Translations under genes and position numbers: made by a program | Notes under the pieces: model-generated | The model's input: the letters and a program-made list of their open reading frames with translations, nothing else | What the model was told of the DNA's origin: nothing | Databases searched by the model: none | Part shown: positions 1 through 64,000 of the stretch, piece after piece | Numbering within the stretch: the first letter of the stretch is position 1 | How the letters are laid out: the number at the start of each line of letters is the position of its first letter | Assembly (NCBI GenBank): GCA_949130485.1 | Contig: OX422190.1 | Coordinates: forward strand, 4,998,861 to 5,062,860 | DNA from: Agelas oroides | Lineage: Eukaryota > Porifera > Demospongiae > Agelasida > Agelasidae | Reading direction: 5' to 3' | DNA: 64,000 nt

Positions 1-468
1 CTGTGTGTGGAACAGAGCCGTGAGTTGTTTAGCGACATAAGGGGGAGAGGTGGGGCTAGTAATGCTTGCTTCCACTCGTGAATGAGCCCCTCCCGTAGAC
101 AAGCTGTGAATTTTTCGAAATGTGCATTCATTTTGGTGCAGTCAAAGTTGTCCATTCCAAGAGTAGTGACAAACATGAGTCTAGCCTGACTTTGAGAGTA
201 GCTTTGAACAAAAGCTGGCATAGATTGATTTGAGATACATTGGTGGTTGGGACGCTACCTACAGTGAGCGTGTAGATGCGTCCATCGAGTGGCAATTTTG
301 GGTTCATGAATATATTAATGAGCTACTAAAACCCTTTTTAAAATTAGGCAAAGCAAGATTGCCTTAAACCAAACCCTAACCCTGAAACTAGGAGTAACCC
401 TGGTCCTGACTGTAACCCAAGTTTATGTTTTCGTTAACCTCCGCCGAGGGACGACCGTGCCACCTTAA
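1..468 (-). mobile_element. TTAA-flanked DNA transposon, partial copy cut by window edge
   Basis: This stretch is an almost identical reverse complement of 28568–29037; one mismatch was noticed near 371 in the part compared. It ends at 465–468 in TTAA immediately outside the terminal sequence ACCGTGCCACC, as the full copy does. The copy has no recognisable transposase. TTAA target duplications are known for piggyBac and Kolobok transposons; the assignment to either is inference. The rest of the copy lies left of the window. Confidence 0.75.
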
Positions 469-952
469 CCTCTTGACTAGTGTTCACAAACAGTATACAC
501 ATAAATGCTGTATGAATTCAACTGTGCAAATAATAGAAGGCAAAAAAAGGTGCCATTGTCTGTGTAGTTTGCTGTGGCCTTGTCTGATGAACATGAGTGG
601 AGAACAGAGACGGTTCCAGTGGCCATTGCAGTATCTGTTGGCAACTCTCAGTACTGTCCTGTGTTGTGAGGTACAGACAGAGTGGTAAAGTGCTGTAGAC
701 CTGCAAAGCTATCAAGAAGATTTGGAGTTAAAAGAGAACTAGACAGAACTCTTCACAAGTCTGTCTATACTTTTATGAAGCTGCAAGCGGACCCAAATTA
801 AGTTATTAGGAGTACCTACTCCTGAAACTCTTTTCAACAATTATGTTTTTCTAATCCTTCATAGGAAAGAACACAACATGTGCATTGAAATAGCAAATCT
901 GGCCTAGAGCTAAATAACAGGCAATCAACTTTCATCGCAGATGAAATCTACC
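469..952. other. Intergenic, no gene recognised
   Basis: Only short open frames without recognisable motifs; no repeat structure seen. Confidence 0.4.
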
Positions 953-1575
953 TACCGTACTACCTCTAATTTAACGGACACGAGAAAAATAATTATTATG
1001 GCTATTGTCCACAATAATTAGAGTACACAAAAATATCTGTGATAAGTGTCCGGTAAATTAGAAGGTGTGTGTGCCGTTGCCACGTGTACCTGTACAGCTA
1101 GCTATAGTGTTAAGTCAAGTGACAAGTCGACGAAGTCAGTGAGTGTTCAGGAAGCCAATGTCACAGCAACGGTTAACGGCATGCAGAGTTACCTTGAAAT
1201 TCCCATTTGTGAAGGAGAAGAGAAGGATAACGATCCAGCGCCCATCAAGGTCAAGAACCAATTGACCATTACGAGTTTTGCCGTCGCAACAGCTCGATAT
1301 AGCCATCTGCCAAGAGCACGATCGCCCATCCGATCATCGCCTGTCAAGCGGATAGCTAAAAGACCGGTATATTGAACTTAAACTAAGCTAACTTGATACA
1401 TTTGTGATCGTGATTGTACTGTAAGCTTCACGTTGTGATCGTGTCTTGTCTGGAATAATTAGAGTACGACCAATTCAAGAAATTTTGAATGTATGGTACA
1501 ATTAGAGGTCAAAAAACAATTCGCAAAGCTGTCCGAATAATTAGAGACGTCTGTTAAATTAGAGGTAGTACGGTA
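953..1575. mobile_element. Tc1/mariner-type MITE with about 27-bp TIRs and TA ends
   Basis: The left end TACCGTACTACCTCTAATTT is matched in inverse orientation by the right end ending GTAGTACGGTA at 1575; the arms agree over about 26 bases with one mismatch. TA borders fit a Tc1/mariner or pogo relative. Several internal copies of a short AATAATTAGAG motif (about 1013, 1455, 1535) lie near both ends, as transposase-binding subterminal repeats do. Confidence 0.7.
1046..1375 (+). CDS. Uncertain open frame inside the MITE
   Basis: A 109-codon open frame without an ATG start (it opens at a GTG) fills most of the MITE at 953–1575. The product is Ser/Thr/Val-rich with a basic C-terminus (RSPIRSSPVKRIAKRP). 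I recognise no family. It could be a captured host exon, a remnant of the autonomous element or chance. Confidence 0.15.
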   Translation: MSGKLEGVCAVATCTCTASYSVKSSDKSTKSVSVQEANVTATVNGMQSYLEIPICEGEEKDNDPAPIKVKNQLTITSFAVATARYSHLPRARSPIRSSPVKRIAKRPVY

Positions 1576-3369
1576 CTTTGGAGATAGGTTTATTTGGCTA
1601 CCTAAGCCACTGAGAAAGGGTCTGGTACACAGATCTGTGCATGTATATGATGCAAATGCTTAAAGTACCGGTACCGGTACTATAAGATATTGCGAAGTGA
1701 ATTTTACTAGCTACAGCGCTTGTACTAAAAAACAGCTTGCTGACCAAATGATATAATTTTGTAGCTCTTTTAATGCTCTATCTACCGATATTAAAATTGA
1801 ACTTTGGTATCAGCAGGTATTGTCCCTAAATTTCAATTTTCATTACCGGTACTTTAGACACAGCTCTTTACAAAATACAGCTCCTACCCATGGATCCTTC
1901 TGGACAGAGAATGGTTTGGAAACAATATGGGACTCAGAAGAGAAAGACTTAGTGGATGATCAAATAAACTACTAATCTTTCATCAGGGCTGTGGCTGTTG
2001 AAACAGTGACTTTTTCAGACACAGGAGAAAGGGCGCGACACCGTACACCAGGGTGTGCTTGCTCTCTCAACTCACACAATAACCAACCACACAGTGAGCT
2101 CACCTCCACCTCTATCCAGAACACCAGTTATCTACATTTTGAACCCGTGATTCAAGTTGGTGTGTACCTGAGGAGCAATCAGAGATAGAAAAAGAGGTTG
2201 ATGCTCCTCCCTCAGAAGTAGGGCCAGGGAATGTAGCTACCACAGACTGTATAAATTGGACATTTCTGTATCAAACTCTAAGGCTTGTATCACGAAAGAG
2301 TTAACTGAGACACAAATACTAGCTACTTCACTGAAAAGCTGGATGCATTAGCTTCATTTTGATACCCTTTTTATGCAAAAAGCAGTGACAAACCAAAAGT
2401 GTGCAACTGTTTCTCTTACCCTATCCACACGGAGCTGTAGGGAGGGTGCCATGGAAAAGAGTGCCCTGAACCACGGTGGTACTTTTCCCCTCAAAAATGA
2501 GTGCTCTTTCCGTCTCAGTGGTCATGCCTCACCAGCTCAGCACAAACCCAACTCGAATTCGTCACGTCGCTCACCAGTTACAGCCTTACAAAAACTTGCT
2601 TGGTAGAAACCGCTCGATTTATCCGCGCTTCATCTCAATGTTACAAGAGGACTTCCGCCTTGCTCCCGGAAGTATCTACGTTAGCCGGACCACTGAAATG
2701 GTTCTCTTCATCAACAATGCAGTCAAAGTGACAGCCACCAGTATGGCATAGTTCCATGTGATCCATAGCATTGAGGGTCCTTGGATAATTTTCAGTAGAT
2801 TAGTACTTGTACCTAGTCCAGCCATACTCGTGTGTTTGGGGGATTGTCGTAGAGTGTAAAGATCTATCTGAAATAAGGTGGAAGCTGCTTGTAGTTCCAC
2901 TTGCGTACCCCACTGTCTGGAATGAAGCATGTATACATTTATGTGATACCTATTTTTGTGAGAGATTTGTGTATCATCTTCCCTCTGCACCTGTTGTAAT
3001 GAAATAAGCGATATGGGTCAATAGGGATATGACTTATTCTATGATGTAGGCTATTCGTGCTTGCTATAACAGTAGTGTGATTTACTGTGCTTTTTGAATC
3101 CTCCACATTACAGTTGATATGGTGGGGACGACTGTTGGAATTCTGCAAAAAAGAGTGAACAACCATATACAGAGGTAAAAATAAACAAATAAATAAACAC
3201 AATTTGTTCACCTCTCGTAGTCGGTCGGGGACTATTAACTGACATTCCAAGGCCAAGAAGTGGAGGCAAGCTAAACAAACTCTATGGACGAAGTCATGAT
3301 GGGCGCAGCGGGCATGCACAATTTTACTAGCCAGATGGCTTCATCTCAGTCGATAACCCTATGCACCAG
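1576..3369. other. Intergenic, no gene recognised
   Basis: Short overlapping frames at 1991–2188 and 2373–2751 show no known motif. No repeat with clear ends was found. Confidence 0.35.
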
Positions 3370-4745
3370 TCATGACTTAGCCCACAGAGTGATCCTTTTA
3401 GCTTGCATCCACGATTCTTGCCCTTGGAATGTCATCAGAGTGCACTGATCGTCCCTACGACGTGACGTCATGGCCTCCCTCCTCTGCCACTTAGCTAAGC
3501 AGTGTAATCTCACCTTCTTTGGTAAGGAACTTGTGTGGTTAGCAGATGTACTCTCATGTGGGGGACTGTCCACACATTCGTCTGGTTGCTGGCCAGACCA
3601 TGAGTTAGCAGAGTCATCAAGGCTATTCAAAGCTTCAGTGTCACAACAAAGGTGTGGACTTTGAAGATATGTCTGGGGCAAGGAATCCAAAGACCACTGG
3701 GTATAATGCTTGAAGATGGAAAAGAAATGTTTGCATGGAATATGATGTCGAATCCAGTCCATGCTAAATCATATCAGGTAGTCTTGCATGTTGCATCTAT
3801 CATCCCAATGGTTTTCCCATACTTTTGCAGTAGTTCTCGCTGCCACTTTTCCTGATGAACATACAGCATTGTTTGTTCACAACCTTCATCACTGCCTACT
3901 ATGTGCAACCCTTCATGATCTGCTGTATTCCCTCTGTAGTTTGCTGATCCAGCCTTTTTCTCATGGGTTTGCATAGCTGAGTCATCTTTTGTAGATGAAG
4001 TTCTGATGTAGGGACGAAAAAAGAATTTGGTGTCGGAGCTAGCTTTTTCCCAGCTGTCAATTTTAAGTCGAAGATTCTCCGGATCTAATTTGGAGAACTC
4101 CAGAGCCTTTTTAGCTGTGGCAACATGATTTCTCACATCAATATCTGTTGGAAAAAGAGCTCTGTTGTTGGGTGTGACTTGGATTCCTAGGTGTTTAGCA
4201 ACTGTATTTCTGGTGTAATGACGTAGTAATCTTTTCACCTCTCCAGTGTTGGTTGTATCTGCAGACACAACTTTAGTGATCGGCTCAATCAGATGTATCC
4301 GTTGGCTGAATCCACTGCAATGACCTGTAGGGTGTCCACTGTGTGCCTCTTCAGTAGGTAAGGACACAAAGTACTTCCTTTCCACTTGTACTGCCTTACC
4401 ACTTGCCAGGTCCTGCCTGAGTTGTTCCAATACCTCTTCTTGAAGCTGTTTTTGTTGCTGTGAACTCAGGCTCTGCTTTGGTAATGAATATTCCGGGTAG
4501 AGTGTGAAGGACTTGATTTTGATTATGGCCTGACACCCAACTTTCTTGGTGTCTTGTAATCTGAGTTGTTTGTGTTTTCCCAGTTTTTTGAGAAAGTAGT
4601 GATGACCATACTGACAATCCATAATCTTTTCTTCTTCCACAGAGAACGGTGTGTTTTTGAAGTCAATTTTCTGACCTCCTTCTGTTTTCTTCAGAAACAA
4701 CCGTGGGGCTTTATGTTGCTTTTGTTCCTGTGTATGAAGTTTCAT
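3370..4745 (-). pseudogene. CaRF-domain / MULE-type transposase-like gene, catalytic core deleted
   Basis: The upstream block (4745–3774) encodes 323 residues. It starts with a CaRF/FAR1-like zinc region (CQYGHHYF near residue 44, DTKKVGCQA near residue 65) and ends at the beginning of a MULE transposase core (LLQKYGKTIGMIDATCKTT, containing the first catalytic Asp), then hits TGA. Twelve bases on, a second block (3762–3370, 130 residues) begins with a SWIM-type zinc-finger end (MDWIRHHIPCKHFFSIFKHY). In family members these two motifs are separated by the DDE core, which is missing here. I read this as an internally deleted, non-functional transposase-derived gene. The alternative, a very unusual splice form, is less likely because no GT donor lies at the junction. 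Confidence 0.65.
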
Positions 4746-4989
4746 TCTTTATGAAAATAATACCTTTGCAATATAAGTATTGGATATACTACCTATACTT
4801 GGAGTATTCATGTTCATACCCTAGTATAATAACTGATGGAGACAGTAAACTATAATCATTATGCAAGTTTTGTGCAAACTATTTTTTACATATACAGGAG
4901 TAGATGACACGTTATACTCTGCTGTTCGTCCACTGAAATACTTAGAAAGTCATGTAATGTGGTATAATAAGGAATAATGCTCAACTTAC

Positions 4990-5187
4990 ATTTTCTTTGA
5001 GTTGTGGTGTTGGTGGAGGACTGGAGGTGTGTTCACTATATACTGGTACCTTCCTTGACGTCATGGTACCATAGGAAGTTACAGTTTCCAGGTTGTACCT
5101 CTCCACTCTCTGGTCTGCATCGCTGACCATGCCCTCAAAGTACACCCCTTTGGCCTGTAATCCGTCTGCCCATTCGGGTCTCTCCAT
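4990..5187 (-). CDS. Possible 5' coding exon of the CaRF/MULE-like gene
   Basis: An ATG at 5187 opens 66 codons that run to a strong donor (AAT|GTAAGT), phase 0. The product begins MERPEWADGLQAKGVYFEGM and is not repeat-like. It lies 245 bp upstream of the CaRF block on the same strand, so it may be its first exon. The best acceptor before that block would need a different phase, so the join is unproven. Confidence 0.35.
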
Positions 5188-7220
5188 GACGGTAATTAGC
5201 GCTATCTGAACATAATTATACTTCCCGCGCTTCTCGCGCGGTCACGACTACGGTATTTACTTTGTTCACCGCGCTTCATGCCCGATGACGTCATGCTGAC
5301 GTCTGTCGTCTGCCCTGTAGCGCTAGCTGTAGCGGTAATAATATTGGTAGGTGCATTAGCGCGGTACACATTAGGCGGCGGTGCAGTGCAGGGATTCGTC
5401 AGCAGTGCTTCGTAGCCGAATGGTTAGGGCTTAGTGTTACAGTACATGCATGCGCTGTGTCACGGAATCTCACTTGCTCATGAGAAAAAAATTACGGGTC
5501 TACCCCAAATTTAGAATTTAACCCTCTTTTTACGAGATTTAACTTCACCGAATTTCTGCATACAAGCATGCAGTATACAACGAGGGGTCGGTCACGGCGC
5601 GGTTCGGCGTAGGAGATTTCGAAATCCAGTGGATTTCAGGTGGGATTTCTGGATTTCAGGATTTCAAAGCGGATTTCTGGATTTCGCTATTTCTGAAGAT
5701 ACAGCGAAAATATACTCATGAACAATCATGAACCACATTCCTCTCAGCCTATATGCTAACAGAATACAATGTCACAGGCAGTTCACCGCTACATAGGAGA
5801 TACGGGTGAGTGAATTTTACCCAGATTTACATCTTTCACAATTATGGTCAACTTCAAAGCTGGATTACTCCAAATCTGTATGCGGTGTCACCAACAATGT
5901 GGAGATCATCAGAAAGTACATGGAAAGGGCTTCATTTTGGTGCAAGTTCTGTCACAATAGCATGATCTGACAGGAAGATACGAGCTCCTAAATTGTAGCC
6001 TATTTTCACATTTCCCAAATCTTGTCAACTTTCAAAGCTCTGTAGCTCCACAACCAATGGGGGTGTCACCCCCACAAATGCACATCACTGGAATCAGCCG
6101 TCTTTCTACTTTCATACAACGCAAGTCCGAGCTTCGTAGCCCGTTGCGTTATGGAGCTACAACTGCTCAAAGTACTGTCCTCCAGGTCATGTTAATCACG
6201 CTTCGGGTTCAACTCGCTCTTGCTGCGAAGTTTTGACTCCCCAGCGCCACAGATACGCAGGAGCAGTAGGGCCCCATCTCAACTATCCGCGAACCGAGTA
6301 TGATGCTCCTACAGGTCCTAGTTTCCGCGACAGGACAGGTACAAAAACGCACTTCGAGAGCCGTCGCCACGCTGATCTTGCAATGTTTACTAACCATACG
6401 TGACACGGAGTTTCGTGCACGTCCGTAAGCGTGCCCATCCTCCTCTGGCCATTTCTTTCTGTATTTCCGCACACTAACCGCATATTATTGGCACACGTAG
6501 AACAAAACGGAGTTATTCCGTCGACCAAGAAAGTCCGTGTCATGTCCGCTCGTACAATACTAATTTCTGGTAACGACTACGGAAAAGCGGGGAGAGGGCC
6601 TGGTATCTTTTCTCAAGTGAGTGACGTCAGGATAGAAAGGACGGTACAAAGGGTTTAATTGTGCGTGGGCGCACCGGGTCCAGAACAGCGAAAAGAGCCA
6701 AGGTACCAGGTAACTTACCACACGTATCTAGCTAGCGGGAGGCGACTGTCTTACACACCAAGCGTTGAGCGTGTAGTGAAAGTCGGTTAAAAATACGCGA
6801 CGCAGCCTAAAATTTCGCCATTTTCCGATTACGTCATGCTCACGTGAGAGAAGATACCAGGCTCTCCATAGTCTCGTCCCCAGACACCAAATTTTTACGC
6901 GTTCACTGGTAAAACTGGGGCGTAATCATACGAGCGTATCGGCATGTTGTCGCACCAATCAGATTGCTCAGGTAAAGTAAATTGCTTTATGCGCATCACA
7001 AATAGCCAGCTTGCAGATTTTTTGGCGCCAAAGCAAACGCTGCTGGTAGCTGATAATGTAATTAACACCTACAATTACCCAATTTACTGACCGCCGTATG
7101 TAAACATGCCCCAGTTTTCGTAATGAAAGTGTCCAGACCCTATTTTTCGACGAGTCCGCAGGGCGCGCGCGAAACATTTGGTCTGGGGACGAGACTAGGC
7201 TCTCCACGGCTTTTCCGTAT
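5188..7220. other. CpG-rich and repeat-derived spacer
   Basis: 5200–5400 is rich in CpG and lies just upstream of the 5187 start, so it may be a promoter. The remainder holds the GGATTTC repeat (5581–5700) and opposed copies of a CCTGGTATCTTTTCTC motif (about 6598 and 6850, inverted). No convincing coding region. Confidence 0.35.
5581..5700 (-). repeat. Dispersed GGATTTC-rich repeat, copy 1
   Basis: The block reads as reiterations of (T)GGATTTC. It is preceded by GAGGGGTC..CACGGCGCG..CGGCGTA, which recurs in inverse orientation at about 30780–30985 inside another transposon. The shared flank shows that both come from one dispersed element rather than independent slippage. Confidence 0.55.
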
Positions 7221-7526
7221 AGTCTCGTGCCCAGACCCCACCCTCGCACGAGGAAAGGGGTCTGGTGACCATTGAGCGATTTCTTGGTTGTGCCGAGTCA
7301 GCAGTCTTGATACTGAACAACCCAAATGAAATAACTTACGTCATGCAACCATGTGCTCGACCGACCGACCTATTTGTAGTCTCATGCCCAGACCCCACCC
7401 TCGCCTTTGTTGCGCTACTCAAGTCACATGACTAATGGCATTTTGCTGACTCGGCACAACCAAGAAATCGCTCAATGGTCACCAGACCCCTTTCCTCGTG
7501 AGAGGGTGGGGTCTGGGGACGAGACT
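7221..7526. mobile_element. Fold-back element with 83-bp arms
   Basis: The left arm 7221–7303 and right arm 7444–7526 are near-perfect inverse copies (AGTCTCGTGCCCAGACCCC outermost, TGCCGAGTCAGCA innermost) around a 140-bp loop. The loop contains a further partial copy near 7378. The outer motif GTCTCGTnCCCAGAC recurs in other small hairpins of this window. Confidence 0.7.
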
Positions 7527-8246
7527 GTTTCCGTACTGCAAGCGACGGAAAGCTGGGCGGGGCCTGGGAACGAGGCTACGTTCATGCGTATACGTGCGTG
7601 TTTATCTATAATCGCATGTGGTTATTGTCCTCAAAATGTGTGGGTGTGCTGCAATTTTGTAGGTGCGATTTCCTGGGTGTCCGTTATTTAGAGGCAACTT
7701 TGTATTGAAAAGTCACGTTGGGAGTTTGAATCTTATCCGCTTCTCGGAGGTTGTTTATGTATTAGTACTATAGTAATTTCAATCCGTAACACAGCGTTTG
7801 TCCGCTGTAGAGAGGATGTCCGCTTCTCGGAGGGTCCGTTATGGGAGGTTCGACTGTAACCCTAAACCACTCTTCCACTAGCCACTTCGAATGAAACGGT
7901 TGATTCCAAGAGTTGAGATCGTAGAGTAAAACGACAATGCTAAGATCAAGTATTGATGCCAATGGTAGCTATGCCATACAAAATAGTGCATGCCAGATAG
8001 TAGGATGGAAGCCAAAGGCAACAGACCCAACGTTTCAGTGCTGTACTGAGTTAGTAAGTAAATTATGAGCAGGCCTTGAAAGTGGTACTTTGCTGATAGA
8101 AAATGTCTCTAAGTTCAACCTCTCACTTTGTGTGTGTAAATCACGACTTTTGACACAGTCTTGTCAACTTCAGACGGCAAGGAACAACACACTGGGCAAA
8201 CTCAGCGACTTTCTCTGATCTTGACAGGCATATTACGTCATTCCAT
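7527..8246. other. Spacer with one pogo/Tigger-like terminus
   Basis: Around 7825–7857 the text GGTCCGTTATGGGAGGTTCGACTGTA resembles the right end of pogo/Tigger-type elements (as at 37972), but the matching left end was not found. No gene seen. Confidence 0.3.
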
Positions 8247-8614
8247 TTACGTATAGCTACCAGAATGGGTACAACCCTGTCGTTGATTTTCCGTCGTTTT
8301 GGCGACTAAGTTCTCGAACCTCGTCCAAAAAAAAATTCGCGCGAAGCGGAGCCACGCCTTTAAATTCTGCGAGCGTTTAAAGGCTTCAAACACAATGACT
8401 AGATTGGCAGTAGGTCGCCCAACTCTTGCTATTTTACCCCAAAACGGCACCAGAAAGGATCTCAGAAAGTCTGAAATCAAAAAATTTTCCTGGGGGCATG
8501 CCCCCGACCCTCCTAGCAGGCGCGCTTCCCGCGCTTTCATGATTACGCTTCGCGAAGTATAGCAATCAAGTGCACACTGGAACCCCCCTTTTCGAAATCC
8601 TAGATCCGCCACTG
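8247..8614 (-). mobile_element. hAT-like MITE relic, one end recognised
   Basis: Read on the minus strand, the end at 8614 begins CAGTGGCGGATCTAGGATTT and continues into AAAAGGGGGG, the same start as the element inserted at 30533. The opposite end is not recognisable, so the left limit is approximate. Confidence 0.5.
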
Positions 8615-8840
8615 CTTACCCTTATGCTGTTTGCCAGTTTGAATGCTTATACCCATGGATAATGGAAGCCTAAGCTACAGTCTAGAAACCTTACTCGTGA
8701 CCATCATAATCAAGGCCACAACTGTACTTGCAGCTGTGAATAATCTCATGACAGTTTTGATAAGCGGCGTGCGCGGGCAAAAAAGTTCAGGCTAAAAACT
8801 AAGCTGAAGACAGCGAGGTGGAAACTGAACTAACAGAGCC

Positions 8841-8864
8841 ATGGCTGCTCCTGCGAGTCCTAGG
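8841..8864 (+). CDS. Candidate short first coding exon
   Basis: ATG in good context (GAGCCATGG) opens eight codons, MAAPASPR, ending at a consensus donor AGG|GTGAGT in phase 0. Such mini first exons are common in animals, but no matching downstream exon was recognised in the next 5 kb, so this is a hint only. Confidence 0.3.
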
Positions 8865-9603
8865 GTGAGTTGCTTGCAATTACACGCCACGCATGTATAC
8901 TTCGAAGTACAAGTAGCGCGTATAGCTACAAACCGAAGTAGCTATTTGTTGTAGGCACTGTGTCTGATTTTTGCCTGGAGTTCATTAGTTTGAAGGCGTA
9001 TTAGCAAGTTCACAATTGCTATCTCCCAAAGCTAGTATGCCCATGGGTAATGAACTTAAGATGCTACTAAGAGGAAGGTATCTTCGTTACGTATTTCTCT
9101 CAAAAATACTCGTACCTCACACGCAATTAGTCTAACCCTACAGATGTACTCATTCCAGGATTCTGCAGTGCCTCTCGTCATGTGCATGCTTAGGTAAATG
9201 ATACCTACCTTCATTTGTTTAGTCCTACCTCTTCAAGTCAGTTGGTGCTCCTTGATTGTATGTACTACAGCATAAATAGTACTATGACTTTCTATTATGC
9301 CCTATTTAGAGAAATAGCTGAATGTGTTATATATTCAGCAAAAATCACATATACATACAGGTCTTGCCATTGGAAAGGGTGTGTCACCAAACTGGTTCAA
9401 GTAACTTCATAATTTGCCAGGGAAAATTTTAGTGTACATAAATGCAACAATAAAATTGAAGTATATACAACATACACTGAGTATGTAATTGAATATTCAC
9501 TCATGGATATAATCACAATCCTTGAGTTCAACTCATCAAACTTCACCAACTTGCGTAGTTGGGTCCCAATGGACCTTATTCAGGCATTTGCATTTATACT
9601 TGA
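8865..9603. other. Spacer, no gene recognised
   Basis: AT-rich, no motif or repeat with definable ends. Confidence 0.35.
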
Positions 9604-9789
9604 TACTGTGAATTTCAGGTTGGTTGTCCAAGAACGTGTTATTCAACCTCGAAATTAGCCAATCAAATTCGCGGAAGACCAGGTTTCAGCGTTCTTCAAT
9701 TGAATCAACCAATCAAGATCACCAAACCTGCGATTCGATTTCAAAATTCAATAGTGTGTTGTCCAACAACCAACCTGAAATTTACTGTA
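9604..9789. mobile_element. Small TA-flanked MITE
   Basis: Left end TACTGTGAATTTCAGGTTGG and the inverse right end TACAGTAAATTTCAGGTTGG match over about 40 bases with a few differences; total 186 bp. TA termini suggest a Tc1/mariner-type MITE. Confidence 0.6.
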
Positions 9790-11800
9790 GTATGTAACCA
9801 CTGAGCATATGCTCTAGTTCATGAAGACCTGGAAAAGTTCTATGAAGTGCAGTTATAGTGACTCCCTCAAAGAGATTCTGAGGGTTGTGAATGTCATTGT
9901 GGTTAGCAGATGGTTCATGTAACTTACTCTCAGAATGCTTACCTAATTAGAACATAAACCACTGCTCTTAAACTTGTCTGCAACCATGGTAACCATTCTA
10001 GGGTTAAAACCCTGTTTACAATGCTGTATAATCATGACATTTTGTCTGTGTATCTCTGTCCATATGCCTCTATCATTAATTCAGGGTGTTGTGTGAAATA
10101 TTTGTGTATATATGTGAATTTGTAGGCCGTCGTTGTACAAATTTTCTGTGCTGTGGCTCGCTCCCAGCATCAGCAGCGTTAGTGAGCTGCGTAAGGCTAA
10201 TGTTGTTTTCTGTGTGTTCTTCGCTGTGGCTGCTACTTTCTTATGTAGTTCTTGTCTTTTAGCTGCATGCTGACAGTTGACATCTCAAGTTCAGCAGCGA
10301 GTTTTCAGTACTGGCCTCTCGTCTCCCTTTCCATACACGGAACATTCAGCTATGTATGGGTAGAATACCATGGTAAATATGGAGTAGCTATGTACTTGTA
10401 GCCTGGTCATGCTGGTCATGTCATAAGTACGATATTTTTCAATGGCACTTTACTTTAGAACGCTAGGTAGGAAGTTGTCTGACACCAGTAGCTAACAATT
10501 AATTCCAGGGTTCATCTGTTAGCTAAGTTAGCTCCTTGGTTATTATATGTAGCCACTTTGTGTAAGAGAAGGAGCATAAACCATAGGCTGAAGTTTGCCA
10601 GCAAAACAAAGAGTGTCGGGTACGGAGCTAAACAAACCACCTCTCAGCCTCTCCAAGTATCACAACAATAAAAGCAATTTGTTGAACAATGTATTGTCTT
10701 ACCTGACTAACATTACTGGAAGATAAAATGAACCCCAGGTAGCTTATATAGCTACTACAAAGGTCAGATGCACGCTGAGATGCACAAATTTGCAATTTTG
10801 TAGGTGTGGCTTCCGTTTTGTTTCGTTTCTTGATTTACTAACACCCATGGCTATAGTACCCCAATGGGGTCCAGACGGTACCAATGGTTGTCATTGGAAT
10901 CATTGTAGATTATTGTTTGAATGATTTTAAATGTGAGTGAGGTTGTTTATAACATGAATGGAATTGGAGTTCTAAATAGAATTCCACAATTCCATACTAA
11001 TTCCATACTGTGCAAGTTCAAGCTTGAATGTGTATGCTTGTGTAACACCTGTTCATAATGATTACGAATTTGAAAATGCTGAGGCACAGCTATGTCTGTT
11101 GCTGAGTCAGACAGTAGACTCTTCTAGCGCTATTTAGTGACTCCAAAAGTAGAGAACAAAAAGTGGACAGCAAAGTGCAAGCTGTGTAGTAAGATCATAT
11201 CTTTAGTAAGATCACATCAGCTGTAAGAACATGTCTAAATTACCAAAAATGAAAATATTGAAAATAAAATAAATCTATTTCCACTTCCCTCTCGTCTCCT
11301 CTCTCTCTCATTTTTGTTTTATCAGAGAGTCGGTAGACTGTCTATGTAGGGATGGCGCCGACGCGCAATATATGCAATACTTAAGCAAAAGCCGTATAAC
11401 TTCACAAACACGCAAAAAGTTTATTTAAGCATCCAGGCTTTCTCTTTGAGTGCCTTTGTGACCAGCAAGACTCATATAAGTGGCCAAAAGCCACGCGGAA
11501 GATAGCTAAACGCAAAAGTGTGCGATAGCAAAAGTGCCATTTTTCGTATTCTTCTTTCTTTCTTTCTTTCTTTCTTCGTTACGACTTTTGTTCAAACAAC
11601 AATAACTCAAAAACGGTTCAAGCACTCACCGTAATTTTAGCACGAAACTGATGCTTATCACAGCGCGGAGCTCTACGACCACTCAGCGTCTCCATAGCTT
11701 CAAGTTCACCCTGGTCAACAAAAGCCATTCACAACTCTCTGAGGCTGCTGTGCGTTGCTTAGGACACCATTTTCTAATTTTGTACGCATGCGCACACAAA
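9790..11800. other. Spacer with a TTTC microsatellite
   Basis: No gene recognised. 11551–11576 is a (TTTC)n microsatellite of about six units. Confidence 0.4.
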
Positions 11801-11848
11801 GTCTCGTTCCCAGACCAAAGACCACGGTCATTGGTCTGGAAGCGAGAC
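11801..11848. repeat. Short GTCTCG...CGAGAC hairpin repeat
   Basis: GTCTCGTTCCCAGACCAAAG is followed after a few bases by its inverse ending GGTCTGGAAGCGAGAC. It belongs to the same short hairpin family as 7221, 12417, 24079 and 47847. Confidence 0.6.
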
Positions 11849-12416
11849 TAGTGCACACGCGAAATCGCCAGCGGGCAGAAAGCTTGGCTGTCACGGTCTT
11901 TTCCTCCCGCCGGCATTGGGCAAGGCTTATGAACACTACGTAGGTAAGGCGCTGCATTCAGCTGCCTACTTGTAGCTACACTAAAAGTAGCCTTTGAACT
12001 GTAAAGCTAGGATGGTCAGTTGTCAGTAGGATAGTAGTTTCTGTGCTGCAGCTGGTCAGTCGTCATGTGATTGACAACTGAAATTGGTTTCACAAAGTTT
12101 GGTAGGAAGAGTGGTTGGCCCTTCATCAGGTTCTAGCTGGCTATATTACACATAGACTACTAAACTGTCAACGCCGTTTCAAGTTCTGGTGTTGTGATTA
12201 CACTTACGTGTAACTGTAACTGAGATTAACATCAAAAAAGTACAGAAACAAGACTTAAAAAACATTAAAAATGTAAACAGATGTAGGGATGGCATGCCAA
12301 AAAGTATGCAAACAAGGTAGGGATAATGCATGAAAGCAAAGGTCAACATATTGGCAAAGCCCCATCCCTACATCTTTTTCACACTACAGTTGATGCAATA
12401 CTGCTAGATCATATTA

Positions 12417-12470
12417 GCCTCGTCCCTGAGCCAACATGTGGGAGAAGGAATGTGGCCTGGGGACGAGGTT
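12417..12470. repeat. Hairpin repeat (CCTCGTCCC...GGGACGAGG), copy a
   Basis: GCCTCGTCCCTGAGCC pairs with GGCCTGGGGACGAGG across a short loop. A second, more decayed copy lies at 12575–12619 in the same element. Confidence 0.55.
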
Positions 12471-12574
12471 AAAACCATGCCATGTACTACCATAAGTCTG
12501 CAGTCTACTCCAACTCACTGCTTAAGTTGTTGAAGAGGTTCTGTATAACATAATGCTACCAAGAGGGTCATACT

Positions 12575-12619
12575 AGCCTCATTACCAGGCCATGTGGGAG
12601 GAGGAGGTGGCCGAGGCTA
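12575..12619. repeat. Hairpin repeat, copy b
   Basis: AGCCTCATTACCAGGCC with the inverse end GGCCGAGGCT; a decayed member of the same family. Confidence 0.5.
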
Positions 12620-13381
12620 CAGACATGAACTGCCAGTAATAAAGGTTGTGAACTTGTGGTACGTTTTAAGAAGAACCCAATGCACTAACTGTAGTGTGAA
12701 AAAGATGTAGGGATGGGGCTTTGCCAATATGTTGACCTTTGCTTTCATGCATTATCCCTACCTTGTTTGCATACATTTTGGCATGCCATCCCTACATCTT
12801 TTTACATTTTTAATGTTTTTTAAGTCTTGTATAATAATGAACAGAACACAGCTTTTCGACAGTGCTCCAAAGCAAGAGAAGGAAACTTTCAATTTTTAGC
12901 TTTAGTGCTTGACACACACATCAATGTGTTTACAAGGTACATAAAAGGTCAACACTTGTTATCCTTCCCCTAAATTAATGAAAAGCACTATAGTGCTAAA
13001 CCCTCGCCGCAGGTAATTGTAAGAGTTTTGTTTTGGATATTGAATTTAGAGAGTGAAAATACATATATAAAACGTGAGGGGTGGAATGGTCAAAACAGTC
13101 ACACTGGTAGGGTGCGAAGTACAGCTGCTGTATTTATATATATATACTCCACTTCAACCCTTGTTTCTGTGGTAACAGGTGGGTATTATTTATACTGACA
13201 GGAAGTTGTAGATTCTGTAGATTCTGTTCCATATACCACAGGAAGTTGTAAAATGATGTTTCCTATAAGCTACTTTGTTTACAGTGTTACATATTTACTA
13301 ATACCATACCTTGTTTACGGTGAAAACTACCATGTGTGTTTACTAATAACAACAAGGACCAATGAGAGTGGAGAATATAAC

Positions 13382-13483
13382 AGATAAACCACAGTAGACA
13401 GAGATTTATGGTCCATAAACAACCCTTGCCCTCGGGCTCGGGTGGTTTATGGATCATAAATCCCTGTCTACTGTGGTTTATCT
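13382..13483. repeat. Perfect-looking 43-bp inverted repeat
   Basis: AGATAAACCACAGTAGACAG begins an arm (to 13424) mirrored by 13440–13483 around the loop TTGCCCTCGGGCTCG. A few mismatches only. It would extrude as a cruciform or is a miniature fold-back element. Confidence 0.65.
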
Positions 13484-14371
13484 ATAACATGTAACTAGTC
13501 AGCTATTCAGAGTTGCATGAAAGCAAAAATACATGTATAGACAACTGCTATAGCATCTAACTCATTAGAGGAGAAAGCAAGTATGGTTGCTGCATGCCAA
13601 TTTACATATATGTAGCAAGCTCAGCTGAATGTGCTGTACATGATCAGATTGATCATGGATCAATCAAGTCTACCAGTGTTTTGAGTCAATGTAGTTTTCC
13701 GTGTGTTGTACCTCTGGTGCCATGGAATTGTAGAATGAAGTGACTATTGGTCTGGCAGAATTCTCGTTCCCAGTCAGATTAGGGTTAGGGTTTAGAGTTA
13801 TGTTTAGGACTGGGTATTGAGTTTGCTTCCTGCTGGTAAGACGTACGTAAGATCAAAGGCTTCCTCCGGAACAATAGCCACATTGATCACTCGAAATACT
13901 GAATGTCAAGTGATTCAGTTGGTTTCGATGCCGTCATGTGCTGCTTCTCTTTAAAGTATGTAGCCCATTCTCATGGCTACTTGCACGAGAGTTTCTAGAC
14001 CTACCTCTCCCCATGCAAATACTGGGTGCAATCTGTGCTGGGGATGATATGGGGCTAGCTTGCTAGCTGCTATTTCAGTGAGCTAATTGTAGGCTGGAAT
14101 GCAATGGAGAATGTAATTAAGGCAGTACATTTACGTGATTGCGCATGTTATAGCATGCACATGTCCAACCTCTGATGAGGCTCAATAAATCTTGTTCATG
14201 TATTTCAGGCTTATAATAATAATCACAGGCTAATATCTGTAAAGTCAACAAAGCTGTATCAATGGTGACAGACTCAAACTAAATCAATGTGCGTAATGAT
14301 TGGCCAATGAAACTCGTTAATGGATAAGCAGAAGAGCACATGCAGTTTGTTGATGGTGACAATGTGAACAT
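13484..14371. other. Spacer, no gene recognised
   Basis: No coding or repeat structure with definable ends seen. Confidence 0.35.
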
Positions 14372-15446
14372 TCACTGCCTGGTGAATCCAGTGATAATGT
14401 TCTTGTCATTGTAGGAGATCGTCTTGAACGGCGCAGTGGCAAGCAGATCAGTAGCAGTAACTTCCCTGTCCAACACATTCACAATTTCTCCGATAGTGCT
14501 GCCAAAAGTGTGTAGGGACTTGTACTGCCTCATACCTGAGCCATGTGTGCTGTACATTAGTAGCAGTTTGCCTGACACCTGACTCGTACATATGTCAAAT
14601 CGTTGTATCATGCCACAGTCGGGTTTGGAGCATCTCCCGAGGGGTGGCGTGACAGGCTCCACCCTTACACTGCAGGCATGCGTTGTATGAATGGAGCTGT
14701 GGAATACCAACGATCTGAACATCATGGAGGCAGTTTACTATTTCGAACTCTGAGGAGTCTGATTCCTGCTCCACCTTGCCAATGTCCTCAATCGGTACAA
14801 TTGTAGCTCCTTCTCTTGGCATGGACAGGAATTTCTTCATGTTAAATTCCCTCACAACAAAGTTCTGGAGACAGTAGTTACTGTCTGGTGACATAGTGTC
14901 CACATATTCCTCCCACAGAGTAACAGTTGTGGTGGACGTGTGATCTCCAACGATCACGTCTTGCTTTGTCTTTCCTCCTGGGATTTGGATGGGATCTTTT
15001 TTGTGGAGAACCTTCACACTGGCTGAAACTTTATCGAATGGTTGAATTTCTTGTATTTCAGCCATAGTTATAGCAGCACTTGTGTCAGCGTCATCACCTT
15101 CAGGAATGTCGAATTTCCTTGTAGAGGGAGATATCTTAGTTCCATTCTTAAGCAGTGCCTCCATCTGATTCCCTTGTCGGGAGACTTTTATCTGGCAATC
15201 CTGCAGCGAAATTGGTGTTTTGGTTTCTGAAAATGTAATGAGTCGCTTTTGTTGGTCCTGACGGAACCCAACAAGTCGCATGGTCGATGTTCCATCCGTA
15301 AGCACACCATCAAAGTATCTGCAGGTTTTCCCTTTCTTTACCGGAGAGAGTGTCTTAAGAACACCGTGCAAATTTGCTGTTTGAAATGGTTCAGTAATGT
15401 CAGTGTAGTTATCAAGTTCGGGAGCGGGTCTTTTGCGTGAAGCCAT
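14372..15446 (-). pseudogene. RPA1-like single-strand DNA-binding protein of a Helentron, frameshifted
   Basis: The ATG at 15446 opens a protein beginning MASRKRPAPELDNYTDI. It contains two OB-fold-like stretches (about residues 25–95 and 115–215) followed by the start of a third with a zinc site: CLQC is in this frame, while the partner cysteines (CSKPDC) are in the next frame, near 14640–14670. The frame switch implies a one-base indel; the second frame then continues to a stop at 14372. RPA-like genes with this OB/zinc layout are carried by Helitrons and Helentrons, and here it lies just downstream of a RepHel-EN remnant on the same strand, which supports that reading. Confidence 0.65.
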
Positions 15447-16029
15447 GATGTGAAATAATTCAGTGGCAGAGACTTGCTGAAGATCAGAAGACTTGCTGCA
15501 GTAGAGACATAGAGTCAAGTGGTAGTTCAGGGGCAGACTTGCTGCAGTAGAGAGAGACACAGAATTGGTTGCAGTTTGAGACACAGACTTCTTCAAGGGA
15601 AAACTTCATCAACTTGCAAATAGAATGAAAGGTGAGCAAGACCTTCATTGCTTGACCAACAGAATTGTGGATAGATGTATAATCAGTGGAAGTCATTGGT
15701 TTCTCATTGGTCTGAGTGGTTTCATTGCGACTCGCAAGGAGTCAGTGTGGCATAAGATGATTTCTTATGGCATTTTTATGGATTTATTAATGGCTGTCAT
15801 AGGACTTACAGTGGGAGTAAACACATAGGCATTGTTAAAAAGCATCTGTTGATATTATTTAGTACTTGTTCAACACGCACAGGGACTAAACAAGAACAGC
15901 TGATTACTTCATCTACCAAAGTATGACATACCTGCATAATCCTTTACTTGTCCACATTGAGATAGTGGCAATATGGTGAAATTGCTTGGCTTTTGTAGTG
16001 GTTGTCATTTGGCTTTCATTGCATTGAGC

Positions 16030-17345
16030 TCACAATAGAAAGTAATGTTGTAATAGGACTGAACAAAACACGGTATCGTGATCCGAATAGTATGTATCAG
16101 TAACTTGGATCTTAATGAACTGTGGTGGTATGTTACAGTAAACATGGTCAATCAGGGTACCTTTGTCTGTGGTGGGAGTGTGCACTAGCTGGGAATATCT
16201 ATACTGAGACATGAGGGTTACCATTCTCGAGTTAGGTTTGGCCAAAAGGTCTTCATTGAAATCACCCAACACAATGGATGGCATATCATAGCTTTCCAAA
16301 TGGTGTAATAATCCGGACATCATACATAGCAGGTTATCAATGGACACACTGGGGGACCTGTACACTACAGTGAGCCGGATGGAACATCCATTGGGCAATA
16401 AAAGGGTGGTTGAAAGGGCTTCAATTAGGACACCACTGGGTGAGAACTCAGTTTCATTAGATGCTTGCATGTTTGCTGGTATACTGATAAGAACTCCTCC
16501 TTTGTTATCACCAGATGTACGGTCAGATCTGATTACTTGGTGATTACCAAGAATAACCGGGGATGAAACTTGGGGTGTCAACCATGTTTCAGTAAAACAA
16601 AGGATACCAGCAGATGTAAGGGAGTGATCACATTGAATATCAGGTAGCTTAGCTACTAGTGACCTCACATTGAGTAGTGCAATACTGATGTAATTGTCAG
16701 GACATGTAAACATTGGAAGGGGGCTTAACAGGTTGTTATTCAATCTTTCCATTTCATCCTTTACATCTTGGCTAGCTTTGATGACTTTTCCATTGAAATT
16801 GATTATGTGCAAACCTTCAAGTTTCTTAACACGACTGAGTGCTACGTATGCTTGTCCAGGGTTGAAACGGTTACCTTTCATATCAACCACAATTTTGTCT
16901 AGTGTGAGACCTTGGACTTTATGGATAGTTATAGCCCATGCAAGGGTCAATGGGAATTGTAAACGGGTAACTTCTGAACCCCGCCTCCTTTTGGCTAGAA
17001 ACGCAACTTCGTGCTTTTTCAGGGGAATAGCATCAGAATATCCGTGACGGTACTGACTAGACTGTTTGGCTTTAGCACCAACATCTGGATTGTCAAACTT
17101 AACTAGGATATGAATGACTTTGTTGTCATTAGAGGTTACAACATGAACTACTTCACCTCTAGCACCATTGACGAGGCCATCGGACACATCTACATTGGTT
17201 ATCAACATTACTCTGGCCCCAATTGCTATTTTAAGGACACTGAGAAGGCCACCAGTTTCTGATCATTTGTCAGACAAGTTTGAGAGGTCAATATGGTCAA
17301 AGTTGATAGGCAAGCCCTGGGCAGTGTGATGGCTTGGTTTGTGTA
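16030..17345 (-). pseudogene. Helentron RepHel–endonuclease protein, C-terminal part
   Basis: The long open part (from 17208) starts inside the Pif1/RecD-like helicase of Helitrons: MLITNVDVSDGLVNGARGEV, then LAWAITIHKVQGLTLDKIV (motif V region) and GQAYVALSRVKKLEGLHI (motif VI). A linker follows, then a complete apurinic/EEP-type endonuclease: LLNVRSL, CFTETWL, VVYRSPS, VLGDFNEDL, GTLIDHVY and a final SDHD motif. Upstream in the same frame the expected sequence (NLSDK…SETGGLLSVLKIAIGARV) is interrupted by TGA near 17265, then by further stops near 17365. The TGA would be one C-to-T change from CGA, consistent with CpG decay. Endonuclease-fused RepHel is diagnostic of Helentrons. Not functional as read. 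Confidence 0.8.
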
Positions 17346-17499
17346 GGTAGTGTGTAAATAGGTTGGACTAAATAGCTGATCACTGCTTGTTTGAAGCCAT
17401 TTCTGCCAGCTATACCTACTTAGCAGGTGACTAGGGATTTGATTGTTACTAGTTTCATTCCCAGGATCTTCCTTGTACTGTGATGACAAATCAAGAAGG

Positions 17500-18876
17500 A
17501 GGGGGAAAGCCTAGTATCGATTTGCACCTGATATCATGGCACAATGTCACAGCATTGGTTAGCACTGGGTGGGCCATTTTCCTCCTTTCCACAAATGGGC
17601 TTATAAAATACTTTTTCTCACTTATAGGGGCTCCATTTGAGACGCTGTGAGCACTTTTTGGTGTCAGGAGTTTGCTGGTTAAGAGCTTTAACTATTGAAA
17701 GTTTAGTGATGAGGAGGAGTAGTTAGAATCCTGAATCTGCATAGAAAGGCTAAGAGTAAACTTGGACGATGTTGCAAGTGCTATTCAAGTGATCCATAGG
17801 CTACAACGAAATATGTGCTAGGAGAAAGGTAATATTAATCTATAAAACACTGTACCAGTGGATATTTGCGGGTGACATTCATGGATAGCGGCTAGCAAAA
17901 ATTGTCGGCGTATAGTTGTTGAATGAATGAATGATTACAGTCAATAATGCAGATCGAAGCAAGAAATATTTCATTCGTTCTTTGGTAGAACGAAAAAGTA
18001 TGAATTATTGCTTATTGCTGTTAGTAAATCTGTGTGGAGGAATGTTTGAAAGGCATGACTGACACATTTCCACTGGAAATAGTCAGTCAGCTTGACCCTA
18101 GTCTTGAACCTTGCATAGTCAGTCAGCTTGACCCCTAGTCTTGAACTTAGCCACTTGACCCCACGAGGCTACTGCATGTGTAGTGAGGTAATTCAGATGT
18201 GGGTTTTTCCTTTGAGCATTTTGGCCATCAAGTGGACATTCAACTGGTAGAGCATCCTAACAAAATGGCGAATTTGTGTGAGAACTTGAACAGTTAGTGT
18301 ACACTGCCTGTAAAGCAGGGTAACCCAGTACTCGTGCTACCCATGGTGTGATGAATTTAGACTTGGCAATCATGATTCTCACCATTTACTTTCACAGTAC
18401 GTGTACATATGATGACACCAAGGACCTAAAATTGTATTCATTAGATGTGGTTGATCCAGAAAGACAGAGACAAACTTTGCAAATGGGCCTAAGTCAAACT
18501 AGTATGCACATTTTCAACAAATGTATATATAACCCTTGTAGATACCTCACCATGAAAGATATGCATCAATATTAACCATCTAGGTCTCCCATAGGCTTGC
18601 CTGGTGTTTATTGACCCTCTGTCTGCATCAGTCATATGAGGAGCTGGATAATCTTACATGGCTGTGCAATTGGATAAGGAGCTGCATAATCTTGCATGGC
18701 TTTAATTTGCAGGTTACATTATACACATGTACGTATAAGCTGTTTCTATTTCTCCTGGTGCAGATATTGCACCTTGTGGTGGTTCTACTAATGACCTTTG
18801 ACCTTCCTACCTTCACGAGGTATGTTCCCTCACCTTTCTAAATTTTAGTGCCATGTTAATGAAGGTATGTATTGAT
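17500..18876. other. Spacer, no gene recognised
   Basis: Only short frames. A short direct repeat (CAGTCAGCTTGACCCTAGTC, 18085 and 18119) is present. Confidence 0.35.
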
Positions 18877-19543
18877 GGCCTAATGTATTCTACTGACTGC
18901 GGACTCACGGACTCACGGACTTGCTGACTCGCACCGGAAATATTTTGCGGCTGGAATGCTTTGTTCTTTGCTGACACACTGCATGTGCAACAGTTATCAA
19001 ACAAGATAGGCATGCTGCTGCCGTCTGTACGAGTTGTGTAGGCGCTAACAACACCAAGCTAGCCTTACATGAGACGCATCGACGATGCTGTAAAGAAGCG
19101 TCGTTACCAGGCAGAATTGTGAAGGGGCGGAAAGCCCTCAGCTATATGTATTTTTGCAGACTCTGTGTGCAATGGCCAGAGTACATAAGAATAGTTTTCT
19201 CCATGACTGCAAGACAATCTAGAACAGAAAACTTGGATTTGAGGCTAGCCTGGCTACGCTAACATTGCTCAACCTCACATGCCAACTCTGTCGTTGATAT
19301 GTGGACTACTTCCAGTACCTGTGGACTCATCTCAGCTTCATACCCATACTTTTTTGGAAACTATCAAAGTCTCTCACAAGTCTTGCTAACGTTTACAGCT
19401 CCTCTACAACTCAAGTAGCAGTCCCTGAGATTGCACGTGCAGTATCCGCAAAGAACAAAGCATTCCAGCCGTAAAATTATTTCCGGTGCGAGTCTGTGAA
19501 TCTGTGAGTCTGTGAGTCCGCAGTCCGCAGAATACATTAGGCC
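18877..19543. mobile_element. MITE with about 110-bp TIRs
   Basis: The left arm from GGCCTAATGTATTCT to about 18985 is mirrored by the right arm 19434–19543. Both contain a run of short GACTCACG/A units and a CACCGGAAATA block. Length 667 bp; no open reading frame of note. Confidence 0.75.
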
Positions 19544-20794
19544 TGTATAGATGTAGTACGTAATGTACATGTACTAGTGCCTAGTGATGTGGGAATGAAT
19601 TAATTAAACTTGGGTCTTTTTACCTACTTAGAATAAGAAGATACCCTTCTCTGTGTAGGAAGTACATGTTTGTAGTTATGAAACAACCACAGTGCGAATC
19701 TTGGACCCAGGGTAGGAGGTACTGACACTGAAAGCTGGCATGCTGAATTTTTGGGTCTCTTTGAATTGATTTCATACCATCAAAATTTGTGAGCTTTTTA
19801 CTGAACTTGCTTGCATGAACATTTAGGATCTGGCAACACTGCATGTTGTGCACATATCCAACAGACAATTGCAGCTGTTCACAACCTTTGTGTCACTGTA
19901 AATAGTACAACTTAGAAAACCCCCCAGACTTTATTTTTCCTAACCACTATATACCATATTTCCTTGATCAGATGCTGTGGCTGCATCTTTTTTTTTTTCA
20001 TTTGGTATGCATGGCTACTATTCGAGGGTGGTGTCTATATTCCTTTAGAGAGCCTGTGGATATCAGTAACAGCAGACTCAGGTAGGTATCGGTGATACAG
20101 CTAGGCATAGGGCTATGGAACTATTTACACTGCTGGGCAGACACTCTATTTCTCTGCAGCAAGCCACTGTGACAATGCAATGACTGATAGTTGCTGGCAG
20201 TAGTATGCACACAGCCTCTCAGTCCTGTGGTTAGTGGTGGAAGAGAGTCACAGAACATGAACAGCATTAGCACTAAACATCATCAGCAATTATTTGTTCA
20301 TTAGTGTGCCAGGTAGGCTGCCAGCCATGGCTACTATTCAAAGGTAGCACATATTTTGCTCAGAACTGTGTATCTCTGGTTATAACGTTGTTGTCAAAGA
20401 AAAGTTCAGCTAAGTTTAAGAATGGAGCTACGTTTGAGAATGGAGCCAACAGTTTTTAGCGACTATCAAGTAGCTATATAGATTGGCTAAAGATTTGGCA
20501 ACTGATGTACACACAGACATACCGATTACTTAACCACACTTCTGCATGTGCGCACTTGGTAACTACTGTAACGCTGCATGGTCATATGAAAATCATAAAC
20601 ATTACATAATCGACAATACATAAGGCTAGTCAACCAGTAGAGATCGCAAAGGGATGACACACATTTAATGAGGTGGAGCCAAAGTCTGTCCTCCCATTTC
20701 CTGGACATTCCATGGGACAGACATGGACATGAGTGGCATATGATAAACCTCGTTAGTGCAGAATTCTGTCAACTGTTTAAGCATTCTCTTCCTT
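19544..20794. other. Spacer, no gene recognised
   Basis: No supported gene or element ends. Confidence 0.35.
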
Positions 20795-21134
20795 CCCATG
20801 TCTGGTTCTCACTCAATGGTACAACAAACCAGAACAACAGTCTTGTGACACTGCAGGACATTGGTGAAAGGGATGATGCCCTGCTCTGCATGACTAACTT
20901 TACTGCTTGTTGCCAACCTCCTTATACTGTTTGTCTTAGCAAACTGGTTCTTTCCCAATGGAACTAGAGTTCCCAGCAGGGGTAACCAGTGGGATTTCTA
21001 CAGAAACAGAGATCAGATGCTGGTACCTATGCACGGCAGAAGAGGTGGAGAGGATGGGATCTACCGGTGTGAGATACCTTATTCAATGAAAGTTACCCAG
21101 ACCATATACATTGGAGTGTACAGTGTAAACACTG
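20795..21134 (+). pseudogene. Ig-like exon A, copy 1 (broken)
   Basis: Homologous to the exon at 26499–26842: HVWFSLNGTTNQ, then VTLQDIGERDDALLCMTN and, in another frame, NWFFPNGTRVPS and DGIYRCEIPYSM, the last being the Ig Y-x-C strand. An 11-base gap relative to copy 2, near 20927, shifts the frame. The acceptor AG of copy 2 reads TT here. The donor AACACTG|GTGAGT is intact. This is the first of an A-B-A-B series of Ig exons leading to the kinase at 33 kb; it is probably no longer spliced into a full product. Confidence 0.7.
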
Positions 21135-21604
21135 GTGAGTGACATTGTTTGTACACTTCCATTCGACTGTAGTCATACTGTAGTGCTTATTATGCTGCAG
21201 TGTTTTATGTTGCAGAAGATATAGCGTAATAGACTAGGCTACATATGGAATGCCTTGTGTTTCAGAACTAAATCACATCCCAAGATGCGAAATAAAGGCA
21301 ATCTTAGTCAATGCACAGGTCAAAGGGAATAATAGATAGTCAACATGAGCACTTATTTGTTAGTTCTATGGTGTAACAACCTGTAAAAGTTGATTTAAAC
21401 ATGCTCTGCTATTAGGCTCATTTCACTGTTAGGTGCTCATTTCACCGTTGGGTGCTCATTTCACTGTTGGGTGCTCATTTTCTTCCTTTGAAAATATAAG
21501 TGAGTGACTCTAGAAGAGACCTTGCTTAAGACAATTAAACGTAGCTGCAATCATGGCAACTATGTATCTAGCAACATAAGAATGTAGAGTGCTGGTCCTT
21601 GTAC

Positions 21605-22786
21605 TACAGTATTGTCCCAGGCAAGCGCTCACCCCCACACAAGTGCGCAATCACTCCCCAATTTTGACAGTTTTATGTTTTTTTGTAGGTTCTCCGTGTA
21701 ACTGCCTACCATGCTAAATTCTTGCGTTATGAATTGAACGTAGGTCACGCACATAGCTACGATCGTTCTGATGTACTTCAGGCACCACGGTATCCAGCAT
21801 CAAAGTTTCTGTCTGCAGCCTCGTTCACAGCATTCTTTGCTTAATTGCAGCACGAAATTCGCATACTGCAAGTGATGAACCTGCGGAAGCTTGGCAATGA
21901 GGCTACGAGTTGGTCCACTTTCTAACCCAATACAGCTTTCTCCACTGTCGGGCTGGCCTCAACGGTGGCGCTGGTGAAGCAATGATGCAGGTCGATTCTG
22001 TGCCCCCTGGCAGCTAATTTGGCATCCGGGGTGGGTGCTTGCACAGGGATACTTGAACCATTCCAGGCCCTTACCCAGGATTTTCAAAAGGGAGATTACA
22101 TGGATGTCTGATGTGCAAGTCATGTTTAAGCCATTATCAGGCCCAATCAGCTACGATGGGGTGACTGGGAGTTGGAGACTGCATGCATAAGCATGCAAGA
22201 TTAGGGGGGTCTGGGGGCAGGCCCCCCTAGAAAATTTTAGACATTAGATGCTCTGAGATTGCTTCCGACACCATGGACAGAAGCAGAGCCATCTGAATAG
22301 CTACATGACTCACAGTGTATTGCATCCAATTTTTGGCTGTCCATATATGCATTTGCTAAGCCAGTTGACATCAAATTTCCACGAGAGAAGGTACTACGGT
22401 TGGCAGAACAGTAGGTGGGGTGACAGATGGTGAAATAGTAGAAAATACTGAAAATATGTCAGAAGAGCATCAGGCTTATACATTACATTTCCATGCATTT
22501 TCATTGCAGCAGCGTAATCTGCTTAGCCACGTGTTCCACACACATCCGCTGGGTGCATAGCTGCAACCACAATAGCAGTGAGGTACAAACAGCAAAGAAC
22601 ACAAACTTTATAATTAGGAGGTGTATAAAATCTTTGGAGGCCAAAGGGAGGGTTCGAGCGAATCCCCTTGAACCCCCCTGCCTACGGGCCTGCAATCAAG
22701 CACCTCCTCTGTGCAATCGTCCACCCTCATTTTTTTGGTGCTTGAGCTACGAGCGCCCATGGGCACTTGCCCGGGACAATACGGTA
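21605..22786. mobile_element. TA-flanked MITE, TACaGTATTGTCC family, copy 1
   Basis: Left end TACAGTATTGTCCCAGGCAA, right end (inverse) TACCGTATTGTCCCGGGCAA; 1,182 bp. A second member lies at 49553–50082, and both share inner blocks (CCAATTTTGACAG near 21658; the GCAGTATGCGAA / GAGGCTAC segment). TA ends point to Tc1/mariner. The part near 22200 (GGGGGGTCTGGGGGCAGGCC) resembles the hAT-like MITE at 38033. Confidence 0.65.
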
Positions 22787-23133
22787 CTCACAATCACATA
22801 GATTTCTTGCTATAAAACTATATCTCTTGCCTCTGCTGCTGTGTTTAATATCTCGTATGCTGACAACTACATATAAGCTATGCTTGCCAAACAACCTGAT
22901 TTTCATAAAGATGACGGAGTTGCTTATGGTGACTACATTACCTGGTCCTTTATTGACCGAGCCCTACACTGCCAAGTTGAAATTTGAAGTTTCTCTCTGT
23001 ATATTTGGCAGTCCCATGTAGAAATCGAGCTGGACATAGGGGAGGGCGGTGCCCGACTACAAGTATGTACCTGAGACCGAGTTTCTTACCGGAGTGCTTA
23101 ATGATGAAGCCTAGTATGTTATTTGAATGCGGA

Positions 23134-23159
23134 CCCCCCCCCCCCCCCCCCCCCCCCCC
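23134..23159. repeat. Poly(C) tract, about 26 C
   Basis: Uninterrupted C run followed by ACCCCCAC. On the minus strand it is a G-run able to form a quadruplex. Similar runs occur at 46094–46121 (C) and 54310–54341 (G). Confidence 0.85.
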
Positions 23160-23587
23160 ACCCCCACATCCACCTTGCGTCCACCTGACGTCATTCATGT
23201 GGTAAGTGTTCCCAGGCCTTCCCGTTGTTCGCCGCTCTTCCGCTTCCGAGTATTAAACTGAACGCAAACCAGCGTTTTCCACTCACCCCACTGTACAGCC
23301 GGAGGTGGACGGGGTATGTGACACCCCCTCTCCCAGAAAAGCTTCAGATTGCTTCTAAGGCCATTTTTTTTACATGTTCAGGTACTGTTGGGACTGGGGA
23401 ACCTGTCTGCTTTATGGAATATGAGAGTTTCCGCTTTTCAGGAGTTTTGAATATACACAAACATACATAAATGTATTCTGGACCAAACAAAGTGTCCGCA
23501 ATATTGTAGATGGCCAATTTTCCAGGGTGTCCGTAAGGTGGGGTTCCATTGTACTTCTGGTGCACTTCTGGTCCAGTCTGGTCCGGT

Positions 23588-23960
23588 CCAGGTTTTAAAG
23601 AAGGCCTCAGTATTCAGCATGCAACCACAGTGTTTAATCTGCATTCAGTGACTTCACCATCCAAGCTTTGCTTTTTAGATGCACAAGTGCCTGCATTTTG
23701 TAGTCTTGTGCCCAGACCTCACCCATTGTGTTTGTACACCATTTTCCTAGCAAACCATAACAGCCACCATGTGCTCTTTTCCACATGCCTAAACCACATT
23801 TCACCTTTCTGCTAGTATAGCTAGAACCTACTATTAAGGCCACACAAAGTTATTTTCCTGTTTCTGGTCCTACAAGTCACTTAAAAATGACCAGCCACCA
23901 GGCTTCTTCTTTTTTTTTTGAACCAAAGTGGAACCTTTTCTGCGTGAATAAACATGGTCC
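23588..23960 (-). repeat. Partial relatives of the element at 27938–28239
   Basis: Blocks here (ATTCAGCATGCAACCACAGT at about 23610; AAGGCCACACAAAGTTATTT at about 23839; AAAATGACCAGCCACCAGGC) recur, some inverted, in 27938–28239. The order is rearranged, so this is probably a composite of nested or broken copies. Confidence 0.45.
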
Positions 23961-24078
23961 TCTTACCTTGTACAGCCTCTGTTCTAGCACAAGAGGCAGT
24001 TTTAAATCTGGACGAGCATTTTGTGGTTAATAACAATTGACTATGTACTAACAGTTTGCTAATGACCTTTGACTGCAG

Positions 24079-24140
24079 TAGCCTCATTCCCAGGCCACTC
24101 CCAGATCTTATCTCGCAGGGATTGGCTGGGAACGAGGCTA
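24079..24140. repeat. Hairpin repeat TAGCCTCATTCCCAGGCC...GGCTA
   Basis: The outer 19 bases pair with TGGCTGGGAACGAGGCTA at the right end. Member of the dispersed CCTCGTTCCCAGGCC hairpin family, lying in the intron before Ig exon B copy 1. Confidence 0.6.
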
Positions 24141-24329
24141 TGACTGTAGACCTTTGAACAGATTACTTTGTAAACACATAATGCACTTGCCAGTTTCTTC
24201 CAGGCCACGTTTGAGGGAGCATGCATTAACTATGGATGCTGAACAAGTTTGGAATTGCTACTAACTTTCCACACATTACTTACATGGCAGTTGTATTTAA
24301 TTTTACCTTTAACTTGTATATCCATGCAG

Positions 24330-24614
24330 GTACACCCAATTTAATGAGTTTAACTTTTGATTACCAGTCCAGGACCCTCACGTGCACCTCCACTGGTGGA
24401 CCTGCTACCACTGTCACCTGGAAGAGAGATGGGGTTGTGATAACTCTCAATGATACTTACCAGCAGACCAAGAGCTTAGTTGATGCTGTTAATGGTACCT
24501 ACCAGACAGTGCTCATCATTGACCCATCAGTCGGTTGGAGTGACATTGTGGGGACATACAACTGCACAGTGGAGAATGTCAGAGGAGAGTCCTCAGAGAC
24601 AGTGGTTGTACCAG
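24330..24614 (+). CDS. Ig-like (I-set type) exon B, copy 1, intact
   Basis: Acceptor TGCAG|GTACACCC and donor CCAG|GTGAGA bound a 285-bp exon in phase 1 on both sides, the usual phase for animal Ig exons. It encodes one Ig domain: LTCTSTGG with the first Cys, VTWKRDG with the core Trp, then DIVGTYNCTVEN with the Y-x-C second Cys. Several N-x-S/T sites suggest an extracellular protein. It is 78% or more like copy 2 at 30469 by eye. It lies between broken exons A1 and A2 on the same strand and presumably belongs to the receptor kinase locus ending at 33785, or to its upstream duplicate. Confidence 0.8.
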
Positions 24615-25361
24615 GTGAGACTTGAACCCTTATAACCTGACATAGGCACAGTTTAGTGTTATACTATTATAATGAACATCACATGTTAACCTCAGGCTTC
24701 TTAATTCACCTACTAACTCAGTTTACTAGTAGTTAACTAATGGTACTGCTTGTGTAAAGCTATTCTTATGCAATGATTCACAATACGACTGTCATTTCAG
24801 TTCTTATTGCAAGTCTACACCTCTCCCCAAGATGTTTAGGTTTTTATTACTGCAGATTTACCTCACCTAGAATGCTTAAGAGTTCAGTATTACTTAGCAA
24901 CAAAGCTTTATCTGACAGCGTTCTTTATCAAAACAAAGCACTGTCTACAGGTCGATCCAGAATGTCTGTATGCAGAAATCACTAGTTTTATGGCTAGGAA
25001 GGTCAAATTAGGAAGCCACCCGACATAATCATTGAGGGTGTACAGGGAAGCTTGAGAGAACAAGTCCCCTAGCCTCATCCCAGGCTCCTCCTCAGTAGAG
25101 TGGGGAGAGATCCTGGAATATCTGATCATGTGCACCATCACATTCTGTGTGTGGTTTTATGTGTGGTTTTGATTTAGTTTATTGGAGTGAGCATGAATGA
25201 GTGGGATTCACATGCATTTCATTCATGCATGAATGTCTAATAAGTCTGCAAAGCACGTTTGGGCCCCACTCTTAATAGACATTCAGTGATAGGACGCTTT
25301 GAACGCTGTGATGCCATCGAAATATGTCATGGAGTAACTTTGAATTATACATAGTTGCCAC

Positions 25362-25603
25362 ATATGTGGCAGTCCCGGGTAGAATCGGACATTATTCCAT
25401 TGTGTATTTCGATTACGTTACTGCTTCCATTAAGGGCGGGGCTTATATGCACTGCGTAGATGCATCAGGTATTCATGCATCTACGCTGCGCTATGAGCCC
25501 CTCCCCTTAACTGAAGGTCTGCACTACAGCGCTTCAAACGCAGGAACGCGATTGAAATACACAATGGAATAATGTTTGATTTCTACCCGGGACTGCCACA
25601 TAT
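25362..25603. mobile_element. MITE with about 50-bp TIRs (ATATGTGGCAGTCCCGGG)
   Basis: Left arm ATATGTGGCAGTCCCGGGTA and its inverse at 25603 match over about 50 bases with few differences; 242 bp total. A related single end (TTTGGCAGTCCCATGTAGAA) is at about 23004. Inside an intron of the Ig/kinase locus. Confidence 0.7.
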
Positions 25604-26498
25604 ATATTTATCTCTCTTATGTTTTGACACTGTGATAGCCATGGGCTGCATGTGGTTATTAAACAAGAATCTTGTACAACTTGATTATTCATGCGTGCAG
25701 CTGTGGTGACAGTTGTGAGAGACAGCCAGGATAAACAGCATCTATTGTACAAGGGATTGCAGTTGTGCGCACTACATGAAATTTCTCTCATGTAGTGGAT
25801 AAGAAGCTTGTGACAGACTGTAGAGAGTATTACACCGGTGAAGTGTTTTTAATTTGCCAATTCAATGCATTGCTCACTCACGCTCACCCCACATTGTTCT
25901 ACATTCCTCTAGTGTATTACTACAAGCATGGAAATAATACACGTCCTTCAAGCAAATGCCCTCCACCCTCTTTACTGCCAATTTATTACAAAGGTAATTT
26001 TAAGTTTAAGCACTCCATAGTAAGCGTCTTCTGGGAATGCTTTTAGTGAGAGCTTTTGTCATCAAAAGTTTTTGTAAATTAATGGTGTACACACGAAACA
26101 ACTACCCTTGATTGCAGGCCACTGCCCAGTTTCATCACTTGCAGTACAAGCTTACGTGGACCGTCCCATGTCGCAACTGATGATGCAAATTACTCTGATG
26201 CCTCTCGGCTTAGTATCATCACAGGCACTGCTAATTTCCCATGATACATGACCAGCAATGCTGTCATTCTTCCCCAAAACCACGACTGTAATCAGTGTGC
26301 CATAAGTGTTGTAATGAGGAGTGTGTGATTGAATATTTGAGTAAATATATCCTCTCCTCTGTTTAGACTTGAAATAGTGTATAAAAAGGTGAGGGGCATA
26401 TTATCATGAGCTTATGGTAATGCTTGAGAGCTACTGGAATATTGCTGTTAGTGCCAAGTTTTCAAAAAATATTATGGCACTGATGTCTGTTATTATAG

Positions 26499-26842
26499 GT
26501 GATGTGTGGTTCTCACTCAATGGTGTAACATACCAGAACAACAGTGTTGTGACACTGGAGGACATTGGTGAAAGGGATGATGCCCTGCTCTGCATGACTA
26601 ATCTCACTGCTTGTTGCAGACCTTCTCATACTGGTGAAAATGTGTTTGTCTTAGGGAACTGGTTCTTTCCCAATGGAACTAGAGTTCCCAGCAATAGTAT
26701 GCAGTGGAATTTCTACAGAGACAGAGGTTGCTACGTTTGAACCATAGAGGAGGTGGAGTGGATGGGATCTACCGCTGTGAGATACCTGACTCAATGAATG
26801 TTATCCAGACCACATACCTTGGAGTGTACACAGCAAGCAGTG
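26499..26842 (+). pseudogene. Ig-like exon A, copy 2 (frameshifted)
   Basis: Acceptor TTATAG|GTGATG, donor AGCAGTG|GTGAGT. It encodes DVWFSLNGVTYQNNS, DIGERDDALLCMTN (first Cys) and NWFFPNGTRVPSN. After FYRDRG the frame runs into a stop, while GIYRCEIPDSMN with the second Cys continues in another frame. The exon is 344 bp, not a multiple of three, whereas flanking exons are phase 1–1, so it would disrupt any product. Compared with copy 1 the bases missing here lie near 26730. N-glycosylation motifs (NNS, NLT, NGT) agree with an extracellular domain. Confidence 0.7.
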
Positions 26843-27937
26843 GTGAGTTATATATGTACATTTAACTCTGGTGTACATACTGCAGTGCATAAATAATAGT
26901 ATAAGTTAGTGCAGAGCTTGATGTCACTGACCGCAACAGGTGATTGCTAAAAAAAATCATGAACAAAAGATCGAGATGATTGATGTGTTGTGTATTTTGT
27001 GTTATATCTCCAGTTCCAAAACAGCTACGGAATTCCAGCAAAATTTAATGGGGTACAAAAGGCTTTGCCCAGCTTTGCTGTAATTTGAAGTGCTTCACTA
27101 TACCAAAAGCTGTGAAATAAACCGGAAGTTTTTATACCAGAAGTTGATACTTTCAATCTGTTTTGGTACTCATAATTTGGCAGCCGAATTTCTCTCATTA
27201 GAAATCTGCAGCCAGGTATTTTCTTTTAGCTCTATTTTTTTACTGCATGTTTGTAGCTTGTCTATTTCTCAAGATTGGTCATGCAATAACACAGCCTTCT
27301 ACAGCCAGCCCCGGTGGCGGGTCGTAGCCACACACCGTTCTACTTCTGGCTCAACCTCCCATTTAGTGTGGCAGACCAACACTGAGAAATGGCCGACCAA
27401 AATTGAGAAATGGCCGACCAACAATGAAGGTGCTTGGACATTTGTCTGACCATTTGTTAAATCTCATTTTGAGCTCTGTTAGTGACCTAGTGTGAGTTCC
27501 TACGAGATTTTAGAAACCTGAGTGGGAAGAGAATGAAGAATTTGACAATAGTGATCAAGGTGGAACAAGGTTGCTATTGTTCAAGGGTTTTTAAAATCTT
27601 CTAGTGACTCACATTGGTAGGTACTGCCAGTGATATCAGTGATGTGAAAACGACTTTGCTTTGTTTCTTTTTCTATTGTAGCTTTCAACGGAAGGATTTT
27701 GAGTTGTATTGAGATGATCAAGTCCTAAAGTCGTTGCACAGACACCAGTGTTAGGAACCCTCATTCCCAGATTATAATGGTGCCATTACCGTTTATATAT
27801 AGAAAACAACTTCTCCTGAAAGCACATTCCGCTCTATGTTAGATGGCTCATAGATGGCCTCTGACTAACTAAAGCAGACTTTTCTTAGCAGGTCATTTGT
27901 GCACTTTAATGGGACAGTCATTTAAAAACTCTACTCA

Positions 27938-28239
27938 AGGCCACACAAAGTCACTTAAAAATGACCAGGCCACCAGGCTTTTTATTATTATTATTATTAT
28001 TTTTCCGGAAACCAAAGTGGAAAGAAAAAGGTGTACAAACAGCAAAATGCATCGTGGAGGGTGAGGTCTGGGGACAAGACTGCAAAATGCAGACAATTGT
28101 GTATCTAAGGAGCCAAAATATAGAAGTTGGATAGTGAAGCCACTGAGTGCAGGTTGTGTAAACACTGTGGTTGCATGCTGAATACTGATTTACATCTGAT
28201 TACGCAGACCAGAAACAGGAAATTAACTTTGTGTGGCCT
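27938..28239. mobile_element. MITE with AGGCCACACAAAGT ends
   Basis: Left end AGGCCACACAAAGTCACTTA, inverse right end AGGCCACACAAAGTTAATTT; 302 bp. Contains a (TTA)n microsatellite at about 27981. Related blocks lie at 23588–23960. Confidence 0.55.
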
Positions 28240-28567
28240 AATGTCGTGTCAGGATAAGGCGCTTGCCTTGCTTGCACCACTAGCTAGGGGTGGAGACATG
28301 CTGGGTCGAGCTGACGCTGGCTATAACTTGCTAATTGGCAATCCGATTTATAGTACCTACTTTTGATGGCTGCGTCAAGCTATGAAGCGATTGGGGGCGG
28401 AGAGTGAAAGGTCTCGGATCCTTGCCAAACGCATGGGCTTTAGTCACATCTACCTGTACTGCTTGCAATTTCGGCATGGAGGCGTGGTCTCGTGATGGCA
28501 TGCCCATTGAGATTTGGCAGCGCCTGAAGGCTGACAGATAAACTTTGATTGTGGCCAGGGAGAGGCC

Positions 28568-29297
28568 TTAAGGTGGCACGGTCGTCCCTCGGCGGAGGTT
28601 AACGAAAACATAAACTTGGGTTACAGTCAGGACCAGGGTTACTCCTAGTTTCAGGGTTAGGGTTTGGTTTAGGGCAATCTTGCTTTGCCTAATTTTAAAA
28701 AGGGTTTTAGTAGCTCATTAATATATTCATGAACCCAAAATTGCCACTCGATGGACGCATCTACACGCTCACTGTAGGTAGCGTCCCAACCACCAATGTA
28801 TCTCAAATCAATCTATGCCAGCTTTTGTTCAAAGCTACTCTCAAAGTCAGGCTAGACTCATGTTTGTCACTACTCTTGGAATGGACAACTTTGACTGCAC
28901 CAAAATGAATGCACATTTCGAAAAATTCACAGCTTGTCTACGGGAGGGGCTCATTCACGAGTGGAAGCAAGCATTACTAGCCCCACCTCTCCCCCTTATG
29001 TCGCTAAACAACTCACGGCTCTGTTCCACACACAGCCACCGTTCAGCTCCCTTGTCTGTCAGACTGTAGCACAAACGATAAATTGCGTATTCTAGTTAAA
29101 GCCCAGCCCAGCACTCGAAGCACCTGGCCACGGTCACCAACTAGACTAGGCATACGGCCGCGAGACCTGGGCCTACTCAACAAATACAGTCTTGGCCACT
29201 GTGGCCTTTCTGCTGCTTCTAGACACAAGCTTGCTTTCACAAGCAGGCATCACGCACTACTCACAGCTACTGACACTACAGCACTCTACTAAACTCC

Positions 29298-29336
<39 letters not shown>

Positions 29337-29596
29337 TCGATCTAAGCTTATCTTCAAAGTTCCGAGCACCACATGAAGGGTGCCGCCAGGCCACATCTTA
29401 ACTAACTTAATTATAAACTGATTATTGGATGGCAATGCCGACAGGAAATGGGGAAAATCCCCAATTTTACGGACTGTGAACGGTTTGAGACTCCCAAAAC
29501 GGAATGTGCGCTAAAATTTTAACAAGACAAAGAAGACTATCAACTTGGACTCCAGGTTTGTTGACCTTGAAAATACAGGGTACCGTGCCACCTTAA
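28568..29596 (+). mobile_element. TTAA-flanked DNA transposon, full-length copy
   Basis: TTAA at 28568–28571 and 29593–29596 flank an element starting GGTGGCACGGT and ending ACCGTGCCACC, an 11-bp perfect TIR. It holds a poly(T) tract of about 30 T ending near 29333 and no recognisable transposase. Near-identity to 1–468 indicates recent movement. piggyBac or Kolobok mobilisation is inferred from the TTAA duplication. Confidence 0.8.
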
Positions 29597-29681
29597 CTGT
29601 GAGCTGAGATATGATACATACTGACATAAGATATGTTGGGTTAGAAGATTGGGGTTTGAAATATGGAATTCAAAACAGAAA

Positions 29682-29970
29682 TCAGAGAAGCACTTTGGTA
29701 GCAGCGTCCTGTGGGTGGATGGCGTTAGCTAGATCCAGTCTGTCTGCGTGTCCTTTAGTAGTTCCAGGAGTTTGACCAGAATTGGTGAGGGCAACTGCTC
29801 CATTGTATAGGCCTTTGGGAAAAAAAGAGGAGAGCTTGTCATGTGATAGGGCATCAGCTGGTCTATTATGCACCCTAGATATGTGGCTGATTTGCATGTG
29901 AAACTCAAAAATTGCCTCAAAAAGGAAGAGGGTGCGCAACAACTTTTAGTGTCAATCCAGCAGTCCACTG
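29682..29970 (-). pseudogene. DIRS/Ngaro-like retroelement fragment (RNase H end)
   Basis: The minus-strand frame reads LLRTLFLFEAIFEFHMQISH then SRVHNRPADALSHDKLSSFF, the conserved end of the reverse transcriptase/RNase H polyprotein in DIRS-like elements (H-I-x-G-x-x-N-x-x-A-D-x-L-S-R-x-x-L). A stop lies directly upstream and nothing else of the element is recognisable. Gypsy RNase H is the alternative but fits less well. Confidence 0.5.
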
Positions 29971-30468
29971 CACCAGTCAGTGCAGTCCATCAGTCTAGTC
30001 CACCAGTCGTCAATTGCTTTAATAATTATTATCCAGTTGATATTTCTACAACAGTATTTTCCTATTCCCGTGCCGTGCAATATCACACGATATTGCACGG
30101 GTGTTATTGCATGGGCCCTGAGGCTATATACATGATATCCTAGCAACCAGGGTGTGCTTTTATTAGAACCAGTGTGTTCAAACGGTGGTAGCTACTTTGT
30201 GTGAGAACGCTGTTGTGGTAAATACTTTATTACACTCGTTAGCGTGCATATCGCGGTTATTGCACTCCTGGGCTGCATTTTCACTCGCCTTCAGCTCATG
30301 AAAATACCACGCCCACTCGTGCAATGACTAGCGATATTGCACGCTAACTTGCGTAATAGGGTATATTTAGCTTCCATTCTTGGACCTGTATCCATTTGAT
30401 TCAAGTCCAATATATGATGTGCCAATTACATTTGGTTTCACACTACTTTTGCTCGTATATCAATGCAG

Positions 30469-31435
30469 GTTCACCCAATGTAATTAGTTTAAGTCATAAT
30501 GACCAGTCCAGAAACCTCACCTGCACCTCCACCAGTGGCGGATCTAGAAATTTAGAAAGGGGAGTTCAGTCACCGGCGCGCTTTGCGCGGCGGAAAATTT
30601 TTCGGGTTGCCACGCCCACTTTCTATCACGTGAACGCATTCACACAAAATATAGCTGGAAGGCCGAACCGAGGGGTCCGTCACAAAAGAAATCTCGTACA
30701 CTGTCCGACAGTGTTGTTTTAGTTAACTATAACTTTAACTAAATGCATTCTAGTATGGCCTTTTTAAAAATTTCCACTACAACTAACTAAAAATTTTTGC
30801 TAAGCTGGGAACTATAACTAAAATATCCAAGAACATACAAGAAGAAACCTGTCGGCAGAAATCCAAACTGAAATCCAGAAATCCACTGTGAAATCCAGAA
30901 ATCCACTCTGAAATCCGAAATCCACGTGAAATACAGTGGATTTCGAAATCTCGTACGCCGAGGCGCGCCGTGGCGGACCCCTCGGGCCGAACTGAATATC
31001 TCGAAGCAACTCTAGGCCTAGTCAAACGTCTGGAGATCAGTAAGGAACTGATACGTGAGTGTGTAGCTGTGCCTGGTTGTTGTTGCTGCATGAGTGGCTG
31101 CATAATCATTTGATGGACTCGTGTAGTTATGTACGCAAAATACATTACTAGCCGCCAAAGGGGGGTGCATTTGCACCCCCCTTACCCCCCCTAAATCCGC
31201 CACTGTCCACTGGTGGACCTGCTAGCTACCACTGTCACCTGGAGAAGGAATGGGGTTGTGATAACTCCCAATGATACCCACCAGCAGACCAAGAGATTAG
31301 TTGATTCTGTTGCAGGTATCTACCAGACAGTGCTCACCATTGACCCATCAGTGGATCAGAGTGACATTGTGGGGACATACAACTGCACAGTGGAGAATGA
31401 CAGAGGAGAGTCTTCAGAGACAGTGGTTGTACCAG
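30469..31435 (+). pseudogene. Ig-like exon B, copy 2, interrupted by a transposon
   Basis: Acceptor ATGCAG|GTTCACCC and donor CCAG|GTGAGA match copy 1 (24330–24614). The exon is split after LTCTST by a 673-bp insert (30533–31205). Removing the insert and its TCCAC duplication leaves 289 bp versus 285 in copy 1: a 4-base GCTA duplication near 31228 also shifts the frame. The second half still reads VTWRRNGVVITPNDTHQQTK and DIVGTYNCTVENDRGES. Two independent lesions make this exon non-functional unless skipped; skipping keeps the frame only if exon A is handled as well. Confidence 0.8.
30533..31205 (+). mobile_element. hAT-like MITE inserted in an Ig exon
   Basis: Begins CAGTGGCGGATCTAGAAATT and ends CTAAATCCGCCACTG; flanked by TCCAC on both sides (30528–30532, 31206–31210), a 5-bp target duplication. 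It carries the GGATTTC repeat block (about 30840–30960) shared with 5581–5700. The same start sequence is at 8614. CAGTG/CACTG ends and the 5-bp duplication suggest a hAT relative; that is inference. Confidence 0.75.
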
Positions 31436-31924
31436 GTGAGACTTGAACTTTTGCAACATGATATAAGCATGCTTCAGTGTTTAAAACATTGTTATAATGA
31501 ACGTCCACTCTACATCTTAACCTCAGGCTTCCTAATCCACCTACTAACTCAGGTTTTTAATTAGTAAACATGTACAAATGGAATCACTAGCCTTGTTTGC
31601 AATGCAAGTTGCTTATGTGGCTGCATTTGGATTGGCTAAGAGTAAGCTGCCACAGTTGTGTCCAGTAATAGAGCCGGTTGAAATCTTCCTGAAAATCATC
31701 ATAGTCTTTCGTATTTCTGGTGACCCTAAAAATTGTACATATGTGAGGAAGAGTAGGGGCCACGAATGGATCCCTGTGGGACTCCTGATGTCACCTTCAT
31801 CCACTCAGAGGACTGATCCTCAACTAAAACTCTTTGCTGTCGATCATGCTGCAATCCAACCAAGGGGATTGCCCCTGATCCCCATGTGATCCAACTTCAT
31901 GTCATGTGTGTTTTCTCTCTGCAG

Positions 31925-32516
31925 CATCAGTCCCTAAAGAAACTATCCCTCCCCAGACTGTTCGAGCAACTAGTACCACAACTAGGACTGCCGCAATCAG
32001 TGTACATTCCAGTGATGGAGCAATTACCACAATTGTCTCAGTCAGCAGCAGTGTACAACCCACCAAGGCTGTTGGAGCAACTGCAACAACCGGAACTGTC
32101 CCAGTCAGCAGCTGCATACAACCCACTAAAACTGTTGGAGCAATTACAACAACTGGAACTGTCCCAGTCAGCAGCAACACACAACCTACCAAGACTAGCG
32201 GAGCAACTACCACAACCAGAACTGTCCCAGTCAGCAGCTGCATACAACCCACTAAAACTGTTGGAGCAATTACAACAACTGGAACTGTCCCAGTCAGCAG
32301 CAGCACACTACCTACCGAGACTAGCGGAGCAACTACCACAACCAGAACTGTCCCAGTCAGCAGCAGCAGCATACAACCTACCAATAATCCCCCGAGTGAT
32401 GGAGCAACTACCACATCAGTCATCATAGTTGTAGCTGTTGTGATCATACTTGTTGTCATTGTGGTTGGAGTTGTCATTCTTGTGGTCCTCTTCAGGGCCA
32501 AGAAAAGGAAGCAATG
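31925..32516 (+). CDS. Thr/Ser-rich repeat stalk and transmembrane exon of a receptor kinase
   Basis: Acceptor CTCTGCAG|CATCAG (phase 1, fitting the Ig exons) and donor CAATG|GTTAGT (phase 2). About 197 residues: a mucin-like stalk built from 21-residue units (GTVPVSSCIQPTKTVGAITT and variants, about five copies at 32094–32400, alternating in two types so the higher-order unit is 126 bp), then a hydrophobic segment (SVIIVVAVVIILVVIVVGVV) followed by basic RAKKRKQ, a stop-transfer signal. This places the Ig domains outside and the kinase inside the cell. The exon itself is open throughout. Confidence 0.8.
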
Positions 32517-32582
32517 GTTAGTAATTAACAAGCTTCAGACTACCACAATACAAATGCCGATATTTAAGTGAAATTGAAACAG

Positions 32583-33785
32583 GAAGGAACTACTAAGAAG
32601 GCAGCCAGTTCAAGTGCTGACCAGCCACTGTATGAAGTGTCAAACCTTTTGTATCAGAGACCAACTTGATCCTCCTAGTGCCACAAATGTGTCACAAGAA
32701 ACTGACATCTACACTATGCCAGACACCACCAGCTCACATACACTTAAGACACAGGGTGGAATCTATGAAGCAGTGTATAGTGAGCCAATTCAAACTTCAC
32801 TATTCATGGATGCAGTTGGCAGTCTCAGTGACTGTGAGGATTTGCAGCCTTATGCCCCCATTTACACCATCCCAACAGCCCTGCCTAAAAGTGAAGTGCT
32901 ATTAAAGGTCTCTGGAAGCAACATTCATTAAAGATTCATGAGCTTGGAATGGGAATATTTGGCAAGGTTATTCTAGCAGAGACAGTTGGTCTGAGTGCCA
33001 AAGATCCGAGGTTGAGTGAATCAGAGGATGACAAGAGCAAATCAACGCTAGTCGCTGTGAGGAAACTCAAATCAGGTGCTCCAAATGCCACTAAAGAAGC
33101 TTTTGAGAAAGAGGTCAATTTCATGTCAAGATTGACTGACAGAAATGTGATTCGTATACTTGGAGTCTGCTATGAGGATACCCCTTTCATTATGATGGAA
33201 TACATGGAGACAGGAGACCTCAACCAGTACCTTCAAAAGTTCAAAACGCTGAGCACAACCGATTCAGAGCCACAAGGTCAGATCACAACCAGCACCCTGG
33301 TTCATATGACCACACAGATCGCTAGTGCTATGAAGTACCTTGCAACACACAAATTTGTCCACAGAGACCTGGCAACACGAAACTGCCTCGTGGGTCCAAA
33401 CTACCTGGTGAAGATATCAAATTTTGGCATGAGTAGGAATCTGTATGACTCTCACTACTACCGCATTCATGGACATGCTCCCCTTCCAGTTCGTTGGATG
33501 TCGATTGAATGCTTTTACGGTAAATTCTCCCAGAAGTCTGATGTGTGGGCATTTGGTGTTACCATGTGGGAAATCTTCACCCTTGCGAAGGAACAGGCGT
33601 ACAGTGACATGCAGGTCATTGAGGATGCACTCAAAGGCAAGAATCGCAAGTTGTTAGCAAAACCAAAAATGTGCCCGCTCAAAGTGTATGAAACCATGCT
33701 AAAATGCTGGGCACATAACCCCAAGCAGCGAGCAACATTTGATGAACTCTTTCATTTGCTCACCTCCATTCACAGCGATCAATAA
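32583..33785 (+). pseudogene. Juxtamembrane plus DDR-like tyrosine kinase domain, degenerate (pseudokinase)
   Basis: Acceptor AAACAG|GAAGG starts the cytoplasmic exon. A juxtamembrane stretch with many tyrosines (DIYTMPDTTS, GGIYEAVYSEP, YAPIYTIPT) runs in one frame to a stop near 32929. The kinase is in another frame, so a one-base lesion lies between about 32895 and 32930. Kinase landmarks: GMGIFGKV loop, VAVRKLKSG, FVHRDLATRNCLV, KISNFGMSRNLY, LPVRWMSIECF, SDVWAFGVTMWEI, CPLKVYETMLKCW; stop TAA at 33783. The lysine of VAVK is Arg (AGG) and the Asp of DFG is Asn (AAT), both required for phosphotransfer, while the HRD Asp is kept. Closest family by motif is the discoidin-domain receptor group (HRDLATRNCLVG, DFGMSRNLY-type), but here with Ig rather than discoidin ectodomains. 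Confidence 0.8.
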
Positions 33786-34278
33786 CGTCTAGTATCATGC
33801 CCTAATAGTTTTGTGTTTCTATTGATGTAGTTATATTATTCTAGAGTTTACCCTCCTCAGATAGTATGTGTTGATGTAGGTATTGTAATCCTTCTGGAGG
33901 TCTTTTTTAGAACCAAGTTGAACTAGAACTTTGAATTAATATATTTCTTAGGAACAGTGCCTAGAGCAAAAGACTTTCTGCATGCGTTCACTTGTTGCAT
34001 CTGTTCTGTCGTGGAATGTGTGTGCAGTACTGTACAGTACCATCTCTATATGGTTTACATGACAGTGTGTGCTCATCCTTGCATATGGCAGCCATTACAC
34101 AAGGTGATACTGTACCACAATAGCATACAGTTATGCGTAATTTCAAGGCAAGCACAGTACAAAGTTGGCAAACAAAACCGGACAAGTTGGGAGCAAGTTT
34201 TACAGTAGAGAATGGAGCACACAACTTACTGATCAACCTGCACAAATTAATGTGTAGGTATTAAAATAAGGTCAATGC
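33786..34278. other. 3' flank of the kinase locus
   Basis: AT-rich; AATTAATATATTT near 33935 could serve polyadenylation but no AATAAA was seen. No gene. Confidence 0.35.
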
Positions 34279-34286
34279 ACATATAG

Positions 34287-35222
34287 TAGCGATGTCAAAA
34301 GATCCTTTCACAGTAAAAATTTGTTCGGTTTCGCGACAGTACTGTGGTATACGGTACGCATGGTCCTCATATTTCCGCACCCTATAGCTCCCGTGTAAAA
34401 GCAGCCTTTGACTTCAGCTTGGGTTTGCAAAGTTATTTATCAAAGACGATTTCAGAGGTGTTGTGAAAATCTGATCACTTGGTTGCATGAGTGTGTATAA
34501 TGCCATTATTTCTATCCATCCAACTTATCCATAGATTATTTCCAATAACGAACCATCGTTATTCCGCACCCTATAACTCTTCTTAGGCACGATGTATAAC
34601 TACCATTTTTGCAATGCAAACCTTCGATAGTCTCCTCTAACAAAAGATATTGTCAACTTCTGCAAAGGTCTTACCTTTCAGACGATCATGAATGACACCG
34701 TGCGTGCGCGTTCTGCCCAGTATACAATCGCTGGCAAATGCCGCTTGATAGTAAAATTATCTTCCGCCGTGCAACTGGCGCGACTTCGTAAACTATCCAG
34801 AGGTCATGCGAAAACCGACAAACTTGATTCAGATCATAGAGTTGACCAGTAGCTCATGTTTGCTCGTGCCCGCCTCATATACTGTGGTGTTGGCTCAAAA
34901 TTGCATCACAATTAAACTTGGTTATAAATATAGAGTACACGATAAGTTACACAACGGTCTTTGTCCGGTACAAATCCGTTCATTGGTTACGGAGATACGG
35001 GTAGTCGTGCCAGAACCTGGACCACGCCTACCAATTGCTCTAATTATAGATATTCGGTAGAAAAATTTTCGCAATGCGCGAAACGGTCAATGCGGTAACT
35101 CGGGTTCCGCTGAACCGATTTTGATGGGGAAACCACCGTTCAGCTCCACTCAGGCAGCGCTTTCGAATGAGATCCATCACAGCAGTCCTAAAGTGTGTCG
35201 AAATTTTTGTTTGACATCGCTA
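34287..35222. mobile_element. hAT-like element with TAGCGATGTCAAA ends
   Basis: TAGCGATGTCAAA at the left is mirrored by TTTGACATCGCTA at the right; CATATAG flanks both sides (34280–34286, 35223–35229), a 7-bp (possibly 8-bp) duplication. 936 bp, no transposase recognised. Confidence 0.75.
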
Positions 35223-35244
35223 CATATAGCCTGTTAATTTAAAA

Positions 35245-35437
35245 ATGTGAATGAGCTTCACACTCGTAACATAACGGTGAATGAGCCTCACAGTGGTAAC
35301 TCAAGTGTGAATGAGCTTCACACTCATTGTGAGTGAGCCTCACAGTAGTAACTCAAGTGTGAGTGAGCCTCACACTCGTAATTTTTAATGTGAAAGAGCT
35401 TCACACTCGTAACATAACGGTGAATGAGCCTCACACA
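35245..35437. repeat. Cluster 1 of palindromic GTGTGAnTGAGCnTCACAC repeats
   Basis: Seven copies of a 17–19-base imperfect palindrome, with stem GTGTGA/TCACAC and loop ATGAGCT or GTGAGCC, separated by short spacers (CTCGTAACATAACG, AGTAGTAACTCAA). Copies alternate between the GAATGAGCTTC and GAGTGAGCCTC forms, giving a higher-order unit of about 60 bp. The cluster starts just after the hAT-like element. Confidence 0.8.
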
Positions 35438-35439
35438 TA

Positions 35440-36010
35440 TGAAGAAGTTTTATGTAGTTTTGGAAATTGTGTTGACAGGGTGTAAATTATTGAAAATGTC
35501 TACTAGCACACATCAAACAGACTTGTGAACTACATAAATTTACACCTTTCTCCCTCCCATATAGCTACACACTGTTGCCAGCAACAATTGTAGCTCAATT
35601 TGACGTGGCTAAACAGCTTGTGAATGATGTTACACTCATTTAAGCAGCATTTATAAAGCTTCAAGTTTTGCCTCTTGACCTGGCAAATTCGATTACAATA
35701 ATTGAATTGCCTACATAGACAAGTGGATTTTCTCACCATATGTAAACCATGGGGATTGTTCAAAATATTCATTGTCCAAATGACGCATCTAAATTTTAAG
35801 CAATAGTGTCAATACTGATATCAGAAGAGAGGTATTCATGAGTAGAAAGTGGTTTTCAAATGGAAAATTTGATTCAGAGCTACTGAAAGGAGTAATTCCA
35901 AATATAAGATAATTTTGTTTGATATTTATAAGTGAAATCACACCTATAGCAGGAAAAATTGTGCTAATTGTAGCGCAATTGTAGGCAAATTTCCTCAAAC
36001 TTCCTGATAT
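35440..36010. other. Spacer between palindrome clusters
   Basis: Ordinary AT-rich sequence; no palindrome units or gene recognised. Confidence 0.4.
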
Positions 36011-36011
36011 G

Positions 36012-36155
36012 GTGGTAACTCAAGTGTGAATGAGCTTCACACCCGTAGCGTAACTGTGAGTGAGCCTCAAAGTAGTAACTCAAGTGTGAGTGAGCCTCAC
36101 ACTCGTAATTTTTAATGTGAATGAGCTTCACACTGTGAGTGAGCCTCGCAGATAA
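36012..36155. repeat. Cluster 2 of palindromic GTGTGAnTGAGCnTCACAC repeats
   Basis: Four to five units with the same spacers as cluster 1 (GTAACTCAA, CTCGTAATTTTTAAT). The order of unit types and spacers repeats that of cluster 1, so the clusters derive from one another or are the two ends of one element. Confidence 0.75.
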
Positions 36156-36353
36156 CACAGAGCAGCCCCAACCCCTAGCTCAGCCTTATGGAACCGACTA
36201 CAGCCCTAGGCGTACCGTTACTATAGTAAAGTACATGCCATAACTAGCGTAACAATGCCGTTACTAGGATAGGTACGCCGTTACTAAGAGAAGCACGCTC
36301 CCATTTAAAGCCCGTCGACCGAGTATCACACACAAACAACTAATAATACTCAC

Positions 36354-36491
36354 CGTGAGATGGTCGCCGCAGTACAGACCCGAATTATCTTCGGTACAGG
36401 AGCGCCTACCAGCGAAGAACAAGCCTCCCAGACGTTCCACCAAGACGACACGATAGCGAGCCAGAATCCCGTACGTTAACCGTTCGCCCAT
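36354..36491 (-). CDS. Uncertain exon, or antisense short frame
   Basis: On the minus strand an ATG opens 46 codons (starts MGERLTYGILARYRVV) ending at CTCACG|GTGAGT in phase 0. On the plus strand the same DNA holds a 39-codon frame from the ATG at about 36360 (contains RIIFGTGAPTSEEQ). The stretch is CpG-rich compared with its surroundings, so one strand may be a true 5' exon. I recognise neither product. Confidence 0.25.
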
Positions 36492-36784
36492 CCCCCTAGT
36501 TATTATAAGTTAATTGATAACTGCACCCATTGAGCCCCACCCCCAATTTGTTTGGTAATTTGAATATTTATAGCACTGTGAATGCCCATAGCACTATGTG
36601 CCAACCAAAAGCTGGGCTCCTCAAAGCAAACCTTAGGCGGGGAGTGGTCCCGCCCTTTCTGTAGTAGGCCACGGGTCGGGAGTTCAAAGGGACCGAAACC
36701 CGTGGTCATGCGAGGACCGGAAAGGGTACTCCCCTGAAGACCAGTATTTTTTGAGCATATCTCCCAAAAAACAGTAACTAACCG

Positions 36785-36945
36785 CCCCATCCATTTGAGC
36801 CATAAATGCCCCACCCATTTAAGTCATAAATACCACACCCATTTAAGCCATAAAATGCCCCACCCATTTAAGCCATAAATGCCCCACCCACCCATTTAAG
36901 CCATAAAATGCCCCATCCATCTAAGCCATAAATGCCCCATCCCCA
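36785..36945. repeat. 28-bp tandem repeat (CCATTTAAGCCATAAATGCC)
   Basis: About six units of CCACCCATTTAAGCCATAAATGCC with small substitutions and a +1 A in some copies. Non-coding minisatellite. Confidence 0.8.
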
Positions 36946-36949
36946 TCTC

Positions 36950-37485
36950 CCTTTATGTTTTAACTTCACACTTTATGTATGTGTGAAATTTTGAACATCA
37001 ATGTGCCAGCGGTGTTGGTGCTCCCCCACTCGACATACAACTTCCAACACTTTGATATACTCTCACAAATTATGCGATATACATAACAAGTGGCAATTGT
37101 ATCTGATCACAAGTGCCGATAATGTTAGATACTTATAAATTTTGGAGCAGGAAATGTAGCTACAACAATTGCATGTGTAGATATCTATACCAGCAGGTAG
37201 CAGTAATGTCTTCGTGCAGGCTGATACGTAGAATGCATGCTTTTTAGAAGTTCACAAACACAAATAGGTGTACCCTTGGTAGCTGTACTCTGCCTTTCTT
37301 TTCCATTGCATGGTGGCAATGTTTTGATCTTCGTACTGCAGACAAATAATACAAAACTATATGGAAACTAGCAAGAAGTGAATTCAAAGTGGTAGGAATT
37401 ACTGTAAATAGGGGGTGACTTCCTTCAGGATAATTGTGCCCATTGGTCGGCTTTAGGACTTCATTTTCCTGTGTTGTGGGGCTAC
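36950..37485. other. Spacer, no gene recognised
   Basis: Short frames only. Confidence 0.35.
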
Positions 37486-37974
37486 TACAGTGGAACCCCT
37501 CTATAACGGACACCATTGGGAACCAACATTTTGGCCGTTATAGCGAGGAGTCCGTAACTCAGGGGCTTCCGGTATATTTCCGGTAGGCGTGGTACTGCGT
37601 AATCGGGCTGTGAGCACGACGTGGCTGCGTTTTCAGAGCTTTCCTTTGCTGTACGCTGGCAGGGAAGGCTAAGCAGAGGCCAGTACTATGAGTAACGGTG
37701 CTAATCTAATGTCAAGTTGTTAACTACAGCAGCGATGGTGTACAATCTTGTGGAAAAGGTCGACAAGTGTCCGCTAAATCGGGGTCGTTAAGTATTGTTT
37801 GCGTACAATTGGGACCTCGAAAACTGGCCGTTATACGGAGTAGAGAGGTGGCCGCGAAACAGGGGGTTCTTAAGTATTATTCTGAATGGCGATGCAGTCG
37901 GGACCAAGGTGAGTGGCCGCCATAGACAGGGTGGCCGCTTATCAGGGGTGGTCGTTAAGAGGGGTTCCACTGTA
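37486..37974. mobile_element. pogo/Tigger-like MITE
   Basis: TA then CAGTGGAACCCCTCTATAAC at the left and the inverse GTTAAGAGGGGTTCCACTG then TA at the right. The terminus is typical of pogo/Tigger elements of the Tc1/mariner group. Internal CCGTTATA/GTCCGTTA motifs recur. 485 bp, non-coding. Confidence 0.75.
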
Positions 37975-38032
37975 CCTGGGCAAATGATCTTTGCACAAGG
38001 CGTTGACAAATTAGGCTCTTATTGGCCTGTTC

Positions 38033-38591
38033 CAGTGGCGTAGCCAGAGTTCAGCAATTACCTGGGCACTTGGTGGGCGTAACCCCACCACACTCTAGGG
38101 GAGTCTGGGGGCATGGCCCCCCAGAAATTTGTTTGAAATTTTAGGTGCTCTGAGGTGCATTCTGGGGCCTTCTGAGACAGCGTAGCTCGCACCCATCGCA
38201 CATATTTGCTGCTGAAGTTGACGGGCAAAGAAGTAAAATCGTAGATAAGGCCAGACAAACCGGATTTATTGTTTTGGATCAGCGCCCGCTTTTAATGGCC
38301 GTAGCGCGGTGGATTTGCCGAGCGTGTATAGCGTTTGGTAGTAACAAATAATGAATAATGACCGCCCGCCCGCCCGCACGCAAATCGAGCAGTGGCTGAT
38401 GCGAAACAACAAATCTAGTTTGCCTGGCCTAAGCGGCATTGGCAGCTTTATTCTACATCACATATACTTCTATATATACAGCAACGTTGTTGCATGCGGT
38501 TCAGGTAAGTTGACCTCGCATAATTTACCAGGGCACTCAGAAATTCACCAGGGCCTGGGCCCGTATGGGCCCGGGTGTAGCTACGCCACTG
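38033..38591. mobile_element. hAT MITE with 8-bp target duplication
   Basis: CAGTGGCGTAGCCAG ... CTACGCCACTG flanked by GCCTGTTC on both sides (38025–38032 and 38592–38599). An 8-bp duplication with CAGTG ends is the hAT signature. 559 bp, no transposase. Confidence 0.85.
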
Positions 38592-38886
38592 GCCTGTTCT
38601 GTCCCTTTATCGTCATGACTTATGCCTGTTATGCTTTGAAAGTTACCCAATTTTAAAAGTCGTGAATTTTCTTAACAGTTTTTAACCATTAGCAATGACA
38701 GTATTCAGAAGATTTCTTTCTCTTTGTGTAATGCTGCAATACAATGTACTTAATAATCATTTTACAACACTCACTCTACAGTTGCAGATAATGGGCGAAC
38801 CAGATAAAGTAGTTTGGTATTAGGTGTGATGAGAACTATGATGAGGCTACATATGACTACATTTCAGCAATGAGGTGACTTCCAGG

Positions 38887-39250
38887 CAGGGTTTTTTTTC
38901 TTCTAGAAATGTAGTTTGGGGGGGGAAATTGCTTTTGTGGGGAGAGAAATGTGAAAAAACATCCAGCTGGCCGCTTAGCAGCCAGCCACCTAGGGAGGTA
39001 TTGGGGGCATCCTCCCCCAGAAAAATTTTGAAATTTAGGTGTCTGGGATCACATTTGGTGGCTTCTCAGACCCATTCAACTATAGAGTCAAAGCAATAAA
39101 GTACTACAACTTTCATGACCATGGTCTACATTCGGAGAGGCAAAAAATTCTAGTGTCTACTGGGTTAAATTTGTTATTGTTTGGGGGGAAAATTAAAACT
39201 TAGGGGGGGATATTTCCCCCTTAAAGGCCCTGAAAAAAAAAAAAACACTG
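38887..39250. mobile_element. hAT MITE, second family, 8-bp target duplication
   Basis: CAGGGTTTTTTTTC ... AAAAAAAAACACTG flanked by CTTCCAGG on both sides (38879–38886 and 39251–39258). 364 bp. The centre (GGGGGCATCCTCCCCCAGAA) resembles that of the element at 38033. Confidence 0.8.
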
Positions 39251-39892
39251 CTTCCAGGGCAAGCTGGAAGCAAATATGTACAGCAACTAGCTGTTAATGT
39301 GAGACTAATGCCTATCAATTTCATAGGTCTTGATATTTGTACCTATTATTTCAGCATAATTATTTTCTCTTATGCTTTTGAGTGCCGTTATCGTCAAAGT
39401 TATGCTAGCATAATTTGTCAAAGCCTACTTGGCACACCCCCAATACTTAGCCATCTTGTTTTTTAAGTGTGAATTATAAGTTGAAGTTCTAAAAATCACT
39501 GAGGAAGAGTTCTCTTTCCAACTGCAGTCTTCTTGCAGGGCCGTAGGAAGCGGTCCGGCCAGTCAGGCCATGGCCGGTGTCACAGGAAGTCCGATCCGGT
39601 GTCATGAAAATATACACACCCCGTAAATATGGGCATCCCGGGGTTCCCATTTTTACGTGATTTCAGGGACCCCGTCGTGATTATAGGAACCCCCTTTAGC
39701 ACGCAAACGGCTGATGATGGACGGTGCGTACGATACTGGCGGATACAGTCGACATGTCAGGTGCAGAATGGACAAGTATAAGTGCCCAATTCAGGTAGTA
39801 TAGATCATATACCCAGACAGATGGAAGGTTCGTGCTAGAAATTGAAGATCGAGGGATTAGTAAGGGATCAGTTTCAAGACTAGTAGTGGAAG

Positions 39893-41935
39893 TTAGTTAG
39901 TTAGTTAGTTAAATTTTCATTTTTAACAGGAAAAGTCCCTTCAGCCTGAAGGCTGGTCCACCAGGGAGTCCTGCATGACAAGTACACACAACAACAATTT
40001 AGACTATAATAATATTACAAGTTATAAAAAAATATAAATCTACTATAAATCCTGTATAATTAGTCATTGTTCTAACTATAACTTGTCCAGGAGGTATTTC
40101 TTCAAACATCTCTTGAAATTGTCCACCGAGCCCAGTTCCTTTAGTTCAACTGGCAGTTTGTTCCACTCCCATGCTCCTTTAAATGTAAATGACCTCCTGA
40201 AGAACTCAGTTTTTACCAAAGTCAGAAACAAGTTGTTGCTGCCACGTGTTTTGAAGTTCCCAATCTCCGCATTTGTTTTAAATCTATCACTCAAACATTG
40301 AGGGGCCTGCTTTCTTAAACACCTGTGCACCAATACCATGCGGAACATCTCTCTTCTAGTGCTTAGAGGCATCCAGTTCAGTCTTTTCCTAAGACCTTCA
40401 CTCGGAGTTCTGGGAGGCTGTGACAGGATGAGTCTCATGCCATAATTTTGAATCCTGTCAAGTCTGAGTTGCAACGCTAATGAGCACTCCTGCCAAACAA
40501 CAGAGCAGTAGTCTAGGTGCGGCTGCACGAGTGCACAAAATATTCTCTTCTTTGTCGAACTTGGAAGGACATTTCTCAATCGCTTCAACTTTGCAAGCCC
40601 TGCAAAGCAGTTCCTCCTCACTGCCTCCACCTGGTCCTGCCATGTTAGCCCGTCATCAATCCAGACTCCCAAGTATTTCACCTTCTTACTTCTTGCAACT
40701 TTCGTTCCTCCCATTCTTACATCCACCTGCTCCAATTCTTGTAACCTCCGCCTTCTACTCAGCAGCAACATCTGGGTCTTTTCTTCATTGAGCCTGAGTT
40801 TGTTATCAATCACCCACTTTGCCACTCCCTCTAAGTCACTAGTAAGACCATCTTCCAAGCCACGTACATCCTTACTCACAAGGGAGAGTGTTGTATCATC
40901 AGCATACTGTTGAACAAAACAGTGTTGCACAGCTTGAGGGAGATCATTTGCATAGATTATGAACAGCAGTGGCCCCAAAATTGAGCCCTGTGGTACCCCT
41001 CTTCTGATGGTAGCCCAGTCAGACTTAGCATTCTCAACACATACTCTCTGCCTTCTTTCGTACAAATAATCTGTAAACCACTTCAGCTCCTTTCCTCTAA
41101 CACCATATTTTGCCATTTTCAACAACAGTAATGAGTGGTCCACCATGTCAAAAGCCTTACTAAAATCCAAATAAACAGCCCCCACCACTTTGTCCTCATC
41201 CATTGCCTTTCTCCATCCATCAACCATATTTACTAGCACATCCTGTGTAGAGTGCCCTGGTCTGAAACCAAATTGATTTGGCTCTAAAATGTTGTTAAGG
41301 TGAAGGAAAGTATACAGCTGTTTGTGTATCAACCTCTCAAATACCTTGGCAACAACTGGTAATACAGAAACCGGTCTATAGTTCACTACAATCTCGCTAT
41401 CACCCCCTTTAGGCACAGGTGTAATATGTGCCAACTTCCATTCACCAGGCAGCTCACCACTTTCCAAACTATAGTTGAACAATGATGTCAAGCTACCAGA
41501 AATGCCAGCTGCAGCAACACGAAGAATCTTAGCGCTTACTTCATCTGAGCTCACTGCTTTGTTAGGATCAAGACTTCTCAGCAGTGCTAAGACCTCATCC
41601 TCCTTAACCCTGTCAAATTTAAACTCTTTCTCACATCCCCTAAGCCTTGCACAAACATCAGCTGAGTTGACCTCACTATCTGAATCCCCAACTATTGATG
41701 AGAAATACCTGCCAAACTCGTCAGCAATATCCTCTCTCTCTGTCAGCAAATGTGAATCTGTTCTTATAGAGTTAATACCATGCTTGCAAGTGCTACCCAG
41801 TAGCCTGTTCACCTCTCTCCATGCCTTCTTTGGATTTCCCTTTGACTCCTCACTAAGCTCCTCAAAGTACTGAATCTTTGCCTTCCGTATTCTCTGTGTC
41901 ACCAAGTTTCTCACACTCTTGTACTTAGGATAAGC
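39893..41935 (-). mobile_element. 5'-truncated CR1/L2-like non-LTR retrotransposon
   Basis: The minus-strand reverse transcriptase frame is followed by a 3' UTR with a CCTTCAGGCTGAAGG hairpin and a terminal (AACT)n-type microsatellite at 39893–39911. The endonuclease domain is absent, so the copy is 5'-truncated, the usual outcome of target-primed integration. Confidence 0.75.
40076..41914 (-). CDS. Non-LTR retrotransposon reverse transcriptase (truncated ORF2)
   Basis: A 612-codon open frame without its true start; a stop lies about 18 bp upstream in the same frame. RT motifs in order: LAHITPVPKGGD, NYRPVSVLPVVAKVFERLI, NQFGFRPGHSTQD, GAVYLDFSKAFDMVDHSLLL (motif A), RRGVPQGSILGPLLFIIYAND (motif B), QQYADDTTLSL (catalytic YADD), LNEEKTQMLL, KVKYLGVWIDDGLTW. 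The C-terminus (GAWEWNKLPVELKELGSVDN, LKKYLL) is typical of the CR1/L2/Jockey-like clades. The frame is fully open, suggesting recent insertion. Copies cDNA at a nicked target in the nucleus. Lacks the endonuclease, so not autonomous. Confidence 0.9.
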   Translation of the reverse strand: MRNLVTQRIRKAKIQYFEELSEESKGNPKKAWREVNRLLGSTCKHGINSIRTDSHLLTEREDIADEFGRYFSSIVGDSDSEVNSADVCARLRGCEKEFKFDRVKEDEVLALLRSLDPNKAVSSDEVSAKILRVAAAGISGSLTSLFNYSLESGELPGEWKLAHITPVPKGGDSEIVVNYRPVSVLPVVAKVFERLIHKQLYTFLHLNNILEPNQFGFRPGHSTQDVLVNMVDGWRKAMDEDKVVGAVYLDFSKAFDMVDHSLLLLKMAKYGVRGKELKWFTDYLYERRQRVCVENAKSDWATIRRGVPQGSILGPLLFIIYANDLPQAVQHCFVQQYADDTTLSLVSKDVRGLEDGLTSDLEGVAKWVIDNKLRLNEEKTQMLLLSRRRRLQELEQVDVRMGGTKVARSKKVKYLGVWIDDGLTWQDQVEAVRRNCFAGLAKLKRLRNVLPSSTKKRIFCALVQPHLDYCSVVWQECSLALQLRLDRIQNYGMRLILSQPPRTPSEGLRKRLNWMPLSTRREMFRMVLVHRCLRKQAPQCLSDRFKTNAEIGNFKTRGSNNLFLTLVKTEFFRRSFTFKGAWEWNKLPVELKELGSVDNFKRCLKKYLLDKL

Positions 41936-42510
41936 TCACAGAGCAAAGGAAGAGAATCATATAGCAAGTATTTAAGTGCATCAATCTACCTTCTGATCTA
42001 ATGTACCTGACATACAGTTGGTATTGTTCAACATGCATGTAGCTAACATTTCACTTCATTTTTGTACAGTTATTGTGTACATGCCAGGATGTTTTGAAGT
42101 CATCTAGCAGCGCGGTTTGTGTACTGAATATACATTAGCTAGGAAGCTTATTTTTCATGTGAGTCAAGACTGTACCCAGATGCCTACATTTACGTGTGAA
42201 GTTTTACCGAATGCATAAGATACCTATTTTCACATAGGGATACCTGTACTCACAGGCAAAATCTCACTGTTTGCATGGGATACCTTCTTTTACATAGGGA
42301 CGCCTACACTCATTGTTAGAATGGGCAAAATTTCAATGTTTGCATGGGGTGCCTATTTTCACAGCGGGATGCCCATATTTACTGTGAAAATGGGCACCCG
42401 GATGCCTATATTCACGTAAATATAGGCATCGGAATGCTTATTTTTACGTGAAAATAGGCATCCGGGATGCGTATTTTTGGGGATGCCTATATTCACTTGA
42501 CACCGGGCCG

Positions 42511-45500
42511 TGTCATATAGATTTGGGGACCCCATAGATATGGGGACCCCCCGTCCCTAAATCTACGTGAGTTTGGGGACCCCCGCGTAGATTTAGGGAC
42601 CCCGCTATCAATTGACATGAATTGATGACAACGGTTGTACCGCGATTGAGTAAAGTGTAATATCCCAAGGGTATAAAACCTGATGGCTGCAGAGGAAGTC
42701 ATATCCGAAGCTACATGTAGCAATGGAAGCTGAAAGCGAGGGACGATTTACATATCACTAAATCTACGAGTACATCAAGGATGGAAAGTACCCCGAAGGA
42801 CTCGAGAAGTGCAACAAACTCGCTCTTCGCAAAAGATCCAAGTTTTTCCAGGTGCAGGAGATGCATCTGTATTACATTGGAGGTAAGCTTTACTCGCAAA
42901 TATAGCGAAGGATCGGCAACTTGCGGGATACAAACCTGCATCCTTTTCTCCTGATTAGGGAAGACGACCTCCGCAACACCTAGACTTGTGATCGAAGACC
43001 GAGAGCAGCGGAAGAGAATGATTTCGTCCATCCACGACGAGTGTCATTTGGGCATGAATCGAACAAACGAACTCGTGGCCAAGAAATACTACTGGCCTGG
43101 TCTGTACAAAGACGTCAACATCTATGTAAGAAGCAATTCCATGCGTCTATATTGCATGTGCACAGCAAAAGAATTTTCTATATCACAGTAGTCCAAATCA
43201 CCACCCTTCAATTGTGCTCTTCTTACCCTCAGGTTGAGACCTGTGAGCAATGTCAGCGGAACAACAAAAAGTTGAATAAAGCTGCTGGCTCCCTCCACCC
43301 AATTCCAGTCAGGTCCAAACTTTGGAGTCAGATGGGAATTGACCTTATCGGACCACTTCCTGAAACACCACGAGGCAACAAATACATCGTAACATTGACT
43401 GACTACTTCTCCAAGTGGGCTGAGGCAGCACCTCTTCCTAGCAAGACAGCTGATGGAGTTGCAAGGTTTATGCACAGCGTAAGTTTTTATTTGTTCCTGC
43501 ATGTAGCTAGCTAAATTTGAACTGCAGACTAGTAGGATGGTTACGTACAGATTTTCATATTCTAAATACGTATCCATGCTTTTTATATGCAGGTGATGTG
43601 TCGCTATGGTTGCCCAGAGACAGTGATTACTGACCAGGGCAGGGAGTTTGTGAATGAGTTAGCATCACATCTCTACCAGTTGACAAAAACTGAACACCGC
43701 ATCACAAGTGCCTACCATCCCCAAGTAAGTAACCCCAATCACAATGTTTCAGGGCTGGCAACAAAGCATCAATGGTAACTAGGCAGTTGTGATTGTTTCA
43801 TTATCTGTTTTCTCACACACCATCTTTCAGACAAATGGACTTAGCTACAGAGCGATTTAATCAGACCCTCAGCCGATGCCTTGCAAAGCTCTGCAATGAA
43901 GAGCACACTGACTGGGATGACAAGATAAACACAGTCCTCATGGGGTACAGGGCATCCTCTCAGGCATCCACAAAGCACTCCCCATACTTCATGCTATTCC
44001 AGCAGGAAATGCGACTTCCTATTGATGTGGAGGTCATGCCAACATCTGCTGATTCAAATGGCCAGCCTGAAGTGGACTTGGAGTTGACGATCCAAGCCCT
44101 ACTTGAGAGACGAGAGCAAGTGTTTGAAAAAGCAGAGAAGAACATAAAGGATGCCCCAAGGAAGCAGAAGGAAACATACGATCGCAAACATACACCAGAG
44201 GAACTGTCTGTGGGAACAGAAGTGAGGGTTGAAAATACAGCCCAGAAAGACAGAAAGGGGGGAAAGCTTGACGACATGTTTAAAGGCAACTATTTCATTC
44301 ATGAGAGGCTAGGAAAGGGGCTGTATAGACTCAGAAACCAGAAAGGGGTGGTTCTACAGAAGAAGTTCAACATTGCTAGGCTAAAAGTGTATAAAAGACG
44401 TGACACAGGCAATGGCAAGCCATTGGAGGAGGACGGCGAGAAACAGCCAGAGAAAGGTGAGGAGGAAGTGGAATGTGCTTTCAACAGGAAGAGAAAGAAC
44501 ACGGTGGAGCAGAGAAAGGGAAAAGCAAAAGTCAGTAGTTCAATTCTTTGTACCTTTTTTTTTGCAAATCTTAAAAATTGTTTGCATATGTTTATGCAAC
44601 TGAGCATGCTAACTTTCTACATATAGATCCCCAAAAGCCTGTTAAGTGAAGAAGAGCTATTGGCAGTGCGGAATGGTGAACAACTCACTGACGTCCACAT
44701 TATAGCTGCACAAAAACTTATTCAAAAACAGTTCCCACATCTGGATGGGTTGCAGAGTCCCCTACTCAGCCAGGGTGATCAATTCCTGGCAATGGTAGAT
44801 GAAGGTGTGCAGATTCATCACACTCCACTTTGCCATCAACTGGCATTGTTGTACAAGCTGCTCGTCATCACAGAAGAAGATGGTGAAAGAGTTGACCCTC
44901 ACCTGTTGGTAGATGTGCCAAACATCAAGCAACAACATGGCACAACAGATTGTGGTGCATTTGCAATTGCCTATGCATACCATGCTTCTCTTGGAGATGA
45001 TCTATGTACCATCATGTTTGACCAGAAGAAGATGAGACAGCACCTGGAGACGTGCTTTCGACTGGGGAAACTATCATGCTTCCCACACTCCATTGGCTAT
45101 AAGCCAAAAGAGATGCACTTCCCATTTCAGGAAATAGAAGTGTTTTGTTCCTGTCAAATGCCAGAGACATGGGACGACATGGTGTGCTGTGACTCCTGCG
45201 AAGAATGGTATCACCTTAGGTGCATCAACCGTAGATCTATACCAAATAGTGAAGAACAGTGGTTTTGTAGTGCATGTAGCTAAGTTGTTATAACTATTGC
45301 TGTCTGTTTTCTTAGCATAAATGTTTATAATTGTGAGTGACATAGCTTAGCATAACAGAGAATCCCATAACACTGTAGATTTCGAGATGGGGTCCCCGAT
45401 TCCATATAGTTATAGGGACCCGAATATTATATAGGTAGGGGTCCCCAAATCTATGAAGGGGTCCCTATATCTACCATAGAAATGGGGATGGGGGTCCCCA

Positions 45501-45578
45501 TATCCGTATGTAGATTTGGGGAGGGGTCTCCAGTTCCATATAGTTATGGGGACCCGGGGTCCCCATATTCACATGACA
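42511..45578 (+). mobile_element. Ginger-like element 2, carrying the transposase gene
   Basis: Starts TGTCATATAGATTTGGGGAC and ends GGTCCCCATATTCACATGACA; GGGGACCCC-type units are packed at both ends (42520–42605 and 45385–45578). Flanks are GCCG on the left and CCGG on the right, so a clean duplication is not visible, perhaps because it abuts element 1. The coding part is described separately. Confidence 0.65.
42723..45283 (+). pseudogene. Ginger transposase: H2C2, DDE integrase, GPY/F, Ulp1-like protease, PHD
   Basis: Six exons with clean GT/AG borders and matching phases: 42723–42882, 42959–43125, 43233–43478, 43593–43724, 43831–44530, 44627–45283. The H2C2 zinc finger spans exons 2–3 (SSIHDECHLGM ... 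ETCEQC). DDE residues: GIDLIGPLP, VITDQGREF, TERFNQTL. GPY/F-like region: GNYFIHERLGKGLYRLRN. A lysine-rich linker leads to a Ulp1/C48-like protease (QQHGTTDCGAFAIAYAY with the catalytic Cys; His probably in PLCHQLALL; no clear Asp segment) and a C4HC3 PHD finger (FCSCQMPETWDDMVCCDSC, EEWYHLRCI, WFCSAC). Two lesions: TAA at 42759 in exon 1 and an extra A near 43843 between TNGL and ATERFN. Cut-and-paste DNA transposase, inactive as read. Confidence 0.85.
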
Positions 45579-45595
45579 CCGGGCCTATACCGATC

Positions 45596-45682
45596 TGGGC
45601 GGATCGGATCCGCTAGCGGAATGAATCCGTCGGATCGGATTCGCTAGCGGATTCGATCCTTCGCCGCGAAAACGATCCGTCT
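45596..45682. repeat. Palindromic GGATCGGATCCGCTAGCGGA repeats
   Basis: Two direct units (GGATCGGATCCGCTAGCGGA, GGATCGGATTCGCTAGCGGA) plus partial copies. Each unit contains the palindromes GGATCC and GCTAGC. Directly outside the right end of Ginger-like element 2; a similar AAGTCCGATCCGG precedes element 1. Confidence 0.55.
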
Positions 45683-45825
45683 TTGGTGCAAGTGTTTTGT
45701 CAAGAAAATCACTAGCTGTCACGATGATGTACGATTTCTCATGCAGGTAGCGTGCGATAATCTGCTATGGGCGTCGCCATCTCTGCCATCCCTTCCTGAG
45801 GTTGACGAACGGCCAAAACCAACCG

Positions 45826-46018
45826 ATGCATTTCAAGTTTCCAAAGCGTCAGTTTGGAAAAACTAAAGTTGTGAATCGCTCGTTTCAGTACCAGTGGTTC
45901 GAGAAGTGGCGTTGGACGACGAGTCTCGTGACCTGGCATTTTGCCACACGTGTTATGGCGTAGACTTTTGAGAAGGGCGTGTTGAGCATGATCGAGCAAA
46001 ACGACAGCCAAGACAGGG
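45826..46018 (+). pseudogene. TTF-type zinc finger relic (hAT/ZMYM-like)
   Basis: From the ATG at 45826 the frame reads MHFKFPKRQFGKTKVVNRSF then QYQWFEKW, the start of a TTF-type zinc finger. The following DDESRDLAFCHTCYGVDF with its C-x2-C is in the next frame, and EKGVLSMIEQNDSQ is back in the first frame. Two compensating indels (near 45913 and 45968) are implied. TTF fingers occur in hAT transposases and their domesticated ZMYM-like relatives. Too short to say which. Confidence 0.5.
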
Positions 46019-46093
46019 CCGTAGGGATCAATATTTGAGTGGTCAGGCTCCCACGGGAAAGATTGTTAGTGCACGAAGCATATGCATGCACGT

Positions 46094-46121
46094 CCCCCCC
46101 CCCCCCCCCCCCCCCCCCCCC
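46094..46121. repeat. Poly(C) tract, about 28 C
   Basis: Uninterrupted C run; see also 23134 and 54310. Confidence 0.85.
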
Positions 46122-46762
46122 ACCTAGATTGCTTTGAGGCTGAACTGCTTCTAAATTTCAATCAGATGCAGCAACTGCCTAAAAATCGTCAGCGGTTCCA
46201 GCTATAGACATCGCACAATACAAAAAGAAACCCGCATTAGCTAATGTAGACAGCAGTGTTCTCTGAATTTAGACTTGAAGTTCCAAACAATGTGAGCCTT
46301 GCTCATTGCCAGCCACGAAGTCATTTAAACAGGTGTCTAGCGGTAAGTTGTCAGTCTTGTCCTTGTGTATGTGGAGAGTCATAAGCTGTTGAGACGAGCT
46401 TGTTCATTGTTGTTCGCAGATATGTTTTTACTCTCCGCAGAGTTTTCCAGTTACTATACCAACGGAAAACGAACGCTGAGTCAACGTTTCCAACGCTTTT
46501 CATCTTTCCTGTCTTCATCGCACACAGAAAGTACATGCGAGCCTTCACATTGATGTAACGCCGAGGCTATTGCCACCGAAAACCGGTGGCAGCACGAGCC
46601 CCTGACATACTATTGACACCGACTGGTGGTGGCGACTGCAGCCCGGAGTTTGGTATTACCACCGACCATAGCAACCACGCCCCGTATAAGTGCATATCAC
46701 GTGGTAGTTATAGACAATGGCAGAATTGGCATTAAAGACCTCACCTGTTACGAGTGTATAAT
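46122..46762. other. Spacer, no gene recognised
   Basis: No supported coding region. GCCACCGAAAACCGGTGGC at about 46570 is a small hairpin. Confidence 0.35.
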
Positions 46763-47016
46763 GGGCTAGCCATTTATTAGTCATACACCCTCATAGAACA
46801 GCATTAATTGCGTCTTGGAGATAACGTCATCTTGAACTTAATTGCGTCTGAGGGGTTGACAGTGAAACTTTATGTCTAAGGGGGTATCTTGAGCTTTTTT
46901 AATGATGTCTGGAGGAAAATTTTAATAATTACGTCTCGAAGTAAGAGATGATGTCATGAGGGTAGTTTCAAATTCTCTTTTCTATGGGGGTGTATGATTA
47001 ATTAATGGGATAGCCC
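46763..47016. mobile_element. Small MITE (GGGCTAGCCATTTATTAGTC ends)
   Basis: Left arm GGGCTAGCCATTTATTAGTC continuing to CATACACCCTCATAGAA, mirrored with a few differences at the right end (GGGCTATCCCATTAATTAATC, read inverse). 254 bp, AT-rich middle. Confidence 0.55.
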
Positions 47017-47846
47017 AATGGCCAAAAGGGCATAGACTACAACCGAAGGCGACTTAGTCGTAAGTATCCAGGTGAAGGCTTGCAGGATGTCCTCTACTTT
47101 CGAAGACTCTTACCTTTCCACCACACATTGATTGTAGATATTATACTGTGCTGATCAACATTAGGTTTGCCGTATTAACTATTGCTTGCAAAACTCAGAT
47201 AGTGGATTTTATGATAGCACGAGGACCGGCAATGTTCCAACACCAAGGGGTCCATTGCAACACGTTTAGATGCTCAGCTTGTATACTGTGCACACTGTGT
47301 ACCCAGATCATAACAGCAGACTGATAGATCCAGTTGTGGACTCTTAGCACTGGCATTTGCACATACCCTTTGTGAAGACAATGACCCTTCAAGAGTGACA
47401 TATTGTCAACTCTCTTCATTTTAATTTTTTTGAGTTGTCTTGAATGAGGGACCAAGTCCTGACCCAGTCCTTAACACACCTGAGTGCAGTGTATACTTAA
47501 GAGTGCTAATTAAACAACTGCAATATCTTAGCAGCCATCATATGATCAGTTGCTGAAGTAATCTTGTTCCCAGAACCACAGTATGGTAAACACACAACTC
47601 CTGCTGAAGGTCTGGGAATGAGACCATTGCAGAAGCAACTTGTAGTGTTGCACATCAAGCTGAAATATGTGTAGTTACGTCACACATAACTACGAAACCA
47701 TTTATATTGAATTGTGTCTTTGGTATGCCAAACTCAATCAGCTGTGTGGCTAATTTGAGTGAACGTAGACCTAGTTGTGTACATCAAACATCCTTGCAAT
47801 CTCTGTAGGCCACTTGCCTTTGTACAGACACATTGCAATTATAAAT
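47017..47846. other. Spacer with one decayed hairpin
   Basis: 47570–47632 is a loose TTGTTCCCAGA...TCTGGGAATGAGA hairpin of the dispersed family. No gene. Confidence 0.4.
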
Positions 47847-47946
47847 AGCCTCGTTCCCAGGCCTCCCAATCATCCAGTAATTTTTGATTGCTTGTATACT
47901 GCAAGCGACCAAAAACTGGATGGTCGGAAGGCCTGGGAATGAGGCT
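47847..47946. repeat. 100-bp hairpin repeat of the CCTCGTTCCCAGGCC family
   Basis: AGCCTCGTTCCCAGGCCTCC pairs with GGCCTGGGAATGAGGCT at the right end, with further pairing inside (CATCCAGT / ACTGGATG) and a GCTTGTATACTGCAAGC loop. Best-preserved small member of the family. Confidence 0.7.
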
Positions 47947-49552
47947 ATACAGTTGATACTAACAGCAACTGATTAATATATGTATATTATGCTGTATAGG
48001 TCACCCTGCATGCAGCTCAGTTTCATAAACATGCATGCACGTTTGTGTGTGGTTAGAATTTGACTCAAGTGAAAAATATCTTGTTAGGCCAACTCAAGGT
48101 TGGAGTACAAAATTACAAAATTAGTAAAAAATCAACATACAGATCATAACTTCAACAAGTAACTGTTGTTTTGGAACAAATACATAAAAAAAACTATAGC
48201 AAACGAAAGGCACATCTATAGATCTATAAAATACTGCAAGAAAAAAATTATGATTGTGTCAGCACCATCAGTCTATGTTTGTTCAGGAGCCATCAGGTTT
48301 CTTTGTTTCTACTCTTGGACACCTGAGAGAACAAAACGTGACACTACCGTCAAGTTTACAACACCACTGGAACGTTGAAACATTCTATTATAACATCACA
48401 GCAAACCACACTTGTGTATGGTCAGTTTAGTATCTAGCTACAGGTTTGTGGACTACTGTTATGTCTGCAGACTATTCCTGGCATAGAAAGAAATTGTACT
48501 AGTTCTAGCTTTGTATAAACACACAATGTTGTTCAGTGGTAGTGAAAGCTGCCTGCAGTTGCTGAGACTAAACTCAAGGTCTCTAGCTTGAGTTGTGAGT
48601 GCTGTGTCCACTGAACTGGGCAACCACCAACTATCTGGCTGTTTGCCTCTGCACGGACCTCCTTCCCATTCTTACTGGTAAATAATGTGGGCAATATTGA
48701 TAGTAGTACAGGTGCACTAAAGAGAATGAACTTAAGAGATTCCTTTAACGGGTACATGTTACTGCCCTATTGATATGTTCCCATGGACTGTAGAACCAGG
48801 GTACGAAATGTGACTCGAAGCATTTACTAACATGCAGCTCATTCAATGGCAAATTCACACCAACTTCTGGCACATGTCATAAGTACCAATGCCAGCAAAG
48901 GCCAAGGTATAGCACCTGACTGTTCAATTGAACTGTGAGATTCTCTTAACCCTTTAAACCCTATAATGCACTTTTGCTTACATCATACTGTGCACTGTGC
49001 GGAAAAGATAGTCTCTGCGCACTTATGCACAGATTCTGCGTTAGCAGAAAGGGTGGGACAGGGGAAGGTGGGTGGGGTCACCCGCAGGGTGACATGCGCA
49101 TGGTGGCTGCTAGGCTTGGTTGTAAAAGCGGGACATGGTTGGGACCGGGTGGGCCCATTTTTGCCCTGGGTGCTTGAACAGGCTTAGAAACGTTACTCTC
49201 ACCTTGTAGGGGGTTCACTTCTGGCAGGGAAGGCTGCTTGGACTCTGAGCGGGTGTTTGACAACTGAAAGTGCTGACTATTGCATGCTCGTTAATGAGTG
49301 GGCATGGTTAAGGTCACAAGTCTGCTTGTTAAGGCTGGAAGTGGACTTGGGTTCAGTTTTGGAGTCAGAGCTTGGACAGAATCGGAGATATGGTGCGTTA
49401 AAGGCATGTATATATAGGCTAAAACTAGTCTCAAGTGAAGAAATTCAGGGTTTAAAGGGTTCTAACCTATATAGAGCTATTGCAAATTCATGCTTCAAAT
49501 ACTTACTCAACACTGAGGCTACAAGGCTCATCCAAATGCAGTGTCTATGACC
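47947..49552. other. Spacer, no gene recognised
   Basis: Only short frames without motifs. Confidence 0.35.
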
Positions 49553-50082
49553 TACTGTATTGTCCTGTGCAAGCGCCCATGGGTGCTCGCAGCTCAAGCC
49601 CGAAAAATCGGGGGTGGGCCCTTACATGGAGGAGGTGTTTGAATAGTCCAACTATGCACGTGAAAGCCCCCACCCCGGATCCAAAGTTAACTGACAGGGG
49701 TTACTGAATTGACTCGTGTCGTAGCTTCGCCAGTGCTTCCTTTTTAAGGCAAACAAGGCCAGCACGGCAGTAGAGAAAGCTGTATCCTGCTAGAAAACGG
49801 ACCAACTCGAAGTCTTGTTGCCATGGCTTCGCAGCGTTTGTTGCTTGCAGTATGCGAATTTCGTACTGCAAGTGAAGAACGCTGCGGATGAGGCTACAAC
49901 CGGTGTGTGCTGCCGGATGTAGTGGCGCCTGAAACTCATCGAAACAGTTTACGTGAGCTCGAACTGTGAACATTTGAGTCACCAAGCAAGAATTTTGCAT
50001 GGTGGGTGGTTACACGGAGGACCTCACAAACCACAGAACTGTCAAAATTGGGGGGTGGGCCCTTGCACGGGACAATACGGTA
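49553..50082. mobile_element. TA-flanked MITE, TACTGTATTGTCC family, copy 2
   Basis: Left TACTGTATTGTCCTGTGCAAG, right (inverse) TACCGTATTGTCCCGTGCAAG; 530 bp. Shorter relative of 21605–22786. It ends 45 bp downstream of the stop of the Death-domain gene and so lies in its 3' flank or UTR. Confidence 0.7.
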
Positions 50083-50126
50083 ATAAACTCACATCTCAAA
50101 CTTACACTGCTAGTACACTAATGTGT

Positions 50127-50401
50127 CTAACCTTGGGATGTTTTTCTTCTCAACCTTTCTGCCAGAAGTATGTATCCCATTTCTTCCACAGCTTTTGCCA
50201 GCTTAATCCAGGAGACTTCTGCTGTATTACGACACCACCAGTCCAGCACCTCAATCTTGCGACGCTGGTTCTGAGGATAATCGTTCTCAATTTCTTTCAG
50301 CTTAGCGTGTGGTACTCCCAGTTCCAGCCCCAGTTGGTGCCATTCTGTCACTTCCCCCAATTCATTCTGAATCTCCTTCAGTTCTGGATGTGTAGATGTG
50401 G
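50127..50401 (-). CDS. Death-domain terminal exon
   Basis: Acceptor TTTCCAG|CCACATC; stop TAG at 50127–50129. The exon encodes about 90 residues with a Death fold pattern: WHQLGLELGVPHAKLKEIEN, then a helix with VLDWWCRN and WIKLAKAVEEMGYILLAERL. Death domains self-associate or bind other Death domains in apoptosis and innate immune signalling. The spacing W-x2-L-x2-x-LG and the W in the fifth helix support Death rather than CARD. It follows directly on the COR exon in phase 1. Confidence 0.8.
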
Positions 50402-53400
50402 CTGGAAAGCAGATGGGTGAGAGAGTTGCAGTTTGCACATGAAATTAACTTGCACATTTGCATGAAGCACATTCCACTTGAAACAACGCTATTCACTTTT
50501 GGAGCACCACCAAACAAACTTCCTTGCAAGTATGTGGCACACACACACAAGCACAAAACAAATACTGTGATGTCTAATTTCAACACAGGCACCACCAAAC
50601 AGTGAACACAATTTGTGAGAAAGTATGCGCTACAGCTATACACAAGTGCACAATACATACTGTGTCTAATGCACACAACCATGTAGTGTTTTCCGCTTCC
50701 ACTGTGTAAACTGACATCAAATGAGCTCATGCAACTCAACAAACACCATAGCTGCTACTTCAAACCATATGTGACAATTCTGTTTTAAGATGCTGGTGTG
50801 GCCCAAATGTCCCACAATGAGATAGTACTAATTGTAAAATTCAAGTTGCCTCCCACGGTTTCAAGTATACACTGCTGGTTGAGGAAGGTGCACACAAGCA
50901 CTTGGTAACACACAGGGTAATATGATTTTTACCTGATGCATTGGTTGAGGGAAGTTCTTCAAACCACATCTCCTGCACATTGCTGAGTTTACCACCACAC
51001 TCTGAGGTTTCGGTACACACGAGATAGCAGTTTTCTCCCACAGTATATTGTGTGGCTGCATGTGGTGGTGAGGAGCCGCATGCGCATAAAAACCCTGCTT
51101 CAGGTTTGGAGTTATTGTACTTGAGCTTATGATAAGCATTTTCTAGTCCAGTGAAGATTGGTTTTCGAACCTCACACAGGATCTCTGGGTGTGGAAGTGC
51201 TTTGAGATGTACCTCGAAGAAAGAGAAAGAATCAATAAGAGTAACGATGGCGGGCTTCCCTGGGAGCTTAAACTGGATGCAGTTGTGAGAAACACAAGCT
51301 AGATTGCCATCTTTTGTCTGCAGTTTCCACCTACATGCGGTGAGAAGGTGGACAACCAGTGCACAAAAGACACCGTTCTGGGCACACTTGCTGGGAAAGT
51401 GAACTAGCAAGGGAGCAATAGAGGATCTAGGCCTAGTGATGCTTTCAGCTGGAAGCATTGGCAAGAGACACGGCATGAAGTATTCATTAGCAGTGAGTGG
51501 TGCAAAAATGAGAAGGCCTTTGAAAAGCTCAACAAGGTGGGTAGGGGTAAAAAGGCCAGGAATGTAATGGGAAGCAAACCTCTCATCTTGAAGCATCTGG
51601 AATGTGACTACGCCTTTGTCTTGAAAATCGTTTCCACTCACCTGTCAGGGGTTCCTTGACATGACCTTGTCTCAGCTTGTAGCTGTAAGCAACCAGCTCC
51701 GTGAGCTTGTTTAAAAGAGTTTGTGCCTCAGCGAAAATGACCCCTGGAAGCAAGGAAGGGTAGTAGAGCAGAATGTTCAGCTCATTCAGATAATTCAGAG
51801 CTGCATTGAGGCCCTCACTGCTGATTTTGAGCCTGGTTGCAATATCCCGGCACTCCTGCAAACTAATTACCCCCTTTCTGGCCAACATTCTGATATCATT
51901 CTCAAGCAAAAACCACCCAACAGGAATCTTGTAGGGGTCGGGAGCAAATTTTGATATTTGCTCACAAATTTTCGAGGCTACTTCAAAGTCTTCTTCAGTA
52001 GGATTCTTTGCATTGATTGGAAAGATCACCTCGTCGAAAGGACGGTAGTAGACCAACTGATCATGAAAGTGTGGTCTAAACATTTCAAGAAGCCTCTTAT
52101 TCTTATCAGCTCGGGTTTCTGAGCATTTGGCCTCCAGATCTCGATGTGTAGCAACGAACATCATGTGAGACTGGTTCCCCTCGTTTGATGGATGTGAGTG
52201 TATCATTTGAATGCAGCGCTGTAAGATTTGGTCGTTTTGAAGACAACACAGTTGTGGATCACCGCATCTTTTCCCTTCTTCGTAGTATTCAATCATCGGC
52301 TGTTGATCAAGGCGTTCGGAAAGCTTCAACACAATCATCGTTACAGTGGTGTTCCGAATAAAAGCTGGGAGAAGCTCGTGAAATTGGGGCTGACCCCCAC
52401 TATCAATGAAGTTGATCCACTGGATTTCAAAAAACTTCTTTGAGCCAGAAGATCGCTCTACAAGCCGAACTAACTGCTCACTGGAAGGACTAGGCTGTGA
52501 TGAAGCTGAAGCTTTTGGCAGGTTCTCCTTGCGCAGTTTCTCCTTCCCCTTCTTCCTGTTCCCATTATCTTTGCGCACACTCTTCTTGGGCACATTCTCC
52601 TCACTCAGGCTTTTCTTGAGCTGCTCAAATCCTACCCTCAAAGCTTCCATTTGCTCTTTCTCCTCCATTGGTACTCCAGCTATGAGTGCCTCAGCTAACA
52701 TTTCCATAAACTTTTCGGGTGAGATTCGAATCCACCCGGTGAGGTCTTTGCCAAATAAAGCACGAGAGATGGCCCTAATAGAAGCCTCAGCTAGCGGAGT
52801 GCTACAGCGAGAGCTAGGCGGTTCTTCACGAAGCAGGCGGTATTTCGTAGACGTCTTCCCTGAACCAGCTGCACCTAGTGTGAGGATTTTGACTATGTTG
52901 CACAGAATATATCCTTTCTCTAGGGCTTCATCCAAGATCTGCTTGCCAGTGCGAGTTTCACGTGTATCTGTAATGCACAGATGGATGAAATTACTTGTGA
53001 AAATAAGATACACCGAAAAGGCGTCATGTGTACAAGAACCAGAGTCTCACACATCATGGTAGATGAAACCTTATGTAATATAGGCTGTTTTGATGAGTGC
53101 ACTCTTCTGATTACATAAATGTACATTTGTCCTACACAAAACCATGATTTGATATGGCAGTAGCTAGCAGACTTTGTATTAAAATCTCAACTGGAGTTAG
53201 GGCACAAGTGTTCTTTCGTGGGCCATTAGTGAATGATCAGTAGGTGAGGCTATTGCTATGGACATAGCTTCATGGTCAATATGTTTCTAATATCATACTG
53301 CCTGTATAATCATCACAGTAAGCATCTATATACCAGCCTACAGCCATCCAAGAACTCAATGGTTCTCATCAAATAAGGTACTAGTGATTTGAAGCTGTTA

Positions 53401-56400
53401 GTATATACCTCATGGAGTCAATCGCCAAGAAAAAGACTACTTACATGGGCACACAATGAGCATTATACGTAACAGCTCTAAGGTGAGTTTGCTAGTCTTG
53501 GTTTGTGGGTATAGATAAGCTTCCAAGGATATAGGAATGCTAGAAGCAAGCATATATGTCAACTGCCTCAATCACAAGAGTGATGTACTGGCCAGATTAT
53601 CAATTGTTTATACATGTTCATTATATCTCATTAGTTGCAATATACAATTGAGTAAAGCCAAGAACATCCATAAGAGTTCCTATAGTACCACTTAGGACTT
53701 CAACTCACCATTATCTTTAGTCTTTGTCTGCATGGTTACACTGGGTTGGCTGCGACCTACTGCATTCTCCACCCTCACCCTCACTTCATATTCAGTGGAG
53801 GGAGCGAGGCTATCCAGAGTTGTGGAGAAGACATCCTCTCCAAGTAAGTGCATCTCAAATGGGGATGCAGGAACCAAAGCAGGGCGATACTCCACCACAT
53901 AGCCAGTGATGGAGCTGCCCCCATCATTAGTGCACGCAGCCCACTTTACTGATATGGAGGTGGAGGATGTTGCCTCAACAGCCAAAATAGTAGGTGCAGC
54001 AGGGACTAATGTGTGTGTGATAACAGGCAAGAGTAGTGTTGACCAAACCTTCAAAGTTGGTTGCCAAACCCCACCCTCTTACAAGGAAAATGACACACAC
54101 TTGAAGTTTCATGAACTTGTCACAGGAGTAATGAACCACCAGCATTTAAAATAATTGTGCAACACCCCCACTCAAAACAGTTAACAATACCTGGGCAAGG
54201 GTACAAAATTTAACTTTTGTAAGAAAAAGGCTGCACAACTTTGCAATGTCACTGGTGCTTACAACTGAAATCAAGGATGGGAAGAGTGCATACCAAACCT
54301 GGTCTTGATGGGGGGAGGGGGGGGGGGGGGGGGGGGGGGGGTGGGCGGTGTAAGTTTACTCATTAAGTCACGATAGTTGTGGAAATGCTTACTGGTATTG
54401 CTTGATGTTATAAGCAAGCCAGCTAACCTTTACATATGGTGAGCTACAGCCAACAGTGTGAATGTTGACAAACAATGCATTCTTTTTTAGTATTTGGTAA
54501 TAGACAAATGTGACTCAGGAAAGTTTGCAAGTGTGACCAGGGTGGAGGTTGGGATAAGAATCCTTAAATACACAAAAACTCTGCTTTGGTGTACTTCTTG
54601 AAAAACGAAAATATTGAGGCCAAAGCACACCCTTACATCTACTTCACAAGTAAACCCTTACCTAGCTAAACCAGCAACAAGGAGATAGACATGACAGAGA
54701 CAATATACATGCACTGGTAATGTTAAGGGGAATCTTGACTGTGTCAGAACTATGATAAACAGTTAACGATATGTAATAATGGTATATGTACATCGTGTGT
54801 AACTCCAGTTGATGCACCCTCCACATGCATCATACGCAGATCATGAGTGTACTAGACTACTCCAGTAAACAGCCACAAGGTGGCCTAGTTATGTTCAGTA
54901 CAGTACCTGATCTAAAGTTCATGAGCATTAACATTTGTATCACCTTCCGAAAATATTCACCGACATATCACAACCCCTACACATAACACACTGACCCCTC
55001 CCCTTTTTCTCCACACACACCTACCCACACACACACACACACACACATACATACCCAAAAGCATGCACATCCACCCACACACTCCTAGACACCTACATAC
55101 CAGTTTCTTCAGGAGACTGTCTCTGTTCTTGCTGCCTTCCAGTGGACTCACTTTCCTGCATTAATCCATCACATCAATACCCAGTCATAACACTGATATA
55201 GTCTGAATCATTTACTATATATTATTATTATAATACAGTCCAGATACATCAAATTAATATTATCTATGCTCACATTGTTGGTCTGTCCCCTAACCACCCT
55301 TGAGTTCACACATCAGAGACTCATTGCTCACTGTGGCCTTTTAGTAATATTTTATGTCCACACAATGTAAACTGTTTACTAATATTAAAAAAAATCCCAC
55401 ACTAAAATAAAAGTGGGTGCTTAAATCTATACTCATATTATCCTTGCCTAAACTTCTGTCTAGCCCCTAAAGTAGCTCCTCACCACCCACTTCATGCATT
55501 AAGAGGAGACATGTACTCCTCAGTCACCAAGGCCAGTTTAATGATGATTCATGCAAACTCTCACATATGAAACAAATGGCGGCTATGATGTGTCTGTTAG
55601 CGTGGATGCTTCTCCACTTGACACCACAACTGTCTTCAATGGTACAGTCTCACGTACTTACCCCCAACATGTTTGGATCAGCAGCTCTCTTGAGGTATGC
55701 CACTACTTTGTCATGACCTCCTAAAGCTGCCACATCCTGGGGAGTCCTCTGATGGAAGCAAAACAACGAGTAATCGCAAAGCAACACAAATATAACAAAG
55801 TGACTGACATCGCTAATTCTAATGCAATGTCTCAATCTATTTTGCAAATTACACATTCGGTAAATACAGGGCACCTTCGTAGGTACTTGTGAATGAGGCT
55901 AACTCAGACTCAAGGAGCAGTACTAATCTCAGACACACTTATCTACTCCATGAGGAACATTGGATACCAAACTGTATATCTCCTATTTCCCTGTATGTTA
56001 TGAAGCTTTCCAACAACAGCATTGCTAACATATCTTCTGAATTACAGACTGAGTGTCACACTAGCTGTGCACTGTACAAATACACAACTGCAAATATTTC
56101 TACTACAGTGACTGCACACCCACGATATAGATTCTGGAAGTGATTTCGTTATGACTGTATAACTAGTAATTACTTATATGGTCCTCCATAAATGTCCAGT
56201 TAGCCTACTATAAATTGGCTGCAAAATTAGTGTAACGAGAGTTAAGCTTTAAAGCTTGTCAATGCCCAATCTTCATACAGATTAGGCCCTGATGGACTAT
56301 GCTAGCATAATTTTGAGAATAATAGGTAGCAAAAAGAATCGAGAATTATTCAAGAATAATAGTAGTCATTTTGGTCCCAAAAAGAATACACTTTGTTGGG

Positions 56401-59400
56401 GTCACATGAATGAGTCCCACCCCTTTCCTTATTAATTATTAATTCTACGGAAAAGAATCTATACTTATTGGCAGTTATTTCTTCACTACTTGTATTGCTT
56501 GAATCGCTTCTTTTGGACCAGTTGCGATTTACTTTTCAAAAACGTTATTATTATGTTATTAAATACATACTTTAATGAGAATAATAGGTGCAATAAAAAG
56601 AATAATAGGTAGAATGAAAAGAATAATAGGTAAGACTTTCAAGAACAAAAGAATAGAATAAAAAGGTAGAAAAAAAGAATAGTCCATCAAGGCCTAATAC
56701 AGATTATGGAATGTGGCGGAATATGTGACACTAGTTGGGCATTGTATGAGTACACACACTCACTAATTAGCAAGGTATCCAACTGACAGTATACATGTAA
56801 TTAGTTATACAAGCAGATACCAGCCTCTTTGTCAGGTACCTGGGAACTCAAACTCTAATCAGCATTACAGTCTCATTCACTTACCCCACCATTATCTTTG
56901 ATGTTGATGTTGGCTCCTTTCTCTGTAAGGTACTGCACAGTGTCAGTATGGCCTCTCATAGCTGCCAGGTATAGGGGAGTCAACTGATGGGGAGAAAGAA
57001 GTGAACAAATTTCAAGTATAGTCTACCATAAATAGTTAGCCTACTATAAAATTGGCTGCAAAATTAGTGTAACGAGAGTTAAGCTTTAAAGCTTGTCAAT
57101 GCACATTCTTCATACAGATTATGGAATGTGGCGGAATATGTGACACTAGTTAGGCATTGTATGAGTACATACACTCACTAATTAACAAGGTATCCAACTG
57201 ACAGTATACATGTAATTAGTTATACAAGCAGATACCAGCCACTTTGTCAGGTACCTGGGAACTCAAACTCTAATCAGCATTACAGTCTCATTCACTTACC
57301 CCACCATTATCTTTGATGTTGATGTTGGCTCCTTTCTCTGTAAGGTACTGCACAGTGTCAGTATGGCCTCTCATAGCTGCCAGGTATAGGGGAGTCAACT
57401 GATGGGGAGAAAGAAGTGAACAAATTTCAAGTATAGTCTACCATAAATAGTTAGCCTACTATAAAATTGGCTGCAAAATTAGTGTAACGAGAGTTAAGCT
57501 TTAAAGCTTGTCAATGCACATTCTTCATACAGATTATGGAATGTGGCGGAATATGTGACACTAGTTAGGCATTGTATGAGTACATACACTCACTAATTAA
57601 CAAGGTATCCAACTGACAGTATACATGTAATTAGTTATACAAGCAGATACCAGCCACTTTGTCAGGTACCTGGGAACTCAAACTCTAATCAGCATTACAG
57701 TCTCATTCACTTACCCCACCATTATCTTTGATGTTGATGTTGGCTCCTTTCTCTGTAAGGTACTGCACAGTGTCAGTATGGCCTCTCATAGCTGCCAGGT
57801 GTAGGGGAGTCAACTGATGGGGAGAAAGAAGTGAACAAATTTCAAGTATAGTCTACCATAAATAGTTAGCCTACTATAAAAGTGGCTGCAAAATTAGTGT
57901 AACGATAGTTAAGCTTTAAAGCTTGTCAATGCACAATCTTCATACAGATTATGGAATGTGGCGGAATATGTGACACTAGTTGGGCATTGTATGAGTACAT
58001 ACACTCACTAATTAACAAGGTATCCAACTGACAGTATACATGTAATTAGTTATACAAGCAGATACCAGCCACTTTGTCAGGTACCTGGGAACTCAAACTC
58101 TAATCAGCATTACAGTCTCATTCACTTACCCCACGATTATCTTTGATGTTGATGTCGGCTCCTTTCTCCGTAAGATATTGCACAGTGTCAGTATGGCCAT
58201 TGCCAGCTGCCTGGTGTAGGGGAGTCCACTGATGGGGAGAAAGAAGTGAACAAATTTCAAGTATAGTCTACCATAAATAGTTAGCCTACTATAAAAGTGG
58301 CTGCAAAATTAGTGTAACGATAGTTAAGCTTTAAAGCTTGTCAATGCACAATCTTCATACAGATTCTGGAATGTGGCGGAATATGTGACACCAGTTGGGC
58401 ATTGTATGAGTACATACACTCACTAATTAACAAGGTATCCAAACTGACAGTATACATGCAATTAGTTATACAAGTAGATACCAGCCTCTTTGTCAGGTAC
58501 CTGGGAACTCAAACTCTAATCAGCATTACAGTCTCATTCACTTACCCCATCATCATCTTTGATGTTGATGTCAGCGCCTTTCTCCGTAAGATACTGCACA
58601 GTGTCAGTATGGCCACTGCCAGCTGCGTGGTGTAGGGGAGTGTACTGATGGGGAGAAATAAGTGAACAAATTTGAAGTATAGTCTACCATAAATAGTTAG
58701 CCTACTATAAAAGTGGCTGCAAAATTAGTGTAACGAGAGTTAAGCTTTAAAGCTTGTCAATGCACAATCTTCATACAGATTCTGGAATGTGGCGGAATAT
58801 GTGACACTAGTTATGCATTGTATGAGTACACACACTCACTAATTAACAAGGTATCCAACTGACAGTATACATGTAATTAGTACAGATACCAGCCTCTTTC
58901 TCAGGTACCTGGGAACTCAAACTCTAATCAGCATTACAGTCTCATTCACTTACCCCAACATTATCTTTGATGTTGATGTCGGCTCCTTTTTCTGTAAGAT
59001 ACTGCACAGTGTCAGTATGGCCACTGCCAGCTGCCAGGTGTAGGGGAGTCCACTGATGGGGAGAAAGAAGGGACCAAAATTTCAAGTATAGTCTACCATA
59101 AATAGTTAGCCTACTATAAACTTGGCTGCAAAATTAGTGTAACGAGATTGATACTTTAAACCTTACAATCTTCATACAGATTCTGGAATGTGGCGGAATA
59201 TGTGACACCAGTTGGGCATTGTATGAGTACATACACTCACTAATTAGCAAGGTATCCAACTGACAGTATACATGTAATTAGTTATACAAGTAGATACCAG
59301 CCTCTTTGTCAGGTACCTGGGAACTCAAACTCTAATCAGCATTACAGTCTCATTCACTTACCCCATCATCATCTTTGATGTTGATGTCAGCGCCTTTCTC

Positions 59401-62400
59401 CGTAAGATACTGCACAGTGTCAGTATGGCCACTGCCAGCTGCCCGGTGTAGGGGAGTGTACTGATGGGGAGAAAGAAGTGAACAAATTTAAAGTATAGTC
59501 TACCATAAATAGTTAGCCTACTATAAAAGTGGCTGCAAAATTAGTGTAACGAGAGTTAAGCTTTAAAGCTTGTCAATGCACAATCTTCATACAGATTCTG
59601 GAATGTGGCGGAATATGTGACACTAGTTGGGCATTGTATGAGTACATACACTCACTAATTAACAAGGTATCCAACTGACAGTATACATGTAATTAGTTAT
59701 ACAAGCAGATACCAGCCACTTTGTCAGGTACCTGGGAACTCAAACTCTAATCAGGATTACAGTCTCATTCACTTACCCCAGCATCAGTTTGGATGTGGAT
59801 GTCAGCTCCTTTCTCCGTAAGATACTGCACAGTGTCAGTATGGCCTCTGTCAGCTGCCAGGTGGAGGGGAGTCCACTGATGGGGAGAAACAAGTGAACAA
59901 ATTTCAAGTATAGTCTACCATAAATAGTTAGCCTACTATAAAGTTGGCTGCAAAATTAGTGCAACGAGAGTGATAGTTTAAAGCTTGCCAATGTACAATC
60001 TTCATACAGATTCTGGAATGTGGCACAATATGTCACACTAGTTGGGCATTGTATGAGTACATACACTCACTAATTAACAAGGTATCCAACTGACAGTATA
60101 CATGCAATTAGTTATACAAGCAGATACCAGCCACTTTGTCAGGTACCTGGGAACTCAAACTCTAATCAGCATTACAGTCTCATTCACTTACCCCATCATC
60201 ATCTTTGATGTTGATGTCGGCTCCTTTCTCCGTAAGATACTGCACAGTGTCAGTATGGCCATTGAGAGCTGCCCAGTGTAGGGGAGTCCTCTGATGGGGA
60301 GAAAGAAGTGAACAAATTTCAAGTATAGTCTACCATAAATAGTTAGCCTACTATAAAATTGGCTGCAAAATTAGTGTAACGAGAGTTAAGCTTTAAAGCT
60401 TGTCAATGCACAATCTTCATACAGATTCTGGAATGTGGCGGAATATGTGACACTAGTTGGGCATTGTATGAGTACATACACTCACTAATTAACAAGGTAT
60501 CCAACTGACAGTATACATGTTGTAATTAGTTATACAAGTAGATACCAGCCACTTTGTCAGGTACCTGGGAACTCAAACTCTAATCAGCATTACAGTCTCA
60601 TTCACTTACCCCATCATCATCTTTGATGTTGATGTCGGCTCCTTTCTCCGTAAGATACTGCACAGTGTCAGTATGGCCATTGAGAGCTGCCCAGTGTAGG
60701 GGAGTCCTCTGATGGGGAGAAAGAAGTGAACAAATTTCAAGTACAGTCCACCATAAATAGCTAGCCTATTATAAAATTGGCTGCAAAATTAGTGTAACGA
60801 GAGTTAAGCTTTAAAGCTTGTCAATGTACAATCTTCATACACACTCTGGAATGTGGCACAATATGTGACACTAGTTGGGCATTGTATGAGTACATACACT
60901 CACTAATTAACAAGGTATCCAACTGACAGTATACATGTAATTAGTTATACAAGTAGATACCAGCCACTTTGTCAGGTACCTGGGAACTCAAACTCTAATC
61001 AGCATTACAGTCTCATTCACTTACCCCATCATAATCTTTGATGGTGATGTCAGCTCCTTTCTCCGTAAGATACTGCACAGTGTCAGTATGGCCACTGTCA
61101 GCTGCCCAGTGTAGGATAGTGTACTGATGGGGAGAAAGAAGTGAACAAATTTCAAGTACAGTCCACCATAAATAGTTAGCCTACTATAAAATTGGCTGCA
61201 AAATTAGTGTAACGAGAGTTAAGCTTTAAAGCTTGTCAATGCACAATCTTCATACAGATTCTGGAATGTGGCGGAATATGTGACACTAGTTAGGCATTGT
61301 ATGAGTACACACACTCACTAATTAACAAGGTATCCAACTGACAGTATACATGTTGTAATTAGTTATACAAGCAGATACCAGCCACTTTGTCAGGTACCTG
61401 GGAACTCAAACTCTAATCAGCACTACAGTCTCATTCACTTACCCCACCATTAGTTTGGATGTTGATATCAGCTCCTTTCTCCGTAAGATACTGCACGGTG
61501 TCAGTATGGCCTCTGTCAGCTGCCAGGTGGAGGGGAGTCCACTGATGGGGAGAAACAAGTGAACAAATTTCAAGTATAGTCTACCATAAATAGTTAGCCT
61601 ACTATAAAGTTGGCTGCAAAATTAGTGCAACGAGAGTGATAGTTTAAAGCTTGCCAATGTACAATCTTCATACAGATTCTGGAATGTGGCACAATATGTC
61701 ACACTAGTTGGGCATTGTATGAGTACATACACTCACTAATTAACAAGGTATCCAACTGACAGTATACATGTAATTAGTTATACAAGCAGATACCAGCCAC
61801 TTTGTCAGGTACCTGGGAACTCAAACTCTAATCAGCATTACAGTCTCATTCACTTACCCCATCATCATCTTTGATGTTGATGTCGGCTCCTTTCTCCGTA
61901 AGATACTGCACAGTGTCAGTATGGCCATTGAGAGCTGCCCAGTGTAGGGGAGTCCTCTGATGGGGAGAAAGAAGTGAACAAATTTCAAGTATAGTCTACC
62001 ATAAATAGTTAGCCTACTATAAAATTGGCTGCAAAATTAGTGTAACGAGAGTTAAGCTTTAAAGCTTGTCAATGCACAATCTTCATACAGATTCTGGAAT
62101 GTGGCGGAATATGTGACACTAGTTGGGCATTGTATGAGTACATACACTCACTAATTAACAAGGTATCCAACTGACAGTATACATGTAATTAGTTATACAA
62201 GTAGATACCAGCCACTTTGTCAGGTACCTGGGAACTCAAACTCTAATCAGCATTACAGTCTCATTCACTTACCTCAACAGAATCTTTGATGTTGATGTCG
62301 GCTCCTTTTTCTGTAAGATACTGCACAGTGTCAGTATGGCCACTGTGAGCTGCCAGGAGTAGGGGAGTCCACTGATGGGGAGAAAGAAGTGAACAAATTT

Positions 62401-63274
62401 CAAGTATAGTCTACCATAAATAGTTAGCCTACTAAAAAAGTGGCTGCAAAATTAGTGTAACGAGAGTTAAGCTTTAAAGCTTGTCAATGCACAATCTTCA
62501 TACAGACTCTGGAATGTGGCGGAATATGTGACACTAGTTAGGCATTGTATGAGTACATACACTCACTAATTAACAAGGTATCCAACTGTCAGTATACATG
62601 TAATTAGTTATACAAGTAGATACCAGCCTCTTTGTCAGGTACCTGGGAACTCAAACTCTAATCAGCATTACAGTCTCATTCACTTACCCCACGATTATCT
62701 TTGATGTTGATGTCAGCTACTTTCTCTGTAAGATACTGCACAGTGTCAGTATGGCCACTGTAAGCTGCCCAGTGTAGGGGAGTCCTCTGATGGGGAGAAA
62801 GAAGGGAACAAATTTCAAGTATAGTCTACCATAAATAGTTAGCCTACTATAAAATTGGCTGCAAAATTAGTGTAACGAGAGTTAAGCTTTGAAGCTTGTC
62901 AATGCACAATCTTCATACAAATTCCGGAATGTGGCGGAATATGTGACACTAGTTGGGGATTATATGGGTATACATACTAACTGTAAATTTATTCTGAATG
63001 ATTTCTGCTTGTGTGACTTCCAAGTATAGTGTAATTATTGATTGCAACAAGTCGTTTGGGAAATCAGTTATTATAATACCACTACTAAACAGTGGATGTC
63101 AGTCAGGTACTTGGGAACAAGGTTAAATCACACTCATACTAAACTACAGTCAGTAGTACAGTCTATTTCACTTACCCCAAACTCATCTTTGATGTGGATG
63201 TTGGCTCCCTTCTCAATAAGACATTTCACTGTGTTCACATGGCCTCTGTCAGCTGCCCAGTGTAGGGGAGGCAT
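50127..63274 (-). CDS. Ankyrin-array / FN3 / ROC-COR GTPase / Death-domain protein (5' end outside window)
   Basis: One minus-strand gene is supported by 21 exons whose borders and phases all fit: sixteen 99-bp ankyrin exons (phase 0–0), a capping ankyrin exon (55662–55748, 0–0), a linker (55101–55155, 0–1), FN3 (53709–54005, 1–1), a 2-kb GTPase/COR exon (50933–52967, 1–1) and a Death-domain exon with the stop (50127–50401). The order ANK–ROC–COR–Death matches the C-terminal half of DAPK1; the FN3 domain and long ankyrin array do not. A cytoplasmic signalling or sensor role is inferred: ankyrins bind a ligand, the ROC GTPase switches, the Death domain recruits partners. One extra T (51624–51627) breaks the frame between ROC and COR; all else is open. 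No start exon is visible; more N-terminal exons must lie beyond 64000. Confidence 0.85.
50933..52967 (-). CDS. ROC-like GTPase and COR domain exon, frameshifted
   Basis: Acceptor CATTACAG|ATACACG, donor GCATCAG|GTAAAA. P-loop LGAAGSGKTS (Walker A), a Lys/Ser-rich low-complexity insert (about residues 140–190), the switch-II-like WINFIDSGGQPQFHELLPAF (DxGGQ), VATHRD in the place of NKxD/TKxD, then a COR-like half (GWFLLENDIRMLARKGVIS, NELNILLYYP, GVIFAEAQTLLNKLTELVAY). At 51624–51627 a T4 run shifts the frame: before it GEWKRF, after it, in the next frame, QDKGVVTFQMLQDERFASHY. With one T fewer the exon is open throughout. It could be a true allele, a pseudogenising change or an assembly error. 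Confidence 0.75.
53010..53708. other. Intron between FN3 and GTPase exons
   Basis: Lies between donor AATG|GTGAGT (53708) and acceptor (52968). No other feature seen. Confidence 0.5.
53709..54005 (-). CDS. Fibronectin type III exon
   Basis: Exon of exactly 99 codons, phase 1–1 (acceptor ACATTAG|TCCCTG, donor AATG|GTGAGT). Sequence pattern of FN3: PAAPTILAVEATSSTSISVKW, GGSSITGYVVEYRP, LDSLAPSTEYEVRVRVENAV with the conserved W, Y and L/Y-E-V-R-V. Joins the ankyrin array to the GTPase. FN3 modules are usually extracellular but also occur inside the cell; no signal peptide or membrane segment is seen in the part of the gene available. Confidence 0.85.
54310..54341. repeat. Poly(G) tract with one A, about 32 bp
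   Basis: Within the intron between the linker and FN3 exons; a potential G-quadruplex on the plus strand, so it is C-rich in the transcript of the minus-strand gene. Confidence 0.8.
55101..55155 (-). CDS. Short hydrophilic linker exon
   Basis: 55 bp bounded by CTTTCCTGCAG-type acceptor (complement at 55156) and donor AAACTG|GTATGT; phase 0 in, 1 out, exactly what the neighbours require. Encodes ESESTGRQQEQRQSPEET. (CA)n microsatellite lies just 3' at 55013–55047. Confidence 0.65.
55662..55748 (-). CDS. Capping (last) ankyrin repeat exon
   Basis: 87 bp, phase 0–0, encodes a short divergent repeat: RTPQDVAALGGHDKVVAYLK then RAADPNMLG. The loss of the TPLH and GADINI consensus and its shorter length fit a C-terminal cap. 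Its intron and exon do not share the 415-bp unit sequence of the array, so it is the older part. Confidence 0.8.
56160..56280 (-). repeat. Truncated intron unit of the ankyrin array
   Basis: The intron sequence of the 415-bp unit (AGTTAGCCTACTATAAATTG, TTAAGCTTTAAAGCTTGTCA) resumes here outside the last array exon, is interrupted by a hAT MITE at 56283, and continues at 56697 up to the exon at 56885. The unit is therefore older than the MITE. Confidence 0.7.
56283..56696. mobile_element. hAT MITE inserted in an array intron
   Basis: TAGGCCCTGATGGACTAT ... ATAGTCCATCAAGGCCTA, flanked by ATACAGAT on both sides (56275–56282, 56697–56704). 414 bp, A-rich with repeated AGAATAATAGGTA motifs. The 8-bp duplication sits in the intron unit where all other copies read CATACAGATT without interruption, so the pre-insertion site is documented fifteen times in the same window. 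Confidence 0.9.
56885..63274 (-). CDS. Tandem array of sixteen single-ankyrin exons
   Basis: Exons (each 99 bp, phase 0) in protein order with residues at positions 1/6/9–10/31–32: 63176–63274 M/W/DR/EF; 62698–62796 R/W/YS/NR; 62273–62371 W/L/HS/SV; 61858–61956 R/W/LN/DD; 61443–61541 W/L/DR/NG; 61025–61123 Y/W/DS/YD; 60610–60708 R/W/LN/DD; 60192–60290 R/W/LN/DD; 59777–59875 W/L/DR/DA; 59362–59460 Y/R/GS/DD; 58954–59052 W/L/GS/NV; 58546–58644 Y/H/GS/DD; 58130–58228 W/Q/GN/NR; 57715–57813, 57300–57398 and 56885–56983 L/L/MR/NG. The rest of each repeat is nearly constant: TPLH, then AA, then GHTDTVQYLTEKGADINI with KD. All end in |GTAAGT and start after CATCAG|. The first exon is the most divergent (HVNTVKCLIEKGANIHI). 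Standard 33-residue ankyrin repeats, helix-turn-helix plus loop, protein-binding. Confidence 0.95.
56885..63274 (-). repeat. 415-bp tandem exon+intron repeat units
   Basis: Exon starts are spaced 415, 415, 415, 416, 408, 408, 415, 415, 418, 415, 418, 415, 415, 425 and 478 bp. Introns of about 316 bp are nearly identical, carrying GTCAGGTACCTGGGAACTCA, ATTCTGGAATGTGGCGGAAT and, in most, the perfect 14-bp palindrome AAGCTTTAAAGCTT. Small indels (e.g. an extra TGT in the introns 5' of the 60192 and 61025 exons) mark sub-lineages of units. Confidence 0.95.
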
Positions 63275-64000
63275 CTGATGGGGCGAAAGAACAAATATAA
63301 CATGGTCCACTATGAATGTCCAGTTACCCTAGTCTACAGCTGGCTGCCATACTGAAGGTGACAAGCTACTCAATAATGGCAAAGTAAGCATTGATACAGA
63401 CTAGCTGTGTAGTACATGTACTAACTGTAAGTACAGGTTGCCACATCCTGAGCATGACCTGTTGGCTGACACCTTGTCCTATCTAGTCATTAAGCATGAA
63501 TATAAGCACCCCACGAATATAAGCACCCATTGTGGCTGCTAATTTCGAAAATAAGCTCCGGTGCTTAATATCCTGATTTTACAGTATTTGTGGTGCTTTG
63601 ACCAACATCAACTCCAAACAGCAGCACAAGTGACGTCAGTTTTACTGTAAAGTCATTCCTGTAACTAGGGCATGTTGTATAGAGGTTACACAACTGGTTT
63701 AGCTACATGCCCTAGTAACAAGAACGTGTACATTTAATGGATATATAAATAGGATATCTTGTTGTCACATACTAGTGCAGTCTTGCTTGTGTCAGTGCAA
63801 TTGTTTGTGACATTCAGTACGCTCTAGAGGTTACCAACAGTGTGTGTGTAACCTCCACAACATGCCCTGCTTTACATGCCCTAGTACAGAGGATATCTTG
63901 CTGGCTACTGTGACACCGCGTTTAGTGTAGTGTTGTGTCTTGAAATCCAGGATACACTCAAAACTGAAGTCAGCAATACAAGTTTAGTCAATAATAATAT
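63275..64000. other. Upstream intron of the ankyrin gene, continuing beyond the window
   Basis: No further exon recognised. Contains half of a possible MITE (GAATATAAGCACCC repeats at 63499–63530, ending TTTACAGTA) and inverted ACATGCCCTAGTAAC / GTAACTAGGGCATGT copies (about 63660–63890). Confidence 0.4.

Follow-up and report, generated by a model that had tools for sequence, protein, structure and literature searches.

Brown-algal LRR-ROCO genes were reportedly the subject of a study by Zambounis et al. in 2012, which Teng et al. cite. According to the later account, these genes join a ROC-COR GTPase to a repeat sensor in which a single symmetrical exon codes for each repeat (Teng et al., 2024, PMC11378527). 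The LRR exons are 72 bp long and in phase 2, alternative splicing is documented, and LRR-ROC-COR is the only architecture reported in the parts of the paper drawn on here (PMC11378527). Exon shuffling and diversifying selection on the repeats are described, the genes are many, and they are proposed to be immune receptors (PMC11378527). The ANK, TPR, and WD repeats of fungal NLRs are described as highly conserved to the point of near-identity, and their number varies among isolates (Dyrka et al., 2014, PMC4986451). A few positions in them, five in the ANK repeats, are reported as positively selected, and these lie on the concave face with one exception; exchange of repeats within and between genes is shown for WD and suggested for ANK (PMC4986451). 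The het genes het-d and het-e have cell death or incompatibility as their output (PMC12222747). A lineage-specific expansion in the sponge Amphimedon pairs Death-like domains with ankyrin repeats and has been proposed to be immune (PMC8195603). In DARPins, each repeat of 33 residues carries six variable interaction residues on a fixed scaffold (PMC9590205).

The window analysed here is a stretch of 64,000 nucleotides from the sponge Agelas oroides, and all features described below lie on its minus strand. The first-pass annotation listed sixteen phase-0 exons of 99 bp, each encoding one ankyrin repeat, and this description holds throughout: 16/16 exons at 56885-63274 are exactly 99 bp, open, and in phase 0, with the splice signals CAG before and GTAAGTGA after. 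The repeats match the ankyrin class (33 residues, TPLH / AA..GH / GAD.N consensus), and a PDB sequence search with them found ankyrin-1 (3.1e-171) and also DARPins. The first ankyrin exon (63176..63274) is diverged and stands outside the array, and its counterpart heads the other paralogs. The array proper consists of 15 exons of 99 bp in phase 0 (56885..62786), arranged in tandem with a spacing of 408-418 bp (about 415 bp) and separated by 14 introns of 309-319 bp. A seventeenth, shorter ankyrin exon of 29 codons, read in the sequence and by tblastn at about 55662-55748, encodes a terminal capping repeat; tblastn found it in 7/7 segments searched, with 75-90% identity in the six segments besides the window. 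A search for RNA families in 55500-64000 found none.

At least five array-bearing loci, the window gene included, are found on the contig of the window (C8) and two more on another contig. The loci on C8 are labelled P1-P5, with the window as P3, while P6 is on contig C3. The C8 paralogs have from 4 to 19 array exons. Collection required exactly 99 bp between splice signals, and one P5 array exon that looks one codon longer, showing that 99 bp is not universal in the family, was excluded from all counts. None of the 56 C8 array exons collected has a stop codon, and GT-AG borders are found in 49/49 introns; the 49-unit intron analyses exclude 7 array exons that lack a complete following array intron. 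That the array is a collapsed or chimeric product of assembly is very improbable. Over 300 bp the three terminal units show 99-100% identity, and the unit counts of such arrays are hard to assemble, but 45 of the 56 exons collected on C8 are distinct at the DNA level, each is open, and the pattern recurs in several loci. No match was found to an intron 26-mer in viral contigs or to the exon pattern in a genome contig collection.

In the window array, amino-acid diversity is highest at positions 9, 1, 32, 6, 10, and 31, exactly the six at which the first-pass annotation had placed the changes. The same codons are the exact top six in P1 as in P3, and the top six of P2, P4, P5, and P6 share five, four, four, and five codons with them, respectively; in P4 and P5, codon 12 varies as much as some of these six. 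Variation was concentrated in codons 1, 6, 9, 10, 31, and 32 on a near-frozen scaffold in 6/6 arrays tested. Of the 61 extra amino-acid states in the 56 array exons of C8, 36 fall in the top six codons; among 200,000 multinomial draws, each free to choose its own top six, one reached this concentration. The six residues occur in 41 distinct combinations. The absence of combinations common to different loci, striking at first sight, was rejected as a signal since it is expected by chance (P=0.61). DARPins are randomised at positions 2, 3, 5, 13, 14, and 33, the last of which we take to be exon position 29. The claim that the same set varies here is right for five of the six positions (chance of at least five, 1.5e-4, with positions mapped by repeat register), while position 6 is outside the set and exon position 29 is nearly fixed (K in 50 and Q in 6 of 56).

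Exchange of units predicts no correlation between exon distances and intron distances and a rapid decay of linkage, and both are seen: the Mantel r is -0.02, and linkage decays within about 30 bp, with a mean r2 of 0.01-0.09 beyond 30 bp. Between P1 and P4, about 3.5 kb has a divergence of 0-0.6% within a background of about 1-4%, and thus exchange between loci is indicated. The proposal that the array diversifies by exon duplication and replacement is supported in so far as duplication and exchange of exon units are evident from unit identity, linkage decay, and the P1-P4 tract. The mechanism behind this pattern may be that units undergo unequal crossing-over and gene conversion in short tracts. 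Whole exons and parts of them would then be reshuffled within and between loci, giving new six-residue combinations in repeats that could still stack.

In the 56 C8 array exons the pN of the six codons is 0.39 and the pS of all codons 0.12. The ratio is 3.3-3.6 in each of the five C8 loci and 5.8 in P6 on C3, and pN/pS at these codons is above 1 in every array tested (five C8 loci and one C3 locus). With the DARPin position set, which does not derive from the sequences analysed, the ratio is still 3.1 for the window, 2.8 for C8, and 4.8 for P6. In the window array, minimum-change counting finds 22 nonsynonymous changes in the six codons (14.7 sites) and 10 synonymous changes over 22.7 sites (p=0.0007), and this test is significant in 6/6 loci (p 0.018 to 0.00016).

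Between C8 paralogs, pS is 0.046 in the GTPase exon and 0.044 in the FN3 exon, with pN/pS of 0.24 and 0.33, respectively; the output module is conserved. Two single-copy introns differ by 0.030-0.044 between these paralogs, except for P1-P4 (0.001-0.007), intron 1 by 0.033-0.102, and the array introns within C8 by 0.031. The array exons have about three times the synonymous change of introns (17/22.4 sites vs 76/316, p=0.0001), and nonsynonymous change per site in the scaffold is also above that of introns (26/61.6 sites, p=0.012), so selection is overstated when it is measured by the intron yardstick alone. This yardstick was applied within C8 only, because C3 and C8 differ less in array introns (7.5%) than in single-copy introns (14-23%). 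On three intron trees the Fitch steps per site are 11.9, 6.0, and 5.5 at variable first and second positions vs 0.5-0.7 in introns, a result kept only as support, since the exons and introns have unlinked histories and exon synonymous change exceeds that of introns. A mutator bias was rejected as no clear bias was seen (transitions/transversions 11/16 at variable sites vs 36/40 in introns). Because the excess of change in exons over introns extends to synonymous sites, diversification restricted to exons, by short-tract conversion or exon-directed mutation, has been considered as a source of six-residue paratopes. The ankyrin exons might then form an anticipatory, antibody-like repertoire assembled from symmetrical exons, with possible somatic exon skipping and one conserved ROC-COR-Death switch fed by all of them; this reading as a whole is quite improbable.

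Eight ankyrin stretches of the same genome (L001-L006, L008, L043) served as controls. L007 was left out because it overlaps L006, and L001 and L002 are not fully independent because they overlap by about 0.6 kb. The six-codon pN/all-codon pS of the controls is 0.85-1.14 overall; in close pairs it is 1.86 (62 pairs) vs 3.13 in this family, and 50% of the nonsynonymous differences in close control pairs fall in the six codons. Part of the six-codon pattern is general to ankyrin arrays of this genome. These values would suit generic repeat evolution, in which the six codons are the least constrained positions and young copies pass through relaxed constraint and some positive selection with no arms race; accelerated inter-repeat divergence is described as a universal feature, accompanied in part by positive selection (Persi et al., 2016, PMC5120217). 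Such an explanation is nevertheless rather unlikely, as relaxed constraint cannot lift pN above the synonymous rate, and the pN of the six codons is about 3.3 times the exon pS and about 8 times the GTPase pS of the paralogs, while in these genes' first ankyrin exon the six-codon pN/all pS is only 1.20 (10 such exons). Set against the eight control stretches, chance or generic tolerance was rejected as a full account, since it explains part of the pattern and not all. Judged by substitution counts, the data show a scaffold under purifying selection and six codons under diversifying selection.

Downstream of the array is an exon encoding a fibronectin type III (FN3) domain (53713..54009; Pfam fn3 1.7e-15), which is 92-98% identical in P1, P2, P4, P5, and P6; tblastn found no FN3 downstream of the P7 array. 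A Roc-like GTPase and the start of COR follow in an open frame of 487 codons that is then lost (51586..53046; Pfam Roc 4.7e-05, below cut-off). Here an alignment with five paralogs shows a T run that is one base longer in the window (51620..51630), a frameshift that is either real or an assembly error, and open frames and the paralog alignment show that the ROC-COR exon continues in another frame for 267 codons (50844..51644). The exon is an intact single frame of 709-716 codons in P1, P2, and P4. A Death domain exon (50133..50402; Pfam Death 1.9e-08, above cut-off) is 99% identical and in the same place in P1 and P4, while tblastn found none in P2 or P5. Pfam Roc matches 8/12 family members at E<=0.1 (best 4.6e-05; the window piece and L032 score below the curated cut-off), and COR-A matches 3/12 at the same threshold (best 9.4e-08) and is absent from the table of the first member. 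The GxAGxGK and DxGGQ columns of the GTPase alignment are invariant, a T-(H)-x-D motif is present, and the Roc of LRRK2 was matched at E 0.022. By its predicted Roc domain the protein is only weakly assigned to the ROCO (ROC-COR) proteins. A NACHT reading (NLR, STAND NTPase) is unsupported, no NACHT or NB-ARC family being among the Pfam matches of the GTPase pieces or the 12 members. DAPK1 has the order kinase-ANK-ROC-COR-Death; no protein kinase was noticed by eye in the upstream frames of the locus to C8:5075800, two of which were Pfam-scanned.

The proposed link to a Death-domain/GTPase output thus stands as far as the downstream position of a Roc-like GTPase and a Death domain goes, an order that P1 and P4 repeat, but the GTPase exon of the window itself is frameshifted. 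The window locus may be a decaying copy that makes no full protein and whose array would still look selected through exchange with, or descent from, intact paralogs. The one-base difference in the T run, which shifts the GTPase/COR frame relative to all five aligned paralogs, would fit this, and P5 is broken as well. Decay is still unlikely: the 16 ankyrin exons are all intact, splice signals included, a single indel in a short run may be an assembly error, and an ANK-FN3 protein without ROC-COR-Death could still act.

The array is read as a germline-diversified recognition surface, probably an immune or allorecognition one. The reading favoured here, which is reasonably likely, is that it forms the sensor of a cytosolic ANK-FN3-ROC/COR-Death recognition protein and is diversified by exon exchange. 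The concave face of the solenoid would bind variable ligands, and binding would switch the Roc-like GTPase and recruit Death-domain partners, making the protein a candidate intracellular immune or allorecognition receptor. Of the recognition surface first suggested, the variation at the expected binding-face positions is borne out, while the Death/GTPase output is frameshifted in the window copy. Ankyrin arrays bind proteins in general, and this one has no known pathogen or allo-ligand, so the family might instead have diversified as scaffolds or adaptors for many self partners; this is quite improbable, since a Death domain and a conserved output combined with a rapidly changing sensor would seem to fit recognition better. 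If the recognition reading is true, the locus offers a testable candidate for animal recognition diversity without antibodies, and natural binding scaffolds resembling DARPins.

The predicted ANK-ROC-COR-Death order is that of DAPK1, but FN3 domains are added here, a hypervariable array replaces the fixed ANK domain, and no kinase was noticed in the stretches examined. DARPins have variable residues on a fixed scaffold as well, and five of six variable positions coincide with the set given above; the present array differs in being natural, in having up to 19 array repeats, in its limited codon choice, and in that repeat-numbered position 10 varies and position 33 does not. The Amphimedon expansion differs in that it concerns TRADD-N proteins, ROC-COR being unmentioned in the parts of that source drawn on here (PMC8195603). 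In the present family, the Pfam hits inspected named no TRADD-N model. No animal precedent was found in the literature searched. The fungal NLRs, as described, likewise have near-identical repeats in variable number, among isolates there and among paralogs here, but they belong to fungi, use a NACHT or NB-ARC NTPase, and have variation shown between individuals, while the present family has a Roc-like GTPase and its variation is seen among paralogs. The brown-algal LRR-ROCO genes, again as described, also place a repeat sensor with one repeat per symmetrical exon on a ROC-COR switch, which in the present family is putative; here the repeats are ankyrin, the exons 99 bp and phase 0, FN3 and Death domains are present, and the host is an animal. 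The design is not unprecedented, the brown-algal LRR-ROCO genes and the fungal ANK-NLRs having been described in much the same terms in the accounts drawn on here. If the proposed reading is true, brown algae, fungi, and an animal would each have arrived at a design of near-identical repeats, a hypervariable ligand face, and a GTPase/NTPase switch, and two of the three lineages would combine a ROC-COR switch with one repeat per exon.

The minus strand of the window (C8:4998861-5062860, where C8 is contig OX422190.1; the genome comprises 259 Mb in 141 contigs) carries 16 ankyrin exons at 56885-63274, and all 16 are 99 bp long and in phase 0, just as the first-pass annotation described them, and have intact splice signals. 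The first exon (63176-63274) has diverged from the others and has a counterpart heading the paralogs, while the remaining 15 make up the tandem array (56885-62786) with a unit spacing of 408-418 bp and introns of 309-319 bp. Downstream follow a capping ankyrin repeat exon (55662-55748, minus strand), FN3, a Roc-like GTPase and a Death domain, in that order.

Elsewhere in the window, a reverse transcriptase open frame at 40079-41935 on the minus strand (RVT_1, 2.1e-39) is probably a non-LTR retrotransposon, and at 16033-17262, also on the minus strand, an endonuclease/exonuclease/phosphatase domain is joined to a Pif1-type helicase domain, a Helitron-like arrangement. An immunoglobulin-domain exon (24230-24622) and a tyrosine kinase domain exon (32895-33782), both on the plus strand, possibly belong to a single receptor tyrosine kinase gene. 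The Death, FN3 and tyrosine kinase genes suggest an animal genome, perhaps that of a sponge.

The array unit recurs at five loci on C8 (P1-P5, P3 being the window locus) and at two on another contig, C3 (P6 and P7). P1 has 19 array exons, P2 four, P3 15, P6 11 and P7 three; the nine of P4 are split between two blocks that both have a first exon, and P5 has nine of 99 bp plus one that is apparently a codon longer (C8:5239312-5239413), has splice signals that look intact and is omitted from the counts. The capping and upstream exons are present at all seven loci. FN3 and the GTPase lie 3' of the array in P1-P6, and neither was found within the stretch examined 3' of the P7 array. As yardsticks of divergence between the paralogs, the GTPase displays a pS of 0.046 and a pN/pS of 0.24, and FN3 0.044 and 0.33, respectively. 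Between C8 loci two single-copy introns differ by 3.0-4.4%, P1 against P4 being the exception (0.1-0.7%), and intron 1 by 3.3-10.2%; array introns differ by 3.1%. These low values indicate that the paralogs are young and the output conserved; codons 1, 6, 9, 10, 31 and 32 of the array exons are far more diverged.

The claimed clustering of changes at these six codons is borne out, since they are exactly the six most variable positions in the window, and also in P1. They take five of the top six places in P2 and P6 and four in P4 and P5, the rest being filled by codons 5, 8, 12 or 30. Over the 56 array exons on C8, pN is 0.390 at the six codons and 0.036 at the other 27, with a pS of 0.120 for all codons. 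The ratio of six-codon pN to overall pS is 3.60 in the window, 3.47 in P1, 3.64 in P2, 3.35 in P4, 3.33 in P5 and 5.78 in P6, and minimum-change counts agree at 6/6 loci. Because the six codons were picked from the window itself, the test was rerun with the randomised positions of DARPins, giving 3.09 for the window, 2.76 for all C8 and 4.82 for P6. A multinomial null choosing its own top six codons reached the observed concentration in one of 200,000 draws. All four bases occur at six of the 12 first and second positions of the six codons (49 units). Diversifying selection on the array is well supported.

Eight other ankyrin stretches with long open frames in the same genome served as controls. 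Ankyrin open frames at C3:17.58-17.69 Mb and, on a further contig, at C1:2.7-5.1 Mb are very long, reaching 5971 codons, and contain many close repeats; some of these were among the controls. The control ratios are 0.85-1.14, but control pS (0.32-0.66) is partly saturated. When only close pairs (1-10 differences) are compared, the six codons hold 50% of the nonsynonymous differences in the controls (62 pairs) and 74% on C8 (99 pairs), and the ratios are 1.86 and 3.13, respectively. Tolerance at these codons is therefore general, and it is the excess beyond it that is special to the array. Ten first ankyrin exons, which lie outside the array, give a ratio of 1.20. Synonymous change is threefold higher in array exons than in their introns (p=0.0001), and nonsynonymous change in the 27 scaffold codons also exceeds intron change (p=0.012); older variants retained via exchange could account for this, as could change focused on exons.

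Exchange among units is seen in several ways. Distances among exons show no correlation with those among introns (Mantel r -0.02), and there are many four-gamete pairs. Mean r2 is 0.10-0.14 inside 30 bp and drops to 0.01-0.09 farther out. The P1 array has a three-unit higher-order pattern. P1 (C8:4872001-4875500) and P4 share about 3.5 kb at 0-0.6% divergence, most flanking 500-bp bins differing by about 1-4%, and this stretch looks like a gene-conversion tract. Array introns of P6 (C3:1706633-1710791) differ from those on C8 by 7.5%, against 14-23% for the single-copy introns of these genes, which points to either recent interchromosomal exchange or constraint on array introns. Exchange of exon units is well supported, and the data are consistent with unequal crossing-over combined with short conversion tracts.

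The proposed link to a Death-domain/GTPase output is right only for part of the family, and is doubtful in the window copy. There the T run at 51620-51630 (minus strand) in the GTPase/COR exon is one base longer than in P1, P2, P4, P5 and P6, which breaks a ROC-COR frame that runs uninterrupted for 709-716 codons in P1, P2 and P4. The P5 exon is also disrupted, by several breaks. A Death domain lies downstream in P1, P3 and P4; the search of P2 and P5 found none. In the two C3 paralogs a Death domain, 48-49% identical, instead precedes the first FN3 exon by about 440 bp (C3:1717558-1717836 and C3:2024559-2024837), perhaps a second, N-terminal one of the same gene. The ROC-COR-like GTPase piece has 115 matches genome-wide, most in single open frames of 450-880 codons, which makes this a large family; several genes match in at least two pieces. 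Roc was matched by eight of 12 aligned members and COR-A by three (E<=0.1).

The earlier interpretation is partly supported: diversifying selection and exon-unit exchange have held up, and recognition is the best explanation for the array; a role in immunity or allorecognition may be inferred. DAPK1 consists of a kinase followed by ANK-ROC-COR-Death, and the order predicted here would be the same without the kinase. A literature search of titles and abstract openings, with subscription papers mostly outside it, found no animal precedent. In brown algae, LRR-ROCO genes are reported to encode each repeat in a symmetrical exon of its own and to undergo exon shuffling and diversifying selection (PMC11378527), and in this they work like the ankyrin array. 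A further comparable system is that of fungal NLRs whose ankyrin repeats are highly similar to one another; these are reported to have a polymorphic repeat number and five positively selected positions that, with one exception, map to the concave face (PMC4986451).
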